A stretch of DNA of 49,461 nucleotides from Fibrobacter sp. (GTDB lineage Bacteria > Fibrobacterota > Fibrobacteria > Fibrobacterales > Fibrobacteraceae), in NCBI GenBank assembly GCA_024689485.1, contig JAILDK010000091.1:1-49461 (forward strand), read 5' to 3'. The position numbers and the translations under genes were made by a program. Below are positions 1-49,461 of this stretch, piece after piece. Positions within the stretch are counted from its first letter, which is position 1. Each line of letters starts with the position of its first letter. Below the pieces are notes generated by a model that worked only from the letters and a program-made list of their open reading frames with translations, was not told the DNA's origin and did no database searches.

Positions 1-35
1 AAACCCCTGAAGCTACCCAAGAAGCTCACGCATGA
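1..35 (+). CDS. 3' end of an upstream gene (partial)
   Basis: Frame 3 of the first 35 bases is open and ends in TGA at 33-35, reading TPEATQEAHA then stop. The TGA overlaps the ATG of the glycosyltransferase gene at 32 as ATGA, the same stop-start overlap used several times in this window. It is therefore probably the tail of a co-transcribed upstream gene. Eleven codons give no clue to function. Confidence 0.35.
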   Translation, partial: TPEATQEAHA

Positions 36-1210
36 AAGTTCTCGTCGTAGGATCCGTCTATCCGCGTTTTCCAGAAGACAATGAAGTTCCCTGGCTTCGC
101 AAGTCCGTCGCCACTCTCCGTGACGCAGGCGTTGAAGTCGAAGTCATGGCTCCGTCCTACAAAGGCTTAAAGTCGCACACGATCGACGGCGTACCCGTTC
201 ACCGATTCCGCTACGCCACGAAGAATCTCGAAATTTTGACGCACGACGAAGGCGCGCCGACCAAAATGGCAAAGCACCCGTCCATGCAGCTGCTCGCGAT
301 TCCCTACTGCATCAGCGGATTCTTCAAATGCCTTTGGCTTGCGAAGAAGAAAAAGTTCGACGTCATCCATGCGCATTGGCCGTTTCCCCATGCGCTGATT
401 GCCCTCGGAGCCTGCAAGCTGTTCCGCATTCCGCTGGTTTTGAATTTCCACGGTGCAGAACTTTTGCTCATCCGCAAAAAGAAGTGGATCCGTCCGATTA
501 TGAAGTTCATCATCGGGCAGGCGAATGCGATTTTTGCAAATAGCCGTTTTACCGCTTCTAAAATTTCTGCCCTGCGCCAGGCTAAGATTGAATGGAGCCC
601 TTACGGATCTCCGCTTTCTTCGGGCAAAGTTCCGCCTCCACACGCACGTGGCGAACGTTACAAGATCCTTTTTGTCGGGCGTCACATTGAACGCAAAGGC
701 ATTGAATATTTGATTCAGGCTGCCAAACTTTTGGACCCGAAAAAATTTGAAGTGCGGATTGTCGGAAAAGGCAACCTGACGGAATCCTTGAAGCATCTGG
801 CCAAAGAGATTCAAACGGAAAACGTCATCTTCACAGGTCCGCTTTCTCCCAACGACCTGCGTAAGGAATATCAGGAAAGCAACTGCTTTGTACTGCCCGC
901 GATTGTCGATTCTAAAGGCGACACCGAAGGCTTGGGAGTTGTGCTGATCGAAGCCATGCAATATGGACTTCCGGTCGTCGCCTCGAACGTCGGAGGAATC
1001 CCGGACGTAGTCGTCGACGGCGAAACGGGCATTCTCGTCCCCGAAAAAAATCCCGAAGCTCTGGCCGCCGCATTCCAAAAGCTCGAAAGCGATCCCGCTT
1101 ACGAATCCGAACTTTTGAAAGGCGCAGAAAAAAGAATCGACGCCTGCTTCAACTGGGAAAAGATCGCGGAAAAACAGATTGAGATTTACAAAGGATTAGT
1201 TAACAATTAA
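32..1210 (+). CDS. GT4 family glycosyltransferase
   Basis: A 392-aa GT-B fold glycosyltransferase, probably transferring a sugar from a nucleotide-sugar donor during synthesis of a surface polysaccharide or LPS. The N-terminal acceptor half shows MKVLVVGSVYP and a FDVIHAHWPFPHA stretch typical of GT4. The C-terminal donor half has VGRHIERKGIEYLI (about residues 211-224) and the EX7E region DTEGLGVVLIEAMQYGLPVV followed by GGIPDVV and GETGILV (family PF00534). Length is normal. The ATG overlaps the TGA of a preceding reading frame, suggesting translational coupling. The last codons (LVNN and stop) lie inside a heptamer repeat, so the native C-terminus may have been altered by insertion of that element. 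The acceptor cannot be deduced. Confidence 0.9.
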   Translation: MKVLVVGSVYPRFPEDNEVPWLRKSVATLRDAGVEVEVMAPSYKGLKSHTIDGVPVHRFRYATKNLEILTHDEGAPTKMAKHPSMQLLAIPYCISGFFKCLWLAKKKKFDVIHAHWPFPHALIALGACKLFRIPLVLNFHGAELLLIRKKKWIRPIMKFIIGQANAIFANSRFTASKISALRQAKIEWSPYGSPLSSGKVPPPHARGERYKILFVGRHIERKGIEYLIQAAKLLDPKKFEVRIVGKGNLTESLKHLAKEIQTENVIFTGPLSPNDLRKEYQESNCFVLPAIVDSKGDTEGLGVVLIEAMQYGLPVVASNVGGIPDVVVDGETGILVPEKNPEALAAAFQKLESDPAYESELLKGAEKRIDACFNWEKIAEKQIEIYKGLVNN

Positions 1211-1340
1211 CAATTAACAATTAACAGTAACTCAGACGAAATGATCTACGGCGGAACGGTCGTTTTACAGTAGCAGGCACCTTCTACTGTAGAAGTAATC
1301 CTCTTGAATTCTCTGATAATTGTTAACTGTTAATTGACAA
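1200..1340. repeat. Small element bounded by inverted heptamer arrays
   Basis: The left arm (1200-1227) is three TTAACAA heptamers followed by TTAACAG. The right arm (1320-1340) holds TTGTTAA, CTGTTAA and TTGACAA, roughly the reverse complement. Between them is a hairpin with arms TACAGTAG (1266-1273) and CTACTGTA (1284-1291). The unit fills the whole gap between the convergent glycosyltransferase and BASS transporter genes and supplies the glycosyltransferase stop codon. It resembles a non-coding REP- or MITE-like element; no target-site duplication was established. It might also act as a bidirectional transcription end. Confidence 0.6.
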
Positions 1341-1343
1341 TCG

Positions 1344-2237
1344 TCACTTCGCCTTCTTCTTCCCACTCATCCAGCTCAACACCAAATTCTGCCAGATCAC
1401 GTAACACGTCGGAGCGATTGCAGCCACGGGGCCCGCGTAAAGACTCGAAATCCAAATCACGAGAGTCGTATTCTTCTGTCCCATGCTCTGCGAACTTTCA
1501 ATCGGGTGCTTCTTATCGCTGAACCATCCGACGGTAAACTGCACAATGCAAAGGATCAACGCGACGAGCGCAAGCATCGGAAGCTTTCCGCTGTTCCAGA
1601 GTTCCGCAAAGCCCATTTCCCGAATGTCATAGCTCGCCTTGGCAAGGATCACGAACACGGAAATCGTCCACACGATCAGCGTATACTTCTGAAAGCGAGC
1701 CGCCTTGTCTGCAAGTTCCGGGTAAAAGGAACGCAAGCCTAAAGCGATGGCGAGCGGAATCGAAATGATCGGCTGAATGGAATTGAAAATTCTCATGGCG
1801 ACATCGGTAAAGCTCGCATCGGTTCCCGTCAAATAGCCATAGATCAGCGGAATGCTAAAGCACGCAATCACGTTTCCACTGAGAAAGATCTTGAGCGCAA
1901 GCACCGGATTTCCACCGAGCACTTTCGCCATCGCAGGCGCCGCGTTCGCAGGCGGGCAAAGGCAAATGATCGCGCCGCCCAAAAGCACTTCGCGCGGCAA
2001 CTGGAAAAATTCCACAACGCCCCACAAAATGGCAAGCATCACAAGGCTCGCCACAAAAGCCTTGACTTCAATCTTAAATGTGTAACCGTGTTGTTGAGGC
2101 GGCACTTTTCCCACAAAAGTGAGAAACATCATCAGCCCGATCAAAAAGGGCAACGCGGGGGAAAGAACATGTGCCTGTGGCAGTAAAATGCCCAAAAGAA
2201 TGGCCACCGGCATCAAAATAGATCTCAATTTCGCCAT
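1344..2237 (-). CDS. BASS/SBF-type sodium-dependent transporter
   Basis: A 297-aa integral membrane protein of the bile acid:sodium symporter (BASS/SBF-like) superfamily, with about nine or ten hydrophobic helices. The family signature is seen around GGAIICLCPPANAAPAMAKVLGGNPVLAL, where helices cross near the ion site, and in SGNVIACFSIPL. Members import bile acids, pyruvate, pantothenate or other organic anions with sodium; the substrate here is unknown. I chose ATG 2237 (MAKLRSI) over a longer frame starting at 2306, because the extra 23 residues are not membrane-like and would overlap the divergent trkH start. The gene is divergent from trkH with only 34 bp between starts. Confidence 0.75.
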   Translation of the reverse strand: MAKLRSILMPVAILLGILLPQAHVLSPALPFLIGLMMFLTFVGKVPPQQHGYTFKIEVKAFVASLVMLAILWGVVEFFQLPREVLLGGAIICLCPPANAAPAMAKVLGGNPVLALKIFLSGNVIACFSIPLIYGYLTGTDASFTDVAMRIFNSIQPIISIPLAIALGLRSFYPELADKAARFQKYTLIVWTISVFVILAKASYDIREMGFAELWNSGKLPMLALVALILCIVQFTVGWFSDKKHPIESSQSMGQKNTTLVIWISSLYAGPVAAIAPTCYVIWQNLVLSWMSGKKKAK

Positions 2238-2271
2238 GGTAGAGCCAAAGTTAGTAAATTGGTGGTCAAAG

Positions 2272-3663
2272 ATGTTACTCTCGCGATACAAGGATATTCC
2301 GGTCAATCGTCCGGTTTTTAAGAAGAAGGGGTCGAACCCGATGCTTTTCCTCGTGGAAGGCTATTTGGCGCTCATCGTCCTCGGCACGATCCTTCTCTCT
2401 TGCCCGTTTTCCCTGCAAAAGGACATTTCCATTCTGGATGCGTTCTTCACGGCGACTTCCGCCGTCTGCGTCACGGGCCTTTCCGTAATCGACATCGGAA
2501 CGACCTTTACCCATGCGGGCCTCTGGATTCTCGCGGCGCTGATCCAAATCGGCGGTCTCGGCATCATGACTTTTTCTACTGCGATCCTGCTCCTTTCCGG
2601 AATGAAGCCGGGCTTTAACCAGCAGGCGCTCTTCAAATCGGGCTTTACCACCGAAGGCGGTATCGAGCCGAAAAAGATCCTCGGGGCAGTCCTTCCGTTT
2701 ACGATCGTGCTCGAAGGACTCGGCATGACGGCGCTCTTTACGCAGTTTGACCATTTGCCCCTGAACGAGCGCATTCTCTATTCCGTTTTCCACTCGATCA
2801 GCGCCTTCTGCAACGCCGGATTTTCGCCGCTTCCGAATTCGCTCATGAGTTACCAGTTCAACCCGGTCGTTTGCCTCGTGGTGATTCTGCTTGTGCTCGC
2901 AGGCGGTATCGGCTTCCTTTCGATGTCCGAAATCAAGAACCTTTTCGACTTCAAGACCCGGACAATCCAGAAGATCTCCTTGCACACGAAGATCGCCTTG
3001 ATCGCGACCCTCGTCATCGTCGTCATCGAAATGGTCAGCGTTCTTTTAATCGAATGGAACGGAGCCTTTGACGGACAGAGCTGGGCAGAAAAACTTCTCT
3101 CGGGCGCGTTCATCGCCCTGTCTTCCCGCACCGCAGGATTCAACACGATTGATCCTTTGAGCCTTCGCGAAACGAGTACGATTATCATCATCATTGCGAT
3201 GTTCATCGGGGCAAGCCCCGGTAGCTGCGGCGGTGGCTTAAAAACGACTACCGCTGCAGTCATTACCCTTCTCGGTATCAACCGTCTTTTGGGCAGAGAC
3301 AAGACCCAGGCGATGGGCAGAACCATCCCGGAAGAAACGGTGGACAAAGCCCTTCGAATCTTTATCGTTTACGCGGTCCTCGCCCTCGTCGGCACGCTCA
3401 CGCTCCTGTTTACGGAATACCCGTCAGCCGCTATCGGCAGTGCTCATTCGCATTTTGTATATGTTTTCTTTGAAGTCGCAAGCGCCCTTTCGACGTGCGG
3501 ACTTTCCCTTGGGCTCACCCCGGAACTCACCGCTTCCGGTAGAATCTTTATTTGTATCTTTATGTTCGTAGGCCGTATGGGAGCCCTCTTCCTCATCTCC
3601 GCCGTAGTGAAGAAAAAGGATGCGGGAACCTGGTACGCAGAAGAAGACATCATGGTGGGTTAA
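2272..3663 (+). CDS. trkH: TrkH/KtrB-type potassium uptake channel subunit
   Basis: A 463-aa membrane subunit of a Trk/Ktr potassium uptake system in the inner membrane. The four selectivity-filter loops with their key glycines are visible: VCVTGLS, FCNAGFS, SRTAGFN and STCGLSLG. A short N-terminus (MLLSRYKDIPV) precedes the first helix. Starts further upstream (2119, 2236) would overlap the divergent transporter, so 2272 is preferred, although no strong ribosome site is evident. The regulatory subunit TrkA follows after 3 bp, an operon arrangement expected for a complete gated channel. Whether it is the Trk or Ktr subtype, with H+ or Na+ coupling, cannot be settled from sequence inspection. 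Confidence 0.92.
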   Translation: MLLSRYKDIPVNRPVFKKKGSNPMLFLVEGYLALIVLGTILLSCPFSLQKDISILDAFFTATSAVCVTGLSVIDIGTTFTHAGLWILAALIQIGGLGIMTFSTAILLLSGMKPGFNQQALFKSGFTTEGGIEPKKILGAVLPFTIVLEGLGMTALFTQFDHLPLNERILYSVFHSISAFCNAGFSPLPNSLMSYQFNPVVCLVVILLVLAGGIGFLSMSEIKNLFDFKTRTIQKISLHTKIALIATLVIVVIEMVSVLLIEWNGAFDGQSWAEKLLSGAFIALSSRTAGFNTIDPLSLRETSTIIIIIAMFIGASPGSCGGGLKTTTAAVITLLGINRLLGRDKTQAMGRTIPEETVDKALRIFIVYAVLALVGTLTLLFTEYPSAAIGSAHSHFVYVFFEVASALSTCGLSLGLTPELTASGRIFICIFMFVGRMGALFLISAVVKKKDAGTWYAEEDIMVG

Positions 3664-3666
3664 AAA

Positions 3667-4320
3667 ATGGCAAAGAAGCAGTTCATCATCATCGGACTTG
3701 GCAACACGGGAATCTTTCTCGCCAACCATCTGACGAGCCTCGGCAGTGAAGTGCTCGCTGTGGACAACACGCCGGACAAGGTGCAAGACATCACCCCGAA
3801 CGTCGCCCAGGCAGTCGTCGCCGACACGACCCGCAAGCAGCAACTCGCCGCGCTTCCGGTGACGAAGGTCGATGCGGTCATCTGCTGCATCGGCGCAGAC
3901 CTCGAAGCCTCGCTCCTCACCATTTTGAACTTGAAGGAACTCGGCGTCAAGCACATCATCGCCAAGAGTTCCAGCTCCCAGCATACGTCGATCCTTGAAC
4001 GTTTTGGCGTCTCGGACATTTTCCAGCCGGAGCGCGACATGGCGATTTCCATCGCCGAACGTCTGATGCACCCGAACATGCTCGACCGCTTACCGTTCCT
4101 CGACGGGTTCTCGATCATCGAAGTCCTTTGCCCGAACAAGTTCATCGGCAAAACTTTGAAGGAACTTTCCTTGACGTCCAAATACGGCATCCAGATCATC
4201 GCGATCCGCGATCCGCTGCAGCCACAGGCTTTGATCGGTAACCTCGCCGATTACCCTCTCAAGGAAAACGATATTCTGTTTATTCTTGGCCCAAACGATG
4301 TGCTCGAAGACTTCGGCTAA
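3667..4320 (+). CDS. trkA: TrkA/KtrA-type potassium channel regulatory subunit
   Basis: A 217-aa cytosolic RCK protein that binds nucleotide and gates the neighbouring TrkH channel. The N-terminal RCK_N Rossmann domain begins IIIGLGNTGIFLANHL (GxGxxG) and has the acidic LAVDNTPDKVQ strand end. The C-terminal half (about residues 135-217) is an RCK_C domain ending ENDILFILGPNDVLEDF. A length near 220 aa, with a single RCK unit, matches KtrA rather than the duplicated E. coli TrkA. It starts 3 bp after trkH and ends 6 bp from the convergent HD-GYP gene. Confidence 0.92.
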   Translation: MAKKQFIIIGLGNTGIFLANHLTSLGSEVLAVDNTPDKVQDITPNVAQAVVADTTRKQQLAALPVTKVDAVICCIGADLEASLLTILNLKELGVKHIIAKSSSSQHTSILERFGVSDIFQPERDMAISIAERLMHPNMLDRLPFLDGFSIIEVLCPNKFIGKTLKELSLTSKYGIQIIAIRDPLQPQALIGNLADYPLKENDILFILGPNDVLEDFG

Positions 4321-4326
4321 TTTTGC

Positions 4327-6204
4327 CTAGACTTCGTTCATCGCCTTCTTGATTTCATCCTGGCACTTCACAAACGCTTCGACAATTTCCGGATCGAAGT
4401 GGGTTCCGCTTTCTTCCTGAATGATCGCCACCGCCTTTTCGAACGCAAAGCCCGCCTTGTAAGGACGGATCGAAACCAAGGCGTCGAACACATCAGCCAC
4501 CGCCATGATGCGCGCCGAAAGCGGAATGTCCAAGCCTTTGATCTTTTCCGGATAGCCTCGGGTACCGTCCCACCATTCGTGATGGCTGTAAGCGATATCC
4601 TTTGCCATGTTCAGGTAAGCGATTTCGCCCAAATTCTTGGAAGCGGAGCGGAGCATTTCACGACCGAAGGTCGTGTGTTTTTTCATGATGTTGAATTCTT
4701 CGTCGTTCAGCTTGCCCGGCTTGTTCAGAATCGCATCTGGAATGCGGATCTTTCCAATGTCGTGCAGAGGCGCTGCAACGTAAATCGACGAGATGAAGTT
4801 TTCATCGATTTCGTCTTTCTTCTTGCCGTCTAAATAAAGCTGACGTGCGATGATTTCTGCGTAGCTTGCGGTGCGCTTCACATGGCCGCCGGTCGTTTCG
4901 TCGCGGTTTTCCACGAGGTCGCCGAGGGTTGTAATAATATTCGTCTGCAATTTTGCGATGGAATTGGATTGTTCTTCGGACTTGTTGATGTAAAGATCGA
5001 TTTCCTGGACCGCTTTGATGATTGCCGAGTGCAGCGTTTCGATTTCATTCCCCGTTTCCATATCGAGCGAACGAATGCGGGCGATCGAGTTGGTGCGTCC
5101 CACAGCGGTGTCGTAGCCGAAGTTTTCCATTTCATCGGTCAGTTCGTGGATCGGGTAGACAACGCGGTGATTGGCAAAGAGGATCGCGGCAAAGACGACG
5201 CAGAGCAAAAGTCCAAACACTGTCGAGAAGATCTTGGTGCAGAACAGAACGACGCTCGTGCGGATGGCAGACAAGCTGAATTCCGTGCAAACCGGGTACG
5301 GAGTTTCCGTACAGACGATGGAAATGGTTCCTTCCTTCGGCGCATGCATGCCCGGTTTGATCGTCAAGATCTGAGGATGCCGTTCGGAAACGTCGCGGAT
5401 GTATCTGTCCAGCGTCGCCGTGTCCGCATTCTGAATTGCATCGGCCACAAGCACGTTCACCGATTCCGAAAGCAAAGTCGCTTCACGGATTTCCGCTTCG
5501 GAATAAGCCTTGTAAGCCACCGCCGTTGCAACGACCGCCAGGGCAAAGCTCGAAATGAACAAAAGCCCAGTAACCTGAGCCTTTAACGAATGAAAATAAT
5601 GTCGAACTTTATAGTTGTCCCCATGTTCTCTTCCCGAAACCGAGTTGAACATGGTATAGAACATGGTCGGCGTAATCCGGAAAAGTCCAAACGCCACCAG
5701 AATGGAAATCGACTTGTCCGGAATTTCCGTACAGAAATCGGCGAGGATCTGCGACAGAAGAATCGGGAATCCCTTGCTGTGCAAGGCTTCCGCAATCGGA
5801 GTCACCACGTTCTGCGCAATCTGGAAATCAAACAGGAAGTAAGAAAGGAAGGAGCACGGAATGCTCAGAAGCATCAAAAAGAAGAGCAGCTTCGGCAAAC
5901 GGTAAATCTTCTGGAAGGCTCCACGCGAAGCGGCGATACCCGTGCACACCGCAATCATCACATTGACCGTTCCATAATAGAACGTCGAAGATTCCGAGAA
6001 TCCTCCGATGAAGTTGGTGAGAAATCCGACAATCGCTCCAGGGCAAAAACCGCCAAGAACCGTTGCATAAATCGTTCCTACACAATCCAAATAAAGAGGG
6101 AGCCCGAAGTGAATCGCAAGATCGGCTCCAAATCGATTTACCAGAAGGCCGACAACAATGAGCGCCACCACCTGGATTAACTGTTTCAAACGAACATGTT
6201 GCAT
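4327..6204 (-). CDS. Membrane-bound HD-GYP domain phosphodiesterase
   Basis: A 625-aa signalling protein predicted to hydrolyse cyclic di-GMP. The C-terminal HD-GYP domain (about 440-620) carries HDIGK (His481-Asp482), the HHEWWDG motif at about 541, GTRGYP at 547-552 and the ARIMAVADVFDAL and RPYK blocks. The N-terminal ~190 residues form five or six helices with GLPLYLDCVGTIYATVLGG and PGAIVGFLTNFI, reminiscent of ECF-type S components. A second helix pair brackets a periplasmic region (about 215-330), and a HAMP-like linker and coiled coil lead to the catalytic domain. ATG 6204 is chosen because TATATT ends 7 nt upstream; the longer frame to 6327 would overlap the divergent OLD gene. The HD-GYP call is firm. 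The N-terminal sensor identity is inferred. Confidence 0.9.
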   Translation of the reverse strand: MQHVRLKQLIQVVALIVVGLLVNRFGADLAIHFGLPLYLDCVGTIYATVLGGFCPGAIVGFLTNFIGGFSESSTFYYGTVNVMIAVCTGIAASRGAFQKIYRLPKLLFFLMLLSIPCSFLSYFLFDFQIAQNVVTPIAEALHSKGFPILLSQILADFCTEIPDKSISILVAFGLFRITPTMFYTMFNSVSGREHGDNYKVRHYFHSLKAQVTGLLFISSFALAVVATAVAYKAYSEAEIREATLLSESVNVLVADAIQNADTATLDRYIRDVSERHPQILTIKPGMHAPKEGTISIVCTETPYPVCTEFSLSAIRTSVVLFCTKIFSTVFGLLLCVVFAAILFANHRVVYPIHELTDEMENFGYDTAVGRTNSIARIRSLDMETGNEIETLHSAIIKAVQEIDLYINKSEEQSNSIAKLQTNIITTLGDLVENRDETTGGHVKRTASYAEIIARQLYLDGKKKDEIDENFISSIYVAAPLHDIGKIRIPDAILNKPGKLNDEEFNIMKKHTTFGREMLRSASKNLGEIAYLNMAKDIAYSHHEWWDGTRGYPEKIKGLDIPLSARIMAVADVFDALVSIRPYKAGFAFEKAVAIIQEESGTHFDPEIVEAFVKCQDEIKKAMNEV

Positions 6205-6211
6205 CGTAAAC

Positions 6212-6217
6212 AATATA
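6212..6217 (-). promoter_or_regulatory. -10-like box, leaderless geometry (HD-GYP gene)
   Basis: The minus strand reads TATATT, then 7 nt (GTTTACG), then the ATG at 6204. There is no purine-rich ribosome site in those 7 nt. Transcription starting 6-7 nt after the box would begin at or next to the start codon. No clear -35 box is seen. Confidence 0.5.
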
Positions 6218-6262
6218 TAAGTTTTTTTTCGAGCTTTTTTCATCAAAATCCGTGTTTTTGTG

Positions 6263-6268
6263 TAGTTT
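6263..6268 (+). promoter_or_regulatory. Possible -10-like box (OLD gene)
   Basis: TAGTTT followed by 6 nt (AAGAAT) and the ATG at 6275. It is a weaker match than the other boxes in this window, but at the same distance, and there is no Shine-Dalgarno sequence. It is divergent from the HD-GYP promoter within a 70-bp gap. Confidence 0.3.
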
Positions 6269-6274
6269 AAGAAT

Positions 6275-8050
6275 ATGCAAGAATCGCTTAGACTCAAATC
6301 CATTACCATTCGGAATCTCCGATCCATTCGAGAGGAGACGTTTCCGCTGAGCGATTTTACAGCCTTGATCGGCTACAACAATGCGGGGAAAACCACCATT
6401 TTGATGGGAATCCGCTGGCTTTTGTACCGTTCTTCATTAGACAATTCTTATTTCGACAATCCCGATTTGCCAGTAGAAGCGGAAGGCCTTTTCGCGGGCA
6501 TCTCCGATTCTATTTTGAGCAAGCTCGAACCTTCCCAGCAAGAAGTCATCAAGCCTTTCCTCAAAAACGGAAAACTGCGCGTACAGCGTTCCCAGCGTGT
6601 ACCGGGCGAAAACGCCGCAGACGTGGAATTCTGGGTATTGGACTGGGACGGTGATAACGGCCACGGCGAATGGATCAAAGCCCCCTTCGGATTCGAGGAA
6701 GTGTTTAATATTCTCTTTCCGCACCCGATCCAGATTTGGGATTTTGAAGGCGACAAAGCCTTTGCCAAACTTTTGAACGAAATCTTTAAGCCGCTGCAAC
6801 GCAGGCTCGGCAAGGATTTCAACGATCTGATCCAGCGGTTCGCTTCTTTGCTCGATGCGCAAAGCGAATCCCGTGCGCAGGAATTTGAACTTTTTGAACG
6901 CGGGCTGAATCAAAAGCTCCGTCCGCTATTCCCTTCGGTGAACGTGCGACTCGACATTCCGACGCCGAGCCTTGCCTCGTTCCTTTCGACAGCCAAGCTG
7001 AACGTCTTTGACGAAGACGACGGCTTTGAACGCGACATCCATTCGATGGGCGCAGGTTCCAAGCGTGCCATTCAGATGGCGCTTGTGCGCTACCTCGACG
7101 AAGTCAAGCGGCACCATCACAATCATTATTTGAGCCGAACGCTTTTGCTTATCGATTCCCCGGAACTCTTTTTGCACCCGCAAGCCGTGGAACTCGTGCG
7201 CGTCGCCCTCAAGAATCTTTCCCGCGAAGGTTACCAAGTCATTTTCGCTACGCACTCCGCGCAGATGGTCACCAGCGAAGATGTGAGCACATCCCTCCTC
7301 ATTCGAAAGAACAAGGAACGTGGCACGTTCATGCGCCGCCGAATGGAAGACGCTGTTCACGCGGTGATTACCGATGCACAGGCGCAGCTGCAGATGCTCT
7401 TCTCGCTTTCGAATTCGAACGAACTTCTGTTCGCCGACTATGTGCTTTTGACCGAAGGTAAAACGGAATGGCGTGTACTGCCGACACTCTTTGAAAAGAT
7501 GTCCGGGCTTTCTTTTGCACTCATCCGCTGTGCGCTTGTCCACCAGGGTGGCGTGAGCAATACGCGCAAAAGTATGCAGGTTTTAACCGCCATGGATTTG
7601 CCCGTGCGCGCGATTGTCGATTTGGATTACGCCTTCAACAATGCGCAGCAAGACGGCTTCCTTGAAAAGGACGATCCCGATATCGAATTCTGCAAGGATC
7701 TTTTCCGTGAGCTTTCGCTGCAGGAACACATCCGTCTGGTGCACGGAATTCCGGTCAGCAAAAAGAGCCGCGTCTCGGCAAGCGAAGCCTATGCGATGAT
7801 GGCGGCGATGCCCGAAGCGCGCAAGCCTTTGCAGAACATCCACGACAAGCTTTCCAAGGTCGGCATCTGGGTCTGGACACGCGGAGCGATCGAACAGCAC
7901 TTAGGGCTTGAAGGCAAGAACGAACGTGCCTGGCATCACTTCATTGAACGCGTTCACAACGAAGACCCGCACCGTTTCCTGCCGGATTACGAAGATATTC
8001 ACCGTCTTTGCGCTTGGATCATCGACGGCGCTCACGAAACGGACGCTTAA
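6275..8050 (+). CDS. OLD-family ATPase with TOPRIM nuclease domain
   Basis: A 591-aa protein of the overcoming-lysogenization-defect (OLD) type, an ABC-like ATPase joined to a TOPRIM nuclease. The N-terminus has LKSITIRNLRSI and Walker A GYNNAGKTT (33-41). A signature-like SMGAGSKRAIQMAL and Walker B LLLIDSPELFLHPQ with the following ATHSAQMV complete the ATPase. The TOPRIM part begins LLTEGKTEWRVLP and has the DLD acidic pair in IVDLDYAF. OLD proteins are linked to phage defence and DNA repair. No UvrD-like GajB gene is adjacent, so this is a stand-alone (class 1-like) protein rather than a Gabija pair. A bidirectional terminator follows. Confidence 0.82.
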   Translation: MQESLRLKSITIRNLRSIREETFPLSDFTALIGYNNAGKTTILMGIRWLLYRSSLDNSYFDNPDLPVEAEGLFAGISDSILSKLEPSQQEVIKPFLKNGKLRVQRSQRVPGENAADVEFWVLDWDGDNGHGEWIKAPFGFEEVFNILFPHPIQIWDFEGDKAFAKLLNEIFKPLQRRLGKDFNDLIQRFASLLDAQSESRAQEFELFERGLNQKLRPLFPSVNVRLDIPTPSLASFLSTAKLNVFDEDDGFERDIHSMGAGSKRAIQMALVRYLDEVKRHHHNHYLSRTLLLIDSPELFLHPQAVELVRVALKNLSREGYQVIFATHSAQMVTSEDVSTSLLIRKNKERGTFMRRRMEDAVHAVITDAQAQLQMLFSLSNSNELLFADYVLLTEGKTEWRVLPTLFEKMSGLSFALIRCALVHQGGVSNTRKSMQVLTAMDLPVRAIVDLDYAFNNAQQDGFLEKDDPDIEFCKDLFRELSLQEHIRLVHGIPVSKKSRVSASEAYAMMAAMPEARKPLQNIHDKLSKVGIWVWTRGAIEQHLGLEGKNERAWHHFIERVHNEDPHRFLPDYEDIHRLCAWIIDGAHETDA

Positions 8051-8072
8051 AGCATTTCTCATCCTCAAAAAC

Positions 8073-8104
8073 AAAAAAAGCGGCGGTCATCCGTCGCTTT
8101 TTTT
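8073..8104. terminator. Bidirectional intrinsic terminator
   Basis: AAAGCGGCGG, a TCAT loop and CCGTCGCTTT form a 10-bp stem (one G-T pair) flanked by an A-run on the left and a T-run on the right. It can therefore end transcription of the OLD gene (+) and of dnaN (-), which converge here. Confidence 0.85.
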
Positions 8105-8120
8105 GTTTTGCAAAACTCGA

Positions 8121-9242
8121 TTAGTCTTCGACCAAGCGGAGTGGCATGAGCAAGAACATGCAGTCCATGTCGGAACCGACCGGTTCGATCACGCAAGCGG
8201 CCACAGGACCGTTCATCTTGAGGATCACGTCGTCGCTCTGGCAAAGCTTCAAAACGTCCAACATGTAAAGGCCGTTGAAGCCGATGCTGAACACGTCTTC
8301 GCCTTCGTGAATCACCGAGAGAGCTTCCGTCGAATCGCCACCCACGTTCGGGTCGTTTGCGGAAAGTTCCATCTGGTTGCCGTCGAGCTGCAAGCGGATC
8401 ATGCGCGTGCGAGCGTTTGCCATGGAAATCACGGTCGTGATCTTGTTGAAGAGATCTGCGCGATTCACCTGGACCGTGCGCTGGAAGTTCGTCGGGATCA
8501 CCGCTTCGTACTTCGGATACGGACCTTCGATCAACTTGGAAATAATCTGCACGCCTTCGTTTGCAAAGAGGACGTACGTATCGGAAATGCGAACTTCGAT
8601 CGTCGATTCGCCCGAAACGCTCTTGAGCGCGTACTGGATTGCCTTCGGCGGAACGATGACGCCCTTTTCCAAGGTGCAGTTTTCAATGTCCACATAAGCC
8701 TTGCCCAGACGGTGACCATCGGTCGCCACCATAATGAGCTTGCCTTCCTTCGTTTCCATATAAGCACCGTTCAGGCTCATACGGGTCAGGTCGTTCGAAA
8801 CCGCAAAAAGCGTTTTGCCGGCGAGGAAGTCGAGTTCGCTCTTGCCGAGCTGGAACACGCAGCCGTCTGCCACATCCGGAAGCGGCGGGAAGTCGCTCAC
8901 GTCAAAGCCCGTAATGGAAGCCTTGCCGCGTTCGCTCCAACGCACCGTCACAAGGTAATCGACGACTTCAATAGAAATATTCACGATCTTCGGATCGATC
9001 AAGCTCTTGACCAAGTCCAAAAGCTTGCGAGCATTGACCACAACCGCACCGTCGGATTCGCCCTGGACATCGAGCATCACCCTAATCCCCAAGTCGAGGT
9101 CGGTCGCGCTGATTTCCAAGGAATTGCCTTCCAAGCGGATGGCGAAGTTGTTCAAAACCTGAATGGTAGCCTTGTTCGGCACAGCACCGATGACCATGTT
9201 CAAGGCGCTAAGGAATTTCGCTTTTTCGATTTGGAATCTCAT
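8121..9242 (-). CDS. dnaN: DNA polymerase III beta subunit (sliding clamp)
   Basis: A 373-aa ring-forming clamp that tethers replicative polymerase to DNA. The three repeated clamp domains are recognisable, starting MRFQIEKAKFLSALNMVIGAVPNKATIQVL. Later come the domain 2 block FAVSNDLTRMSLNGAYMETKEGKLIMVATDGHRLG, EGPYPKYEAVIP, and a C-terminal hydrophobic-pocket end FLLMPLRLVED (family consensus MP.R/MPmrl). Length is typical. It lies 21 bp downstream of a small membrane protein gene, not beside dnaA, and no dnaA boxes were found nearby, so this does not look like a dnaA-dnaN origin region. Confidence 0.95.
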   Translation of the reverse strand: MRFQIEKAKFLSALNMVIGAVPNKATIQVLNNFAIRLEGNSLEISATDLDLGIRVMLDVQGESDGAVVVNARKLLDLVKSLIDPKIVNISIEVVDYLVTVRWSERGKASITGFDVSDFPPLPDVADGCVFQLGKSELDFLAGKTLFAVSNDLTRMSLNGAYMETKEGKLIMVATDGHRLGKAYVDIENCTLEKGVIVPPKAIQYALKSVSGESTIEVRISDTYVLFANEGVQIISKLIEGPYPKYEAVIPTNFQRTVQVNRADLFNKITTVISMANARTRMIRLQLDGNQMELSANDPNVGGDSTEALSVIHEGEDVFSIGFNGLYMLDVLKLCQSDDVILKMNGPVAACVIEPVGSDMDCMFLLMPLRLVED

Positions 9243-9263
9243 CGTTCTACCTTAGCTTCTTGA

Positions 9264-9410
9264 TTAGTTTCTGGCCATGACAAAGGCAATCCATGCGACA
9301 ACGGCGATGACAGCGAGAATCGTCACACCGACAGAGCTCATCTTGCTCTTCTTCTTCGGCGTATAATTCTTTGCATCCTGCATCGCTTTTCTACGGTCTC
9401 TACGGCTCAT
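9264..9410 (-). CDS. Small single-span membrane protein
   Basis: A 48-aa protein starting MSRRDRRKAMQDAKNY, then a basic KKKSK stretch and one hydrophobic helix (VGVTILAVIAVVAWIAFVMA) near the C-terminus. The start at 9410 is preferred over 9461 because GGAG lies about 8 nt upstream and the extra N-terminal residues are not conserved-looking. It precedes dnaN by 21 bp and is probably co-transcribed with it. Charge distribution suggests a cytoplasmic N-terminus. Function is unknown. Confidence 0.65.
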   Translation of the reverse strand: MSRRDRRKAMQDAKNYTPKKKSKMSSVGVTILAVIAVVAWIAFVMARN

Positions 9411-9485
9411 AAAAAATCTCCATTGTATTTTACGAGTAAAAACTATTATTTTATGTTCCAAAGGATTTTAAAGGATTTCAAAATT

Positions 9486-9755
9486 ATGGCAGAAAATACG
9501 TTAAACAAGATCAAAAATGGCGCCTTGAGCTGCGCATGTTCCGTACTGAACAAGGTCAATATCGCCACCGAAGAATCCCGTCTGAAGGCAAAATACGAGT
9601 CCTTGGGCCGTCGCCTACTGCCGGCACTCGAAAAAGACGCTTTGGACGAACTCAAGAACGACCCGGAAGTCGTCGAACTCGTCGGGAACATTTCTGAAAT
9701 CCGCGCCCGTATCCGCGACATGAAGAAGCGGGAACAGAAAGGCTTTCAGGCTTAG
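9486..9755 (+). CDS. Small helical protein of unknown function
   Basis: An 89-aa, highly charged, probably helical protein (MAENTLNKIKN). Its C-terminal half, GNISEIRARIRDMKKREQKG, looks like a short coiled coil. AAGGA lies about 11 nt before ATG 9486. Its stop overlaps the region just upstream of the TTG-started M23 gene (8 bp gap), so the two are likely co-transcribed. No family recognised; a two-cysteine CACS near residue 17 is the only notable motif. Confidence 0.6.
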   Translation: MAENTLNKIKNGALSCACSVLNKVNIATEESRLKAKYESLGRRLLPALEKDALDELKNDPEVVELVGNISEIRARIRDMKKREQKGFQA

Positions 9756-9763
9756 GTTCCACG

Positions 9764-10594
9764 TTGAAAAAACTGAACCTTCACCTCTTTTACGAAAAAA
9801 CCGGGAAGTCGAAATCTTCCCAGGTTTCTTTGTGGAAGCCAATCCTTTGGACCCTCGGCGCGATCGTCGCCATCTGCGGGTTCATCTTCTTTTCGCCCCT
9901 TGAAATTTACAACAAATTAAGCGACGGTACGCTGCTCGATCTGCGGGCGCAAAACCGTGAAATCAAGCAGAACGTCAACGCTCTCAAAGCGGACAACGAC
10001 AGCGCCGAGCTTTACCTGAACCGCACCAAAGCGCACCAGGATAGCATTTACAAGATCGGCGGCATCAAAACGGCAGTGCCTTCGGAAACCGCGGACTCGA
10101 TTCACAAGGCGGAACGCACCGAAGCGCTCTTTGAAACGTACAAAACCTATTCCGTCTTCCGCGATTCGCTCCTCGCCAATCCGAAGCTCGCCGAAGCCAT
10201 TCCCGTTTTGCATCCGATTAAAAAGCATTCCGTGATCACGAATCGTTTTGGCATGATCCAGGACCATTTTACAGACCAATGGCTTCCCCACCGTGGCGTG
10301 GACTTTTTTGCCGAAGAAGGGGATACGGTTATCGCCACGGGATCCGGCAAAGTGATTGAAGCCCGCATGCACCAAGGCTTTGGTCAAACGGTCAAGATTC
10401 AACATTCCGATCATATTCGCACCTTTTATGCGCACCTGGACAAGGCTTTAGTCAAGCAAGGTCAAACGGTCAAGCGAGGCGATCCGATCGCTCTCGCCGG
10501 GCGTTCCGGACGTACCGCAGGCACCGTTTTGCATTATGAAATTCGCATCGATGGGGAATCGGTCAACCCGGAAGATTACTTCATCATTCCCTGA
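9764..10594 (+). CDS. M23/LytM-domain cell-wall protein, probably non-catalytic
   Basis: A 276-aa membrane-anchored protein with one N-terminal helix (about 27-44), a helical linker (60-130) and a C-terminal LytM/peptidase M23 domain (about 150-276). The zinc-ligand block HRGVDFFAEEGD is present (His176, Asp180), as are GFGQTVKIQHSD, TFYAHLD and GRSGRTAGTVLHYEI. In active enzymes the last block is HLHxE. Here it is VLHYE, so the second (zinc) His257 is kept but the catalytic His is Val255. This suggests a regulatory, EnvC/NlpD-like role or altered activity. TTG 9764 is the only plausible start: no in-frame ATG precedes the membrane helix. The next gene begins 6 bp downstream. Confidence 0.82.
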   Translation: MKKLNLHLFYEKTGKSKSSQVSLWKPILWTLGAIVAICGFIFFSPLEIYNKLSDGTLLDLRAQNREIKQNVNALKADNDSAELYLNRTKAHQDSIYKIGGIKTAVPSETADSIHKAERTEALFETYKTYSVFRDSLLANPKLAEAIPVLHPIKKHSVITNRFGMIQDHFTDQWLPHRGVDFFAEEGDTVIATGSGKVIEARMHQGFGQTVKIQHSDHIRTFYAHLDKALVKQGQTVKRGDPIALAGRSGRTAGTVLHYEIRIDGESVNPEDYFIIP

Positions 10595-10600
10595 GGCTTT

Positions 10601-11563
10601 ATGGACAACTCGAGACCTTTTGAACAAAACGTCATCGCCATGGTCTGGGATTTTGACAAGACGCTCATTTCGGGCTACATGCAAGATCCCCTTTTTAAGC
10701 GTTACGCGATCGACGGCAAACAATTTTGGAAAGAGGTCAACGCCCTTCCCGCTTACTATGCAAAGCTCGGCATTCAGATCAACCGTGACACGTCTTATCT
10801 GAATCACATTCTGACCTATGTGAAAGCCGGGAAGCTGAAAGGACTTTCGAACAAGATTCTCCGCGAATGCGGCAAGGAACTCGAATTTTACCCGGGCCTT
10901 CCGGAATTCTTTCCGAAGGTCAAAAAGCTCATCGAAGAAAATCCCGTGTACAAAAATGCGGGAATTCGCTTGGAGCATTACGTGGTGAGCACAGGCTTTG
11001 CGGAAACAATCCGCGGAAGCGCGATTGCCCCGTATCTCGACGGCATCTTCGGCTGCGAATTCATTGAAGCGCCTGCCCAGCCCGGCTATTTAGACGAAAA
11101 CGCCGTTCCACAAGAAGGCGAAATTTCACAGGTGGCAACGGCTCTCGACAACACTTCGAAAACGCGCTACCTGTTCGAAATCAACAAAGGTTCGAACAAG
11201 TTTCCCGACACGATCGATGTGAATTCGCAAATCGACAAGAACAATCGCCGTATCCCGTTCGAAAACATGATCTACATCGCAGACGGTCCATCCGACGTTC
11301 CCGCGTTCAGCATTTTGAATCAGCACGGCGGCGCCACCTATGCGATTTACCCTGCAAGGGACCGCGTCGCCATGCGCCAGGTCGATTCCCTGCGCCGCGA
11401 TCACCGCATTCAGATGTACGGTGAAGCGGACTACCGCGAAGATTCCATGACATGGATGTGGCTTTCGGAGCAGGTTTCCCATATAGCGGATAACCTTGTA
11501 CAAAAACAGCGTGAAATCATCCGCCAAAGCGCCTCTCGACCGCCGGAACACCTGAATTCCTAG
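10601..11563 (+). CDS. HAD-superfamily phosphohydrolase
   Basis: A 320-aa cytosolic HAD-like protein. Motif I is VWDFDKTLISG (DxDxT) near residues 14-24, motif II is seen at HYVVSTGFAETIRGS, and motif IV at MIYIADGPSDVPAFS. Between them is an unusually long cap insert. The HAD fold and nucleophile Asp support phosphatase or phosphotransferase activity; the substrate is unknown. It follows the M23-like gene by 6 bp and probably shares its transcript. Confidence 0.8.
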   Translation: MDNSRPFEQNVIAMVWDFDKTLISGYMQDPLFKRYAIDGKQFWKEVNALPAYYAKLGIQINRDTSYLNHILTYVKAGKLKGLSNKILRECGKELEFYPGLPEFFPKVKKLIEENPVYKNAGIRLEHYVVSTGFAETIRGSAIAPYLDGIFGCEFIEAPAQPGYLDENAVPQEGEISQVATALDNTSKTRYLFEINKGSNKFPDTIDVNSQIDKNNRRIPFENMIYIADGPSDVPAFSILNQHGGATYAIYPARDRVAMRQVDSLRRDHRIQMYGEADYREDSMTWMWLSEQVSHIADNLVQKQREIIRQSASRPPEHLNS

Positions 11564-11604
11564 TCATTTCCCCCGGTTTTAAAATCACGAAAGGGTAGAA
11601 TTCT

Positions 11605-11610
11605 TATATT
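11605..11610 (+). promoter_or_regulatory. Possible -10 box of rng
   Basis: TATATT lies in the gap before rng, about 85 nt upstream of ATG 11695, and would give a leader of roughly 78 nt. It is bracketed by GGGTA (11593) and TACCC (11616), a possible operator or hairpin. Confidence 0.35.
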
Positions 11611-11634
11611 GCTACTACCCAAAATTTTAGAGGT

Positions 11635-11655
11635 TCCCGTTCCCTTTGAACGGGA
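11635..11655 (+). promoter_or_regulatory. Hairpin in the rng leader
   Basis: TCCCGTT, a 7-nt loop and AACGGGA make a perfect 7-bp stem about 40 nt before the rng start, not followed at once by a U-tract. RNase E/G genes are often autoregulated through leader structures; that role is inferred here. Confidence 0.4.
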
Positions 11656-11694
11656 CTGATAGATTTTATTGTTTTTGTCCATTTAGGAGTTTTA

Positions 11695-13233
11695 ATGGCT
11701 ATTCAGAATACTAAGCGTGGCATTTTGATTAGCATGACGCCGTACGAAAAGAGAATTGCCGTGATGGAAGGCGGAGACCTCGCAGAACTCGTTGTCGAGA
11801 GCGCAGAGTCGAACCGTGTCCTCGGTAACATCTACAAGGGCGTTGTGCAGAAAGTGCTTCCCGCGCTGAAAGCCGCGTTTATTGACATTGGGCTTGAAAA
11901 GGCTGGCTTCCTTCACCAGGAAGATGCGATAGACCGGAACATCCTCCTTTCCCGCGAATACGGCGATAAGGACGATGAAGAAACAGTCGGCGAAGAACTT
12001 TCGATTGATCAGATCTTGCACGAAGGTCAGGAAATCATGGTGCAGGTGGTGAAAGAACCGATCAGTACCAAGGGTGCTCGTTTGACGACACACTTGAGCT
12101 TTGCCGGTCGATTCCTCGTCTGCATGCCGAACACCAACTTTGTCGGCGTCTCGAAGCGTGAACGCGATCCGAAGAAGCGCCGCGAATTCAAGAAGGTCGT
12201 CCGCCGTCTCAAGGGACCGGATGTGGGCTACATCGTCCGCACGAACGGCCTTTCCGAAAGCGAACTCGAAATTTCGAAGCAGATGCGCGAACTGGAAGCG
12301 AAGTGGGAAGCCACCAAGTACAATTTCCAGCATCAGCCTGCCGAAACCTGCATTTACAAGGAATCGGATTCCGTCAACCAGACGATCCGCGAATACTTCA
12401 GCGATAACACCGACTACGTTTACGTCGACAACCGCGAAGAATATTTCGCCATCCGTGAAGAGCTGCAGAAGCTCTCTTCCGATAAGATCAACAAGGTGAA
12501 GCTCTGGAGCTCCAAGGAAAGCCTTTTCGAATACTTCAAGATTGAAGACGATTATGCACGTTCCCTGCAGCGTTCCGTTCCGCTGCCTCACGGCGGCAAC
12601 CTGGTGATCGACCAGACCGAAGCTCTCGTCGCTATCGACGTGAACACCGGTCCTAAGGTTCACGGTAAGGATCAGGAAAAGATCATTTTCGAAACGAACG
12701 TCGACGCTTGCTACGAAATCGCGAAGCAGCTCCGCTTGCGCGATATCGGCGGCCTTGTGGTGATCGACTTCATCGACATGGAACTCCAAGAAAATCGCGA
12801 TGCTCTGTACCAGGAATTCCGCAAGGCAATTCGCAAGGACAAGGCTCCGATCACGCCGACACCGCTCAGCCAGTTCGGCCTCATGGAAGTGACCCGCAAG
12901 CGCGTGCGCACGAACCTCATGACCGAAAAGACTCACGTCTGCCCGGTCTGCCACGGCACCGGTCACGTGTTCCGTCTGGAAACGACCCTTTCCGCCATCG
13001 ACCGTTGGCTCTCTCGCGCCCGCACCAAGGGCCGCATCAAGAAGGTCAAGATGGTCGTGAGCAGCGAAATGGTCGATCTCCTTTGCAAGGATATGGCTCG
13101 TATGTTCCACTACTTGGAATACAAGCACGAAATGTCGATCGAACTCGTGGAAGACGAAAAGATGTTCCCGAACCAGTTCTATATGTTCAACGACAAGGAC
13201 GAGGACATCACGGAAGAATACAACTTCGCCTAA
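11695..13233 (+). CDS. rng: Ribonuclease G/E family endoribonuclease
   Basis: A 512-aa Rne/Rng-type enzyme cutting single-stranded RNA in rRNA and mRNA maturation. An S1-type domain lies near the start (NIYKGVVQKVLPALKAAFIDIGLEKAGFLH). The catalytic DNase I-like region includes ALVAIDVNTG and LRLRDIGGLVVIDFIDM, with the metal-binding acidic residues. The zinc-link region reads CPVCHGTGHV. The C-terminal scaffold domain of RNase E is absent and length matches RNase G. AGGAG lies 8 nt before ATG. A strong terminator follows, so it appears monocistronic. Confidence 0.93.
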   Translation: MAIQNTKRGILISMTPYEKRIAVMEGGDLAELVVESAESNRVLGNIYKGVVQKVLPALKAAFIDIGLEKAGFLHQEDAIDRNILLSREYGDKDDEETVGEELSIDQILHEGQEIMVQVVKEPISTKGARLTTHLSFAGRFLVCMPNTNFVGVSKRERDPKKRREFKKVVRRLKGPDVGYIVRTNGLSESELEISKQMRELEAKWEATKYNFQHQPAETCIYKESDSVNQTIREYFSDNTDYVYVDNREEYFAIREELQKLSSDKINKVKLWSSKESLFEYFKIEDDYARSLQRSVPLPHGGNLVIDQTEALVAIDVNTGPKVHGKDQEKIIFETNVDACYEIAKQLRLRDIGGLVVIDFIDMELQENRDALYQEFRKAIRKDKAPITPTPLSQFGLMEVTRKRVRTNLMTEKTHVCPVCHGTGHVFRLETTLSAIDRWLSRARTKGRIKKVKMVVSSEMVDLLCKDMARMFHYLEYKHEMSIELVEDEKMFPNQFYMFNDKDEDITEEYNFA

Positions 13234-13261
13234 TCGGCAAGTTCAAATTCCAAGCCTTTCG

Positions 13262-13297
13262 AAAGCTCCGCAGGAAACTGCGGAGTTTTCTTTTTGC
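13262..13297 (+). terminator. Intrinsic terminator of rng
   Basis: CTCCGCAG, GAAA loop and CTGCGGAG followed by TTTTCTTTTT, 30 bp after the rng stop. A textbook stem with a stable GNRA-type tetraloop. Confidence 0.9.
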
Positions 13298-13404
13298 GCC
13301 GTTCTAGCAGCTTTATAGATTCATCTAGCAGCGCCATTTAAGGCTCTTTCAGCAGCTATTTTCCAGCAGTCTTTTAGACAAGAGGTTTGGGCAAGGATTT
13401 CATC

Positions 13405-13440
13405 GAAAAAAAGCCCCGCAGCATTCGCTGCGGAGCCTTT
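13405..13440 (-). terminator. Intrinsic terminator of the xylanase operon
   Basis: Read on the minus strand, GCTCCGCAGC, a GAAT loop and GCTGCGGGGC are followed by a run of seven T. It lies 33 bp beyond the GH30 stop and ends the GH43-GH30 transcript. The 13300-13375 stretch between the two terminators holds four loosely spaced AGCAG motifs and no gene. Confidence 0.85.
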
Positions 13441-13472
13441 GGTGTGTTGTGTTGGATGATGGAATTGGGAAT

Positions 13473-15464
13473 TTATTTGCGACGGAAGAGGACTCGATGC
13501 GAATCGGAAACATTCACTCGTCGTCCCATCGCGTTAAAGGTTTTCTTCGGAACAGAGACCCTCAAAGCATCGCTTCGAAGAACTTCCCCTCGGCGCATGA
13601 TCGCTGTACGGTCCTCCTCTTCCGCCGACAAAAATTCGATGTAATCAAGGTTCACATAGGAGCCTGTGATCAAGACCTTCAGAACGTGTTCGCCCGCACT
13701 CAATGCGACCGAGTCCGCCGACACGTCTTCATAAACGCTCCACATGTCTTCTGCAGTCTGCGGAAGGTCAAGTGTATCCGTCAAAAGTTCGCCGTCCAAA
13801 TACAGCTGAATCGAAGACGACGCGAGTCCCGTGGCGTAATGGACCTTCGGCAAATAGTTGGCGGTCTTCGAAACGTTCACCGTATATTCCATCCATTCCC
13901 CAGCAAGCGTATAGCCGACTGCATAACCGTCTTCTACTTCCACCACGTCAACACCGTCTTCGCGGTAAACGCCACCCTTATTTTCTGTTTCCTTGTCATA
14001 ATAAGACTGGGTTTGACCGCCGACGTCATAATTTTCCATTTCGATTTTCCCCGGAATCGTTTGTGCCGTCGCATTGTAAGGTTCTTGCGGAACGGTATCC
14101 AAAGCGGTAACCCCGACGAGCGTCGTAATGGATTCCTTATCGAGCGTCACCGAGAGCGTTCCGTTCAATGCCGAAATTTCTCCTTCATTCTGCACGTTCT
14201 TCGTTTCAGAAGTCACGTACTTTGTAAAAGAGGAGACATCACTGGAGCCCGAAAAAGAGAGGTTGATGGACTTGGTACTTCCATAATCGCGGTTGATCAA
14301 AACAACCACAACGCTGTCTCCCTTTTTATAGGCAGAGACATATACATCCGATTCCGGATTAGCGGTCGCTTCCACACGCACGGCCCCCGGGCGGATAAAG
14401 CGCGAGAACTGAGAAAGGACATAGCCGCGTTTAGAAGGCTTTCCGATTTCATCCGTCGAAATTGAAAGGCTTCCGCTGTAATCCTGTTCCATAATCAGTC
14501 CATAACAACGGCGAATATACCACCAGGTATACAGATTGAAGTTTCCAATCACAAGACCTCGGTGAATTTCATAACCGACATCCAAGGCGCGCACCGTATC
14601 TAGCGCCGCCGTTTGATCCTGGTCTCCCGTCACAATGAAACCACGCCACATGTTGCCGGAACCTTTACTTTCCGTATAATGTTCCGTCATCCAGCGTTCT
14701 TGATTCGTCGCCTTCTGATCGGCCAGATCATAGGCAAAATAACTGTCCGCCGTCGAAGCGGTACTTCCGTAGAAATGCGCGCCGATAATGTCCAAATTTT
14801 TTAGCGCATCCGCATCGTTCAAAATGTCATCGTAAAGGGATTTGCTGTAGGCGAACGATTCTGCCGAAATCACCTTTGTCCCATTGGCACGTAACTGGTC
14901 CGCATAGTTTTTTGTGAATTTATACAGATTGTCCGCCGTCCAACAAGTCCAAGAATCGCACCAGTCCGGTTCATTCTGAATGGAAATGGCGTACAACGGC
15001 GCACCTTGTTCTTTCATGTAAGCGGCAAAGTCATTCAAATGATTCACATAGGCTTGCCAGTTACTTTCTACGATTTGCGTCGAAGTGTAAGTCGTTCCCC
15101 AGCGGGTAAACGTATAAGCGGTCTGCAAACTACTAGGCGGTTTCCAAGGAGTTGCGTAAACAATCGCACCGTAAGACTGGGCAAGTTTGGCAGCCGTCAA
15201 TTCCTTTCCCCAGTCAGAACTGCTTTCGTTCACCGGAATTCGGAGAACCGTTAAACCGAGTTCTCCGTCCCCCGTACCGAATGCTACTTGAGCATCGCTG
15301 GACGAAAGACCGTTCCCCCCTTGCCATGTGTTGTGCACCATTCCGCCAAAGCCGCGAATCGTTTGATGTTCATCATCGAGGTCCACCGAAACATTCGAAG
15401 CCGTCGCAAAACTTGCGCACAACCCCAAGGTCATTCCTGCCAAAATTCTTTTCCGCAATCCCAT
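13473..15464 (-). CDS. Secreted GH30 (subfamily 8-like) glucuronoxylanase with CBM6
   Basis: A 663-aa secreted xylanase. A signal peptide (MGLRKRILAGMTLGLCASFATA) is followed by a GH30 catalytic domain (about 25-440). The acid/base Glu165 lies in SIQNEPDW and the nucleophile Glu261 in WMTEHY. WWYIRR at 314-319 matches the glucuronate-binding arginine region of GH30_8 enzymes, so cleavage of glucuronoxylan is likely. A CBM6 module (about 465-615, IEMENYDVGG to VNLDYIEFL) should bind xylan. The C-terminus is short and basic (RVSVPKKTFNAMGRRVNV), as reported for Fibrobacter secreted enzymes. AAGGAG precedes ATG 15464. It sits 19 bp downstream of the GH43 gene in one operon. The CBM6 is almost identical to that of the neighbour. 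Confidence 0.92.
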   Translation of the reverse strand: MGLRKRILAGMTLGLCASFATASNVSVDLDDEHQTIRGFGGMVHNTWQGGNGLSSSDAQVAFGTGDGELGLTVLRIPVNESSSDWGKELTAAKLAQSYGAIVYATPWKPPSSLQTAYTFTRWGTTYTSTQIVESNWQAYVNHLNDFAAYMKEQGAPLYAISIQNEPDWCDSWTCWTADNLYKFTKNYADQLRANGTKVISAESFAYSKSLYDDILNDADALKNLDIIGAHFYGSTASTADSYFAYDLADQKATNQERWMTEHYTESKGSGNMWRGFIVTGDQDQTAALDTVRALDVGYEIHRGLVIGNFNLYTWWYIRRCYGLIMEQDYSGSLSISTDEIGKPSKRGYVLSQFSRFIRPGAVRVEATANPESDVYVSAYKKGDSVVVVLINRDYGSTKSINLSFSGSSDVSSFTKYVTSETKNVQNEGEISALNGTLSVTLDKESITTLVGVTALDTVPQEPYNATAQTIPGKIEMENYDVGGQTQSYYDKETENKGGVYREDGVDVVEVEDGYAVGYTLAGEWMEYTVNVSKTANYLPKVHYATGLASSSIQLYLDGELLTDTLDLPQTAEDMWSVYEDVSADSVALSAGEHVLKVLITGSYVNLDYIEFLSAEEEDRTAIMRRGEVLRSDALRVSVPKKTFNAMGRRVNVSDSHRVLFRRK
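13621..14066 (-). repeat. CBM6-coding direct repeat, copy A
   Basis: Encodes the CBM6 of the GH30 protein. It aligns base for base over about 446 bp with 15708-16154 in the GH43 gene, with only scattered substitutions. Long stretches are identical, for example around GTTGGCGGTCTTCGAAACGT. Similarity stops sharply at both ends, indicating module duplication or gene conversion. Confidence 0.85.
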
Positions 15465-15483
15465 CCGTCTTTCTCCTTTTGGT

Positions 15484-17643
15484 TTATTGAATCACTCGAA
15501 GCTTTTTAGAAGCTCCATTTGAGCGATTGCGAATTAAATAAACCCCATTCCGAACCAAAGACTGCTTGAGAATCTGTTCCACCGAAGAGAATCCTCGAGA
15601 GTTAACACTCTTCAAAAGATTTCCCTGCAAATCATAAACATCATAGACCGCATTCGAAGTTTTAACATTCAAATCCATACGATTGGAAATCTGAGTCAAA
15701 TCGCTATCCGCCGACAAAAATTCGATATAATCGAGGTTCACATAAGAGCCTGTGATCAAAACCTTCAAAACATGTTCGCCCGCACTCAATGCGACCGAGT
15801 CCGCCGACACGTCTTCATAAACGCTCCATGAGTCTTCTGCCGTCTGCGGAAGGTCAAGTGTATCGACCAAAAGTTCACCGTCTAAGTACAGCTGAATCGA
15901 AGACGATGCGAGTCCCGTTGCATAATGGACTTTCGGCAAATAGTTGGCGGTCTTCGAAACGTTCACCGTATATTCCGCCCATTCCCCAACAAGCGTATAG
16001 CCGATTGCATATCCCGAGTCATCAAGTTCCACGACATCGACGCCGTCTTCGCGGTAAACGCCACCTTCATTTTTGGAATCGCTATCACGGTAAGCGTTGT
16101 TGGCACCGCCCAAGTCGTAGTTTTCCATTTCGATTTTACCCGGGATCGTTTGCGCTTCGTTGTTGTAAGCGGTCTGCGGTTCCAAAGGTTTGGAGGCAAA
16201 TTCCCACTGCAAGATTCCCATCGTGGAATCTGCAGTTCCCTTGAAAACGAGGAAGACGTAATCGACAACGCCGCTCAGGTTTTCCACGGCACATTCCGTT
16301 TCCGCATAGGTTTGCCAGTTGGCGGTTTTCGGAAGTTCGCACGTTCCGGCGAGCGTTCCATCCACACTGCCGCTATGAATTTCAATCTGGTTTCCGCTTG
16401 CAACGCTCGCCGCTTTTACAATAAAGCTTGAAGCGCCACTGCCAAAATCCACGCCCGAAATGCGGAGCCAGGATTCTTTAGATGCCAGAGGCGTCAGCAC
16501 ATGCGAAATCGGCTGTCCTTTTACATAGTCGCTGCGGCTCCGCACATTGCGCTGTTTGGAGCTGGTGAGCGCTGGGTAAGCCTTATACGGGTTAAAGTTC
16601 TTGAGCTGTTTTGGACCTTCATTTGTGAAGGTGAGCGAGTTCATTTTTTCACCGCTGTAGGTGAATTCATCGATCGAAAGGCTGCGGTGATACGCAGGTT
16701 CCGGGTTTGCCTTGCCAAGGCTTGCCGGATGTTCGCTCGCCTGGGCTAGACGGCGATCGTGGTAAGCGACGTACCAGTGTCCTTGAAATTCGGCGATGCC
16801 GTGGTGATTGTTGTTGTACGCGTTGATGTTCTTGCCGTTGATGTTCGGATTTTCCATGAACGTTCCCATGTAGGTGTACGGTCCGGAAATCGAATTCGAA
16901 ATCGCGTAGCTAATGTGCTGTTGCTGATCGTTATAGGTCAGGTAATATTTGCCGTTGTACTTGTGAATGTAAGAGGCTTCAAAGGATTTTTGTGCGCCCT
17001 GAATCGCGACCTTCGAACTTACATTCAAAGCGACTTTGGAGCTTGTCAAATCGCTGAGTTTGTACAGGTCAAAGTTATTGCCGTAATCACGGGTACTGCT
17101 ACTTCCACCGCCATAAGTAATATAGGCGCTACCGTCGTCATCAATAAAGATGGACGGGTCAAAGCACCACGCGATTCCGTCACAGTCGACCGAACCTGCC
17201 GAGGTTCCCCAACCGCCGATCAAAAGTTTACCGACAGGATCCGTATAAGGCCCAGCGATATTCGAAGCGGTGAGCATTCCAATGCCGCTCGCTCCGTTCG
17301 GATAAACGATGTAGATTTGGCCATCCTTTGCCACGGCCCCAGGCGCCCAAGCGCCCGTCGCATAGCTCACTTCGCGACCTGCAGAAAAGATCATCCCGTA
17401 ATCGGTCCAGTTCTGCATATCCTCGCTGCTAAAAGCGTAATAAGATTTAATCGTATAACCGTCATCGCCGCTCTCGTCATCGGTATCCGCAATGATGTAG
17501 AACGTAGAATCCATGACGAACGCCGCTGGATCCGCAAGATAGTGATAGCTCACCAGCGGATTATCCGCAAATGCATTCGCGGCAAAAACCCCGAAACCCA
17601 GAGCCAAAGCAGAATGAAAAGCAGAAAACTTGGAAATTCCCAT
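15484..17643 (-). CDS. Secreted GH43 xylosidase/arabinofuranosidase with two CBM6-type modules
   Basis: A 719-aa secreted enzyme. The signal peptide ends near ANAFA. The GH43 five-bladed propeller (about 27-385) has the base Asp38 (LADPAAF), Asp162 (CFDPSIFIDDDGSAYITYGGG region) and the acid Glu222 (KSFEASYIHKYNGKYYLTYN region). A first carbohydrate-binding module (about 400-515) is CBM6-like. A second CBM6 (about 530-650) nearly duplicates the GH30 one. The C-terminus (VYDVYDLQGNLLKSV to GVYLIRN and KKLRVIQ) resembles a type A sorting domain of the type IX secretion system. Activity on arabinoxylan or xylo-oligosaccharides is expected; exact specificity is open. Start 17643 is fixed by GGAAAGGAG and the signal peptide. 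First gene of the operon. Confidence 0.9.
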   Translation of the reverse strand: MGISKFSAFHSALALGFGVFAANAFADNPLVSYHYLADPAAFVMDSTFYIIADTDDESGDDGYTIKSYYAFSSEDMQNWTDYGMIFSAGREVSYATGAWAPGAVAKDGQIYIVYPNGASGIGMLTASNIAGPYTDPVGKLLIGGWGTSAGSVDCDGIAWCFDPSIFIDDDGSAYITYGGGSSSTRDYGNNFDLYKLSDLTSSKVALNVSSKVAIQGAQKSFEASYIHKYNGKYYLTYNDQQQHISYAISNSISGPYTYMGTFMENPNINGKNINAYNNNHHGIAEFQGHWYVAYHDRRLAQASEHPASLGKANPEPAYHRSLSIDEFTYSGEKMNSLTFTNEGPKQLKNFNPYKAYPALTSSKQRNVRSRSDYVKGQPISHVLTPLASKESWLRISGVDFGSGASSFIVKAASVASGNQIEIHSGSVDGTLAGTCELPKTANWQTYAETECAVENLSGVVDYVFLVFKGTADSTMGILQWEFASKPLEPQTAYNNEAQTIPGKIEMENYDLGGANNAYRDSDSKNEGGVYREDGVDVVELDDSGYAIGYTLVGEWAEYTVNVSKTANYLPKVHYATGLASSSIQLYLDGELLVDTLDLPQTAEDSWSVYEDVSADSVALSAGEHVLKVLITGSYVNLDYIEFLSADSDLTQISNRMDLNVKTSNAVYDVYDLQGNLLKSVNSRGFSSVEQILKQSLVRNGVYLIRNRSNGASKKLRVIQ
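15708..16154 (-). repeat. CBM6-coding direct repeat, copy B
   Basis: Encodes the second CBM6 of the GH43 protein and pairs with 13621-14066. Differences are mostly silent or conservative (for example TDTLDLPQ versus VDTLDLPQ). The first half of the module (the YDLGGANN region) is more diverged than the second half. Confidence 0.85.
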
Positions 17644-17662
17644 ATCGCACTCCTTTCCATTC

Positions 17663-17668
17663 AAAATA
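17663..17668 (-). promoter_or_regulatory. -10-like box of the GH43-GH30 operon
   Basis: The minus strand reads TATTTT, 19 nt before ATG 17643, with the AAGGAG ribosome site in between. No TTGACA-like -35 is seen 17 nt further up, which fits a promoter that needs an activator. Confidence 0.5.
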
Positions 17669-17711
17669 TTTTCTGCTTTTTTAGGTTTTAATAGGTCGCT
17701 CAAAAGTCTCG

Positions 17712-17726
17712 TGGACATATTGTCCA
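17712..17726. promoter_or_regulatory. Palindromic operator candidate upstream of the xylanase operon
   Basis: TGGACATATTGTCCA is a perfect 6-bp inverted repeat with a 3-nt spacer. It lies 43 nt upstream of the -10-like box of the GH43 gene, centred near -60, a typical activator position. A near-identical site (20452) precedes the TIGR02147 gene at the same distance. Confidence 0.6.
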
Positions 17727-17747
17727 AACTACATCCCGAATTCCAAC

Positions 17748-17782
17748 AAAAAAGACTCACCTGATACAGATGAGTCTTTCTT
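17748..17782 (-). terminator. Intrinsic terminator of the FNT channel gene
   Basis: On the minus strand AAAGACTCA, an 11-nt loop and TGAGTCTTTTTT follow the FNT stop by about 20 bp. It separates this gene from the xylanase operon promoter just downstream. Confidence 0.8.
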
Positions 17783-17801
17783 ACGAAATTTCCGTCGAAT
17801 C

Positions 17802-18416
17802 TTATTTCAGTTTTTTCATCATCGGAATCAGACCGCCACCGATTGCGTTACCAATCGAAATCACGATCAGAGCCTTGAACATCGGAACGCTAAAATCATT
17901 CGCCATGCTAAAGTAGAACATGTCCGCAATGCAGTGTTCAAAGCCGCTCAGGATAAAGACCATCACCGGCAAGAACACAACCACCGCCTGGCCCACAATG
18001 TTCGGAACCGTCTTAAAACCGTCCGCCGCAATGAACATGAGCATTCCGCAGAAAATGCCGAGCACAAGCAAGCTCCAAGGACTATCCGCATCCTTGATCA
18101 CGCAAAGCGCATTCGCCTTGGCCGTCAAAGCATCCGCATAACGCGTCACCGACATCATCTTCGCAAAAAGGAATGTACCGATAAAGTTTCCGACCCAGAC
18201 AATTGCGAGAAAGCCCCAGTAAGAAGGCTTGTTGTTCACAAAATAGCCGACCTTGCCCGTAAACAGGTTAAAGCCAAAGTTCAGGATCGTAAAAAGTCCA
18301 AGACCGAAGAGGAAGGAACCGAGAAGTTTATTATCGCAAGAAAGGTAAACCGTTCCACCAAGACCAATGCAAAGACCGGAGTAAATCGATTTGACAAGAT
18401 TCGTTAGGTGATTCAT
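17802..18416 (-). CDS. Formate/nitrite transporter (FNT) family channel
   Basis: A 204-aa integral membrane protein with about six hydrophobic helices. FNT landmarks include FNLFTGKVGYF (corresponding to the LFTGN loop) and GFEHCIADMFYF, whose His is the central pore residue of FocA-type channels. It is shorter than the usual 260-280 aa because both termini are trimmed. Start 18416 is chosen since TATTTT ends 7 nt upstream and the longer frame to 18509 would overlap the lipoprotein gene. A mixed-acid fermenter could use it to export formate; nitrite or hydrosulfide are alternatives. Confidence 0.82.
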   Translation of the reverse strand: MNHLTNLVKSIYSGLCIGLGGTVYLSCDNKLLGSFLFGLGLFTILNFGFNLFTGKVGYFVNNKPSYWGFLAIVWVGNFIGTFLFAKMMSVTRYADALTAKANALCVIKDADSPWSLLVLGIFCGMLMFIAADGFKTVPNIVGQAVVVFLPVMVFILSGFEHCIADMFYFSMANDFSVPMFKALIVISIGNAIGGGLIPMMKKLK

Positions 18417-18423
18417 GGCGCCG

Positions 18424-18429
18424 AAAATA
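18424..18429 (-). promoter_or_regulatory. -10-like box, leaderless geometry (FNT gene)
   Basis: The minus strand reads TATTTT, then 7 nt (CGGCGCC), then ATG 18416. No ribosome-binding purines intervene. The upstream promoter sequence overlaps the 3' end of the lipoprotein gene. Confidence 0.5.
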
Positions 18430-18444
18430 GAAAAACTTTCGGCT

Positions 18445-19578
18445 TTATTCCCATTTGACACCATAAAATACGATATCGTCAATCCAAAATTCTCCGCCCG
18501 TTCCGCCAAAAATTGACAGATTCGTCACATGGTCCTTGACCGCATCCCAGCCGATATTTCCACCGATGCTGTCCACAGCCAAAAGCGTTTCAGGCGTTAG
18601 AACATAGCGGCTCCATTCGGACGTAATCTCAAAATGTTGCCAAGCCTTTCCGCTCGCATAGGCAGAGGTGCTGTCTACCAAGACATCGAACGAAAAACTG
18701 ATGTAGTTTTCTACATCCCCACGAATCCAAAAAGACACGGAATCAAGATCGCTCAAATCCATTTCCTTGCCAAACGAATGGCCCATCAGCGCCCAATTTT
18801 CGAGCGAATCATTTTCACAGCTAAAGTGCGCCGCGTAGCCTTCTCGGCCTTGGCCCGCTTCGGCCCATTCCAAAGAAGCCGTCGCATATTGCGAAAAGGA
18901 AACATACCAGGCGAGCGTGCTGTCTTCAAAATCGTCCACGAAATAAGCCAGCTTTACCGAATCCGTCATGCGCAAAGGTTCATTTTCCAGTTCAACCTTC
19001 ACCGAATCCGAAGCCAGAACCTGATTGTCCGAAACGAGAACCACTTCAAAATTCCCCTTCGGAAGCTGCATCGAGAAATATCCCTGCTCATCCACCAACT
19101 GCACATGGCGCGTTCCGCGCACCATCACGTAGGCAGAATACGCCGTCGTTTCTACATGCCCCGAAAGCACACCCGGTTCATCCACTTCGACCGCCACAGG
19201 AATGCTCGTATCCGGAAGCGCCGCGGGAATCGAAAGCTGCACGGCGCCAAGGAGCATCGAATCGTCCGAAAGATCCTCTTGCGCTTCCACCATGTAATCG
19301 CCCGCCGAAAGGGACTTCAAGCGCACAACGCCCACGCTATCCGCTTCATAAAAGTCCCCCGCGTATCCCAGCATGGAATTTTGGAATTCGATAATCGCAT
19401 CTTTTTCGCGAATCAGCACAACGCTATGCGCGGCCGGAGTCCCGTCCACACGCGTCACGACAATCGTCGCCACGGAGTTCTCCGTTTCAAAGGTAGAACC
19501 CGCCGTATTCTTTTCCGAGCAAGCCGTCAAGACACCACTCAAAACGACCGCCGCACCCATCATCCAAATCCGCTTCAT
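18445..19578 (-). CDS. Lipoprotein with C-terminal carbohydrate-binding-like domain
   Basis: A 377-aa lipoprotein: MKRIWMMGAAVVLSGVLTAC gives lipobox LTAC with Cys20. The middle part (about 35-200) looks like two or three Ig/carboxypeptidase-regulatory-like beta domains (ATIVVTRVDGTPAAHSVVLI). The C-terminal ~165 residues (DDFEDSTLAWYVSFSQ to EFWIDDIVFYGVKW) have the pattern of a galactose-binding jelly roll close to CBM11-type domains. Its ATG overlaps the TGA of the TIGR02147 gene as ATGA with GGTGAGG just upstream, so the two are translationally coupled. A surface polysaccharide sensor or binding role is inferred. Confidence 0.75.
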   Translation of the reverse strand: MKRIWMMGAAVVLSGVLTACSEKNTAGSTFETENSVATIVVTRVDGTPAAHSVVLIREKDAIIEFQNSMLGYAGDFYEADSVGVVRLKSLSAGDYMVEAQEDLSDDSMLLGAVQLSIPAALPDTSIPVAVEVDEPGVLSGHVETTAYSAYVMVRGTRHVQLVDEQGYFSMQLPKGNFEVVLVSDNQVLASDSVKVELENEPLRMTDSVKLAYFVDDFEDSTLAWYVSFSQYATASLEWAEAGQGREGYAAHFSCENDSLENWALMGHSFGKEMDLSDLDSVSFWIRGDVENYISFSFDVLVDSTSAYASGKAWQHFEITSEWSRYVLTPETLLAVDSIGGNIGWDAVKDHVTNLSIFGGTGGEFWIDDIVFYGVKWE

Positions 19579-20396
19579 TTTTTCCTCACCCGTGCAATCG
19601 GATAAAAGGCCATCGAAAGTTGCATGACCCGATCCGGATGTTCTACTGAATCTACTCTTTTTTGCACGAGTCGGCGAAATTCCCTTGCCATATCGCCGAG
19701 GTCTTCAAAAGCTTCCTTGTCCACGGAAAGCGTGAGCGTGGAAATATTGCGTTCTTCTACCGGAATGTTTTCCAGGGCATCGCTCGCCAGCTGAAGCGCC
19801 TGTTTTTGGAATTTTCGCACCGCTTTAGCCTTTTCCGGGCCTCCCGCGGTCAAATGCGCGTCGGCAAGCGCCAGCTTTCCCGATGCGAGCTTTTTCACCA
19901 GTCCCGCATCCTTCAAAATTTCGATTGCCTCTTGGGCCTGCGCCTCCGTAATCGGCGGGCACATATCCTTGGCGATCTGCTTCGGATTCACCACGCCACC
20001 GCTCAATTCGAGATAAGCGCGCACCGCTGGAATCCACCAGTTTTCAAGCATCTTCAATTCCGCCGCCTGCAGGCTGTGGCGTTCCACATCGCGAAGGGCT
20101 ATCGCCTTCGCCATCAGCTCTTCTTTCTGCGCCACATCCTTCGTGACAGAAGCCGCGTAAAGCAAGTCAAAGTATTCCGCCGAACGTCCCACAACCCCGA
20201 GCATTTCCTTTGCCTTCTGAAGGGCATGCGCGGGCAGGTGATGCTTCTTTTGCAGCACGCGGAATAAATAGCTCGAATCCAGCCCGAGCTTTTCTCCCAT
20301 CATCCTATACGAATAAAGCGGCATCTCTTTTTTGCGCCGTTCATAGTAGGATTTCAACAGGTCGCGGTAATCCGCTGTGTCCAAAAACAGATTCAT
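19575..20396 (-). CDS. TIGR02147 family protein (HTH + DUF4423), putative regulator
   Basis: A 273-aa soluble protein of the TIGR02147 family, first defined as a paralogous family in Fibrobacter succinogenes. The N-terminus (about 5-60), DYRDLLKSYYERRK then MMGEKLGLDSSYLFRVLQKK, has the layout of a helix-turn-helix domain. The rest matches the DUF4423 region, including ENWWIPAVRAYLELSGG and ending LSMAFYPIARVRKK. DNA binding is thus plausible but not demonstrated. It is the first gene of a two-gene operon with the lipoprotein (ATGA overlap). TATTTT ends 7 nt before ATG 20396, and a palindrome matching one before the xylanase operon lies 56 nt upstream. Confidence 0.82.
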   Translation of the reverse strand: MNLFLDTADYRDLLKSYYERRKKEMPLYSYRMMGEKLGLDSSYLFRVLQKKHHLPAHALQKAKEMLGVVGRSAEYFDLLYAASVTKDVAQKEELMAKAIALRDVERHSLQAAELKMLENWWIPAVRAYLELSGGVVNPKQIAKDMCPPITEAQAQEAIEILKDAGLVKKLASGKLALADAHLTAGGPEKAKAVRKFQKQALQLASDALENIPVEERNISTLTLSVDKEAFEDLGDMAREFRRLVQKRVDSVEHPDRVMQLSMAFYPIARVRKK

Positions 20397-20403
20397 CCCA
20401 TTT

Positions 20404-20409
20404 AAAATA
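20404..20409 (-). promoter_or_regulatory. -10-like box, leaderless geometry (TIGR02147 gene)
   Basis: The minus strand reads TATTTT, 7 nt (AAATGGG), then ATG 20396. No convincing -35 hexamer at 16-18 nt upstream, as for the GH43 promoter. Confidence 0.5.
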
Positions 20410-20451
20410 CACTGAGATTTTCCAAATCGGAGGCTCCGGGAATTCTTCGCA

Positions 20452-20466
20452 TGGACTTTTTGTCCA
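20452..20466. promoter_or_regulatory. Palindromic operator candidate upstream of the TIGR02147 operon
   Basis: TGGACTTTTTGTCCA is a 5-bp inverted repeat with a 5-nt spacer, matching the 17712 site at 13 of 15 positions, with flanking CAAA shared as well. It lies 42 nt upstream of the -10-like box. Confidence 0.6.
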
Positions 20467-20481
20467 AAGTTTGAAGCATAA

Positions 20482-20513
20482 AAAAACGCCCCGGTTTTGA
20501 CCGGAGCGTTTTT
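20482..20513 (-). terminator. Intrinsic terminator of the carboxylase gene
   Basis: AAACGCCCCGG, loop TTTTGA and CCGGAGCGTTTTT form an 11-bp stem with one mismatch, with A- and T-runs on both sides. It lies 19 bp past the stop of the minus-strand carboxylase gene. Confidence 0.85.
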
Positions 20514-20531
20514 GGCAAATCTTGAAAAAGA

Positions 20532-22139
20532 TTACTTGCTGAGGGTGCTGACCTGAACATCCCAGCTCTGACCGTTCACGGCCACGCGGTAGGTGTTCGT
20601 TCCAGCGACCTTCATACCAGCGGTATTGATTGCACCAGCAGCCGGCTTTGCAGCAGCGGCAGGAGCCGGAGCATTCGGATCCTTCTTAGGCACGCCAATG
20701 TGACGGTTGCCCTTGAGGAAGTCGATACCCTTGTTGCCACCCTTCGTCTGGAGGCAGCCGGTGATGAAGATGTTTTCATCCGTGACCGGGAGGTTGTTTT
20801 CTTCGAGGAGCTTCTTCGCCTTCGGAATACCCGGTTCAATGATTTCAGCAGCGCACTTGACGCCCGGATGAACCTTGGCAAACGGTTCCTTGCCCATCTG
20901 TTCGGCAGCGATCTTCACGAGTTCGGCATCCGGTTCGCACGGAGTCTTGCCGAGGTAGCCGAGGATCATGTTGCCGTAGCCTTCCGTGATCTTGTGCCAG
21001 GTGTCAAGGCCCTTGCTCTTGTTCACCGTGTTGACATAAGCCTGCTGGAAGTAGTACTGGGAAACCGGCGTCACAGAGGAAGCAAAGCCACCACGACGGA
21101 CGCATTCGGACATGTTCGCAATCACCTGCGGATACAGGTGGAACGTCTTCGTTTCGCGCATCATGAGGGTATTGGCCGTGAGAGCGCCACCCGGCATCGG
21201 GGAGAACACCACGTCGGAAGAAATCTGACGGGATTCCGGCGGGAAGTTGTAGTCCTTGAGGCATTCGACAGCGACGTTGTTCGCTTCCATGAGCTTCGGA
21301 ATTGCATTGTCATCGACAATGCCGTCTTCGCCGAGAGCGAGAGCGTAATCCGTGCCCTTGAGAGCATGGTACATGCTGAAGAGGTCCGGCTGAGCCGTAC
21401 CGCCAGAAAGCGGCTTACGGGCAAGGTCGATACCGTCTGCACCACCGTCGATAGCGGCGAGGTACTGGCGAAGACCCGTACCGCAGGTTTCGTGAGAGTG
21501 AATGCGGAGTTCCACCTTGTCTCCGAGGAGCTTACGAGCACGCTTGAACGTTTCGTAAACCTTCATCGGGTTAGCGGTACCGGAAGCATCCTTGAAGCAG
21601 ACGGACACGAACGGAACGCCAGCGTCGAGAATGTTGCGCAAAGTCTTTTCGTAGAATTCCGGATCGTGTGCACCGGTGCAGCCGAGCGGAAGTTCCATCA
21701 TGGTGACGACGACTTCGTGTTCGAGGCCAGCGTCCGTGATGCACTTACCCGAATAGATCAGGTTGTTCACGTCGTTCAAGGCGTCGAAGTTACGAATACG
21801 GGTCATGCCGTGCTTCTTGAACATGTCTGCGTGGAGCTTGATCATGTCATACGGCTGCGGAGCGAGTGCTACCACGTTAATGCCGCGGGCAAGAGTCTGC
21901 AAACGAGCCTTCGGGCCAACCGTCTTGCGGAAGGTATCCATCATGTCGAAAGCATCTTCACCGCAGTTCTGATAGAGAGCCTGGAAACGTGCGCCACCAC
22001 CTGCTTCGAAATGGGTGATGCCTGCCTGGGCAGCTGCTTCAACTGCCGGCATAAAGTCCTTGGTAAAGACTCGGGCGCCAAAGATGGACTGGAAGCCATC
22101 ACGGAAAGACGTATCTTGGAATAGGATTTTCTTTTTCAT
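20532..22139 (-). CDS. Pyruvate/oxaloacetate carboxyltransferase subunit without a biotinyl domain
   Basis: A 535-aa carboxyltransferase of the pyruvate carboxylase B, oxaloacetate decarboxylase alpha or transcarboxylase 5S type. It moves CO2 between biotin and pyruvate/oxaloacetate. The HMGL-like TIM barrel starts KILFQDTSFRDGFQS. The metal site HSHETCG and the carbamylated lysine region CFKDASGTANP are present. After the conserved carboxylase domain an Ala/Pro linker (about 485-505) leads to TYRVAVNGQSWDVQVS, which in related proteins precedes the biotinyl domain. Here the chain stops with no AMKM motif, so biotin must sit on a separate carrier. In succinate-forming fermenters this step feeds oxaloacetate. 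It has its own promoter and terminator. Confidence 0.88.
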   Translation of the reverse strand: MKKKILFQDTSFRDGFQSIFGARVFTKDFMPAVEAAAQAGITHFEAGGGARFQALYQNCGEDAFDMMDTFRKTVGPKARLQTLARGINVVALAPQPYDMIKLHADMFKKHGMTRIRNFDALNDVNNLIYSGKCITDAGLEHEVVVTMMELPLGCTGAHDPEFYEKTLRNILDAGVPFVSVCFKDASGTANPMKVYETFKRARKLLGDKVELRIHSHETCGTGLRQYLAAIDGGADGIDLARKPLSGGTAQPDLFSMYHALKGTDYALALGEDGIVDDNAIPKLMEANNVAVECLKDYNFPPESRQISSDVVFSPMPGGALTANTLMMRETKTFHLYPQVIANMSECVRRGGFASSVTPVSQYYFQQAYVNTVNKSKGLDTWHKITEGYGNMILGYLGKTPCEPDAELVKIAAEQMGKEPFAKVHPGVKCAAEIIEPGIPKAKKLLEENNLPVTDENIFITGCLQTKGGNKGIDFLKGNRHIGVPKKDPNAPAPAAAAKPAAGAINTAGMKVAGTNTYRVAVNGQSWDVQVSTLSK

Positions 22140-22152
22140 AAGTTATCCATTT

Positions 22153-22169
22153 GGGGGAATCTCACCCCC
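22153..22169 (-). promoter_or_regulatory. Hairpin in the carboxylase leader
   Basis: GGGGG, a 7-nt loop and CCCCC lie between the -10-like box and the start codon, in a leader of about 55 nt. It could affect translation or stability; it is too small to be a recognised riboswitch. Confidence 0.35.
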
Positions 22170-22199
22170 TGTCTAAGGGTCGAATGATCGATTTGGTAC

Positions 22200-22205
22200 A
22201 ATATA
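22200..22205 (-). promoter_or_regulatory. -10-like box of the carboxylase gene
   Basis: The minus strand reads TATATT about 60 nt upstream of ATG 22139. Unlike many genes here this one would have a substantial leader. The remaining 22206-22298 stretch contains no gene. Confidence 0.45.
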
Positions 22206-22298
22206 GAAAAGCGAAGGACCCGCACCACATTTCTTGAAGGCTTTCTGGATAAAGCCCTTAGAAATATCTTGCTCTAGTTCTTCGCCGTGTGACATAAA

Positions 22299-22487
22299 TT
22301 ATTCTACAGATGAGGGATCTTCTTCGGAGGAATTGTCGGTATCGACACAATTCAGCGAACCCGGGTCAACCGTGCATTCATCGGAGATTTCATCTTCTGC
22401 TTCCGTGCTGCTGGAACCGCAAGCGGTCAAAACGGAGGCAAACAAAGCCAAAAGTGCAAAAACAAATAAGCCAAATCTCTTTTTCAT
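22299..22487 (-). CDS. Small acidic lipoprotein
   Basis: A 62-aa lipoprotein. MKKRFGLFVFALLALFASVLTAC ends in lipobox LTAC, and the mature part is about 40 residues, rich in Ser, Asp and Glu with two further cysteines (CTVD and LNCVD) that could form a disulfide. Anchored in the outer or inner membrane facing outward. TATAAT ends 6 nt before the ATG. No function can be assigned; similarly tiny lipoproteins are often envelope-stress or surface components. Confidence 0.7.
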   Translation of the reverse strand: MKKRFGLFVFALLALFASVLTACGSSSTEAEDEISDECTVDPGSLNCVDTDNSSEEDPSSVE

Positions 22488-22493
22488 AGCACT

Positions 22494-22499
22494 ATTATA
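22494..22499 (-). promoter_or_regulatory. -10 box, leaderless geometry (small lipoprotein)
   Basis: The minus strand has a perfect TATAAT, then 6 nt (AGTGCT), then ATG 22487. There is no Shine-Dalgarno sequence. This is the clearest leaderless candidate in the window. Confidence 0.6.
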
Positions 22500-22612
22500 G
22501 ATTTTTTTTCGACAAAAAGGTTAAAAACCGCCCATATATTCGGCGAAGGGGCCAAATTCACGCGCCAAAATTGTCACCCCGATTTAAAAATGTGACATTT
22601 TCGCCATAAACG

Positions 22613-22641
22613 CAAGAACCCGCCCTAGGGGCGGGTTCTTG
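22613..22641 (-). terminator. Perfect 13-bp hairpin downstream of HU
   Basis: CAAGAACCCGCCC, a 3-nt loop and GGGCGGGTTCTTG form a perfect stem 31 bp past the HU stop. There is no long U-tract on either side, so it may be a weak terminator or an mRNA 3'-end stabiliser. Confidence 0.6.
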
Positions 22642-22671
22642 TAAACTTTACAGTATCAGCTGTAGAAGAAA

Positions 22672-22968
22672 TTACTTCTTAGCAGCCTTAGCCTTCTTAG
22701 CGGTAGCCTTGAGTTCGGCACCGACCTTGAAGGAAACGACCTTCGTAGCCTTGATCTTGATCTTTTCGCCGGTGAGCGGATTGCGGCCCTGACGAGCTGC
22801 ACGATCCTTCACGCTGAAGGTGCCGAAGCCGATCAACTGGACCGGGCCACCCTTCTTGATGCCTTCGGAAATGCCGTCGAGAACAGCGTTCACTGCAGCG
22901 GTAGCAGCAACCTTCGTTTCGATGTTAGCAGCCTTCTGGACGTATTCAACGAGATCTTGCTTATTCAT
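22672..22968 (-). CDS. hup: HU family DNA-binding protein
   Basis: A 98-aa nucleoid protein. The N-terminal helices (MNKQDLVEYVQKAANIETK) and the DNA-binding arm GRNPLTGEKIKIKATKVVSFKVG identify HU, with FGTFSVKDRAARQGRNP as the family signature. The Lys/Ala-rich tail (TAKKAKAAKK) is slightly longer than in E. coli HU. AAGGAG precedes the ATG and a good TATAAT promoter lies about 45 nt upstream, fitting strong expression. Confidence 0.95.
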   Translation of the reverse strand: MNKQDLVEYVQKAANIETKVAATAAVNAVLDGISEGIKKGGPVQLIGFGTFSVKDRAARQGRNPLTGEKIKIKATKVVSFKVGAELKATAKKAKAAKK

Positions 22969-23011
22969 GGATTTTTTTCTCCTTAAGTGAATTTTTGAAT
23001 TCGATACTTTT

Positions 23012-23039
23012 ATTATACCTTTTTTTTAGCGTAAAACAA
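23012..23039 (-). promoter_or_regulatory. Promoter of the HU gene
   Basis: Minus strand: TTGTTT (23034-23039), a 16-nt spacer with an A-run, and TATAAT (23012-23017). The leader of about 37 nt contains AAGGAG. This is the best sigma-70-like promoter in the window and contrasts with the leaderless set. Confidence 0.7.
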
Positions 23040-23076
23040 GAGTTTTTAATAAAATAATTTTCCGTGAGCCCTTATT

Positions 23077-24294
23077 TTATGGGGCTTCCCGCTCTTCGGT
23101 GTGAACTTTTTCCTGGCGGCGATTGGGGAAAAGACGGTGTTCCACATACTGCTGGAAGATCGCAATGACGATGCAGGTGAACGGGATAGCGCACACAAGA
23201 CCGATAAAACCTAAGAGTTTGCCCCACACAGAGATAGAGAGAAGAATAAGCACTGGCGGAAGGTTCATTTCCGTACCCACAATCCTTGGAATAATGAGCA
23301 TGTCTTCCACGATCTGGATAATCAAATAGATTGCCGCAATCACCAAGAGCACCTGCCAATACGGCATTCCCGTGTCGAGGGAATAAATGATTCCGAGGAA
23401 CGCGGCAATCGGCATACTCGCCGCTTGCAGGTACGGAACCATGTTCAAAATGCCGATGAACATGCCAAACGCGATCCCCATCGGAAAGCCGATTACGCCA
23501 AACGAAATCGCGTACAGGCCGCCCACGATAAAGGCGACAAGGCTTTGGCTGCGGAAATAAGCCTTCATCAAAAGGTTCGTCTTGCGAAGAATATCCGGGC
23601 GATCTTCGGATTCCAGCGGAATCAAGATGCGCACCTTACGGGTAATTTTCGGCATGTCGAGCATCAGGAAGGTCGTGTACATCGCAATAAAAACGATGCT
23701 CACCAAGGTCAGCACGACAGTCGCCGTTCCCGAAAGCACACCAAGTGCACCCGGCAAAAGTTTAGCGATCATCGACTGCAAAGTTTCCCAGAAGTCAATG
23801 CTCTGCAAAGTATTCACCAGTTCCGTGCCCACGGTCAGGTTTTGCAATTCCGCACGCCAGTCCGAAGGGACAATCGAAAGAACCGGCTGTAACCAGGCGC
23901 TGTCCGACATGAACTTTTTCACAAGCGTCACAAAGCGGCTGCATTCCGCCGTCACCTGCGGAATAAAAATCAGGCAGAAAGCGGTAATCGCAAGACTCAT
24001 CAAAATCAAGGTCGCAAGAGTCGCCACGATTCTCGCCGCCCTTTTGGGCACCGAAGCAAAACGCGGCTTGCGAAGGAACAGGCGTGCCCAGAATTCAATC
24101 TTATCGACCACCGGGTTCACCACATAGGCGATTAAAAACGCACCGACAAACGGAGCGAGAACGCCTCTTAAATAATAGACGAGGGCAATCGCGCACAGGG
24201 CGATAATTAAAATCGTGATGTACTTGAGTTTAAGCTTGGTGCTTGCCGAGACGGTCGTCGCGATCGTCTTTTCGAGTTGCGGTTCTTTTTCCAT
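23077..24294 (-). CDS. AI-2E family (PerM-like) membrane protein
   Basis: A 405-aa polytopic membrane protein of the AI-2E transporter family. Helices near 25-60 (YITILIIALCAIALVYYLRGVLAPFVGAFLIAYVVNPVVD) and a C-terminal helix bundle (about 215-370) include GGLYAISFGVIGFPMGIAFGMFIGILNMVPYLQ, the family's conserved block. Members export diverse solutes or act as Na+/H+ antiporters, so the name does not establish autoinducer transport. The apparent start at 24294 overlaps the preceding gene by 65 nt; no better internal ATG is seen before the first helix. A weak hairpin overlaps its stop codon. Confidence 0.82.
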   Translation of the reverse strand: MEKEPQLEKTIATTVSASTKLKLKYITILIIALCAIALVYYLRGVLAPFVGAFLIAYVVNPVVDKIEFWARLFLRKPRFASVPKRAARIVATLATLILMSLAITAFCLIFIPQVTAECSRFVTLVKKFMSDSAWLQPVLSIVPSDWRAELQNLTVGTELVNTLQSIDFWETLQSMIAKLLPGALGVLSGTATVVLTLVSIVFIAMYTTFLMLDMPKITRKVRILIPLESEDRPDILRKTNLLMKAYFRSQSLVAFIVGGLYAISFGVIGFPMGIAFGMFIGILNMVPYLQAASMPIAAFLGIIYSLDTGMPYWQVLLVIAAIYLIIQIVEDMLIIPRIVGTEMNLPPVLILLSISVWGKLLGFIGLVCAIPFTCIVIAIFQQYVEHRLFPNRRQEKVHTEEREAP

Positions 24295-25009
24295 GAACTT
24301 TTATCGTCCCCCAGATATAAATTCCTGTTACGATAATCAATATACATAGGCTCAATTGGAGAATTCGTTCGTTCGAACCAAAAAACTCCAATTTTTCAAT
24401 TTCAATTTCGGTCGGAAGCCCCAGAAGAGCGCCCTTCCCCGTTTCTACAGCGATTTGAACGACATGGTTCAAATACAAAAGCGAGTCCGGTTCCACGCCG
24501 CGGATGTCGAACCAGAGCTTGTTCGTGCGCGCCTTGGAAAGCGGTTCCCGATGTTCCGTGTAATGACGCGTCGCCGGAATGTCGAGGCGCACCGGGCGCA
24601 AACTGAGAACGTCACCCGCTTTGGACGCGACCGGGTCCGCCGTGTACAGCACAAGCGCGATGTCGGCATTCGAGCGGAACGTGATTGCAACCGAGTCCAT
24701 GTGGGAAAAGTCCCGGCCCTCGAGCGAAAGCGCTTCCAAGCCTTGAGTAAGCGGGAATTCGATGCCTGCATGCGGATGGTACAGTCCCGAATTCAAAGTC
24801 GCCTTCATCGCGATGGCGCTGTCGCTTTCAAAAAATTCTGCGGTAGAGAATCCCCCTTCGCGGAAATCGGTATAGATCCGCGGATTTCCCAAGGCTTTGT
24901 TCTGCGGCCAAAGGACGAGCGATTCCGTGTGAAAGCGGAAGAAGAACGTTGCGATGGCAAAGAGGCAAAGAACGTACGAAAGGGTGAAGCGCAAAGAAAG
25001 GCTTTTCAT
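24230..25009 (-). CDS. Bitopic membrane protein with jelly-roll-like domain (1)
   Basis: A 259-aa protein with an N-terminal helix (MKSLSLRFTLSYVLCLFAIATFFF), an extracytoplasmic beta-rich domain (about 45-220), and a C-terminal helix (LSLCILIIVTGIYIWGTI) with a basic tail. The beta domain (FREGGFSTAEFFESDSAI, LSLEGRDFSHMDSVAITFRS) resembles galactose-binding folds in which FSHMDSV/SVAI strands recur. Start 25009 overlaps the upstream gene's stop as ATGA. It appears related to the adjacent 239-aa protein. Function unknown. Confidence 0.65.
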   Translation of the reverse strand: MKSLSLRFTLSYVLCLFAIATFFFRFHTESLVLWPQNKALGNPRIYTDFREGGFSTAEFFESDSAIAMKATLNSGLYHPHAGIEFPLTQGLEALSLEGRDFSHMDSVAITFRSNADIALVLYTADPVASKAGDVLSLRPVRLDIPATRHYTEHREPLSKARTNKLWFDIRGVEPDSLLYLNHVVQIAVETGKGALLGLPTEIEIEKLEFFGSNERILQLSLCILIIVTGIYIWGTIKVHGKRTATRKDDRDDRLGKHQA

Positions 25010-25725
25010 TTTTTCTTCTTCAAAAATCCGAAAATGACGATGATGATAAGCAGGCACGCGCCGAGGAAAATGGCGAGTTCAAGCGAACCTGTTCCCTTGA
25101 CCGCAATCTGCGAAATGCGAATGTGCAAAGGTTCGCCGCGTTTCACGTTCCAGCCCGGCGTAATTTCAAAACGGGCCGCGTGTTCCTTATGACGTTGCGA
25201 AAGATCCTTGGCGGCGCCGGTCTGCTTAAACCAGAATTCCGGAACGTAAAAATCTTCGAAGGGGAGCGTGATCGTATTTTCACCCTTCTCTAATGGAATT
25301 TCTTTCAGCATCTGACGGAAGGTGTGCAAGGAATCTTCATTCGTCACGTCGGGGTCAAACGTCCACACCTTCGCAATGATTTCCGTTTTCTGTTCCGCAA
25401 AAATTTTGAAGACGACGGAATCGACAAGGCTCCAGTTCTCATAACGGTTCTTGACCGTATCTTCCCCGCTAAAGGTCCAGATCAGTCCACACCATGCGCC
25501 TTTGGAAGTGTCCATGCCAAGCGTGCAACGAAAATCCAAAACGGAATCCGAAACTTCCATTTTGGAAACGGAAGATCCCCCGTCCGAGAGGTCGTCGTAC
25601 ACCATCAAAGTTTCATGAGCCCGCAGTGGGAATACGGCGATTGAAAATTCACGCTTCGGAATAAAAACAAAAGCGATGAACAAGCAGATAATCGCGATAC
25701 ATAAGATTGCGACGCGTTTTGCCAT
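25006..25725 (-). CDS. Bitopic membrane protein with jelly-roll-like domain (2)
   Basis: A 239-aa protein of the same plan as its downstream neighbour: N-terminal helix (VAILCIAIICLFIAFVFI), beta-rich domain (MVYDDLSDGGSSVSKMEVSDS, WSLVDSVVFKIFAEQKTEIIAKV) and C-terminal helix (ELAIFLGACLLIIIVIFGFL) before KKKK. The domain pattern is like carbohydrate-binding jelly rolls. An AGGAG site lies 7 nt before ATG, and it follows the zinc-ribbon gene by 8 bp. The two proteins may form a heteromeric envelope complex. No known family could be named. Confidence 0.65.
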   Translation of the reverse strand: MAKRVAILCIAIICLFIAFVFIPKREFSIAVFPLRAHETLMVYDDLSDGGSSVSKMEVSDSVLDFRCTLGMDTSKGAWCGLIWTFSGEDTVKNRYENWSLVDSVVFKIFAEQKTEIIAKVWTFDPDVTNEDSLHTFRQMLKEIPLEKGENTITLPFEDFYVPEFWFKQTGAAKDLSQRHKEHAARFEITPGWNVKRGEPLHIRISQIAVKGTGSLELAIFLGACLLIIIVIFGFLKKKK

Positions 25726-25733
25726 CGTATCTC

Positions 25734-26255
25734 CTAGTGTTTTTCGAGGATATCTTTGAACTTCAAATTATACTGCATGAGTTCGAACGCATCTTCTTCC
25801 GGATCGCCCGAGCCCAAAATTTTGTCCACAATCTTCCCCAGAAACACGATGAAGCCGAAATGTTCCTTCTTTTTTGTTGAAAGGAGCATTCCATCCGATG
25901 GAGTTCCGACCATGCGACGGAGCAAAACATCCATCGTCGAAGCCGGCAGCTGGAACATGCCGCAACACGTAGCGACCTTACCCGGGATTCCGTAATCCGG
26001 AAGTTTACCGTCCACGAGCTTTTCCCCGTGATCGATGCAACAGGTATTTTCGTCCGGTTCTACCCAATCCGCTTTGCGCGCTTCCAAAGCCTGCAGCCAA
26101 AGAACGCGGGTTTTGTCGAAAATTTCCCGGCGGAACGCCATCGTCTTATCGCTCGGGAAAAAAGTCCCCAGGCAATGCGGACAAATGCGCAAGTCCAAGT
26201 GGGAAAGCTCGACTTTTTTTGTTTCGGATTTGCAGAAGGGGCATGTAGAGTTCAT
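25734..26255 (-). CDS. Zinc-ribbon protein (zf-TFIIB-like)
   Basis: A 173-aa cytosolic protein with an N-terminal zinc ribbon, CPFC at residues 5-8 and CPHC about 20 residues later (LRICPHCLGTFF), the layout of zf-TFIIB domains. More cysteines and His follow (CCIDHG, TCCGMFQ), perhaps a second metal site. The C-terminal ~60 residues are helical. ATG 26255 is chosen because CPFC domains normally begin right at the N-terminus; the frame to 26291 would overlap the divergent gene. It heads the operon with the two bitopic proteins and probably the AI-2E permease. Confidence 0.65.
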   Translation of the reverse strand: MNSTCPFCKSETKKVELSHLDLRICPHCLGTFFPSDKTMAFRREIFDKTRVLWLQALEARKADWVEPDENTCCIDHGEKLVDGKLPDYGIPGKVATCCGMFQLPASTMDVLLRRMVGTPSDGMLLSTKKKEHFGFIVFLGKIVDKILGSGDPEEDAFELMQYNLKFKDILEKH

Positions 26256-26271
26256 CGTCTTCAGAAAATAG

Positions 26272-26277
26272 TAAATT
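26272..26277 (+). promoter_or_regulatory. -10-like box, leaderless geometry (CnoX-like gene)
   Basis: TAAATT, 7 nt (TTAAGGT), then ATG 26285. The divergent gene starts at 26255, leaving 29 bp in which a minus-strand TATTTT (26265-26270) also lies, so the two promoters overlap. Confidence 0.4.
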
Positions 26278-26284
26278 TTAAGGT

Positions 26285-27109
26285 ATGGCAAAAATTATCC
26301 AAGTTACAGTCGAAAATTTCCAGACCGAGCTGATGCAAGAGGCAGAAAATCGCCCGGTCGTTCTGACCTTTGCCTCTTCCCAGATGCCGGATTGCGCCTC
26401 TTATAACGCAATTCTCGAAAAACTCTCTTCCGAACTCGACTTTACGCTCGGCGAAGTCAATTTGGACATTCCGGACAACATGGCTTTTGTCCAGACTTTC
26501 CGTCTGCAGTCGCTCCCGTTTGTCGTGGTGCTGCACAAGGGTCAAATGGAAGACGCCATTCCGGGAAAACTCTCGGAAGACGAACTGAAAAAGCGCCTTT
26601 CCAAGTTCTTCATGTCGGACGAAGACCGCGCCAAGCAAGAAGTCGAAGACGCGATCGCCGAAGGCAACTTCGCCGCCGCTAAACCGATCCTTGAAGAACT
26701 CATCGCCAAGACTCCGAACGAAGACCATTTTAAAGTTCTTCTCGCCAAATGCGAACTTGGCCTCGGCGATTCCGAAAAGTCCAAGGAAATTTTGAAGCAG
26801 ATTTCGGAAAACAGCGCCGAATACGCAAACGCCAAATCGCTTCTCGATTTGATGGACCTGCTTGTGGAAGCAGCCAAAACGGATGCTGTCGAAGGGGACG
26901 CCAAGGCTTTCCGCGACGCTTGCAAGGACGCCGAACGCAAGGATTACCGTTCCGCCCTCGAAGGATTCTTTAACCTGGCGCTTTCAAATCCGGACTTTAA
27001 GGACGGTGCAGCGAAAAAGTCCATGCTGATTCTTTTCGGCGTGCTCGGTCCCAAGGACCCGCTGACGTGGGAATACCGCTCCAAGCTGAATACGTTCCTC
27101 TTTATCTAA
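26285..27109 (+). CDS. Thioredoxin-fold/TPR protein, CnoX (YbbN)-like
   Basis: A 274-aa protein with an N-terminal thioredoxin fold (about 1-110) and C-terminal TPR-like helices (about 115-270), the architecture of the chaperedoxin CnoX/YbbN. The redox motif is degenerate: SSQMPDC keeps only one cysteine (Cys37) where thioredoxin has CGPC, similar to E. coli YbbN with SQHC. The conserved cis-Pro segment (SLPFVVVLHKG) is present. CnoX-type proteins protect substrates from oxidation and hand them to GroEL. It opens a long co-directional gene cluster. Confidence 0.78.
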   Translation: MAKIIQVTVENFQTELMQEAENRPVVLTFASSQMPDCASYNAILEKLSSELDFTLGEVNLDIPDNMAFVQTFRLQSLPFVVVLHKGQMEDAIPGKLSEDELKKRLSKFFMSDEDRAKQEVEDAIAEGNFAAAKPILEELIAKTPNEDHFKVLLAKCELGLGDSEKSKEILKQISENSAEYANAKSLLDLMDLLVEAAKTDAVEGDAKAFRDACKDAERKDYRSALEGFFNLALSNPDFKDGAAKKSMLILFGVLGPKDPLTWEYRSKLNTFLFI

Positions 27110-27122
27110 TCCGCGGAAAATC

Positions 27123-28577
27123 ATGAAACTGAAACTGCTTTCGACCCTTCTGTTGGCTTCGGCGACGCTCTTTGCCGCCGAATTCCCGATTCACAAGGAA
27201 GTTCTCGACAACGGGATGACCGTGCTTCTGTATCCGAACAAGCAGGCGCCTACCGTCAGTTGCAGACTTTTCTACGTGACCGGTTCCATTAACGAAGTTC
27301 CGGGAAGTTCAGGCCTTGCCCACATTCTGGAGCATGAACTTTTCAAGGGAACAAAGAAGGTCGGCGTCACCGACTTTGCCAAAGACTCTGTGTTGATGGT
27401 AAAGGAAGATTCCGTGATGGCGCTTTACCACCAGTCGGCCTTGGCCGGCGATTCCGCAACGGCGAAAAAGTACCGTGCCGAATACGACTCCCTGGTGAAT
27501 GTCGAAAGACAGTACATGATCAAAGAAGAAATCTGGTCCGCTTACCAGCAGGCGGGCGGCACCGGACTCAACGCCTTTACGACGGATCTTGCGACCGCAT
27601 ACTTTGTAACGCTTCCGAAGAACCGCGTTGAACTCTTCCTGTATCTCGAATCCGACAGAATGCAGAACGCGATTCTGCGTGAATTCTACTCGGAACGCGA
27701 CGTGGTGCGCGAAGAACGCCGCATGCGTTACGACGACCGTCCCACGGGCCGCTACTTCGAAACGTTGAACGGCATCATCTACGAGGCATTCCCCTACCGC
27801 ATCCCGACCATCGGTTGGCCGTCGGACATTATGAACCTGACCCGTGAACAGGCGGCGGAACATTACCGCAAGTATTACAAGCCTCGCAATTCGATTCTCG
27901 TTCTCGCCGGCGATTTGGAAATTGAGCCGACGATGCAGCTCGTGAAAAAATACTTCGCCGAAATTCCGGCGGGGGAAGCTTTTGCGCCTCTCATCGTCCG
28001 CGATCCGGAACAGGTCGGTGAAAAGCGTTTAACCGTTTACCGCCCCGATGCACCGAACCGTGTGGACATCATTTTTAAGACGCCTGCTGCAGGGGACGAA
28101 TCGCTCTACGCTTTGGATATTGCCGAAGGCGTTCTGAATGGACGCTCCGGGCGGCTGTACAAGAGGCTCGTGGAAGAAAAGAAGCTCGCCGTTTCGGTCC
28201 GCGCCGGAAATTCCATCAACAAGTACATGTCGGAATTTGGCATCAGCATTTCGCTTCGCCCAGATGCAAATCCGGATTCTGCAGAAGCCGTGGTTTGGGA
28301 AGAACTCGAAAAGCTCAAAAACGAACCGGTTTCCGAACGTGAATTGCAAAAAGTCAAGAACCGCGCCATGATGAGTCTTGTCGAAAGTTTCCTCGACATG
28401 GAAAACGTCGCCACGCAGCTCGCCTTCTATGAAATGTTCGGCGACTACCGCTTGCTGCTCGACTGGCCGAAAAAACTCGAAACCGTAACCCCTGCCGCCG
28501 TGCAAGAAGCGGCCAAGAAGACGTTTAAGCGCAAAGGCGTTACCGTCGGTCGCTTGCTCAAAGGGGAGGAACGCTAA
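27123..28577 (+). CDS. Secreted M16 zinc metallopeptidase
   Basis: A 484-aa periplasmic M16 (pitrilysin/PqqL-like) peptidase. Signal peptide MKLKLLSTLLLASATLFA is followed by the inverted zinc motif HILEH in GLAHILEHELFKGT. The distal glutamate region REFYSERDVVREERRMRYD follows. Its 484-aa size matches the two-domain catalytic half. The next gene, starting right after the stop, encodes the partner lacking the zinc motif, so a heterodimer like other bacterial M16A/B pairs is likely. Possible role: degradation of peptides from secreted proteins. Confidence 0.9.
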   Translation: MKLKLLSTLLLASATLFAAEFPIHKEVLDNGMTVLLYPNKQAPTVSCRLFYVTGSINEVPGSSGLAHILEHELFKGTKKVGVTDFAKDSVLMVKEDSVMALYHQSALAGDSATAKKYRAEYDSLVNVERQYMIKEEIWSAYQQAGGTGLNAFTTDLATAYFVTLPKNRVELFLYLESDRMQNAILREFYSERDVVREERRMRYDDRPTGRYFETLNGIIYEAFPYRIPTIGWPSDIMNLTREQAAEHYRKYYKPRNSILVLAGDLEIEPTMQLVKKYFAEIPAGEAFAPLIVRDPEQVGEKRLTVYRPDAPNRVDIIFKTPAAGDESLYALDIAEGVLNGRSGRLYKRLVEEKKLAVSVRAGNSINKYMSEFGISISLRPDANPDSAEAVVWEELEKLKNEPVSERELQKVKNRAMMSLVESFLDMENVATQLAFYEMFGDYRLLLDWPKKLETVTPAAVQEAAKKTFKRKGVTVGRLLKGEER

Positions 28578-30122
28578 ATGAAGACTCGTCATTCCATTTT
28601 TGCATTGGCCGCCACCGCTTCTCTCATCGCCTGTGCTAGTACCGCGGAACAAAAAGTCGAAACCGCACCCAACGCACAGCCGACCGCGCAGGTTGAAAAT
28701 TCAGCTCCAGCTGAAAACGCCTCTGCCACAGCAAACGTTTCCGCTCCGAGCGCAAAAAAAGATTCCTTCCCGGCCACGTATAAAGACATCGTCTTCCCGG
28801 AATTCAAGTACGTCGCCCCGAATGCGGCTGACGCCCGCGTCAAGCTGTCCGACAACATCACGGGCTACGTGATCGAAGACAAAACGCTTCCGCTCGTTCA
28901 CTTCAACATCTTCTTTGAAGAGCCTCGTGTGAACGACAAGATTGAAAACGAAGCTGCCTTCGAATTGCTTTCTGCAATGTTCCGCCGCGGCGGTTCCACA
29001 AAGCTTTCTCCGCAGGCTTTGGACGATTCTCTCGAATTCATCGCCGCCTCTCTTGCGGGTTCCGTCGGAACGTACACAAGCGCCATCAGCGTCGAATGCA
29101 TGACGAAGGATTTTCCGCAAATGCTTGCACTTGCCAAGGAAGTTTTCCTTTCCCCGGCCTTTGACGCCAAGGCTCTGGAAATTCAAAAGGCCAATGCGGC
29201 GAACGCTTACGAACATCGCTTCGACAATCCGGCCGCCGTGCTGAACGCGTTAGAAGATTATGCGAACTACGGACCGAATCCGCGCCTGTGGAATGCAACT
29301 GCCGAAGAATTCCGCAAAGTCAAACGCGAAGACTTGGTGAAGCTCGCCAAGGGCCGTTTCCAAAGTGGAAATATCATCTTTGCGATTTCCGGAGACTTTA
29401 GCAAAGACTCCATGGTGACGGAACTCCAAAAGTATTTCGAAACCTGGCCGTCGAACGTCAAGAACACAACCGTCGTGCCGCCGCTGACCCACAAGAACAA
29501 GCCCGGCATTTACCTTGTAGATAAAGACATCACGCAGGCGAACATTTCCATTTTGGCGCCATTCGTCAAGCGTCCGCATGCAGACTATTACCCGACCGCA
29601 GTCGCAAGCTTTATCCTCGGAGGCGGAAGCTTCTCTTCCCGTCTCATGACGCGCGTCCGTTCGGATAACGGCCTCGCTTACAGCATCCACAGCCACGCCG
29701 GAAACGATTACCGCGACCAAGCCTTTGTCAGCATCCACTTGCAAACAAAGGTCGAAAGCGCAGCGCTCGCTTTGAAACTGATCCAGGAAGAAATCGACAA
29801 GCTCGCCAAGGAAGGCCCGACCGACGAAGAACTCGCCCATGCGAAAAAGACTTTGATCGAAAGCCTCCCGAGCCTCTTCGATTCGCCGGAAAGTTCCACG
29901 ATTCTCTTCGCCCGCGATCAGATGCTCGGCAAAAAAGATTCGCATTACATCGATTACGTAAACGAAATCAACGCGGTCACCAAGGAACAAGTGAAGGCGA
30001 TGATCGCCAAGTATTTTGACGCAAGCAAGATGACAACGAGCATCGTCGGTCCCAAGGACAAACTAAAAGACGTTGGAAACTTCACGCTCGTTCCGATCGA
30101 CAGCCTTGACTTCCGCAAGTGA
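28578..30122 (+). CDS. M16 peptidase-like lipoprotein partner (non-catalytic)
   Basis: A 514-aa lipoprotein (lipobox LIAC at about residue 20, then an Ala/Pro/Glu-rich linker to about 60). The M16 fold is clear in AAFELLSAMFRRGGSTKL, where HxxEH should be but is absent. The C-terminal R/Y pair region LMTRVRSDNGLAYSIHS is the conserved substrate-binding motif kept in the partner subunit. It begins immediately after the catalytic M16 gene, so the two form an active/inactive pair. Its stop overlaps the GTG of the next gene. Confidence 0.87.
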   Translation: MKTRHSIFALAATASLIACASTAEQKVETAPNAQPTAQVENSAPAENASATANVSAPSAKKDSFPATYKDIVFPEFKYVAPNAADARVKLSDNITGYVIEDKTLPLVHFNIFFEEPRVNDKIENEAAFELLSAMFRRGGSTKLSPQALDDSLEFIAASLAGSVGTYTSAISVECMTKDFPQMLALAKEVFLSPAFDAKALEIQKANAANAYEHRFDNPAAVLNALEDYANYGPNPRLWNATAEEFRKVKREDLVKLAKGRFQSGNIIFAISGDFSKDSMVTELQKYFETWPSNVKNTTVVPPLTHKNKPGIYLVDKDITQANISILAPFVKRPHADYYPTAVASFILGGGSFSSRLMTRVRSDNGLAYSIHSHAGNDYRDQAFVSIHLQTKVESAALALKLIQEEIDKLAKEGPTDEELAHAKKTLIESLPSLFDSPESSTILFARDQMLGKKDSHYIDYVNEINAVTKEQVKAMIAKYFDASKMTTSIVGPKDKLKDVGNFTLVPIDSLDFRK

Positions 30123-31090
30123 GAATCCTTTTGAAACGTTATACGCTCCTACTTGCCCTTCTCTTTTGCACGGTCGCCTTCGCGGATCCGACCAAGGACG
30201 AGCTGCGCCATAACGCTTGCGCCGCTGCCAAAAAATGTCTGGACGTAATTCTCCCGGGATGTTCCGAACCAGAGCTTTCGCCGGTAGAAGACGTGGAATA
30301 TGATGGTGAATTCTGCTCGGTTTTTCACGATTTAAAAAATCGCGGAATCGACATGAGAAGCCCCGTGACCAAAGAAATGTTCGGGCATTTGGGAAGCCGT
30401 TACCGCGTGATCTACGAAAACACGGGAACGCTCCCGGTCTCAGGTCCGATGATGAGCTATCTCTTTGACCACTTCCCGTTCACGACGGTTTTGGTGAACG
30501 TGTTCCAGGAGACGAATTACACGATCCATTACAACTCTCCGGATCACCGTCTTTTTAGCGGAGACAACGGCGGAAATCTCTTTGGCGATTTCTACTGGGC
30601 ATTGCAAGATAGCGCAGGCGTTGGCAAAGGCTTTCACGATGTCTTCTACGGCAGTGGACGTTGCAAGATTCTCCGCTGGAGTCTGCACGGGATCGCCATC
30701 GCCATTCTCGACATGCATCCGGAAGGCGACAAGACGCACTACAAGTTCCGCGCGATCGTCTTCCCCGCAAACGCCGTCCTCAATTCCATTATGAAGATGG
30801 GCGTCTTCCGCGATGTGGTGAATTCTAAAATTGGCGAAATCATCCACAACATTTCCGAAAGTTCGGAAAGCTACGTGGCAGGCAATCACATGCCGGTCGA
30901 CACGTCCACCGTCATCCGAAAGAAGTACGCCAAGGAACTGGAAGAATTCAAGGAAGTCGCCGCCGGCAAGCGCAACTGGACTCTCGGCGACGCAGTTGAA
31001 CAGGAACGCGCCGAAGCGCGCAAACGCCAACCGGTTTTCGTCACGGAAACCCCGATGATCTTTAAACAAACCAAGCCCGCAGGAAAATAA
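30119..31090 (+). CDS. Secreted protein of unknown function
   Basis: A 323-aa protein with a signal peptide (LLLALLFCTVAFA). The mature part has a cysteine-bearing N-terminal stretch (NACAAAKKCLDVILPGC, EFCSVF), and then a beta-rich core with YTIHYNSPDHRLFSGDNGGNL and a GRCKILRWSLHGIAIAILDM segment that may be a lipocalin- or START-like cavity. The tail is charged and helical. GTG 30119 overlaps the preceding TGA; a TTG at 30131 is an alternative start. No family recognised. Confidence 0.65.
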   Translation: MRILLKRYTLLLALLFCTVAFADPTKDELRHNACAAAKKCLDVILPGCSEPELSPVEDVEYDGEFCSVFHDLKNRGIDMRSPVTKEMFGHLGSRYRVIYENTGTLPVSGPMMSYLFDHFPFTTVLVNVFQETNYTIHYNSPDHRLFSGDNGGNLFGDFYWALQDSAGVGKGFHDVFYGSGRCKILRWSLHGIAIAILDMHPEGDKTHYKFRAIVFPANAVLNSIMKMGVFRDVVNSKIGEIIHNISESSESYVAGNHMPVDTSTVIRKKYAKELEEFKEVAAGKRNWTLGDAVEQERAEARKRQPVFVTETPMIFKQTKPAGK

Positions 31091-31096
31091 AAGTCT

Positions 31097-31780
31097 ATGG
31101 AAAATTACGTCTACTCTTCCCCGGAAATGCAGGAAAAAATCGAAGCCTATCTTCCGCGCATTACCGAACACCGCCGTGACCTTTTGGTCAAGGTTGTACA
31201 GAACCGCACCCGTCACTTCTGCATGGTGCTCGAAGATCTTTTTGACCCGCATAACATTTCGGCTGTGATCCGTACCGCCGAAGTCTTTGGTTTGGAAGAC
31301 GTCCATGTGATCGAAGAAGTGAATCCGTACAAAGTAAACAAGTCCATTTTGAAAGGTTCCATCAAATGGATGAACATTTACTTGCACAAAAAGCGCATGG
31401 CCTGCATGGAACATCTGCGCAAAAAAGGCTACCGCATCGCCGTCGCCAGCACAAATACGAACAATTCCGTTCTGGACCTGGATCTTTCCCAGCCAACCGC
31501 TTTTTACCTCGGCAGTGAATTTACCGGAAACCACCCGGACACTCTCGCCGCCGCGGACTGTGAATTCAAACTTCCGCAGTACGGCATCACGGAATCCATG
31601 AACGTTTCCGTGGCCGGGGGCGTACTCATGTGCTATCTTGACCACTTTATGCAACAAAAAGGGCGTCAAAACTTCACCCTTCCGCCCAAAGAACGCGACG
31701 AACTGCTCCTCGAATGGCTGGAAAGGCATATAAACGACGAAACCGCATCGAGTTCGATCACGCGCATCGGTGATGAATAA
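31097..31780 (+). CDS. trmH: TrmH/SpoU-family RNA 2'-O-methyltransferase
   Basis: A 227-aa SPOUT methyltransferase. Motif 1, DPHNISAVIRTAEVFGLEDV, and the AdoMet-binding knot region, FYLGSEFTGNHPDTLAAADC followed by QYGITESMNVSVAGGVLMCY, define the SpoU class. The conserved Arg, Glu and Asn of the active site are present. Length and lack of an N-terminal extension are like TrmH (tRNA Gm18), but other 23S or tRNA targets are possible. It starts 6 bp after the previous gene. Confidence 0.88.
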   Translation: MENYVYSSPEMQEKIEAYLPRITEHRRDLLVKVVQNRTRHFCMVLEDLFDPHNISAVIRTAEVFGLEDVHVIEEVNPYKVNKSILKGSIKWMNIYLHKKRMACMEHLRKKGYRIAVASTNTNNSVLDLDLSQPTAFYLGSEFTGNHPDTLAAADCEFKLPQYGITESMNVSVAGGVLMCYLDHFMQQKGRQNFTLPPKERDELLLEWLERHINDETASSSITRIGDE

Positions 31781-31796
31781 CTAAATTAATTTCGAG

Positions 31797-32705
31797 ATGA
31801 AAAAGAATACCAGTTTATATCTCGCGGTCGGGCTTGTCGTTCTTTTAGCCATTATCATTTTGATTTTTGGCTTGTTCTTCTTGAACGATAAAGACCCTCG
31901 GGAAGTCTTTGACACCTATTTTTTGCGTTTTCCACAGGTCAGCACGTTAACGCTGGATGACCCTGTGAAAATCAACGGGGTAAAACTCGGCAAGGTCGAA
32001 GACATTCACTTGTCCGGCACCAAAGTCCTTGTCGTCGTGCGCATCCGCAACGACGTTCGGATTCCTGTCGGCTCCGAAATCCGCGTGCAGAACATCGGCA
32101 TCATGGGTGAACGACAGATCGGTGTGATCCTTTGCGATTCGAGCAAAAACTACGCGCCGGGCGATACGATCGACGGCCAGTTTGACGCCGGTATCGCCGA
32201 AGCCCTGGGCCTCGCTGGTGAAATCATCGACTCCACAAAGATTTTGATTACCTCCGTTCATCAGGTGATGGATTCCACGATTGCCAATCCGGAATTCCGC
32301 GACAAGTTCCGCACCATGATGGAGAAGGCTGAACGTTTAGAAGACCGCCTTTCGAAAATGCTCGCGGATACCGATCCGCAGCTCAAGAAGAGCCTCAAGA
32401 ACTTGAACGATGCAACCGTGAAGGTCAACGCATTACTCGATACGACTGCGGCTCCGATCGGCGGACTTCTTTCGGACGCAAGCGGGCTTATGAAGGACGC
32501 AGGTGGCGTCATCGGAAAGCTCGACGCCGTAACCGATCGTTTGACAGCGCTGACATCCAAGCTCCAGTCGACGGACAACACCGCGGGCATTCTCTTGAAC
32601 GACCGCGCCCTCCACGACGACTTGGTACAGACGTTGCATTCCGCGGACAGCTTGTTCCAAATCATTCTCCAGGACGGTTTGGACATCAACGTGGACTTCT
32701 TTTAA
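31797..32705 (+). CDS. MlaD/MCE domain lipid-transport protein
   Basis: A 302-aa protein with one N-terminal helix (LYLAVGLVVLLAIIILIFGLFFL), an MCE domain (about 40-115, VSTLTLDDPVKINGVKLGKVEDI) and a C-terminal helical region of coiled-coil repeats (SKMLADTDPQLKKSLKNLND, KLDAVTDRLTALTSKL). MlaD-like proteins shuttle phospholipids between membranes with ABC partners MlaEF, which are not in this window. It is the last gene before ptsH, 22 bp apart. Confidence 0.85.
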   Translation: MKKNTSLYLAVGLVVLLAIIILIFGLFFLNDKDPREVFDTYFLRFPQVSTLTLDDPVKINGVKLGKVEDIHLSGTKVLVVVRIRNDVRIPVGSEIRVQNIGIMGERQIGVILCDSSKNYAPGDTIDGQFDAGIAEALGLAGEIIDSTKILITSVHQVMDSTIANPEFRDKFRTMMEKAERLEDRLSKMLADTDPQLKKSLKNLNDATVKVNALLDTTAAPIGGLLSDASGLMKDAGGVIGKLDAVTDRLTALTSKLQSTDNTAGILLNDRALHDDLVQTLHSADSLFQIILQDGLDINVDFF

Positions 32706-32727
32706 TTAGAACGGGTAGTGGTCTATT

Positions 32728-33003
32728 ATGCAGAGCAAGGAAATTAATGTCACAAACAAACTGGGTGTTCACGCTCGTCCGGCAGGCATGATCGTTGACA
32801 TCACAGGCAAATCCAAATGCGACGTCACCCTCGAATACGAAGGGAACAAGGTCAATGCAAAGAGCATCTTGAACGTGATGATGCTCGCCATTACACCGGG
32901 TTCCGTCGTCAAGTTCACCGCAGACGGTGAAGACGAAGAACAGGTTCTCGCCCAGCTGGAACAACTTTTCCGTGACAATTTCCATGAAGACCAAAACGAC
33001 TAA
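32728..33003 (+). CDS. ptsH: Phosphocarrier protein HPr
   Basis: A 91-aa HPr. The active His15 is in NKLGVHARPAG, and Ser46 in KSILNVMML is the site normally phosphorylated by HPr kinase. It passes phosphate from Enzyme I to sugar permeases or regulators. The 3' end overlaps ptsI by 20 nt. No EII component is visible here, so the pathway may be regulatory; that is inferred from this window only. Confidence 0.95.
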   Translation: MQSKEINVTNKLGVHARPAGMIVDITGKSKCDVTLEYEGNKVNAKSILNVMMLAITPGSVVKFTADGEDEEQVLAQLEQLFRDNFHEDQND

Positions 33004-34807
33004 TCGTCAAAAGATCCGCACCGTCCTCGTCGGCGTCGCGGCTTCCCCCGGCTACGCTTACGGGCCTGTACGCAAAACGGAAAGTCGTAAGTTCACCCTG
33101 GATTCTTCTGCGATGCCCGCAAGCACTCTTGCCGCAGAAGAAAAGCGTTTCCGCAAAGCGGTCGACACGACCGCAAAAGAAATCGAAGAACTGAAAAAGG
33201 TGGCCATCGAACGCCTCGGCGAAGAAGAGGCTCGCATCTTTGATTCCCACCTGATGATGCTCAAAGATTCGATGCTCATCGACCCGATCGTCGAAAGCAT
33301 CCTCAAAGGCGCCCACAATGCCCGCTGGGCTGTGCACAGCACGCTCTCCGGCCTCATCACGCAACTCGAAAACAGCAAGAACGAAGTGCTGAGCGAACGC
33401 GCCTCGGACTTGAAGGAACTGTACAACCGCCTTCTGTCCGCCCTCGATGAATCCGTTCCCAAGCGTGCCCCCAAAAAGTCCAAGGAACCGTCTCTGCTGG
33501 TTGCCCATGAACTGACGCCGGGAATGCTCATGACCGTCGATAAAGACGACGTTCTCGGTTTTGCAACGGACATTGGTGGCCGCACAAGCCACATCTCGAT
33601 TTTAGCACGCGCCATGCAGCTTCCGGCCGTTTCCGGTCTGCGCAACATTTCGAACCTGATCGAAGAAGACGACTTGCTCTTCATCGACGGTACGGGCGGC
33701 ATGGTCATCTTGAACCCGAACGAAGACGACTTAAGCCGCTATAAAGAAAAGCTCTCTGTTTACAACAAGCAAAAGCAAGAGCTCTTCATGATGCGTCAGC
33801 TCGAACCGATGACGCTCGACGGCAAGTACATTACACTCCACGCGAACATCGAACTTCCGATGGAAGCGGATACCGTCCTCGACTTCGGTGCAACGGGCAT
33901 CGGTCTTTACCGCTCCGAGTTCCTCTTCTTTAGAAAGGGCGCTCCGAGCTGCGAAGAACAGGCCCAAGCGTATGCGCACATTTTGAAAAAGCTCGACCCG
34001 CATCCGGTTGTCATTCGAACTCTCGACGCCGGCGGTGACAAGCTTGTTTCGGACATTTCTGCAACGGATGAAGCGAACCCGTTCATGGGCTGGCGCTCCA
34101 TTCGCGTGTGCCTTTCGCGCAAGGATCTTTTTAAGGAACAGTTGAGAGCGCTCCTTCTCGCCAGCCGCGAAGGGCATTTGCGCATCATGTTCCCGATGAT
34201 CAGCAGTCTCGATGAACTGCGCGAAGCCAAACGCCTTTATCAAGAATGCCGTACCCAACTTTTGAACGAAGGCGTTGAACTGCCCGAAGTCAAAGTGGGC
34301 TGCATGATTGAAGTTCCCGCCGCCGTGATGATGGTGGATGCCCTCGCCAAGGAAGCGGACTTCTTCAGCATCGGCACGAACGATTTGATTCAGTTTACAC
34401 TCGCCGTCGACCGTACGAACGAACTCATTGCGAACCTGTTTGAACCGCACCACCCTGCTGTTTTGAACATGATCGACCGTACGGTGAGAGCCGCACACCG
34501 CGAAGGAATTCCGGTTTGCGTCTGCGGTGAAATGAGTTCCGATCCGCTCTCCACGCTGGTGCTGGTGGGCCTCGGAGTGGACGAGCTTTCCATGACGCCG
34601 TGGAGCATTATGGAATGCAAGAAGATCATCCGTTCGGTGAACTATGAAGACGTGAAGGCGACAGCACGTGCCGTTCTGAAAATGGACACGGCGGAAAGCG
34701 TCAATCGTTACCTGCGTCAAAAGTACCTGCAGATGATCATCGATCTCGGCATTTCGAGTTTTATTACTTCGCACGATGTCAAGAACCCGATGGACAAGAA
34801 TGCTTAA
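32984..34807 (+). CDS. ptsI: PTS Enzyme I (phosphoenolpyruvate-protein phosphotransferase)
   Basis: A 607-aa Enzyme I that autophosphorylates from PEP. The phospho-His203 is in GGRTSHISILARAM. The PEP-binding barrel has GIGLYRSEFLFF, MFPMISSLDELREAKRL, and the signature DFFSIGTNDLIQFTLAVDR, with CGEMSSDPL near the end. Start 32984 (MKTKTTNRQK) overlaps ptsH by 20 nt and gives a normal N-terminus; the frame extending to 32927 is inside ptsH. Its last 8 nt overlap the slt-like gene. Confidence 0.95.
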   Translation: MKTKTTNRQKIRTVLVGVAASPGYAYGPVRKTESRKFTLDSSAMPASTLAAEEKRFRKAVDTTAKEIEELKKVAIERLGEEEARIFDSHLMMLKDSMLIDPIVESILKGAHNARWAVHSTLSGLITQLENSKNEVLSERASDLKELYNRLLSALDESVPKRAPKKSKEPSLLVAHELTPGMLMTVDKDDVLGFATDIGGRTSHISILARAMQLPAVSGLRNISNLIEEDDLLFIDGTGGMVILNPNEDDLSRYKEKLSVYNKQKQELFMMRQLEPMTLDGKYITLHANIELPMEADTVLDFGATGIGLYRSEFLFFRKGAPSCEEQAQAYAHILKKLDPHPVVIRTLDAGGDKLVSDISATDEANPFMGWRSIRVCLSRKDLFKEQLRALLLASREGHLRIMFPMISSLDELREAKRLYQECRTQLLNEGVELPEVKVGCMIEVPAAVMMVDALAKEADFFSIGTNDLIQFTLAVDRTNELIANLFEPHHPAVLNMIDRTVRAAHREGIPVCVCGEMSSDPLSTLVLVGLGVDELSMTPWSIMECKKIIRSVNYEDVKATARAVLKMDTAESVNRYLRQKYLQMIIDLGISSFITSHDVKNPMDKNA

Positions 34808-37046
34808 AAAAATCTTTGCTGGACTCTTCATTTGCGCCGCAACCGTTTGCGCTGCAGAAAATTCAACCGATGACGCCCTCGTCCCCGGTTATGAATTTCA
34901 GAACAAGGTCATCCGTTATGATCGCAATCAGAAGAATTGCGATTCTTTGCCGGCGGGCCTGGATAAGGATTTTGCCTGTGCAGCGGCAGCCTATTACAAG
35001 GGAGACTTTGTTCAGTCTTTAGCGGCGTACAAGAAGTTGATCGGCAAGGATTCGAGCCTCGACAAGAGCATTCTTTCGCGCATCGCCCGTTCCCAGTTTG
35101 AAGACAAGCAGTTCGCCAAGGCTCGCAAAACCTTGAAGCAGGGCGACGCACGTTTCCCAAATGATGACGAATGGAAAGAGTTCGCCGACCGCGTCCGCCT
35201 GGACTTGACCCTTCAGGAATCGGACATCAAACCGAAAGCCAAAGCAGACTCAATCGACGTCTTCTTAAAGAATTACGGCGACGACGCAAACGCTCCACGC
35301 TTGCGTTACAAGAAAGGCGTTTTATTGGAACAGGCGCACTGGTTCAAGGCAGCGAAAAAGGCGTACCTGTATGTGATCGCTCACCCATCGGAATATGGAG
35401 ATCAGGCTTGGGAAGCTCTCCGCCGTATCCGTTCCCGTTCGATTGCCGAAACCCTCGACGAAAAGATCACCTACTCGAACCGTCTTTGCACCAAAGGTTT
35501 CCACGAAGAATGCATCGCGATCGTCGATTCCATTTTAGCTCAAGGCGAAGCGGAAGCGCCTGCCCGCGACACGTCTAAAGTTCCGAACTTGAAGACTTCC
35601 GAAGATTCCTTGAACTGGAAGCTCGCGCCGAGTTCTATCTCTTTAAAGACGCGCATTTCCCTTTGGGAAAATCGGGCGAACGCCTATAAGAAATTGAAGA
35701 AGGATACGCTCGCCATCGGCTACTATGAATTTTTGACCGACAGCATTGAACCGCGTGCCGGTTGGCTGCAATCCCTCGCGCGCCTTTACCGTGCAAACAG
35801 CATGGATTCGCTCGCCCAAAAAATCGATTTGCTCTTCCAAGAAAAGTTCCGTTACACATTGCAGAACGCGAATAACATTTGGGTGCGCGCCTTTGAACAG
35901 GAACAGAAAGGCCTTTACGACGACGCCATTTCCAGTTACGATTCTTTGACGATTCGCCAGTTCAAAAACAGCCCGAAAGTCAAATGGGTGCAGTTCCGCA
36001 TTGCACTCTGCTACTTGAAACAGAACAAGATCGATTCCGCGATCGCGCACTTTGAAAAGGCGAAGAGCGAAGAACATCTTTGGAGTTCAAGCGGATCCCG
36101 CATGTTCCTCGGCGACATTTACCTCGCCCAAGGCAAGCTCGAAGAGGCAAAGGCCGCTTACCTCGACTGCATTCAGGATTTTCCCGTCGGCTATTACGCG
36201 CACCGTTCCCGCATCAAGCTGATCGAAAGCAAACTGATGGATTCCACCACGGTTCCGTGGCTCGCTCCGCGCGACATGTCCGAACAGGAAACGATCAACT
36301 GGATTCACACAACTCAGGCAGGCACTTCGGATTCTTCGCACAGCGTCGGCCGTTATGAAATGGTCAAGCGTCTCCTGGACCTGGGCTTTGCCGAAGAAGC
36401 TTACGACGTTTTCCACTTTGCCAAAAAGAAGAACAAGAACCGTCTCGACTTTTTGTACACCTACGGAACGCTCTTCCTTTCGTACAACGAACTCATCCAA
36501 GGTTACGCATTGGCTCGCCAGTTCCAGAATGCGATTCCGCGCCGTTACCTCGCAGACGCTCCGCGCAACGTGATGAAGTTCCTTTACCCGAGACCGTTCT
36601 ACGACAAGGTCGTCGCCGCAGCCGATTCTTCGATCGATCCGCTTTTTGTGTACAGCGTGATGCGCCAGGAATCGACCTTCAACTATTTGATCACAAGCCC
36701 GGCGAACGCACGTGGACTTTTGCAGGTGATTCCGCCGACCGCGAAAAAGCTCGCCAAGGCAGAAGGCATTAGCGATTACCATCCGAACCTGCTGTACAAC
36801 CCGTACATGAACATTCGACTCGGCGTCCGCTACTTAAAGGATTTGCTCGTCGAATATGAAAACGACCCGATGTACGTACTCGCCAATTACAACGCAGGTC
36901 CAAAGCCGGCTAAGCGTTGGCAGGCCGCTGGCAAGGATATGCCTTGGGACAGACGCGCAGAAGAAATCAGCTACTGGGAAACCCGTGATTACGTAAAACG
37001 TTGCCTTGGCAACTATTGGGTCTACACCGAAATTTGGGATCGCTAA
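34800..37046 (+). CDS. Soluble lytic murein transglycosylase, Slt70-like
   Basis: A 748-aa periplasmic enzyme that cleaves glycan strands of peptidoglycan. The signal peptide is MLKKIFAGLFICAATVCA. A long superhelical TPR-like region (about 50-590) is followed by the SLT domain, with catalytic Glu624 in SVMRQESTFNY, then ANARGLLQVIPPTAKKLA and the YNAGPKPAKRW block. Size and order match Slt70 family proteins. Start 34800 overlaps the ptsI stop (ATGCTTAA). It is followed at once by the EamA permease. Confidence 0.92.
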   Translation: MLKKIFAGLFICAATVCAAENSTDDALVPGYEFQNKVIRYDRNQKNCDSLPAGLDKDFACAAAAYYKGDFVQSLAAYKKLIGKDSSLDKSILSRIARSQFEDKQFAKARKTLKQGDARFPNDDEWKEFADRVRLDLTLQESDIKPKAKADSIDVFLKNYGDDANAPRLRYKKGVLLEQAHWFKAAKKAYLYVIAHPSEYGDQAWEALRRIRSRSIAETLDEKITYSNRLCTKGFHEECIAIVDSILAQGEAEAPARDTSKVPNLKTSEDSLNWKLAPSSISLKTRISLWENRANAYKKLKKDTLAIGYYEFLTDSIEPRAGWLQSLARLYRANSMDSLAQKIDLLFQEKFRYTLQNANNIWVRAFEQEQKGLYDDAISSYDSLTIRQFKNSPKVKWVQFRIALCYLKQNKIDSAIAHFEKAKSEEHLWSSSGSRMFLGDIYLAQGKLEEAKAAYLDCIQDFPVGYYAHRSRIKLIESKLMDSTTVPWLAPRDMSEQETINWIHTTQAGTSDSSHSVGRYEMVKRLLDLGFAEEAYDVFHFAKKKNKNRLDFLYTYGTLFLSYNELIQGYALARQFQNAIPRRYLADAPRNVMKFLYPRPFYDKVVAAADSSIDPLFVYSVMRQESTFNYLITSPANARGLLQVIPPTAKKLAKAEGISDYHPNLLYNPYMNIRLGVRYLKDLLVEYENDPMYVLANYNAGPKPAKRWQAAGKDMPWDRRAEEISYWETRDYVKRCLGNYWVYTEIWDR

Positions 37047-37919
37047 ATGCTGTTTTTTATTCTCACCCTCGGTGCAGCGGTCTGCTTTGCCTTCGGAAAC
37101 GTCCTTGCGAAATCGGGCGTTGCAAAGTCCGGTGAAAAGGCAGACATTCACCATCCGATTCGCTTCATTGTGAGCTTTTTGACGTCGAAGCGCTGGTGGA
37201 CAGGCTTTAGCCTTTCCGCACTCGGAAACGTGGGAAACTATACGGCGATGGCGCTGTACAACTTGAGCCTTGTCAAGCCGATCTCTGCGCTAAATCCAGT
37301 GCTGACGGCGATTTTTGGACGCCTCTTTTTGAAGGAGCCGATCAACCGGCGCGTCGTGGCGGCCATCGTCTGCGTTCTCTGCGGGCTTCTGTTTGCGAGT
37401 TCCGAAGTGGGTGAAGCTCCCGGTGTGCAGAACATTCCGGCGCTTTGCATCTTTGTGGGAATCCTTCTCGCTTTCGCCTTTGCGAGCCATTTTATTTTTC
37501 GCAGTCCTGAAGTCGGCGATTCGATTACGATGGGAACCTGCTATGGTCTGTCTGATGTGCTGTACAAGAGCCTTGCAATCGACGCGACCGCCAAGGGCAT
37601 TGAACTTTCGGCGGATGAACTTTTATACTGGATTGCGGACGTGCGCGTGTGGGCCTTTGCAGCGACTTACCTGACCGCCTTTGTCTTTACACAGGTCGCG
37701 TTCTCCCGCGGTAGAGCCTTGTTCGTGATTCCGTTCAGCGCGGCGATCGGAGCCGTCGTTCCGATTCTTGCAGGCGCCCTTGTTTTTGCAGAACCGTTCC
37801 CGCCGACAAAGATCGTGAGCATTGCGCTTGTGATTCTCGGTTCGAGCCTGTTCATTGCAAGTCCGCGCCAGATGATCCAGAAAACTTTGAAGAGGAAGAA
37901 GTCCCATGCAAACAAATGA
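37047..37919 (+). CDS. EamA/DMT-family permease
   Basis: A 290-aa membrane protein with about ten hydrophobic helices, the plan of drug/metabolite transporters. The EamA-type motif is seen in the LVKPISALNPVLTAIFGRLFLKEPINRRVV region at the end of the first five-helix repeat, and again near FAEPFPPTKIVSIALVILGS. Substrate unknown. The ATG directly follows the slt stop codon (TAAATG), and the 3' end overlaps prmA by 14 nt. Confidence 0.78.
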   Translation: MLFFILTLGAAVCFAFGNVLAKSGVAKSGEKADIHHPIRFIVSFLTSKRWWTGFSLSALGNVGNYTAMALYNLSLVKPISALNPVLTAIFGRLFLKEPINRRVVAAIVCVLCGLLFASSEVGEAPGVQNIPALCIFVGILLAFAFASHFIFRSPEVGDSITMGTCYGLSDVLYKSLAIDATAKGIELSADELLYWIADVRVWAFAATYLTAFVFTQVAFSRGRALFVIPFSAAIGAVVPILAGALVFAEPFPPTKIVSIALVILGSSLFIASPRQMIQKTLKRKKSHANK

Positions 37920-38748
37920 TGTTTGGTACAAAGCCACCGGTTACTGCTCTCCCGAAGAATATGAACTCGCCACGTACTTCTTGATGGAAGCGGGCGTAGG
38001 AGCCTTGGAAGAACTCGAAACTTCTACCCCGGAACGCACGGACTTTTGCTTTTACACCGGCGACAAAGCGGAACGCGACTCTATCATTGAAAAGTTCCCG
38101 CAGTACAGCTTCACCACCGAAGACGAACCCGCGAAAGATTGGGACCGCTGGTGGAAAGACCGCGCAACGCCTGTTCACGTTTCTGACCGCGTCTGGGTTC
38201 GTCCGCCTTGGGTAAACTTCACCCCCGAAGAAAAAGATGCGATTTTACTCGTTCTCGAAGCGAAAAGCGCCTTCGGCACCGGCGACCATGCGACAACCGC
38301 TCTCATGGCCGGTATGATGGAAGGTTTAGATCTGCAGGGCAAAACGGTTCTCGACATCGGAACGGGCACGGGCATTCTTTCGATGATCGCCGACAAGCTC
38401 GGCGCAAAAAAAGTCATCGGCACCGAAATCGATATGCTCGCTCTCCCCTGCATCGCCGAAAACTTTGTGCAAAACGGTTGCAAAAACGCCCGCGCCCTCT
38501 TCGGATTTTTGGACACCTTTAACGACAGCGCCAAATTTGACGTCATCGTTTGCAACATGATCCGCACGGAATTCTGGCCCATGCGCAAAGACGTGGAACG
38601 CATGCTCCAAAAAGACGGTCACTTCCTTTTGACAGGCCAGCTCACCGCCGAAAAGGATTACGTTCTCGACTGGTTCAAAGAAGCAGGCTTTAAAGTTGTC
38701 CGCGAAAACACCCGTGACGAATGGTGGATTGTCGATGCTGTTCGTTGA
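37906..38748 (+). CDS. prmA: Ribosomal protein L11 methyltransferase
   Basis: A 280-aa AdoMet methyltransferase. After an N-terminal substrate-recognition domain (about 1-95) comes KSAFGTGDHATTALM, typical of PrmA, and the AdoMet motif LDIGTGTGILSMIADKLGA. A catalytic VCNMIRTEFWPM segment, in the place of NI/NLL in L11 methylases, and LLTGQL follow. It probably methylates L11. Start 37906 overlaps the permease by 14 nt; the stop overlaps hemE by 14 nt. Confidence 0.87.
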   Translation: MQTNDVWYKATGYCSPEEYELATYFLMEAGVGALEELETSTPERTDFCFYTGDKAERDSIIEKFPQYSFTTEDEPAKDWDRWWKDRATPVHVSDRVWVRPPWVNFTPEEKDAILLVLEAKSAFGTGDHATTALMAGMMEGLDLQGKTVLDIGTGTGILSMIADKLGAKKVIGTEIDMLALPCIAENFVQNGCKNARALFGFLDTFNDSAKFDVIVCNMIRTEFWPMRKDVERMLQKDGHFLLTGQLTAEKDYVLDWFKEAGFKVVRENTRDEWWIVDAVR

Positions 38749-39748
38749 TGCCGCCCTCGGAAAGACCACCGAAAAGCCTGTCTGGATGATGCGCCAAGCG
38801 GGCAGAGCCTTGCCCGAATACCGCGAGCTCCGTCAAAAATTTCCGGACTTTCTTTCCTTTGTGCGGAATGCGGAAGCGGCAGCCGACGCAACGCTCATGC
38901 CGACGAACCGCTTTGACATCGACGCGGCGATCCTCTTTAGCGATATTCTCGTTGCGCTTCCCTATATGGGCTTTGATTTGAAGTTCGTTCCGGGAAAAGG
39001 TCCCGTGATTTCCAATCCGTTCCGTTCCATAGCCGACATGCAAAATCTGCACCCGGTAAATCTCGACAAAGACTTGGAATACACAAAGCTCGCTTTGCAA
39101 AAAGTGCGCAAGGAACTTTCCAAAGAAAAAGCCCTGCTCGGATTCGTCGGAGGCCCGATTACCGTTGCCTCTTACGCAATCGAAGGCGGAAGTTCCAAAG
39201 ATTTGCACTGCACCAAGGCGCTTTACTACCAGAACAAAAGCGCCTTTGAAAGTTTCCTGAACGTTCTCGCCGAAATGACCGGCGAATATTTAGCAAGGCA
39301 AGCGGAATGGGGCGCAGACGCGCTCGTCATCATGGATTCTTGGGCAGGACACCTTTCCCGCGAAGATTACGTTCACATGGCAAAGCCTTTCACGGAAAAG
39401 GTCATCGAAATCGTGCGCCATCACACCGAAGCCCCGATTATCCATTACGCAAACGGAGCTTCGCATTTGGTAGATACATTTACCACATTAGACGTGAATG
39501 TCGTCGGCGTCGATCACCGCTCCGAACTTTCGGAACTTTTTAACAAGCATCCGAACACGATTTTCCAAGGCAACCTGGATCAGGCTCTGCTCTTTGCAAA
39601 TCCCGAAGAGATTCAACGCCAAACGAAAAAGATTCTCGAACTTTCGAAGGATCGTGCGCATGTGATGAACCTGGGACACGGCGTCTTGCCGGACACGCCT
39701 CTCAGCGGAATCCAAGCCTTTGTGGACGCTGTTACAGCAGCTCGCTAA
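38735..39748 (+). CDS. hemE: Uroporphyrinogen decarboxylase
   Basis: A 337-aa enzyme converting uroporphyrinogen III to coproporphyrinogen III in heme synthesis. The signature PVWMMRQAGRALPEYRELR (conserved Arg and Asp/Tyr sites) and ILFSDILVALPYMG are clear, as is DSWAGHLS and the late HGVLPDTPL motif. Start 38735 overlaps prmA by 14 nt; a TTG at 38696 would extend it by 13 codons but lacks support. It is the last of twelve co-directional genes and ends 14 bp from the convergent gene. Confidence 0.93.
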   Translation: MLFVDAALGKTTEKPVWMMRQAGRALPEYRELRQKFPDFLSFVRNAEAAADATLMPTNRFDIDAAILFSDILVALPYMGFDLKFVPGKGPVISNPFRSIADMQNLHPVNLDKDLEYTKLALQKVRKELSKEKALLGFVGGPITVASYAIEGGSSKDLHCTKALYYQNKSAFESFLNVLAEMTGEYLARQAEWGADALVIMDSWAGHLSREDYVHMAKPFTEKVIEIVRHHTEAPIIHYANGASHLVDTFTTLDVNVVGVDHRSELSELFNKHPNTIFQGNLDQALLFANPEEIQRQTKKILELSKDRAHVMNLGHGVLPDTPLSGIQAFVDAVTAAR

Positions 39749-39762
39749 AAAATAAAGTCGAA

Positions 39763-40653
39763 TTATTTCGAATTCATTTTCGCTTTCGCATTCGAAAGCT
39801 TCCAACGGAATTTGTAATACACAAATCGAATCGCATCTTGCAACTTCTGCAAGAGCGTCTTTTCCGGATCGCAAAGCCATTTCAAATCGAAGTCGCGATC
39901 GGGGGAACCCTTTTCACGAATCCAACGCGGATAATCCAAAAGGAGCGCATCCCCAGCTTCATGATCCCAGAAGAAATACGCTTCTCCTCGGGTCCATCTT
40001 TTTTGCAAGAACTTGCGTTTCACAAAGCCAAACTTTTGCTCGATCAGCTCCGGATACGAAAAGAGCACAGGCTTCGGCGTATGAATGATCGAATCGAGCG
40101 TTAAACCCTTTTCACGCAAAGCGATACTCGTGCCGACTTCAAAACGGGTCACCGTATCGTAAAAATCTTCCCCTTCCGGCTCATGCATTAAACGTTCGCA
40201 AAACGGCGCAATCGCCTTCGGCTTCAAGAACAAAAAGAACGACTGCAAATGCGGAGCCTGTTCTTCATTCGAAGTCAGCGAAATCACATCGGCAGGCATT
40301 TCTTCTGCGGTCTGGAAAAGTTTCACAAACCGATTCTGGAAATAAACGATCGAATCGTTCACGAGCACCAAACGTTCCCACTCTTCCCGGCGGAACTTGG
40401 CCGTGTACGCGATATAGCGATGCCACATGCCAAAGTCATAACCGTGATTGGCGGTAAAAAACAGTTCGATGTGATGCGAATCGAGGAACGCGTGCGATGA
40501 CGCGTCCAAGTCTCGTTCGTTTGTCAGGTAAACAACGGAATAACCCGTTTGACAAAGAGCTTCCAGCGCATAGCGAATGTAGCCCGGTAAAGATTCCCCC
40601 GTTTGAAACGAGGCGTAAAGGACCTTGCGAAGGTTGGAAGTTGTATTTGTCAT
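39763..40653 (-). CDS. RgpF-like (rhamnan synthesis) glycosyltransferase
   Basis: A 296-aa protein resembling the rhamnan synthesis protein F family (PF05045), which adds sugars in cell-surface polysaccharides. Recognisable blocks are FFTANHGYDFGMWHRYI, ERLVLVNDSIVYF, DVISLTSNEEQAPHLQSFFL and the RFEVGTSIALREKG region. No transmembrane segment. It starts 3 bp after the rnr stop, so it is likely co-transcribed, though the functions seem unrelated. Confidence 0.72.
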   Translation of the reverse strand: MTNTTSNLRKVLYASFQTGESLPGYIRYALEALCQTGYSVVYLTNERDLDASSHAFLDSHHIELFFTANHGYDFGMWHRYIAYTAKFRREEWERLVLVNDSIVYFQNRFVKLFQTAEEMPADVISLTSNEEQAPHLQSFFLFLKPKAIAPFCERLMHEPEGEDFYDTVTRFEVGTSIALREKGLTLDSIIHTPKPVLFSYPELIEQKFGFVKRKFLQKRWTRGEAYFFWDHEAGDALLLDYPRWIREKGSPDRDFDLKWLCDPEKTLLQKLQDAIRFVYYKFRWKLSNAKAKMNSK

Positions 40654-40656
40654 CGG

Positions 40657-43008
40657 TTATCGCTTTTTACCATGAATGTGTCCGGAGTCGCGGCGGGAAT
40701 TTCCAAAGGTCGATGTTTTCTTTTTACGGCCAAAGGATTTTTTTCCGCGGCTTTGACGGCCACGCGGTTCGTCATCCATTTCACTGCGGCGGCTTGTACG
40801 CTTACGTCCGCGTCCGTATTCGACGCGTTCATCGCGTTCCGCTTTGCGCTTGTTCGCCTTGCGGTCTTCCCCGTAGGATTCCCGCACCTTGCGACGTTCG
40901 CTCGGGCGAAGCGTTTCGAGTTCGCTTTCATCCGGTTGCGTCACAAGGCCCAGTTCTTCGGCGGCTTCGGCGCGGTCGAGCTTTGCCATTTTAGAGGTTC
41001 TGCCGTCACCGATCTTTTCGAGGATCGCAAAGTCCGCTTCGCCGCGAACCGGATTGGCCCGGAGCAGTCTCACGCGAACCTTGTCACCGCGGGCAAAGGT
41101 CTTGTTGCTGCGTTTGCCGTAAACAATTCCCTTGTCCGGATTAAAGACGTAGAAGTCGGAGCCAGCGATGTCGCGGAAGCGCACAAGGCCTTCGGCCTGC
41201 GGATCTTCCACGCCCACGTAAATGCCCCATTCCTGCACACCGGTCACGGTCGCATTGAATTCTTCGCCCAAGTGTTTGCGCAAAAGCCAGGTGGCGCACA
41301 CCTTCAAAGACATGCGTTCCGTCTTCTGGTTCTTCACTTCGTTTGCCGAAATTTCGGAGCAAACGGCCACCACGTCCCAGGCGCGCTTGGCATCGGTTTC
41401 ATCCGGAGTCTTGCGCGAAAGTTCACGGTGGCACCAAAGGTCCGCATAACGGCGGATCGGGCTTGTGAAGTGCGCATAGTCCTGCCAGTTCAGCGCAAAG
41501 TGTCCGAAGCAGTTGCTATCGTAATGCGCCTTCTGCATACTGCGAAGAATGCGCATGATGATTTCATCATCTCCCTTAGCACGGGCGATCAAATGCTGGT
41601 AAAGCTTAAAGATATCCGGGTTCAGGTTCGTATCGCCGCGGCGCGGCTTTCCGAGTTCACGGAGCGAAATCGGACTGTCCTTGAACAGGTCGGGCATCTG
41701 GTAGTAAAGTTCCATGATGTCCTTTGTATCCGGAGCTTCGTGAATACGGTACACACCCTGCAAATGGCGACGTTCGAGTTCTCGGGCGCAGCACTGGTTT
41801 GCAATGAGCATGCATTCTTCGACCCAGTGGTCGGATTCATTTTCTTCTCGCGGCACGATCTTTTCAGGTTCGCCATTTTCGTCAAACTTGCAGCCGAATT
41901 CCGTACTGCCGAGTTCCAAAATGCCGTTCTTTCGACGGTTCTCACGGAGAAGCGCTGTTACTTCCTGCAAGGCCTTCACATGTTCGTCGCCCGCTTCCAA
42001 ACGTTTTACCGCTTCGCCGTATGTAATGCCCGCGGTAATGTTCACCATGCTCTTCTTGAATTCAAAGGATTCCACATGGGCATCCTTGTCGAGTTCCATG
42101 AGGCAGCTGAACGCGAGACGGTCCACGCCCTGGTGCAAAGAGCACAGGTCGCTCGAAAGACGATCCGGAAGCATCGGCACAGCGGTCCACGGCAAATACT
42201 GCGTAAAGCTGCGCGTCAACGCTTCATCGTCGAGTTCCGAACCTTCCGGCACGTAATGGCTCACATCGGCGATGTGCACACCCAAATGGAAACCGCCGTC
42301 CGGGCGCTTTTCCACCGAGATTGCATCGTCATGGTCCATGGCGCCGTCCGGGTCAATGCAAAGGATGTACAGGTTTCGCAAATCCACGCGGCCATCCTTC
42401 AAATCCTTTTCGCTCGGAGCCTGCTGCTTGTTCACAAATTCCATAATGGAATCGGAGAACTTTTCCGGAAGCGAAGAGTCCTTGATGAACTGAGCCTTCA
42501 CATCGCTCCACTTGAGATCGCCTTCCATTGCGGAACGGTCCACCTTCGCAAGCATCGAATGTTTGAGCTTCGGATGCGGATACAGCGTAAACGCGATCGT
42601 TTCGCCTTCCTTGCCCGGAGCCTTGCTGCGGTGCGCCATCTGGTAAACCTTACCCGTATTCGAATCGGTCACCTGCCACCATTCGTTTCCATCCGGGCTT
42701 AAAACGCCACGGTGGACGCGACTTTCGTCATCATCGTAAGTCGCCTTGCGACGGCTCGCTGCAGACGGACGACGGTTATCTTCCCGTTCTTCACGGTCTT
42801 CGGCATACTTCGGTTCGCCGGTTCCCGGCGTATATTCCTTATTACTCGTACGGGCGAGCGATCCTTCGTTCACCATTTCCGCAAGCAACTGCTTAAAAGC
42901 CAACTTCTTGTGCTTTGTAATGCCCATTGCACGGCGGAGCTGACTGCCAACCATCGGCTCGTCACGCACCACGGCGATAATCTGTTCTTTCGAGGGCAAA
43001 TCTTGCAT
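40657..43008 (-). CDS. rnr: Ribonuclease R
   Basis: A 783-aa 3'-5' exoribonuclease. Domains in order: an N-terminal winged-helix-like region (about 1-60), a cold-shock-like part (about 95-160), the RNB catalytic domain, with the four metal aspartates Asp219, Asp225, Asp227 and Asp228 in CIDPDGAMDHDDAI, and the FTSPIRRYADLWCHR motif. An S1 domain (about 620-705) follows, and a long basic tail (about 720-783) rich in Arg/Lys/Ser that may help RNA binding. TAGGAG precedes ATG 43008. Divergent from eda. Confidence 0.93.
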   Translation of the reverse strand: MQDLPSKEQIIAVVRDEPMVGSQLRRAMGITKHKKLAFKQLLAEMVNEGSLARTSNKEYTPGTGEPKYAEDREEREDNRRPSAASRRKATYDDDESRVHRGVLSPDGNEWWQVTDSNTGKVYQMAHRSKAPGKEGETIAFTLYPHPKLKHSMLAKVDRSAMEGDLKWSDVKAQFIKDSSLPEKFSDSIMEFVNKQQAPSEKDLKDGRVDLRNLYILCIDPDGAMDHDDAISVEKRPDGGFHLGVHIADVSHYVPEGSELDDEALTRSFTQYLPWTAVPMLPDRLSSDLCSLHQGVDRLAFSCLMELDKDAHVESFEFKKSMVNITAGITYGEAVKRLEAGDEHVKALQEVTALLRENRRKNGILELGSTEFGCKFDENGEPEKIVPREENESDHWVEECMLIANQCCARELERRHLQGVYRIHEAPDTKDIMELYYQMPDLFKDSPISLRELGKPRRGDTNLNPDIFKLYQHLIARAKGDDEIIMRILRSMQKAHYDSNCFGHFALNWQDYAHFTSPIRRYADLWCHRELSRKTPDETDAKRAWDVVAVCSEISANEVKNQKTERMSLKVCATWLLRKHLGEEFNATVTGVQEWGIYVGVEDPQAEGLVRFRDIAGSDFYVFNPDKGIVYGKRSNKTFARGDKVRVRLLRANPVRGEADFAILEKIGDGRTSKMAKLDRAEAAEELGLVTQPDESELETLRPSERRKVRESYGEDRKANKRKAERDERVEYGRGRKRTSRRSEMDDEPRGRQSRGKKSFGRKKKTSTFGNSRRDSGHIHGKKR

Positions 43009-43101
43009 AAAACTTCTCCTATTTACACTTAGAAAATAGGTTAATCAAAGCCTAAAAACCAAAAAACCGCTAAAAAACGCAAATTCATTACAGAATCTTG
43101 C

Positions 43102-43107
43102 TATTTT
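43102..43107 (+). promoter_or_regulatory. -10-like box, leaderless geometry (eda)
   Basis: TATTTT, 7 nt (CCGAGCT), then ATG 43115; a TTGC precedes the box directly. No ribosome site. The divergent rnr gene has a normal AGGAG leader instead. Confidence 0.5.
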
Positions 43108-43114
43108 CCGAGCT

Positions 43115-43759
43115 ATGAACCAGTTCCTCTCCTCTCTCCAAGACATGCCCGTCGTCGGCATCCTGCGCGACATCCCGGAAGGCGCCGAAGAAGCCTGCGC
43201 AAAGACCGCGGCAAAGTGCGGCTTAAAAGCAATCGAAGTCACCATGAATACCGATGCAGCGACAAGCATCATTTCAAGGCTCAAAAGCTTTGCAAAGCCG
43301 TTCGGCATCCAAGTGGGAGCGGGCACCGTCCGCAACCTGAAAGATCTCGACAAGGCTCTTGCAGCGGGCGCGGAATTTATCGTCTCCCCGAATACAGTCG
43401 AAGCGGTCATCCGCAAATGCGTAGAAGAAAACATTCCCGACATCCCGGGCGCGCTGACCCCGACCGAAGTGCAGAGCGCTTACGACTTTGGCGCGAGCTG
43501 CGTTAAAATTTTCCCGGTGAGCCATGTCGGTGGACCTTCCTACATCAAAGCGTTACGCGGCCCGTTCCGCGACATTCCACTGCTCGCTTGCGGTGGAGTC
43601 TCTACCGAAAACGTCGCGGATTACTTCAAAAGCGGTGTGAACCTCGTCGCCTTCGGCGGGAGCATTTTTAAGCCCGCACTGATGCAGGCAAACGATTGGG
43701 AAACCATCGGAAAGAATCTTTCGATCTTTACAGAAAGCGTAACGTCGGCGATTCGCTAA
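43115..43759 (+). CDS. eda: KDPG/KHG aldolase
   Basis: A 214-aa class I aldolase splitting 2-keto-3-deoxy-6-phosphogluconate to pyruvate and glyceraldehyde-3-phosphate (Entner-Doudoroff or uronate pathways). Schiff-base Lys131 is in SCVKIFPVSHVGG, and Glu41 in LKAIEVTMNT. The phosphate-binding ACGGVSTENV and FGGSIF complete the pattern. Such an enzyme would fit metabolism of uronates released from xylan or pectin; the link to the xylanase block is inference. Its 3' end overlaps mqnA by 32 nt. Confidence 0.92.
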   Translation: MNQFLSSLQDMPVVGILRDIPEGAEEACAKTAAKCGLKAIEVTMNTDAATSIISRLKSFAKPFGIQVGAGTVRNLKDLDKALAAGAEFIVSPNTVEAVIRKCVEENIPDIPGALTPTEVQSAYDFGASCVKIFPVSHVGGPSYIKALRGPFRDIPLLACGGVSTENVADYFKSGVNLVAFGGSIFKPALMQANDWETIGKNLSIFTESVTSAIR

Positions 43760-44537
43760 GGATTCCCTCTTTTGCGCACAAATTAAAATACAGTTGCAAG
43801 GACTTTTTCCTTTCGTCTGTAAATTCGTAATCGAGAGAATCGTAATAGCCTCTCAATTCTTCCGCAGTGAATGGGACGGGGTAACGCTCCGCCCATTTTT
43901 TTAATGCGTTCTGAGGACACGCGCGGAACTTTGCAATCGACTCGTGCACATTTTCAAGGAAGGCTTCGAGTCTTGGACGCATCTCGCGCGAAAGCGCCGA
44001 ACGGTGAACGCTCCACGCCCCGAACACGAACGGAAGCCCGTGCCAGTCTCTCCAGAGAAGCGCCATGTCGTAGCGGTACGGCCAAGCGCCTTTCGTCTTT
44101 TCGATCAGAGCATCATCCCCGATGAGAAGTGCTGCATCACAATTTGCGCGGTCGTTTACATATTCCGGGCGAACATTTGCATACTGTGAACAGATGACCC
44201 GCAAAAGGGCGACCGACGTTCCACTCTGCGAAGTCATGTAAATGCGCTTGCCCGAAAGCTCGTTCAGCGGATAGCGGGAAAACAGTTCCACGGAATTCAC
44301 TTCGAGCTTGCACGATGTGCAGAGATCCGGAGCAAGGACAAGATCCTGCGGCGCACGGGCGTAAGCAATGGAAGAGGCGGGTGCAAGGTGCACTTCACCC
44401 GTCCACAGCTTTTGATTCAGAGCACTCGGCGCGCCGTCGTCAAAAGAATAGCCTTCAAAACGCGCTTCATCGTTCAAAAAAAGATGAAAAAACGGAGCGC
44501 AAACCAAAAAAGGGATTCTTCCAACACGCAAGTTCAT
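43728..44537 (-). CDS. mqnA: Chorismate dehydratase (futalosine menaquinone pathway)
   Basis: A 269-aa enzyme of the MqnA family, forming 3-[(1-carboxyvinyl)oxy]benzoate from chorismate. The N-terminus MNLRVGRIPFLVCAPFF and VHLAPASSIAYAR with LAPDLCTSC are conserved, and the periplasmic-binding-protein-like fold is seen in YMTSQSGTSVALLRVI and ALLIGDDAL. It points to menaquinone-based anaerobic respiration (fumarate to succinate). TAAATT ends 6 nt before the ATG. It is divergent from the 94-aa gene with only 24 bp between starts. Confidence 0.88.
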   Translation of the reverse strand: MNLRVGRIPFLVCAPFFHLFLNDEARFEGYSFDDGAPSALNQKLWTGEVHLAPASSIAYARAPQDLVLAPDLCTSCKLEVNSVELFSRYPLNELSGKRIYMTSQSGTSVALLRVICSQYANVRPEYVNDRANCDAALLIGDDALIEKTKGAWPYRYDMALLWRDWHGLPFVFGAWSVHRSALSREMRPRLEAFLENVHESIAKFRACPQNALKKWAERYPVPFTAEELRGYYDSLDYEFTDERKKSLQLYFNLCAKEGILSESPTLRFL

Positions 44538-44543
44538 GAGAAT

Positions 44544-44549
44544 AATTTA
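44544..44549 (-). promoter_or_regulatory. -10-like box, leaderless geometry (mqnA)
   Basis: The minus strand reads TAAATT, 6 nt (ATTCTC), then ATG 44537. The 24-bp gap to the divergent start at 44562 leaves no room for two leaders, supporting leaderless transcripts on at least one side. Confidence 0.45.
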
Positions 44550-44561
44550 ACTTTTTGTCAT

Positions 44562-44846
44562 ATGGCAAAATTTCATGTGAAAAGAACTCTCTTTGGTGAA
44601 GATCAAAAAAGTTTGGTTTTTCGTGGATCCATTTTGGAAGGCGATATCGCCAAGGGTATGTCGATTAAAATCCCAGTCACCGACAAAGCCGTCATCGACG
44701 TGAAGATCGACGATGTCATCGAACTGATTACCCACGATACGGGCGAAAAGCGCACCGGCCTGATTGCCAAGTTCCTGGACGAACCGGACGCACTCGAAAT
44801 CGTCGCCGACCTGAATGTGGCAGACGAAGATCTCGTCGTGGAATAA
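44562..44846 (+). CDS. Small beta-barrel-like protein of unknown function
   Basis: A 94-aa acidic protein (MAKFHVKRTLFGEDQK). The core LVFRGSILEGDIAKGMSIKIPV recalls domain II of translation GTPases, a small six-stranded barrel, and the rest alternates beta strands and acidic turns up to NVADEDLVVE. No cysteines or membrane segment. ATG 44562 is chosen because the frame upstream runs antisense through mqnA. Convergent with the GT2 gene, 6 bp apart. Function unassigned. Confidence 0.7.
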   Translation: MAKFHVKRTLFGEDQKSLVFRGSILEGDIAKGMSIKIPVTDKAVIDVKIDDVIELITHDTGEKRTGLIAKFLDEPDALEIVADLNVADEDLVVE

Positions 44847-44852
44847 TTTCTC

Positions 44853-46484
44853 TTAAAGTTCTAGCAGGAGACCGCAACGGAGATACACAAAGTCTCCGGT
44901 TTCCCGCAGATTCTCGTAACCGCCGAGCACAAGCATCGACGAATAGCGGCCAAGCTTAATGTCCAAGCCGCCGCCTGCGCGCCAGATCATCTGGGCTTCA
45001 TTTCCAAACGCATAACCGATGTCGAAAGTCGCCGCAGGCATCATCACACTGCCAAACGGTAAACGCATATAGGCACTTCCCATCACCGGCACAAGCGTTA
45101 CATCGCCAAAGCGCTGATAGTCCACTCCAAGCCCCAGAAAAACCATCTGATCAACCGGATACCACCAGTGGCCCGACACGTTAAAATTGAATTCCGAAAG
45201 TTCTTCCGTCGCATTCACAACGCCCGCACTCACATCCGCGGTCAAGGCTTGCGCAGGCGCAGGCGCTAGAGCCGCAAACGCAAGAGCGCTCGCAAGCACA
45301 AACGGCAAAGCCTTCGCGACCGTCGAAGAATCTTCGCCTTCTTCATCGCCACGGGCTTCACGCTTCCAACCGCCACCGTGTTCCTTTGCAAGCGAAAGGA
45401 AGCTTCCCTTGAACATCGCAAAGTTCATCAGCAAAAAGTAATAGGCGCTCCCCGAAAGCTTCGTCAGAGCCACGAGCAAGAACAAAGCGGCAAGGCCCAT
45501 CGTCACAAAATAAATCGGGCGACCGGAAGCCAAAAGAATACCGTTCAGAACGAGCAGCACAAGCGCAATATGCGGAGTCAGCCAGCGCAAAAGTTTGTGC
45601 GAAAGGAACAGGTAAGCGAGCAGCGGATGGAACGGATTAAGCAGCGGCAAATAAGAGAACAGATAGTTGAAGTTCGCACGTCCAATGCGCACCTTGCGGC
45701 GGTATTCGCCCGAGCCTTCCTTGGAAGTCTGTTCCGTTCCAATCGCGCTCGAATCGAAGGTGCAGAACGCACCTTTCTGCAAAACCTTAACCGTAATGAA
45801 GAAGTCATCCATCACGCTCTTCTTGACCGGGAGCTGTGTGTAAAGCGAATTGCGGATTGCGTAAAGGGCGCCGTTCCCGCCGACAAGGCGATCGAGAATG
45901 CCTTCGAACTTTTTGATTTCCGATTCCAAATCCCAGTAGCTGCGTTCGCCCGAGCCGAGCGGGCTTCCGCTCTTGTCCGTCAAAATCAAGTGTCCGCAGA
46001 CGCAGCCGATTTTCGGATCGCTGAACGGCGCGACGAGCTTTCGAATCACATTCGGAAAGAGCATCGTATTCGCGTCGCAGAAGACGAGAATTTCGCCCGA
46101 AGCTTGCCCCTGCAAACGGTTGAGCATCGCAGCCTTGCCCGCGTTCTGCGGAGCCTTCACCAGACGAATGCCCTTGTCCGCATAGCGTTCCACGATTTCT
46201 GCGGTACGGTCCGCAGAGCCGTCGTCGCCGATCAAAATTTCGAGCAGATCCTTCGGGTAATCGATTTCGAGAAAGTTCAAAATCTTCTTTTCAATGACCG
46301 CTTCTTCGTTGTACGCCGAAACGAGAATCGACACCTTCGGAAGGTTTACTTTATCTACAACCTTGCGGTTCTTGCGCGAAAAAAGTTCGCTCAAAAACGG
46401 AAGCGTCACCGGGAAAATCAAGTAGCAGTGAACGAGCAAAAAGAGCAGCACCCAAAAGGCGATTTCTATCGGCGTAAAATTCAT
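44853..46484 (-). CDS. GT2 glycosyltransferase fused to a signal-peptide-like segment and beta-rich tail
   Basis: A 543-aa membrane glycosyltransferase. An N-terminal helix is followed by the GT2 domain (about 50-280): VSILVSAYNEE, LIGDDGSADRT, VFCDANTML, and the VMDDFFITVKVL block with QTSKEGSGEYRRKVRIGR. Three C-terminal helices (about 300-395) follow. After a charged linker (EARGDEEGED) comes KALPFVLASALAFAALAPAPAQA, which looks like a signal peptide with an AxA cleavage site. Then about 120 residues of alternating strands end in CGLLLEL, like an outer-membrane barrel. No alternative in-frame ATG precedes the signal-like segment. ATG 46484 overlaps the thioredoxin stop (ATGA). The fusion is real in sequence; its processing is unknown. 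Confidence 0.8.
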   Translation of the reverse strand: MNFTPIEIAFWVLLFLLVHCYLIFPVTLPFLSELFSRKNRKVVDKVNLPKVSILVSAYNEEAVIEKKILNFLEIDYPKDLLEILIGDDGSADRTAEIVERYADKGIRLVKAPQNAGKAAMLNRLQGQASGEILVFCDANTMLFPNVIRKLVAPFSDPKIGCVCGHLILTDKSGSPLGSGERSYWDLESEIKKFEGILDRLVGGNGALYAIRNSLYTQLPVKKSVMDDFFITVKVLQKGAFCTFDSSAIGTEQTSKEGSGEYRRKVRIGRANFNYLFSYLPLLNPFHPLLAYLFLSHKLLRWLTPHIALVLLVLNGILLASGRPIYFVTMGLAALFLLVALTKLSGSAYYFLLMNFAMFKGSFLSLAKEHGGGWKREARGDEEGEDSSTVAKALPFVLASALAFAALAPAPAQALTADVSAGVVNATEELSEFNFNVSGHWWYPVDQMVFLGLGVDYQRFGDVTLVPVMGSAYMRLPFGSVMMPAATFDIGYAFGNEAQMIWRAGGGLDIKLGRYSSMLVLGGYENLRETGDFVYLRCGLLLEL

Positions 46485-46987
46485 TGTGCAATCCATTCCT
46501 TTTCCTTCGACAGGAACTGCATCAAAAGGATGTTCATCTGATCGGCGGAAAGGCCGTTCGAATAAGTGAGAATCGAAAGTCCCTTCGGCGCGATCAGCAC
46601 GTAAGAAGGAACCGCTTGAAGATTCCAAACGTTAAAGAAGCATCGGTTCACGGGCAAGCGCTTGTCGTCGCACTGGATCGTATCTTCTGCGGCCTGGTTC
46701 AAGCGTACCGGGTGAAAGCGACTGTTCAAAGTTTCAACGACCTGCTTGTCGCGGTAAGTCGTCTTTTCCATTTCGCGGCAAGGAATGCACCAGTCCGCGA
46801 CAATATCGACAAAGATCATCTTCTGATCTTTTTTTGCGGCAGAAAGGGCCGCCGTGTAATCTTCCCAGTGCACGGAATCGCGGGCCGTCGTCACAGCCTT
46901 TTTTAGCTTCGGGGCGTCGCCCGCCCAAGCGGGCAAAAACATTCCGCAAACAAGAACGGCAAGGCAGATCCAGAAAAAGCGTTTCAT
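46481..46987 (-). CDS. Periplasmic thioredoxin-like protein
   Basis: A 168-aa protein with a signal peptide (MKRFFWICLAVLVCGMFLPAWA) and a thioredoxin fold of the DsbD-C/thioredoxin_7 type. The redox motif is VADWCIPCREMEKTTY, and the cis-Pro segment is LQAVPSYVLIAPKG. An insert with two more cysteines (DTIQCDDKRLPVNRC) may be structural. Overlaps its neighbours on both sides by ATGA, so it is translated with the lipoprotein and GT2. Confidence 0.83.
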   Translation of the reverse strand: MKRFFWICLAVLVCGMFLPAWAGDAPKLKKAVTTARDSVHWEDYTAALSAAKKDQKMIFVDIVADWCIPCREMEKTTYRDKQVVETLNSRFHPVRLNQAAEDTIQCDDKRLPVNRCFFNVWNLQAVPSYVLIAPKGLSILTYSNGLSADQMNILLMQFLSKEKEWIAQ

Positions 46988-47349
46988 TTTTTCTTTTCCT
47001 TCTTCGGATCGGGCTTGGTCCGAATCTGCGGAGCGATGGCATTCACCGCCACCGCGATCGAATCCGCATATTCCACGACCGCTTCCTGGAACGGTTCCCA
47101 AAGGTCGGGACTTTTCTGAATGGATTCCGCGATCGAATCAAAACGCTCCGCTGTATAACCGTACTTTTCCAAAATGCGAATGCGGACAATACGACCGTCT
47201 GTCGAAGTTTCCCCATACTCGCGCGAAGCGACTCGGAGATCTCCATACAGGCGCACAAAATCGGGAGGAATAGAATTAGAACTCTCGGTACAAGCGAGCA
47301 CCGAGAGCGCAAAAATTCCAAGTCCGATTTTATTCCTTAAAGAGCCCAT
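46984..47349 (-). CDS. Small lipoprotein (DUF4296-like pattern)
   Basis: A 121-aa lipoprotein: MGSLRNKIGLGIFALSVLAC gives lipobox VLAC. The mature part is helical (PPDFVRLYGDLRVASREYG, RIRILEKYGYTAERFDSIAESI), a pattern like DUF4296 proteins of Bacteroidetes, and the tail is basic. MGS at 47349 or MSM at 47355 could be the start, both within the last codons of ftsY. Overlaps the thioredoxin start by ATGA. Confidence 0.62.
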   Translation of the reverse strand: MGSLRNKIGLGIFALSVLACTESSNSIPPDFVRLYGDLRVASREYGETSTDGRIVRIRILEKYGYTAERFDSIAESIQKSPDLWEPFQEAVVEYADSIAVAVNAIAPQIRTKPDPKKEKKK

Positions 47350-48232
47350 CGACATATTCCGCCTTGCTAAAAGGCACGAGCTGGTCGATGCGTTCACCCA
47401 TTCCCACCCAGAGAATAGGCACCTTGAGAGAACTTGCAATCGAAAGGACGGAGCCACCGTGAGCTGTGCCGTCGAGCTTTGTCACGACAAGGCCCGTCAG
47501 CGGAAAACTCTGGTTAAAGATCTTCGCCTGGTTGATCGCATTCTGTCCCGTGTTGCCGTCGAGAACGAGCATCATATCGTGCGGATAAGAAGGATCGATC
47601 TTCTTCAGCACGCGGACGATCTTCGCAAGTTCTTCCATCAGGTAATCTTTATTCTGCAAACGACCTGCGGTATCGATGAACACGACATCACAGCCACGCG
47701 CCTTGGCAGCCTGGCAAGCATCAAAGGCGACCGCAGCCGGGTCCGAGCCTTCCGCGTGACGCACGAATTCCGCACCCGAGCGTTTTGCCCAGACTTCAAG
47801 CTGTTCAATCGCCGCCGCACGGAACGTATCCGCCGCAGCGATCATCACCTTGTGACCTTCGTCTGCAAACTTCTTCGCGAGCTTTCCGATCGTCGTCGTT
47901 TTACCGGCACCGTTCACGCCGATTACGAGGAACACGTGCGGGTTGCCTTTGAATTCAAACTTCGGCGGATCCACGAGAAAGCGTTCCGCTTCCGAGCGCA
48001 AAATGTCCAACACTTCGTCTTGCGAAAGAGACTTTCCCAAAGCCTCTTCACGGAGAGCGTCTGTCAAAAGGAACGCGGCACTCGTACCGACGTCCGCCTT
48101 GATCAAGCGTTCTTCGAGTTCCTCGAGCATTTCATCGGTGACTTTGCCCTTGCCGGCAATGCCTTTGATTTCGCCGAGGATCGCGTTGCGGGTCTTCTGA
48201 AGGCCCGTTTTGATGGCAGAGAATAAACCCAT
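47330..48232 (-). CDS. ftsY: Signal recognition particle receptor FtsY
   Basis: A 300-aa SRP GTPase receptor for co-translational membrane targeting. N-terminal helical domain (about 1-80) then the G domain: G1 GVNGAGKTTTIGKLA, ADTFRAAA, G3 DTAGR, G4 TKLDGTAHGG and GMGERIDQLVPF. No acidic A domain, as in many non-enteric bacteria. The ATG shares one base with the clpP stop (TAATG). Confidence 0.95.
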   Translation of the reverse strand: MGLFSAIKTGLQKTRNAILGEIKGIAGKGKVTDEMLEELEERLIKADVGTSAAFLLTDALREEALGKSLSQDEVLDILRSEAERFLVDPPKFEFKGNPHVFLVIGVNGAGKTTTIGKLAKKFADEGHKVMIAAADTFRAAAIEQLEVWAKRSGAEFVRHAEGSDPAAVAFDACQAAKARGCDVVFIDTAGRLQNKDYLMEELAKIVRVLKKIDPSYPHDMMLVLDGNTGQNAINQAKIFNQSFPLTGLVVTKLDGTAHGGSVLSIASSLKVPILWVGMGERIDQLVPFSKAEYVDGLFKE

Positions 48233-48825
48233 TAGAGAATGCTCTTCACTTCGTCGATAAGTCCGTAAGCCTTGGCTTCGTCTGCCGACATAAAGTTGTC
48301 ACGTTCCGTGTCACGGTCGACTTCTTCGATCGTCTTGCCACTCGTCTTCGCAATGATGCTCGTGGTAATGGAGCGGATGCGGAGCATTTCTTCGGCCTGG
48401 ATCTTGATGTCGCTTGCCGGGCCTTCCATCTGGCCCTGGATCAACGGCTGGTGAATCATGATGCGGGCAGACGGCCAAGCGTAACGCTTGCCCTTGGCAC
48501 CGGCGGTCAAAAGCACAGCGCCCATCGAAGCCGCCTGGCCACAGCAAACCGTCACCACGTCACTTTTAATCGCGTTCATCGCATCGTAAATTGCAAGACC
48601 GCTCGAAATCACGCCACCCGGGCTGTTGATGAAGAAAATGATATCGTCATGGGAAAGGGAATCGAGGTACAAAAGCTGCTTCACAATCTTGCCAGCGCTT
48701 TCGTCATCCACCTGATTCCACAAAAAGATTTTACGGTTATTCGAAAAGTATTCTTCGGCCTTCTTCATGAAGTCCGGAGTCTGTTCCTTTTCCTGTTCCT
48801 TTTCAGCTTTCTTTGCGGCGTTCAT
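48232..48825 (-). CDS. clpP: ATP-dependent Clp protease proteolytic subunit
   Basis: A 197-aa ClpP serine peptidase. Catalytic triad: Ser100 in GQAASMGAVLL, His125 in RIMIHQPL, Asp176 in DTERDNFMSADEA. The oxyanion loop INSPGGVISSGLAIYD is typical. The N-terminus is charged and slightly longer than in E. coli. No clpX is adjacent in the window. A GGAG lies 9 nt before the ATG. Upstream, 48826-48909 holds the divergent promoters. Confidence 0.95.
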   Translation of the reverse strand: MNAAKKAEKEQEKEQTPDFMKKAEEYFSNNRKIFLWNQVDDESAGKIVKQLLYLDSLSHDDIIFFINSPGGVISSGLAIYDAMNAIKSDVVTVCCGQAASMGAVLLTAGAKGKRYAWPSARIMIHQPLIQGQMEGPASDIKIQAEEMLRIRSITTSIIAKTSGKTIEEVDRDTERDNFMSADEAKAYGLIDEVKSIL

Positions 48826-48909
48826 TCAAAAACTCCATCGGGTAAAAAATGTTCCGCTTCAATTTACAAAATTTCACAGGTTTCATTTTTGGGGAAAATC
48901 CCAATTAGC

Positions 48910-48915
48910 TATATT
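48910..48915 (+). promoter_or_regulatory. -10-like box, leaderless geometry (mnmE)
   Basis: TATATT, 6 nt (AAAGCC), then GTG 48922. No ribosome site. Together with the conserved N-terminus of MnmE this fixes both the start and the leaderless reading. Confidence 0.5.
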
Positions 48916-48921
48916 AAAGCC

Positions 48922-49461
48922 GTGGAACAGACAATCGTAGCCCCCGCAACCCCGCATGGAACCTCTGCACTCGCCGCCATCCGCGTGAGCGGTCCGGATA
49001 CACGTACCATTTTGCAGAAAATGTTCCGATGCAATGATCCCAAGCCTCGCATGGCCACGCTCGCCACCGCACGGCACCCGGAAACGCAAAAGAAGATCGA
49101 TTCCCTGCTGTACATTTTTTACGCAGGGCCGAGTTCCTATACCGGCGAAGATTCGCTCGAACTTTTTCCGCACGGGAATCCTCTGATTGTCCGCAGTCTA
49201 ATCGATGCGATGTGCAGCCTTGAAAACGTGCGCATCGCTTACCGGGGCGAATATACGAAGCGCGCGTTCCTAAACGGCAAAATGGACCTGGTGCAGGCGG
49301 AATCTGTCGCCGACGTCATCCACAGCCAAACGCTTTCCGCTCTCGACAATGCGCACAAGCTTTTATCGGGAAAGTTCTCCAAGGACGTTCACGATCTTGC
49401 GCACAAATTAAAAGACATCTCCGCCCGCATTGAACTCGAAGTGGATTTTGTCGAAGAAGAA
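48922..49461 (+). CDS. mnmE: tRNA modification GTPase MnmE, N-terminal part (cut by window end)
   Basis: The frame from GTG 48922 is open for 180 codons to the window edge. It starts EQTIVAPATPHGTSALAAIRVSGP, and continues with PSSYTGEDSLELFPHGN and YRGEYTKRAFLNGKMDLVQAESVADVIHSQT, the N-terminal folate-binding and first helical parts of MnmE (TrmE). The enzyme, with MnmG, modifies U34 of certain tRNAs. One departure from consensus: PHGNPLIVRSL, where many have HGG. The GTPase domain lies outside the window. No ATG fits; GTG is preferred because it matches the family start exactly. Confidence 0.93.
   Translation, partial: MEQTIVAPATPHGTSALAAIRVSGPDTRTILQKMFRCNDPKPRMATLATARHPETQKKIDSLLYIFYAGPSSYTGEDSLELFPHGNPLIVRSLIDAMCSLENVRIAYRGEYTKRAFLNGKMDLVQAESVADVIHSQTLSALDNAHKLLSGKFSKDVHDLAHKLKDISARIELEVDFVEEE

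Follow-up and report, generated by a model that had tools for sequence, protein, structure and literature searches.

The window analysed here, a stretch of 49,461 nucleotides from Fibrobacter sp., encodes a TIGR02147 regulator that is quite likely dedicated to activating a hemicellulase regulon, its own operon included; the lipoprotein encoded next to it, which has a CBM11 fold, would be its likely surface sensor. This reading is built on features that were computed directly, namely the pairing of the two genes, a dyad at a fixed spacing from the promoter, the genes lying behind that dyad, an N-terminal box restricted to the paired lipoproteins and the predicted folds of both proteins. The operator, the regulon and the common box are new relative to the original prediction, which was a first reading from the sequence. 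Among the fibre degraders of herbivore guts, Fibrobacter is one of the foremost; the analysis names a regulator family, its predicted DNA sites, a hemicellulase regulon and a partner protein as probable sensor, and provides a first (predicted) function for the TIGR02147 family. Together, the pair and the dyad before xylan-degrading genes point to a long-missing switch for plant-fibre digestion.

The gene pair and its products

The lipoprotein start and the regulator stop share positions 19575-19578 as ATGA, and both ORFs are where the original prediction had placed them (Table 1); fixed stoichiometry, which it had also proposed, does not follow from such an overlap by itself. Its expectation of conserved adjacency was borne out by a tally of 252 TIGR02147 ORFs, 240 of which are followed by a lipoprotein gene. 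Ten of these ORFs duplicate another entry over their last 200 residues (in four cases because the record is the same), and the count is 230 of 242 once identical ORFs are counted a single time; across nine genomes it is 93/102. The overlap is exactly 4 nt in 118 of the 240 pairs, with an overlap of any length in 177. When the window and 13 stretches of genome G017 were scored in this way, 14 of their 234 other genes had a lipoprotein gene after them, several of these 14 calls being doubtful. The pairing is thus general and well above chance. The family itself is abundant, one genome (G111) yielding up to 88 candidates at first look, of which 19 were scored; it is missing from genus g20 of family f8 (0 of 8 genomes) and from g17 of f6 (0 of 2). 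The formate/nitrite-transporter gene that follows the lipoprotein gene is not thought to be part of the unit; it is also present in orthologue loci L174 and L175 (87% identity), with no match in L176, L178, L212, L223 or the G017 stretches L085 and L284.

Table 1. Features of the window, with positions counted from its first letter
Feature	Position	Strand	Basis
TIGR02147/DUF4423 regulator, 273 aa	19575..20396	minus	orthologue loci L174-L229 and L243
Predicted N-terminal HTH domain (residues 7-92)	20121..20378	minus	AlphaFold2, block pLDDT 86-96 over residues 11-90
Predicted winged-helix segment in DUF4423 (residues 103-190)	19827..20090	minus	model: helix-helix-strand-strand
Lipoprotein, 377 aa	18445..19578	minus	4-nt overlap with regulator stop; 41-member alignment A4
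Cysteine to be lipidated (residue 20)	19519..19521	minus	lipobox LTAC; Cys invariant in A4
Conserved N-terminal box AGSTFETENSVA (residues 26-37)	19468..19503	minus	ETEN identical in 53/53 sequences
Beta-sandwich segment(s), transthyretin/CarboxypepD_reg type (residues 38-205)	18964..19467	minus	CarboxypepD_reg; strands in model
CBM11-fold C-terminal domain (about residues 211-374)	18457..18948	minus	Foldseek to CtCBM11
Operator 1, dyad TGGACAAAAAGTCCA, before regulator	20452..20466	minus	conserved in 57/57 loci scanned; composite pattern
-10-like TATTTT	20404..20409	minus	42 nt downstream of operator 1; information profile
Formate/nitrite-transporter gene, between lipoprotein and GH43	17802..18431	minus	Pfam PF01226, E 1.4e-30
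Operator 2, dyad TGGACAATATGTCCA, before GH43	17712..17726	minus	composite pattern
-10-like TATTTT	17663..17668	minus	43 nt downstream of operator 2
Secreted GH43-CBM6-CBM35 enzyme, predicted target	15484..17643	minus	Pfam GH43 E 4.8e-32, CBM6 5.2e-34
Secreted GH30-like-CBM6 enzyme, next after GH43	13473..15464	minus	Pfam CBM6 9.8e-16; GH30C 2.1e-4, just below cut-off

The TIGR02147 assignment is upheld by NCBIfam (E 2.2e-56, 191.3 bits against a curated cut-off of 50, positions 8-270 of 272), and Pfam recovers DUF4423 (PF14394; E 3.4e-27, 95.7 bits against a gathering cut-off of 30). No Pfam HTH family matches the regulator sequence at E<=1; the HTH anticipated for the predicted structure is present in the model at residues 7-92, where it adopts the lambda-repressor-like (XRE) fold and finds its best matches in HigA and phage-repressor HTH domains. 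Comparisons with HigA antitoxins give VIA Z values of 8.0-8.3 over 74-76 residues (rmsd 2.6-2.8) and that with the P22 c2 repressor a Z of 6.8, all middling for a helical domain. The segment that follows, residues 103-190, resembles ArsR/MarR-type proteins weakly (VIA Z about 6), and the C-terminal third is poorly predicted. Foldseek with the regulator model returned no match at E<=0.001, a sequence search for solved relatives gave nothing beyond three designed proteins that match weakly (E 0.11-0.54), and no relatives were found in phages with the window regulator as query or in plasmids with the L246 regulator.

The lipoprotein has a lipoprotein-type signal peptide with LTAC at residues 17-20, as called by a script rule and not by a trained predictor, its cysteine being kept in 41 aligned relatives, and was modelled with a mean pLDDT of 88.2. 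CarboxypepD_reg is matched in 41/41 members of the alignment at E<=0.1, the window protein alone standing at 0.027, below the cut-off. The predicted beta sandwich is found in the model as a CBM11 fold: Foldseek aligns the C-terminus with 6r3m and 1v0a (E 4.0e-8 and 4.9e-8, TM by target 0.73 and 0.75). The description of this region as CBM11-like therefore stands for the fold, although Pfam reports no CBM in the window protein at E<=1. Two of the 41 relatives match CBM_4_9 at E<=0.1, and several paired lipoproteins carry lectin-like C-terminal domains (CBM_4_9, Laminin_G_3).

The operator dyad and the genes behind it

A 15-bp dyad, TGGACAAnnTGTCCA, lies before the regulator, 42-44 nt upstream of a TAnnTT -10-like box. 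The combination of this dyad with a TAnnTT at 40-46 nt precedes the regulator in 57/57 loci scanned (two read by eye), with no strong -35-type conservation between the two elements. In the same loci it stands before 74 glycoside-hydrolase-like genes, comprising 64 GH43, 8 GH30 and 2 GH10 by signature peptide, with three sites elsewhere; 6/57 loci have no enzyme site within the flank scanned. Because the regulator sites went into the matrix, only the enzyme sites and the window constitute an independent test; 20 column-permuted matrices yield 0-1 sites each. The promoters of other TIGR02147 genes (n=129) score at most 11.1, against 18.8-24.7 for the orthologues, and the dyad is missing at the corresponding place in the nearest paralogous clade. 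The G017 orthologue of the window gene is internally deleted with its dyad still there, and a second copy in this genome is intact.

The exact composite pattern occurs at exactly three sites in the window's own genome (control 0), before the regulator operon, the nearby GH43-CBM6 gene and a GH10-CBM6 xylanase gene. The GH30-like-CBM6 gene has no dyad of its own within the window and is possibly in one unit with GH43. A degenerate dyad gave 43 sites in six Fibrobacteraceae genomes against one in the control. Thirty of the sites were examined: the regulator follows 4 of them and a secreted protein 24, while 2 have no gene, and 23 of the 24 secreted proteins are glycoside hydrolases by Pfam. Within the genus, the exact composite pattern accompanies a confirmed enzyme gene only in G000; F. 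intestinalis (G010) has the regulator site, a single site is present in each of G025 and G028, G022 has none, and no gene was found behind the second composite site of G017.

In two other TIGR02147 clades the dyad is a different one and is 41-42 nt from TAnnTT in 5/5 and 8/8 cases, as read from the same sequences in which it was counted; in L060, a relative outside the counted eight that was missed by the name pattern, the third dyad is at 46 nt. The second dyad, TTGTAANNNNTTACAA, has 11 sites in six genomes, five of them before its own regulator. Two further sites, in two genomes, precede GH11 xylanases, and one more is the reverse reading of one of these. An extra G017 site (L294) falls between the ends of two converging genes and a G010 site (L291) has only a doubtful ORF behind it; both are probably not promoters. 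This dyad is also found before a thioredoxin-like lipoprotein gene (L293), for which we have no explanation. GTTGTAANNNNTTACAAC is the dyad of another TIGR02147 clade.

From these patterns, the TIGR02147 protein of the window very likely binds TGGACAAnnTGTCCA, the centre of which lies some 50 nt before the -10-like box, and it probably activates transcription. It would thereby turn on the operon that encodes it and also several secreted hemicellulases (GH43, GH30 and GH10), to which GH141, GH95, GH2, alpha-galactosidase and GH5 would be added in other Fibrobacteraceae.

The lipoprotein box and the source of the signal

Shortly past the cysteine to be lipidated, the paired lipoproteins have a short box in common, AG-x-[ST]-x-ET-x-N, with a mean conservation of 0.86 against 0.49 for the signal peptide. 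A box model trained on paired sequences made 41 matches in four whole genomes, 41/41 of which lie directly after a TIGR02147 stop codon, and recovers 40/68 of the paired lipoproteins in those genomes. A loose form of the motif is present in 101/150 paired lipoproteins and 3/54 crude calls of unpaired ones. A first box score, which separated poorly (232/238 real against 178/240 shuffled), was kept out of the evidence. We rejected the box as a DNA or RNA element, since its synonymous codons are as variable as those of the later domains (0.45 against 0.44-0.46). Mutual information between box and regulator is 0.393 against 0.230 under full permutation, which amounts to a clade-level association; within-clade permutations give 0.389 +- 0.002 (for the top ten, 0.226 against 0.218 +- 0.007), so that covariation beyond the clade is slight or absent, and a control region behaves likewise (0.534 against 0.527 +- 0.003).

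The co-translated lipoprotein would be the surface glycan-binding protein of the operon, its CBM11-fold domain meeting polysaccharide outside the cell, and the box near the lipid anchor may be the part through which the regulator gets the signal. As a candidate it is the most likely sensor, and that it is the regulator's sensor we hold tentatively, at chances approaching even. The co-regulated sensing originally proposed fits the predicted hemicellulase regulon.

It is possible, if on balance doubtful, that the regulator controls the hemicellulase regulon while sensing an intracellular sugar or metabolite via DUF4423, with the lipoprotein as a mere first target, a surface binder of the kind found in Bacteroidota loci, without signalling. 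One-component HTH regulators with ligand domains are common, the same regulon evidence applies, and covariation of box and regulator beyond the clade level is not clear. Intracellular sensing leaves unexplained, however, why lipoprotein genes with the same box sit beside regulators of many clades and why the box model has no matches on unpaired genes. Moreover, in the part of the literature covered, F. succinogenes reportedly does not use the products of its endo-hemicellulases (PMC3079729), making an internal xylo-sugar signal less likely there.

Two further alternatives concern the box. The regulator might read its own prelipoprotein in the cytoplasm, binding the box before export, and the pair would then report on export or feed back on its own synthesis rather than respond to polysaccharide. 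Only as a precursor does the lipoprotein share the regulator's compartment, and the frequent 4-nt overlap (118/240) and a box conserved as a peptide and tied to the pair would suit this; yet neither covariation nor structure gives evidence of contact, and the lectin-like C-terminal domains (CBM_4_9, Laminin_G_3, the CBM11 fold) would not be needed, so we regard it as unlikely. We give slightly less weight still to a box that has nothing to do with the regulator and serves to sort Fibrobacter lipoproteins in general to the outer membrane or the surface. Its place right after the lipid cysteine is where such signals sit, but all 41 box-model matches are paired although these genomes hold other lipoproteins (36 were called in the window and 13 stretches, paired ones included).

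It is improbable that the dyad belongs to another, unlinked hemicellulase regulator with TIGR02147 as merely one of its targets. Binding by TIGR02147 is a prediction, and the part of the S85 genome paper covered proposes two metal-dependent response regulators as controllers of a hemicellulase cluster, Fisuc_1762-1804 (PMC3079729); the dyad nevertheless precedes this TIGR02147 clade in every locus scanned and none of the 129 other TIGR02147 genes, and two other clades each have a dyad of their own, spaced almost identically. Least of all do we expect a pheromone-like peptide from the lipoprotein signal sequence to be sensed, as pheromones are by PrgX and TraA of enterococci: PrgX and PlcR are among the structure matches, over the HTH, but the signal peptide is less conserved than the box and is the least associated with regulator clades (0.351 against 0.314 permuted).

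Beyond the window, TIGR02147-lipoprotein pairs could conceivably form a new modular route of signalling from surface to promoter, each pair having a private HTH and dyad and a private outer domain, with the coupling through DUF4423 and the box shared; we put this forward as a somewhat doubtful generalisation. The outer domain would often be lectin-like, a genome would hold from a few to dozens of pairs, and these may replace the two-component and sigma/anti-sigma control of enzymes in other fibre degraders.

Relation to known systems

In the part of the S85 genome paper covered, the transcriptional control of cellulases is an unanswered question and only a handful of recognisable regulators lie near them (PMC3079729). 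Fibrobacter proteomics, as far as that source was covered, compared cellulose with glucose, not xylan, and the GH30 xylanase-like protein FSU_2795 went down in this comparison (PMC6851124). TIGR02147 was absent from the portion of the full-text literature searched, where DUF4423 occurs only as a name in a Bdellovibrio table; among the literature matches listed, which cover few subscription papers, there is no report of the hemicellulase regulon or of the TIGR02147-lipoprotein pairing.

The C-terminal domain of the window lipoprotein shares its fold with Clostridium thermocellum CBM11 (6r3m, 1v0a) over about 180 aligned columns at 18-19% identity. The regulator resembles RRNPP regulators such as PrgX and PlcR in its XRE-type N-terminal HTH and a protein length of about 280 aa; the match, from a second look at the structures, covers the HTH only, and a TPR-like peptide-binding part was not recognised in the regulator model, the C-terminus of which is of low confidence. 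The polysaccharide utilisation loci of Bacteroidota combine SusC/SusD with hybrid two-component, ECF or SusR regulators. The system described here is like them in having a linked regulator, a surface glycan-binding lipoprotein and secreted hydrolases under one predicted control, whereas signalling runs through the membrane or sigma factors there and would run through a cytosolic HTH-DUF4423 protein here.

Within Fibrobacter, two paired lipoproteins of G033 carry the Fib_succ_major domain (TIGR02145, PF09603) in place of the CBM11 fold seen on the window lipoprotein, and thus tie together two paralogous families of the genus. The window regulator is itself a full-length member of the TIGR02147 (Fsuc_second)/DUF4423 family with the same two halves, HTH and DUF4423; to library entries that name no function, the present analysis adds a predicted operator, regulon and partner.

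Pairing of TIGR02147 regulators with lipoproteins

The regulator and lipoprotein genes of the window share an ATGA overlap, as the original prediction had it, and the recurrence of such adjacency, which it proposed to check, is borne out. We tallied stretches around TIGR02147 genes from sampled genomes (G handles, contigs or positions after the colon; often incomplete) and 73 loci of named genomes (L handles), some of the G genomes being identical to named genomes behind the L loci. A lipoprotein gene comes next in 240 of 252 TIGR02147 ORFs, against 14 of 234 other genes under the same rule. Lipoboxes were called by a scripted rule, those missed by its first form being re-read ahead of the count; the 240 include two doubtful rows, L160 (72 aa at +279 nt) and L169 (Cys accepted under a lax rule). 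Over their final 200 residues ten ORFs duplicate another row, among them L176, L223, L224 and L228, which are the same records as stretches of G010, G004 and G003; counting duplicates once gives 230/242 paired. In nine genomes with 102 of 103 matches covered (one broken G002 gene left out), 93/102 are paired. Of the 240 pairs, 118 overlap by exactly 4 nt and 177 to some extent, and in 236 the lipoprotein start is within 31 nt. The 12 unpaired genes comprise six from one clade with alike N-termini (G002:C103, G003:C17, G006:C136, G010:C57, G017:501889 and G033:1011233), two fragments, one contig end, G010:C32, G017:1723422 and L148.

Features of the window and the third operator site of the source genome
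Feature	Position	Strand	Context	Basis
TIGR02147/DUF4423 regulator, 273 aa	window 19575-20396	minus		family matches
Lipoprotein, 377 aa	window 18445-19578	minus		sequence
Operator 1	window 20452-20466		before regulator	composite pattern
Operator 2	window 17712-17726		before GH43-CBM6-CBM35 gene	composite pattern
Third site	contig C88		before secreted GH10-CBM6 xylanase	composite pattern

The source genome (G000; 2.5 Mb, 132 contigs) has 13 TIGR02147 matches, and the pair is present also in other families of the phylum. The closest relatives of the window regulator in the named collection come from gut Fibrobacter, including F. intestinalis ATCC 43854 (82% identity). At least one TIGR02147 match was found in 110 of 120 genomes drawn from the phylum; the family is absent from all eight g20 (family f8) and both g17 (family f6) genomes of the draw, natural losses where a missing relay partner could be looked for. 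The pairing may extend beyond Fibrobacterota, since a proteobacterial MAG (L246, 4968-6508) encodes a DUF4423 regulator (Pfam) and, as the next gene at -4, a candidate lipoprotein whose start, CFVDHTGTAVGNP, is similar. A formate/nitrite-transporter gene (window 17802-18431) lies between the lipoprotein and GH43 genes. L174 and L175 have it too (87%), and the L176, L178, L212, L223 and G017 stretches gave no match, so it seems to have been inserted later, in the closest species.

A conserved box on variable lipoproteins

The paired lipoproteins have in common a box a few residues past the lipidated Cys, its commonest form being AG-x-[ST]-x-E-T-x-N. A 31-position model, trained on 36 sequences out of 43 selected and searched against four whole genomes (G000, G017, G033 and G004; E<=1), gave 41 matches, all 41 starting 42-156 nt past the stop codon of a same-strand TIGR02147 gene. 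It recovers 40 of the 68 paired lipoproteins of these genomes, plus G000:C48, the gene left unpaired by a contig end. The G004 member of the mostly unpaired clade has a lipoprotein 150 nt further on, without a clear box. A looser motif occurs in 101 of 150 nonredundant paired sequences (200 shuffles: mean 13.5, maximum 25) and in 3 of 54 crude unpaired lipoprotein calls. The ETEN of the box is invariant in 53 aligned sequences while its synonymous codons vary as much as elsewhere in the gene, so the constraint acts at the peptide level. Outside the box the lipoprotein evolves faster than the regulator in the orthologue alignments; most lipoprotein orthologues are 37-46% identical to the window protein versus 71-84% for most of their regulators (alignments of 43 and 41 sequences, window included, out of 73 loci). 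Very short box-bearing lipoproteins occur in L009 (2349-2588; 79 aa) and L081 (about 110 aa), as if reduced to hardly more than signal peptide and box.

The structure models agree with the HTH, the beta sandwich and the CBM11-like C-terminus that had been anticipated. The regulator model (mean pLDDT 76.8, pTM 0.48) has a confident N-terminal HTH, best matched by HigA antitoxins (Z 8.3) and P22 c2 (Z 6.8), a winged-helix-like middle (Z about 6 to ArsR/MarR-type proteins) and a C-terminus that is uncertain. In the lipoprotein model (mean pLDDT 88.2), a low-confidence start covering the greater part of the box is followed by transthyretin-type sandwiches, and the C-terminal domain has a CBM11 fold. 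A domain scan of ten other paired lipoproteins found a C-terminal CBM_4_9 in L002 and Laminin_G_3 in L004 and L008, CarboxypepD_reg-type matches only in L001, L003, L010 and L013, and no match in L122. The remaining two of the ten, from G033 (L117, L118), carry Fib_succ_major, tying TIGR02147 to another large paralogous Fibrobacter family.

Predicted operators and hemicellulase regulon

The 15-bp dyad upstream of the regulator is kept in orthologue loci. A matrix from 56 regulator sites was scanned over the window and the orthologue loci L174-L229 (617 kb), with TAnnTT required 40-46 nt downstream as a -10 box, a sequence pattern and not a mapped promoter. Of the 134 sites, 57 precede regulators (the kind of site from which the matrix was built; 55 by signature, L204 and L214 by eye), 64 GH43-like, eight GH30-like and two GH10-like genes, and three others; 20 column-permuted matrices gave 0 or 1 site apiece. 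The GH labels derive from signature peptides. With Pfam, the L174, L182 and window genes are confirmed as GH43 and that of L212 as GH10, the L183 gene has a GH30C match at the cut-off, and the partial L177 gene has no match. An enzyme site lies within the examined flank in 51 of the 57 loci. Across 83 nonredundant window-clade promoters, strong conservation is seen at the dyad, the flank downstream of it and the -10; the interval from dyad to -10 shows no -35 hexamer and nothing beyond a weakly conserved T-rich stretch. Such an arrangement, with no -35 and the centre of the dyad about 50 nt above the -10, has the appearance of an activator site, and for this reason the regulator is probably an activator. 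In the one-contig genome G017, the orthologue of the window regulator (L085 9690-10079; G017:C1 near 1354689) has lost roughly 300 nt or more from its interior, with dyad and lipoprotein still present; a second copy at G017:676164 has a full-length reading frame.

Genome-wide, the exact composite pattern gives three sites in the source genome (reversed control, 0), with 42-43 nt from dyad to TATTTT at each. Applied to the genus's five further genomes, it picks up chiefly the regulator (one site in G010, the regulator; G025 one; G028 one; G022 none; G017 two, no gene being detected behind the second), and a GH43 site is present in two close species (L174, L175). A degenerate dyad with a fixed 43-nt spacer, run on G033, G026, G029, G049, G004 and G003, gave 43 sites versus one in the control. 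In genus g2 (four genomes), 34 of 38 sites share the regulator's contig, 33 of them inside 41-73 kb stretches holding the regulator. Thirty of the 43 were examined: four lie ahead of the regulator, 24 lie ahead of a gene for a secreted protein, and two have no gene behind them. By Pfam, 23 of the 24 secreted proteins are glycoside hydrolases (GH43 8, GH10 3, alpha-galactosidase 3, GH141 3, GH5 2, GH95 2, GH2 2) and one has a CarboxypepD_reg domain only.

The window-clade dyad was not found in the promoters of 129 other TIGR02147 genes (best score 11.1 versus 18.8-24.7 for orthologues), nor at the corresponding place in the nearest paralogous clade. Each of two other clades has a dyad of its own there, GTTGTAANNNNTTACAAC in 5/5 and GKTTACNNNNGTAAAC in 8/8 (at most two mismatches), 41-42 nt from TAnnTT, each consensus being read from the sequences counted; shuffled upstreams gave 0 and 4 of 136, against 7 and 11 for the real upstream regions of the full set of paralogues. 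L060, a further relative of the GKTTACNNNNGTAAAC clade, has the dyad at 46 nt. In two genomes of the genus, the GTTGTAANNNNTTACAAC dyad also precedes GH11-CBM6 xylanases; its three further sites are not clear promoters. Upstreams of L001-type (YYNYRKYL) and L021-type (EYLNYR) regulators have repeated GTGTTC(C/T)C and TGTGGAC elements and no single dyad.

A possible route from hemicellulose to the operon

These results, all from sequence and predicted structure, favour a mechanism in which the regulator would be synthesised along with its own lipoprotein, which would reach the envelope and contact hemicellulose; this contact, via a route tied to the box, would enable the regulator to activate its own operon and the enzyme genes. 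The F. succinogenes S85 genome paper reports that this species cannot use the products of its own endo-hemicellulases and lacks the genes for their uptake and metabolism (PMC3079729), which makes an extracellular signal more plausible in that species than a xylo-sugar inside the cell. In S85 grown on cellulose, GH43 and GH10 enzymes of the gene range FSU_2263 to FSU_2294, which we infer to be the same hemicellulase cluster, are reported to be up 1.35- to 1.95-fold, one GH27 and one GH2 enzyme of the range likewise raised, and a GH30 xylanase-like protein outside it, FSU_2795, lowered (PMC6851124, Table 1). The S85 genome paper puts forward two metal-dependent response regulators as controlling such a cluster (PMC3079729).
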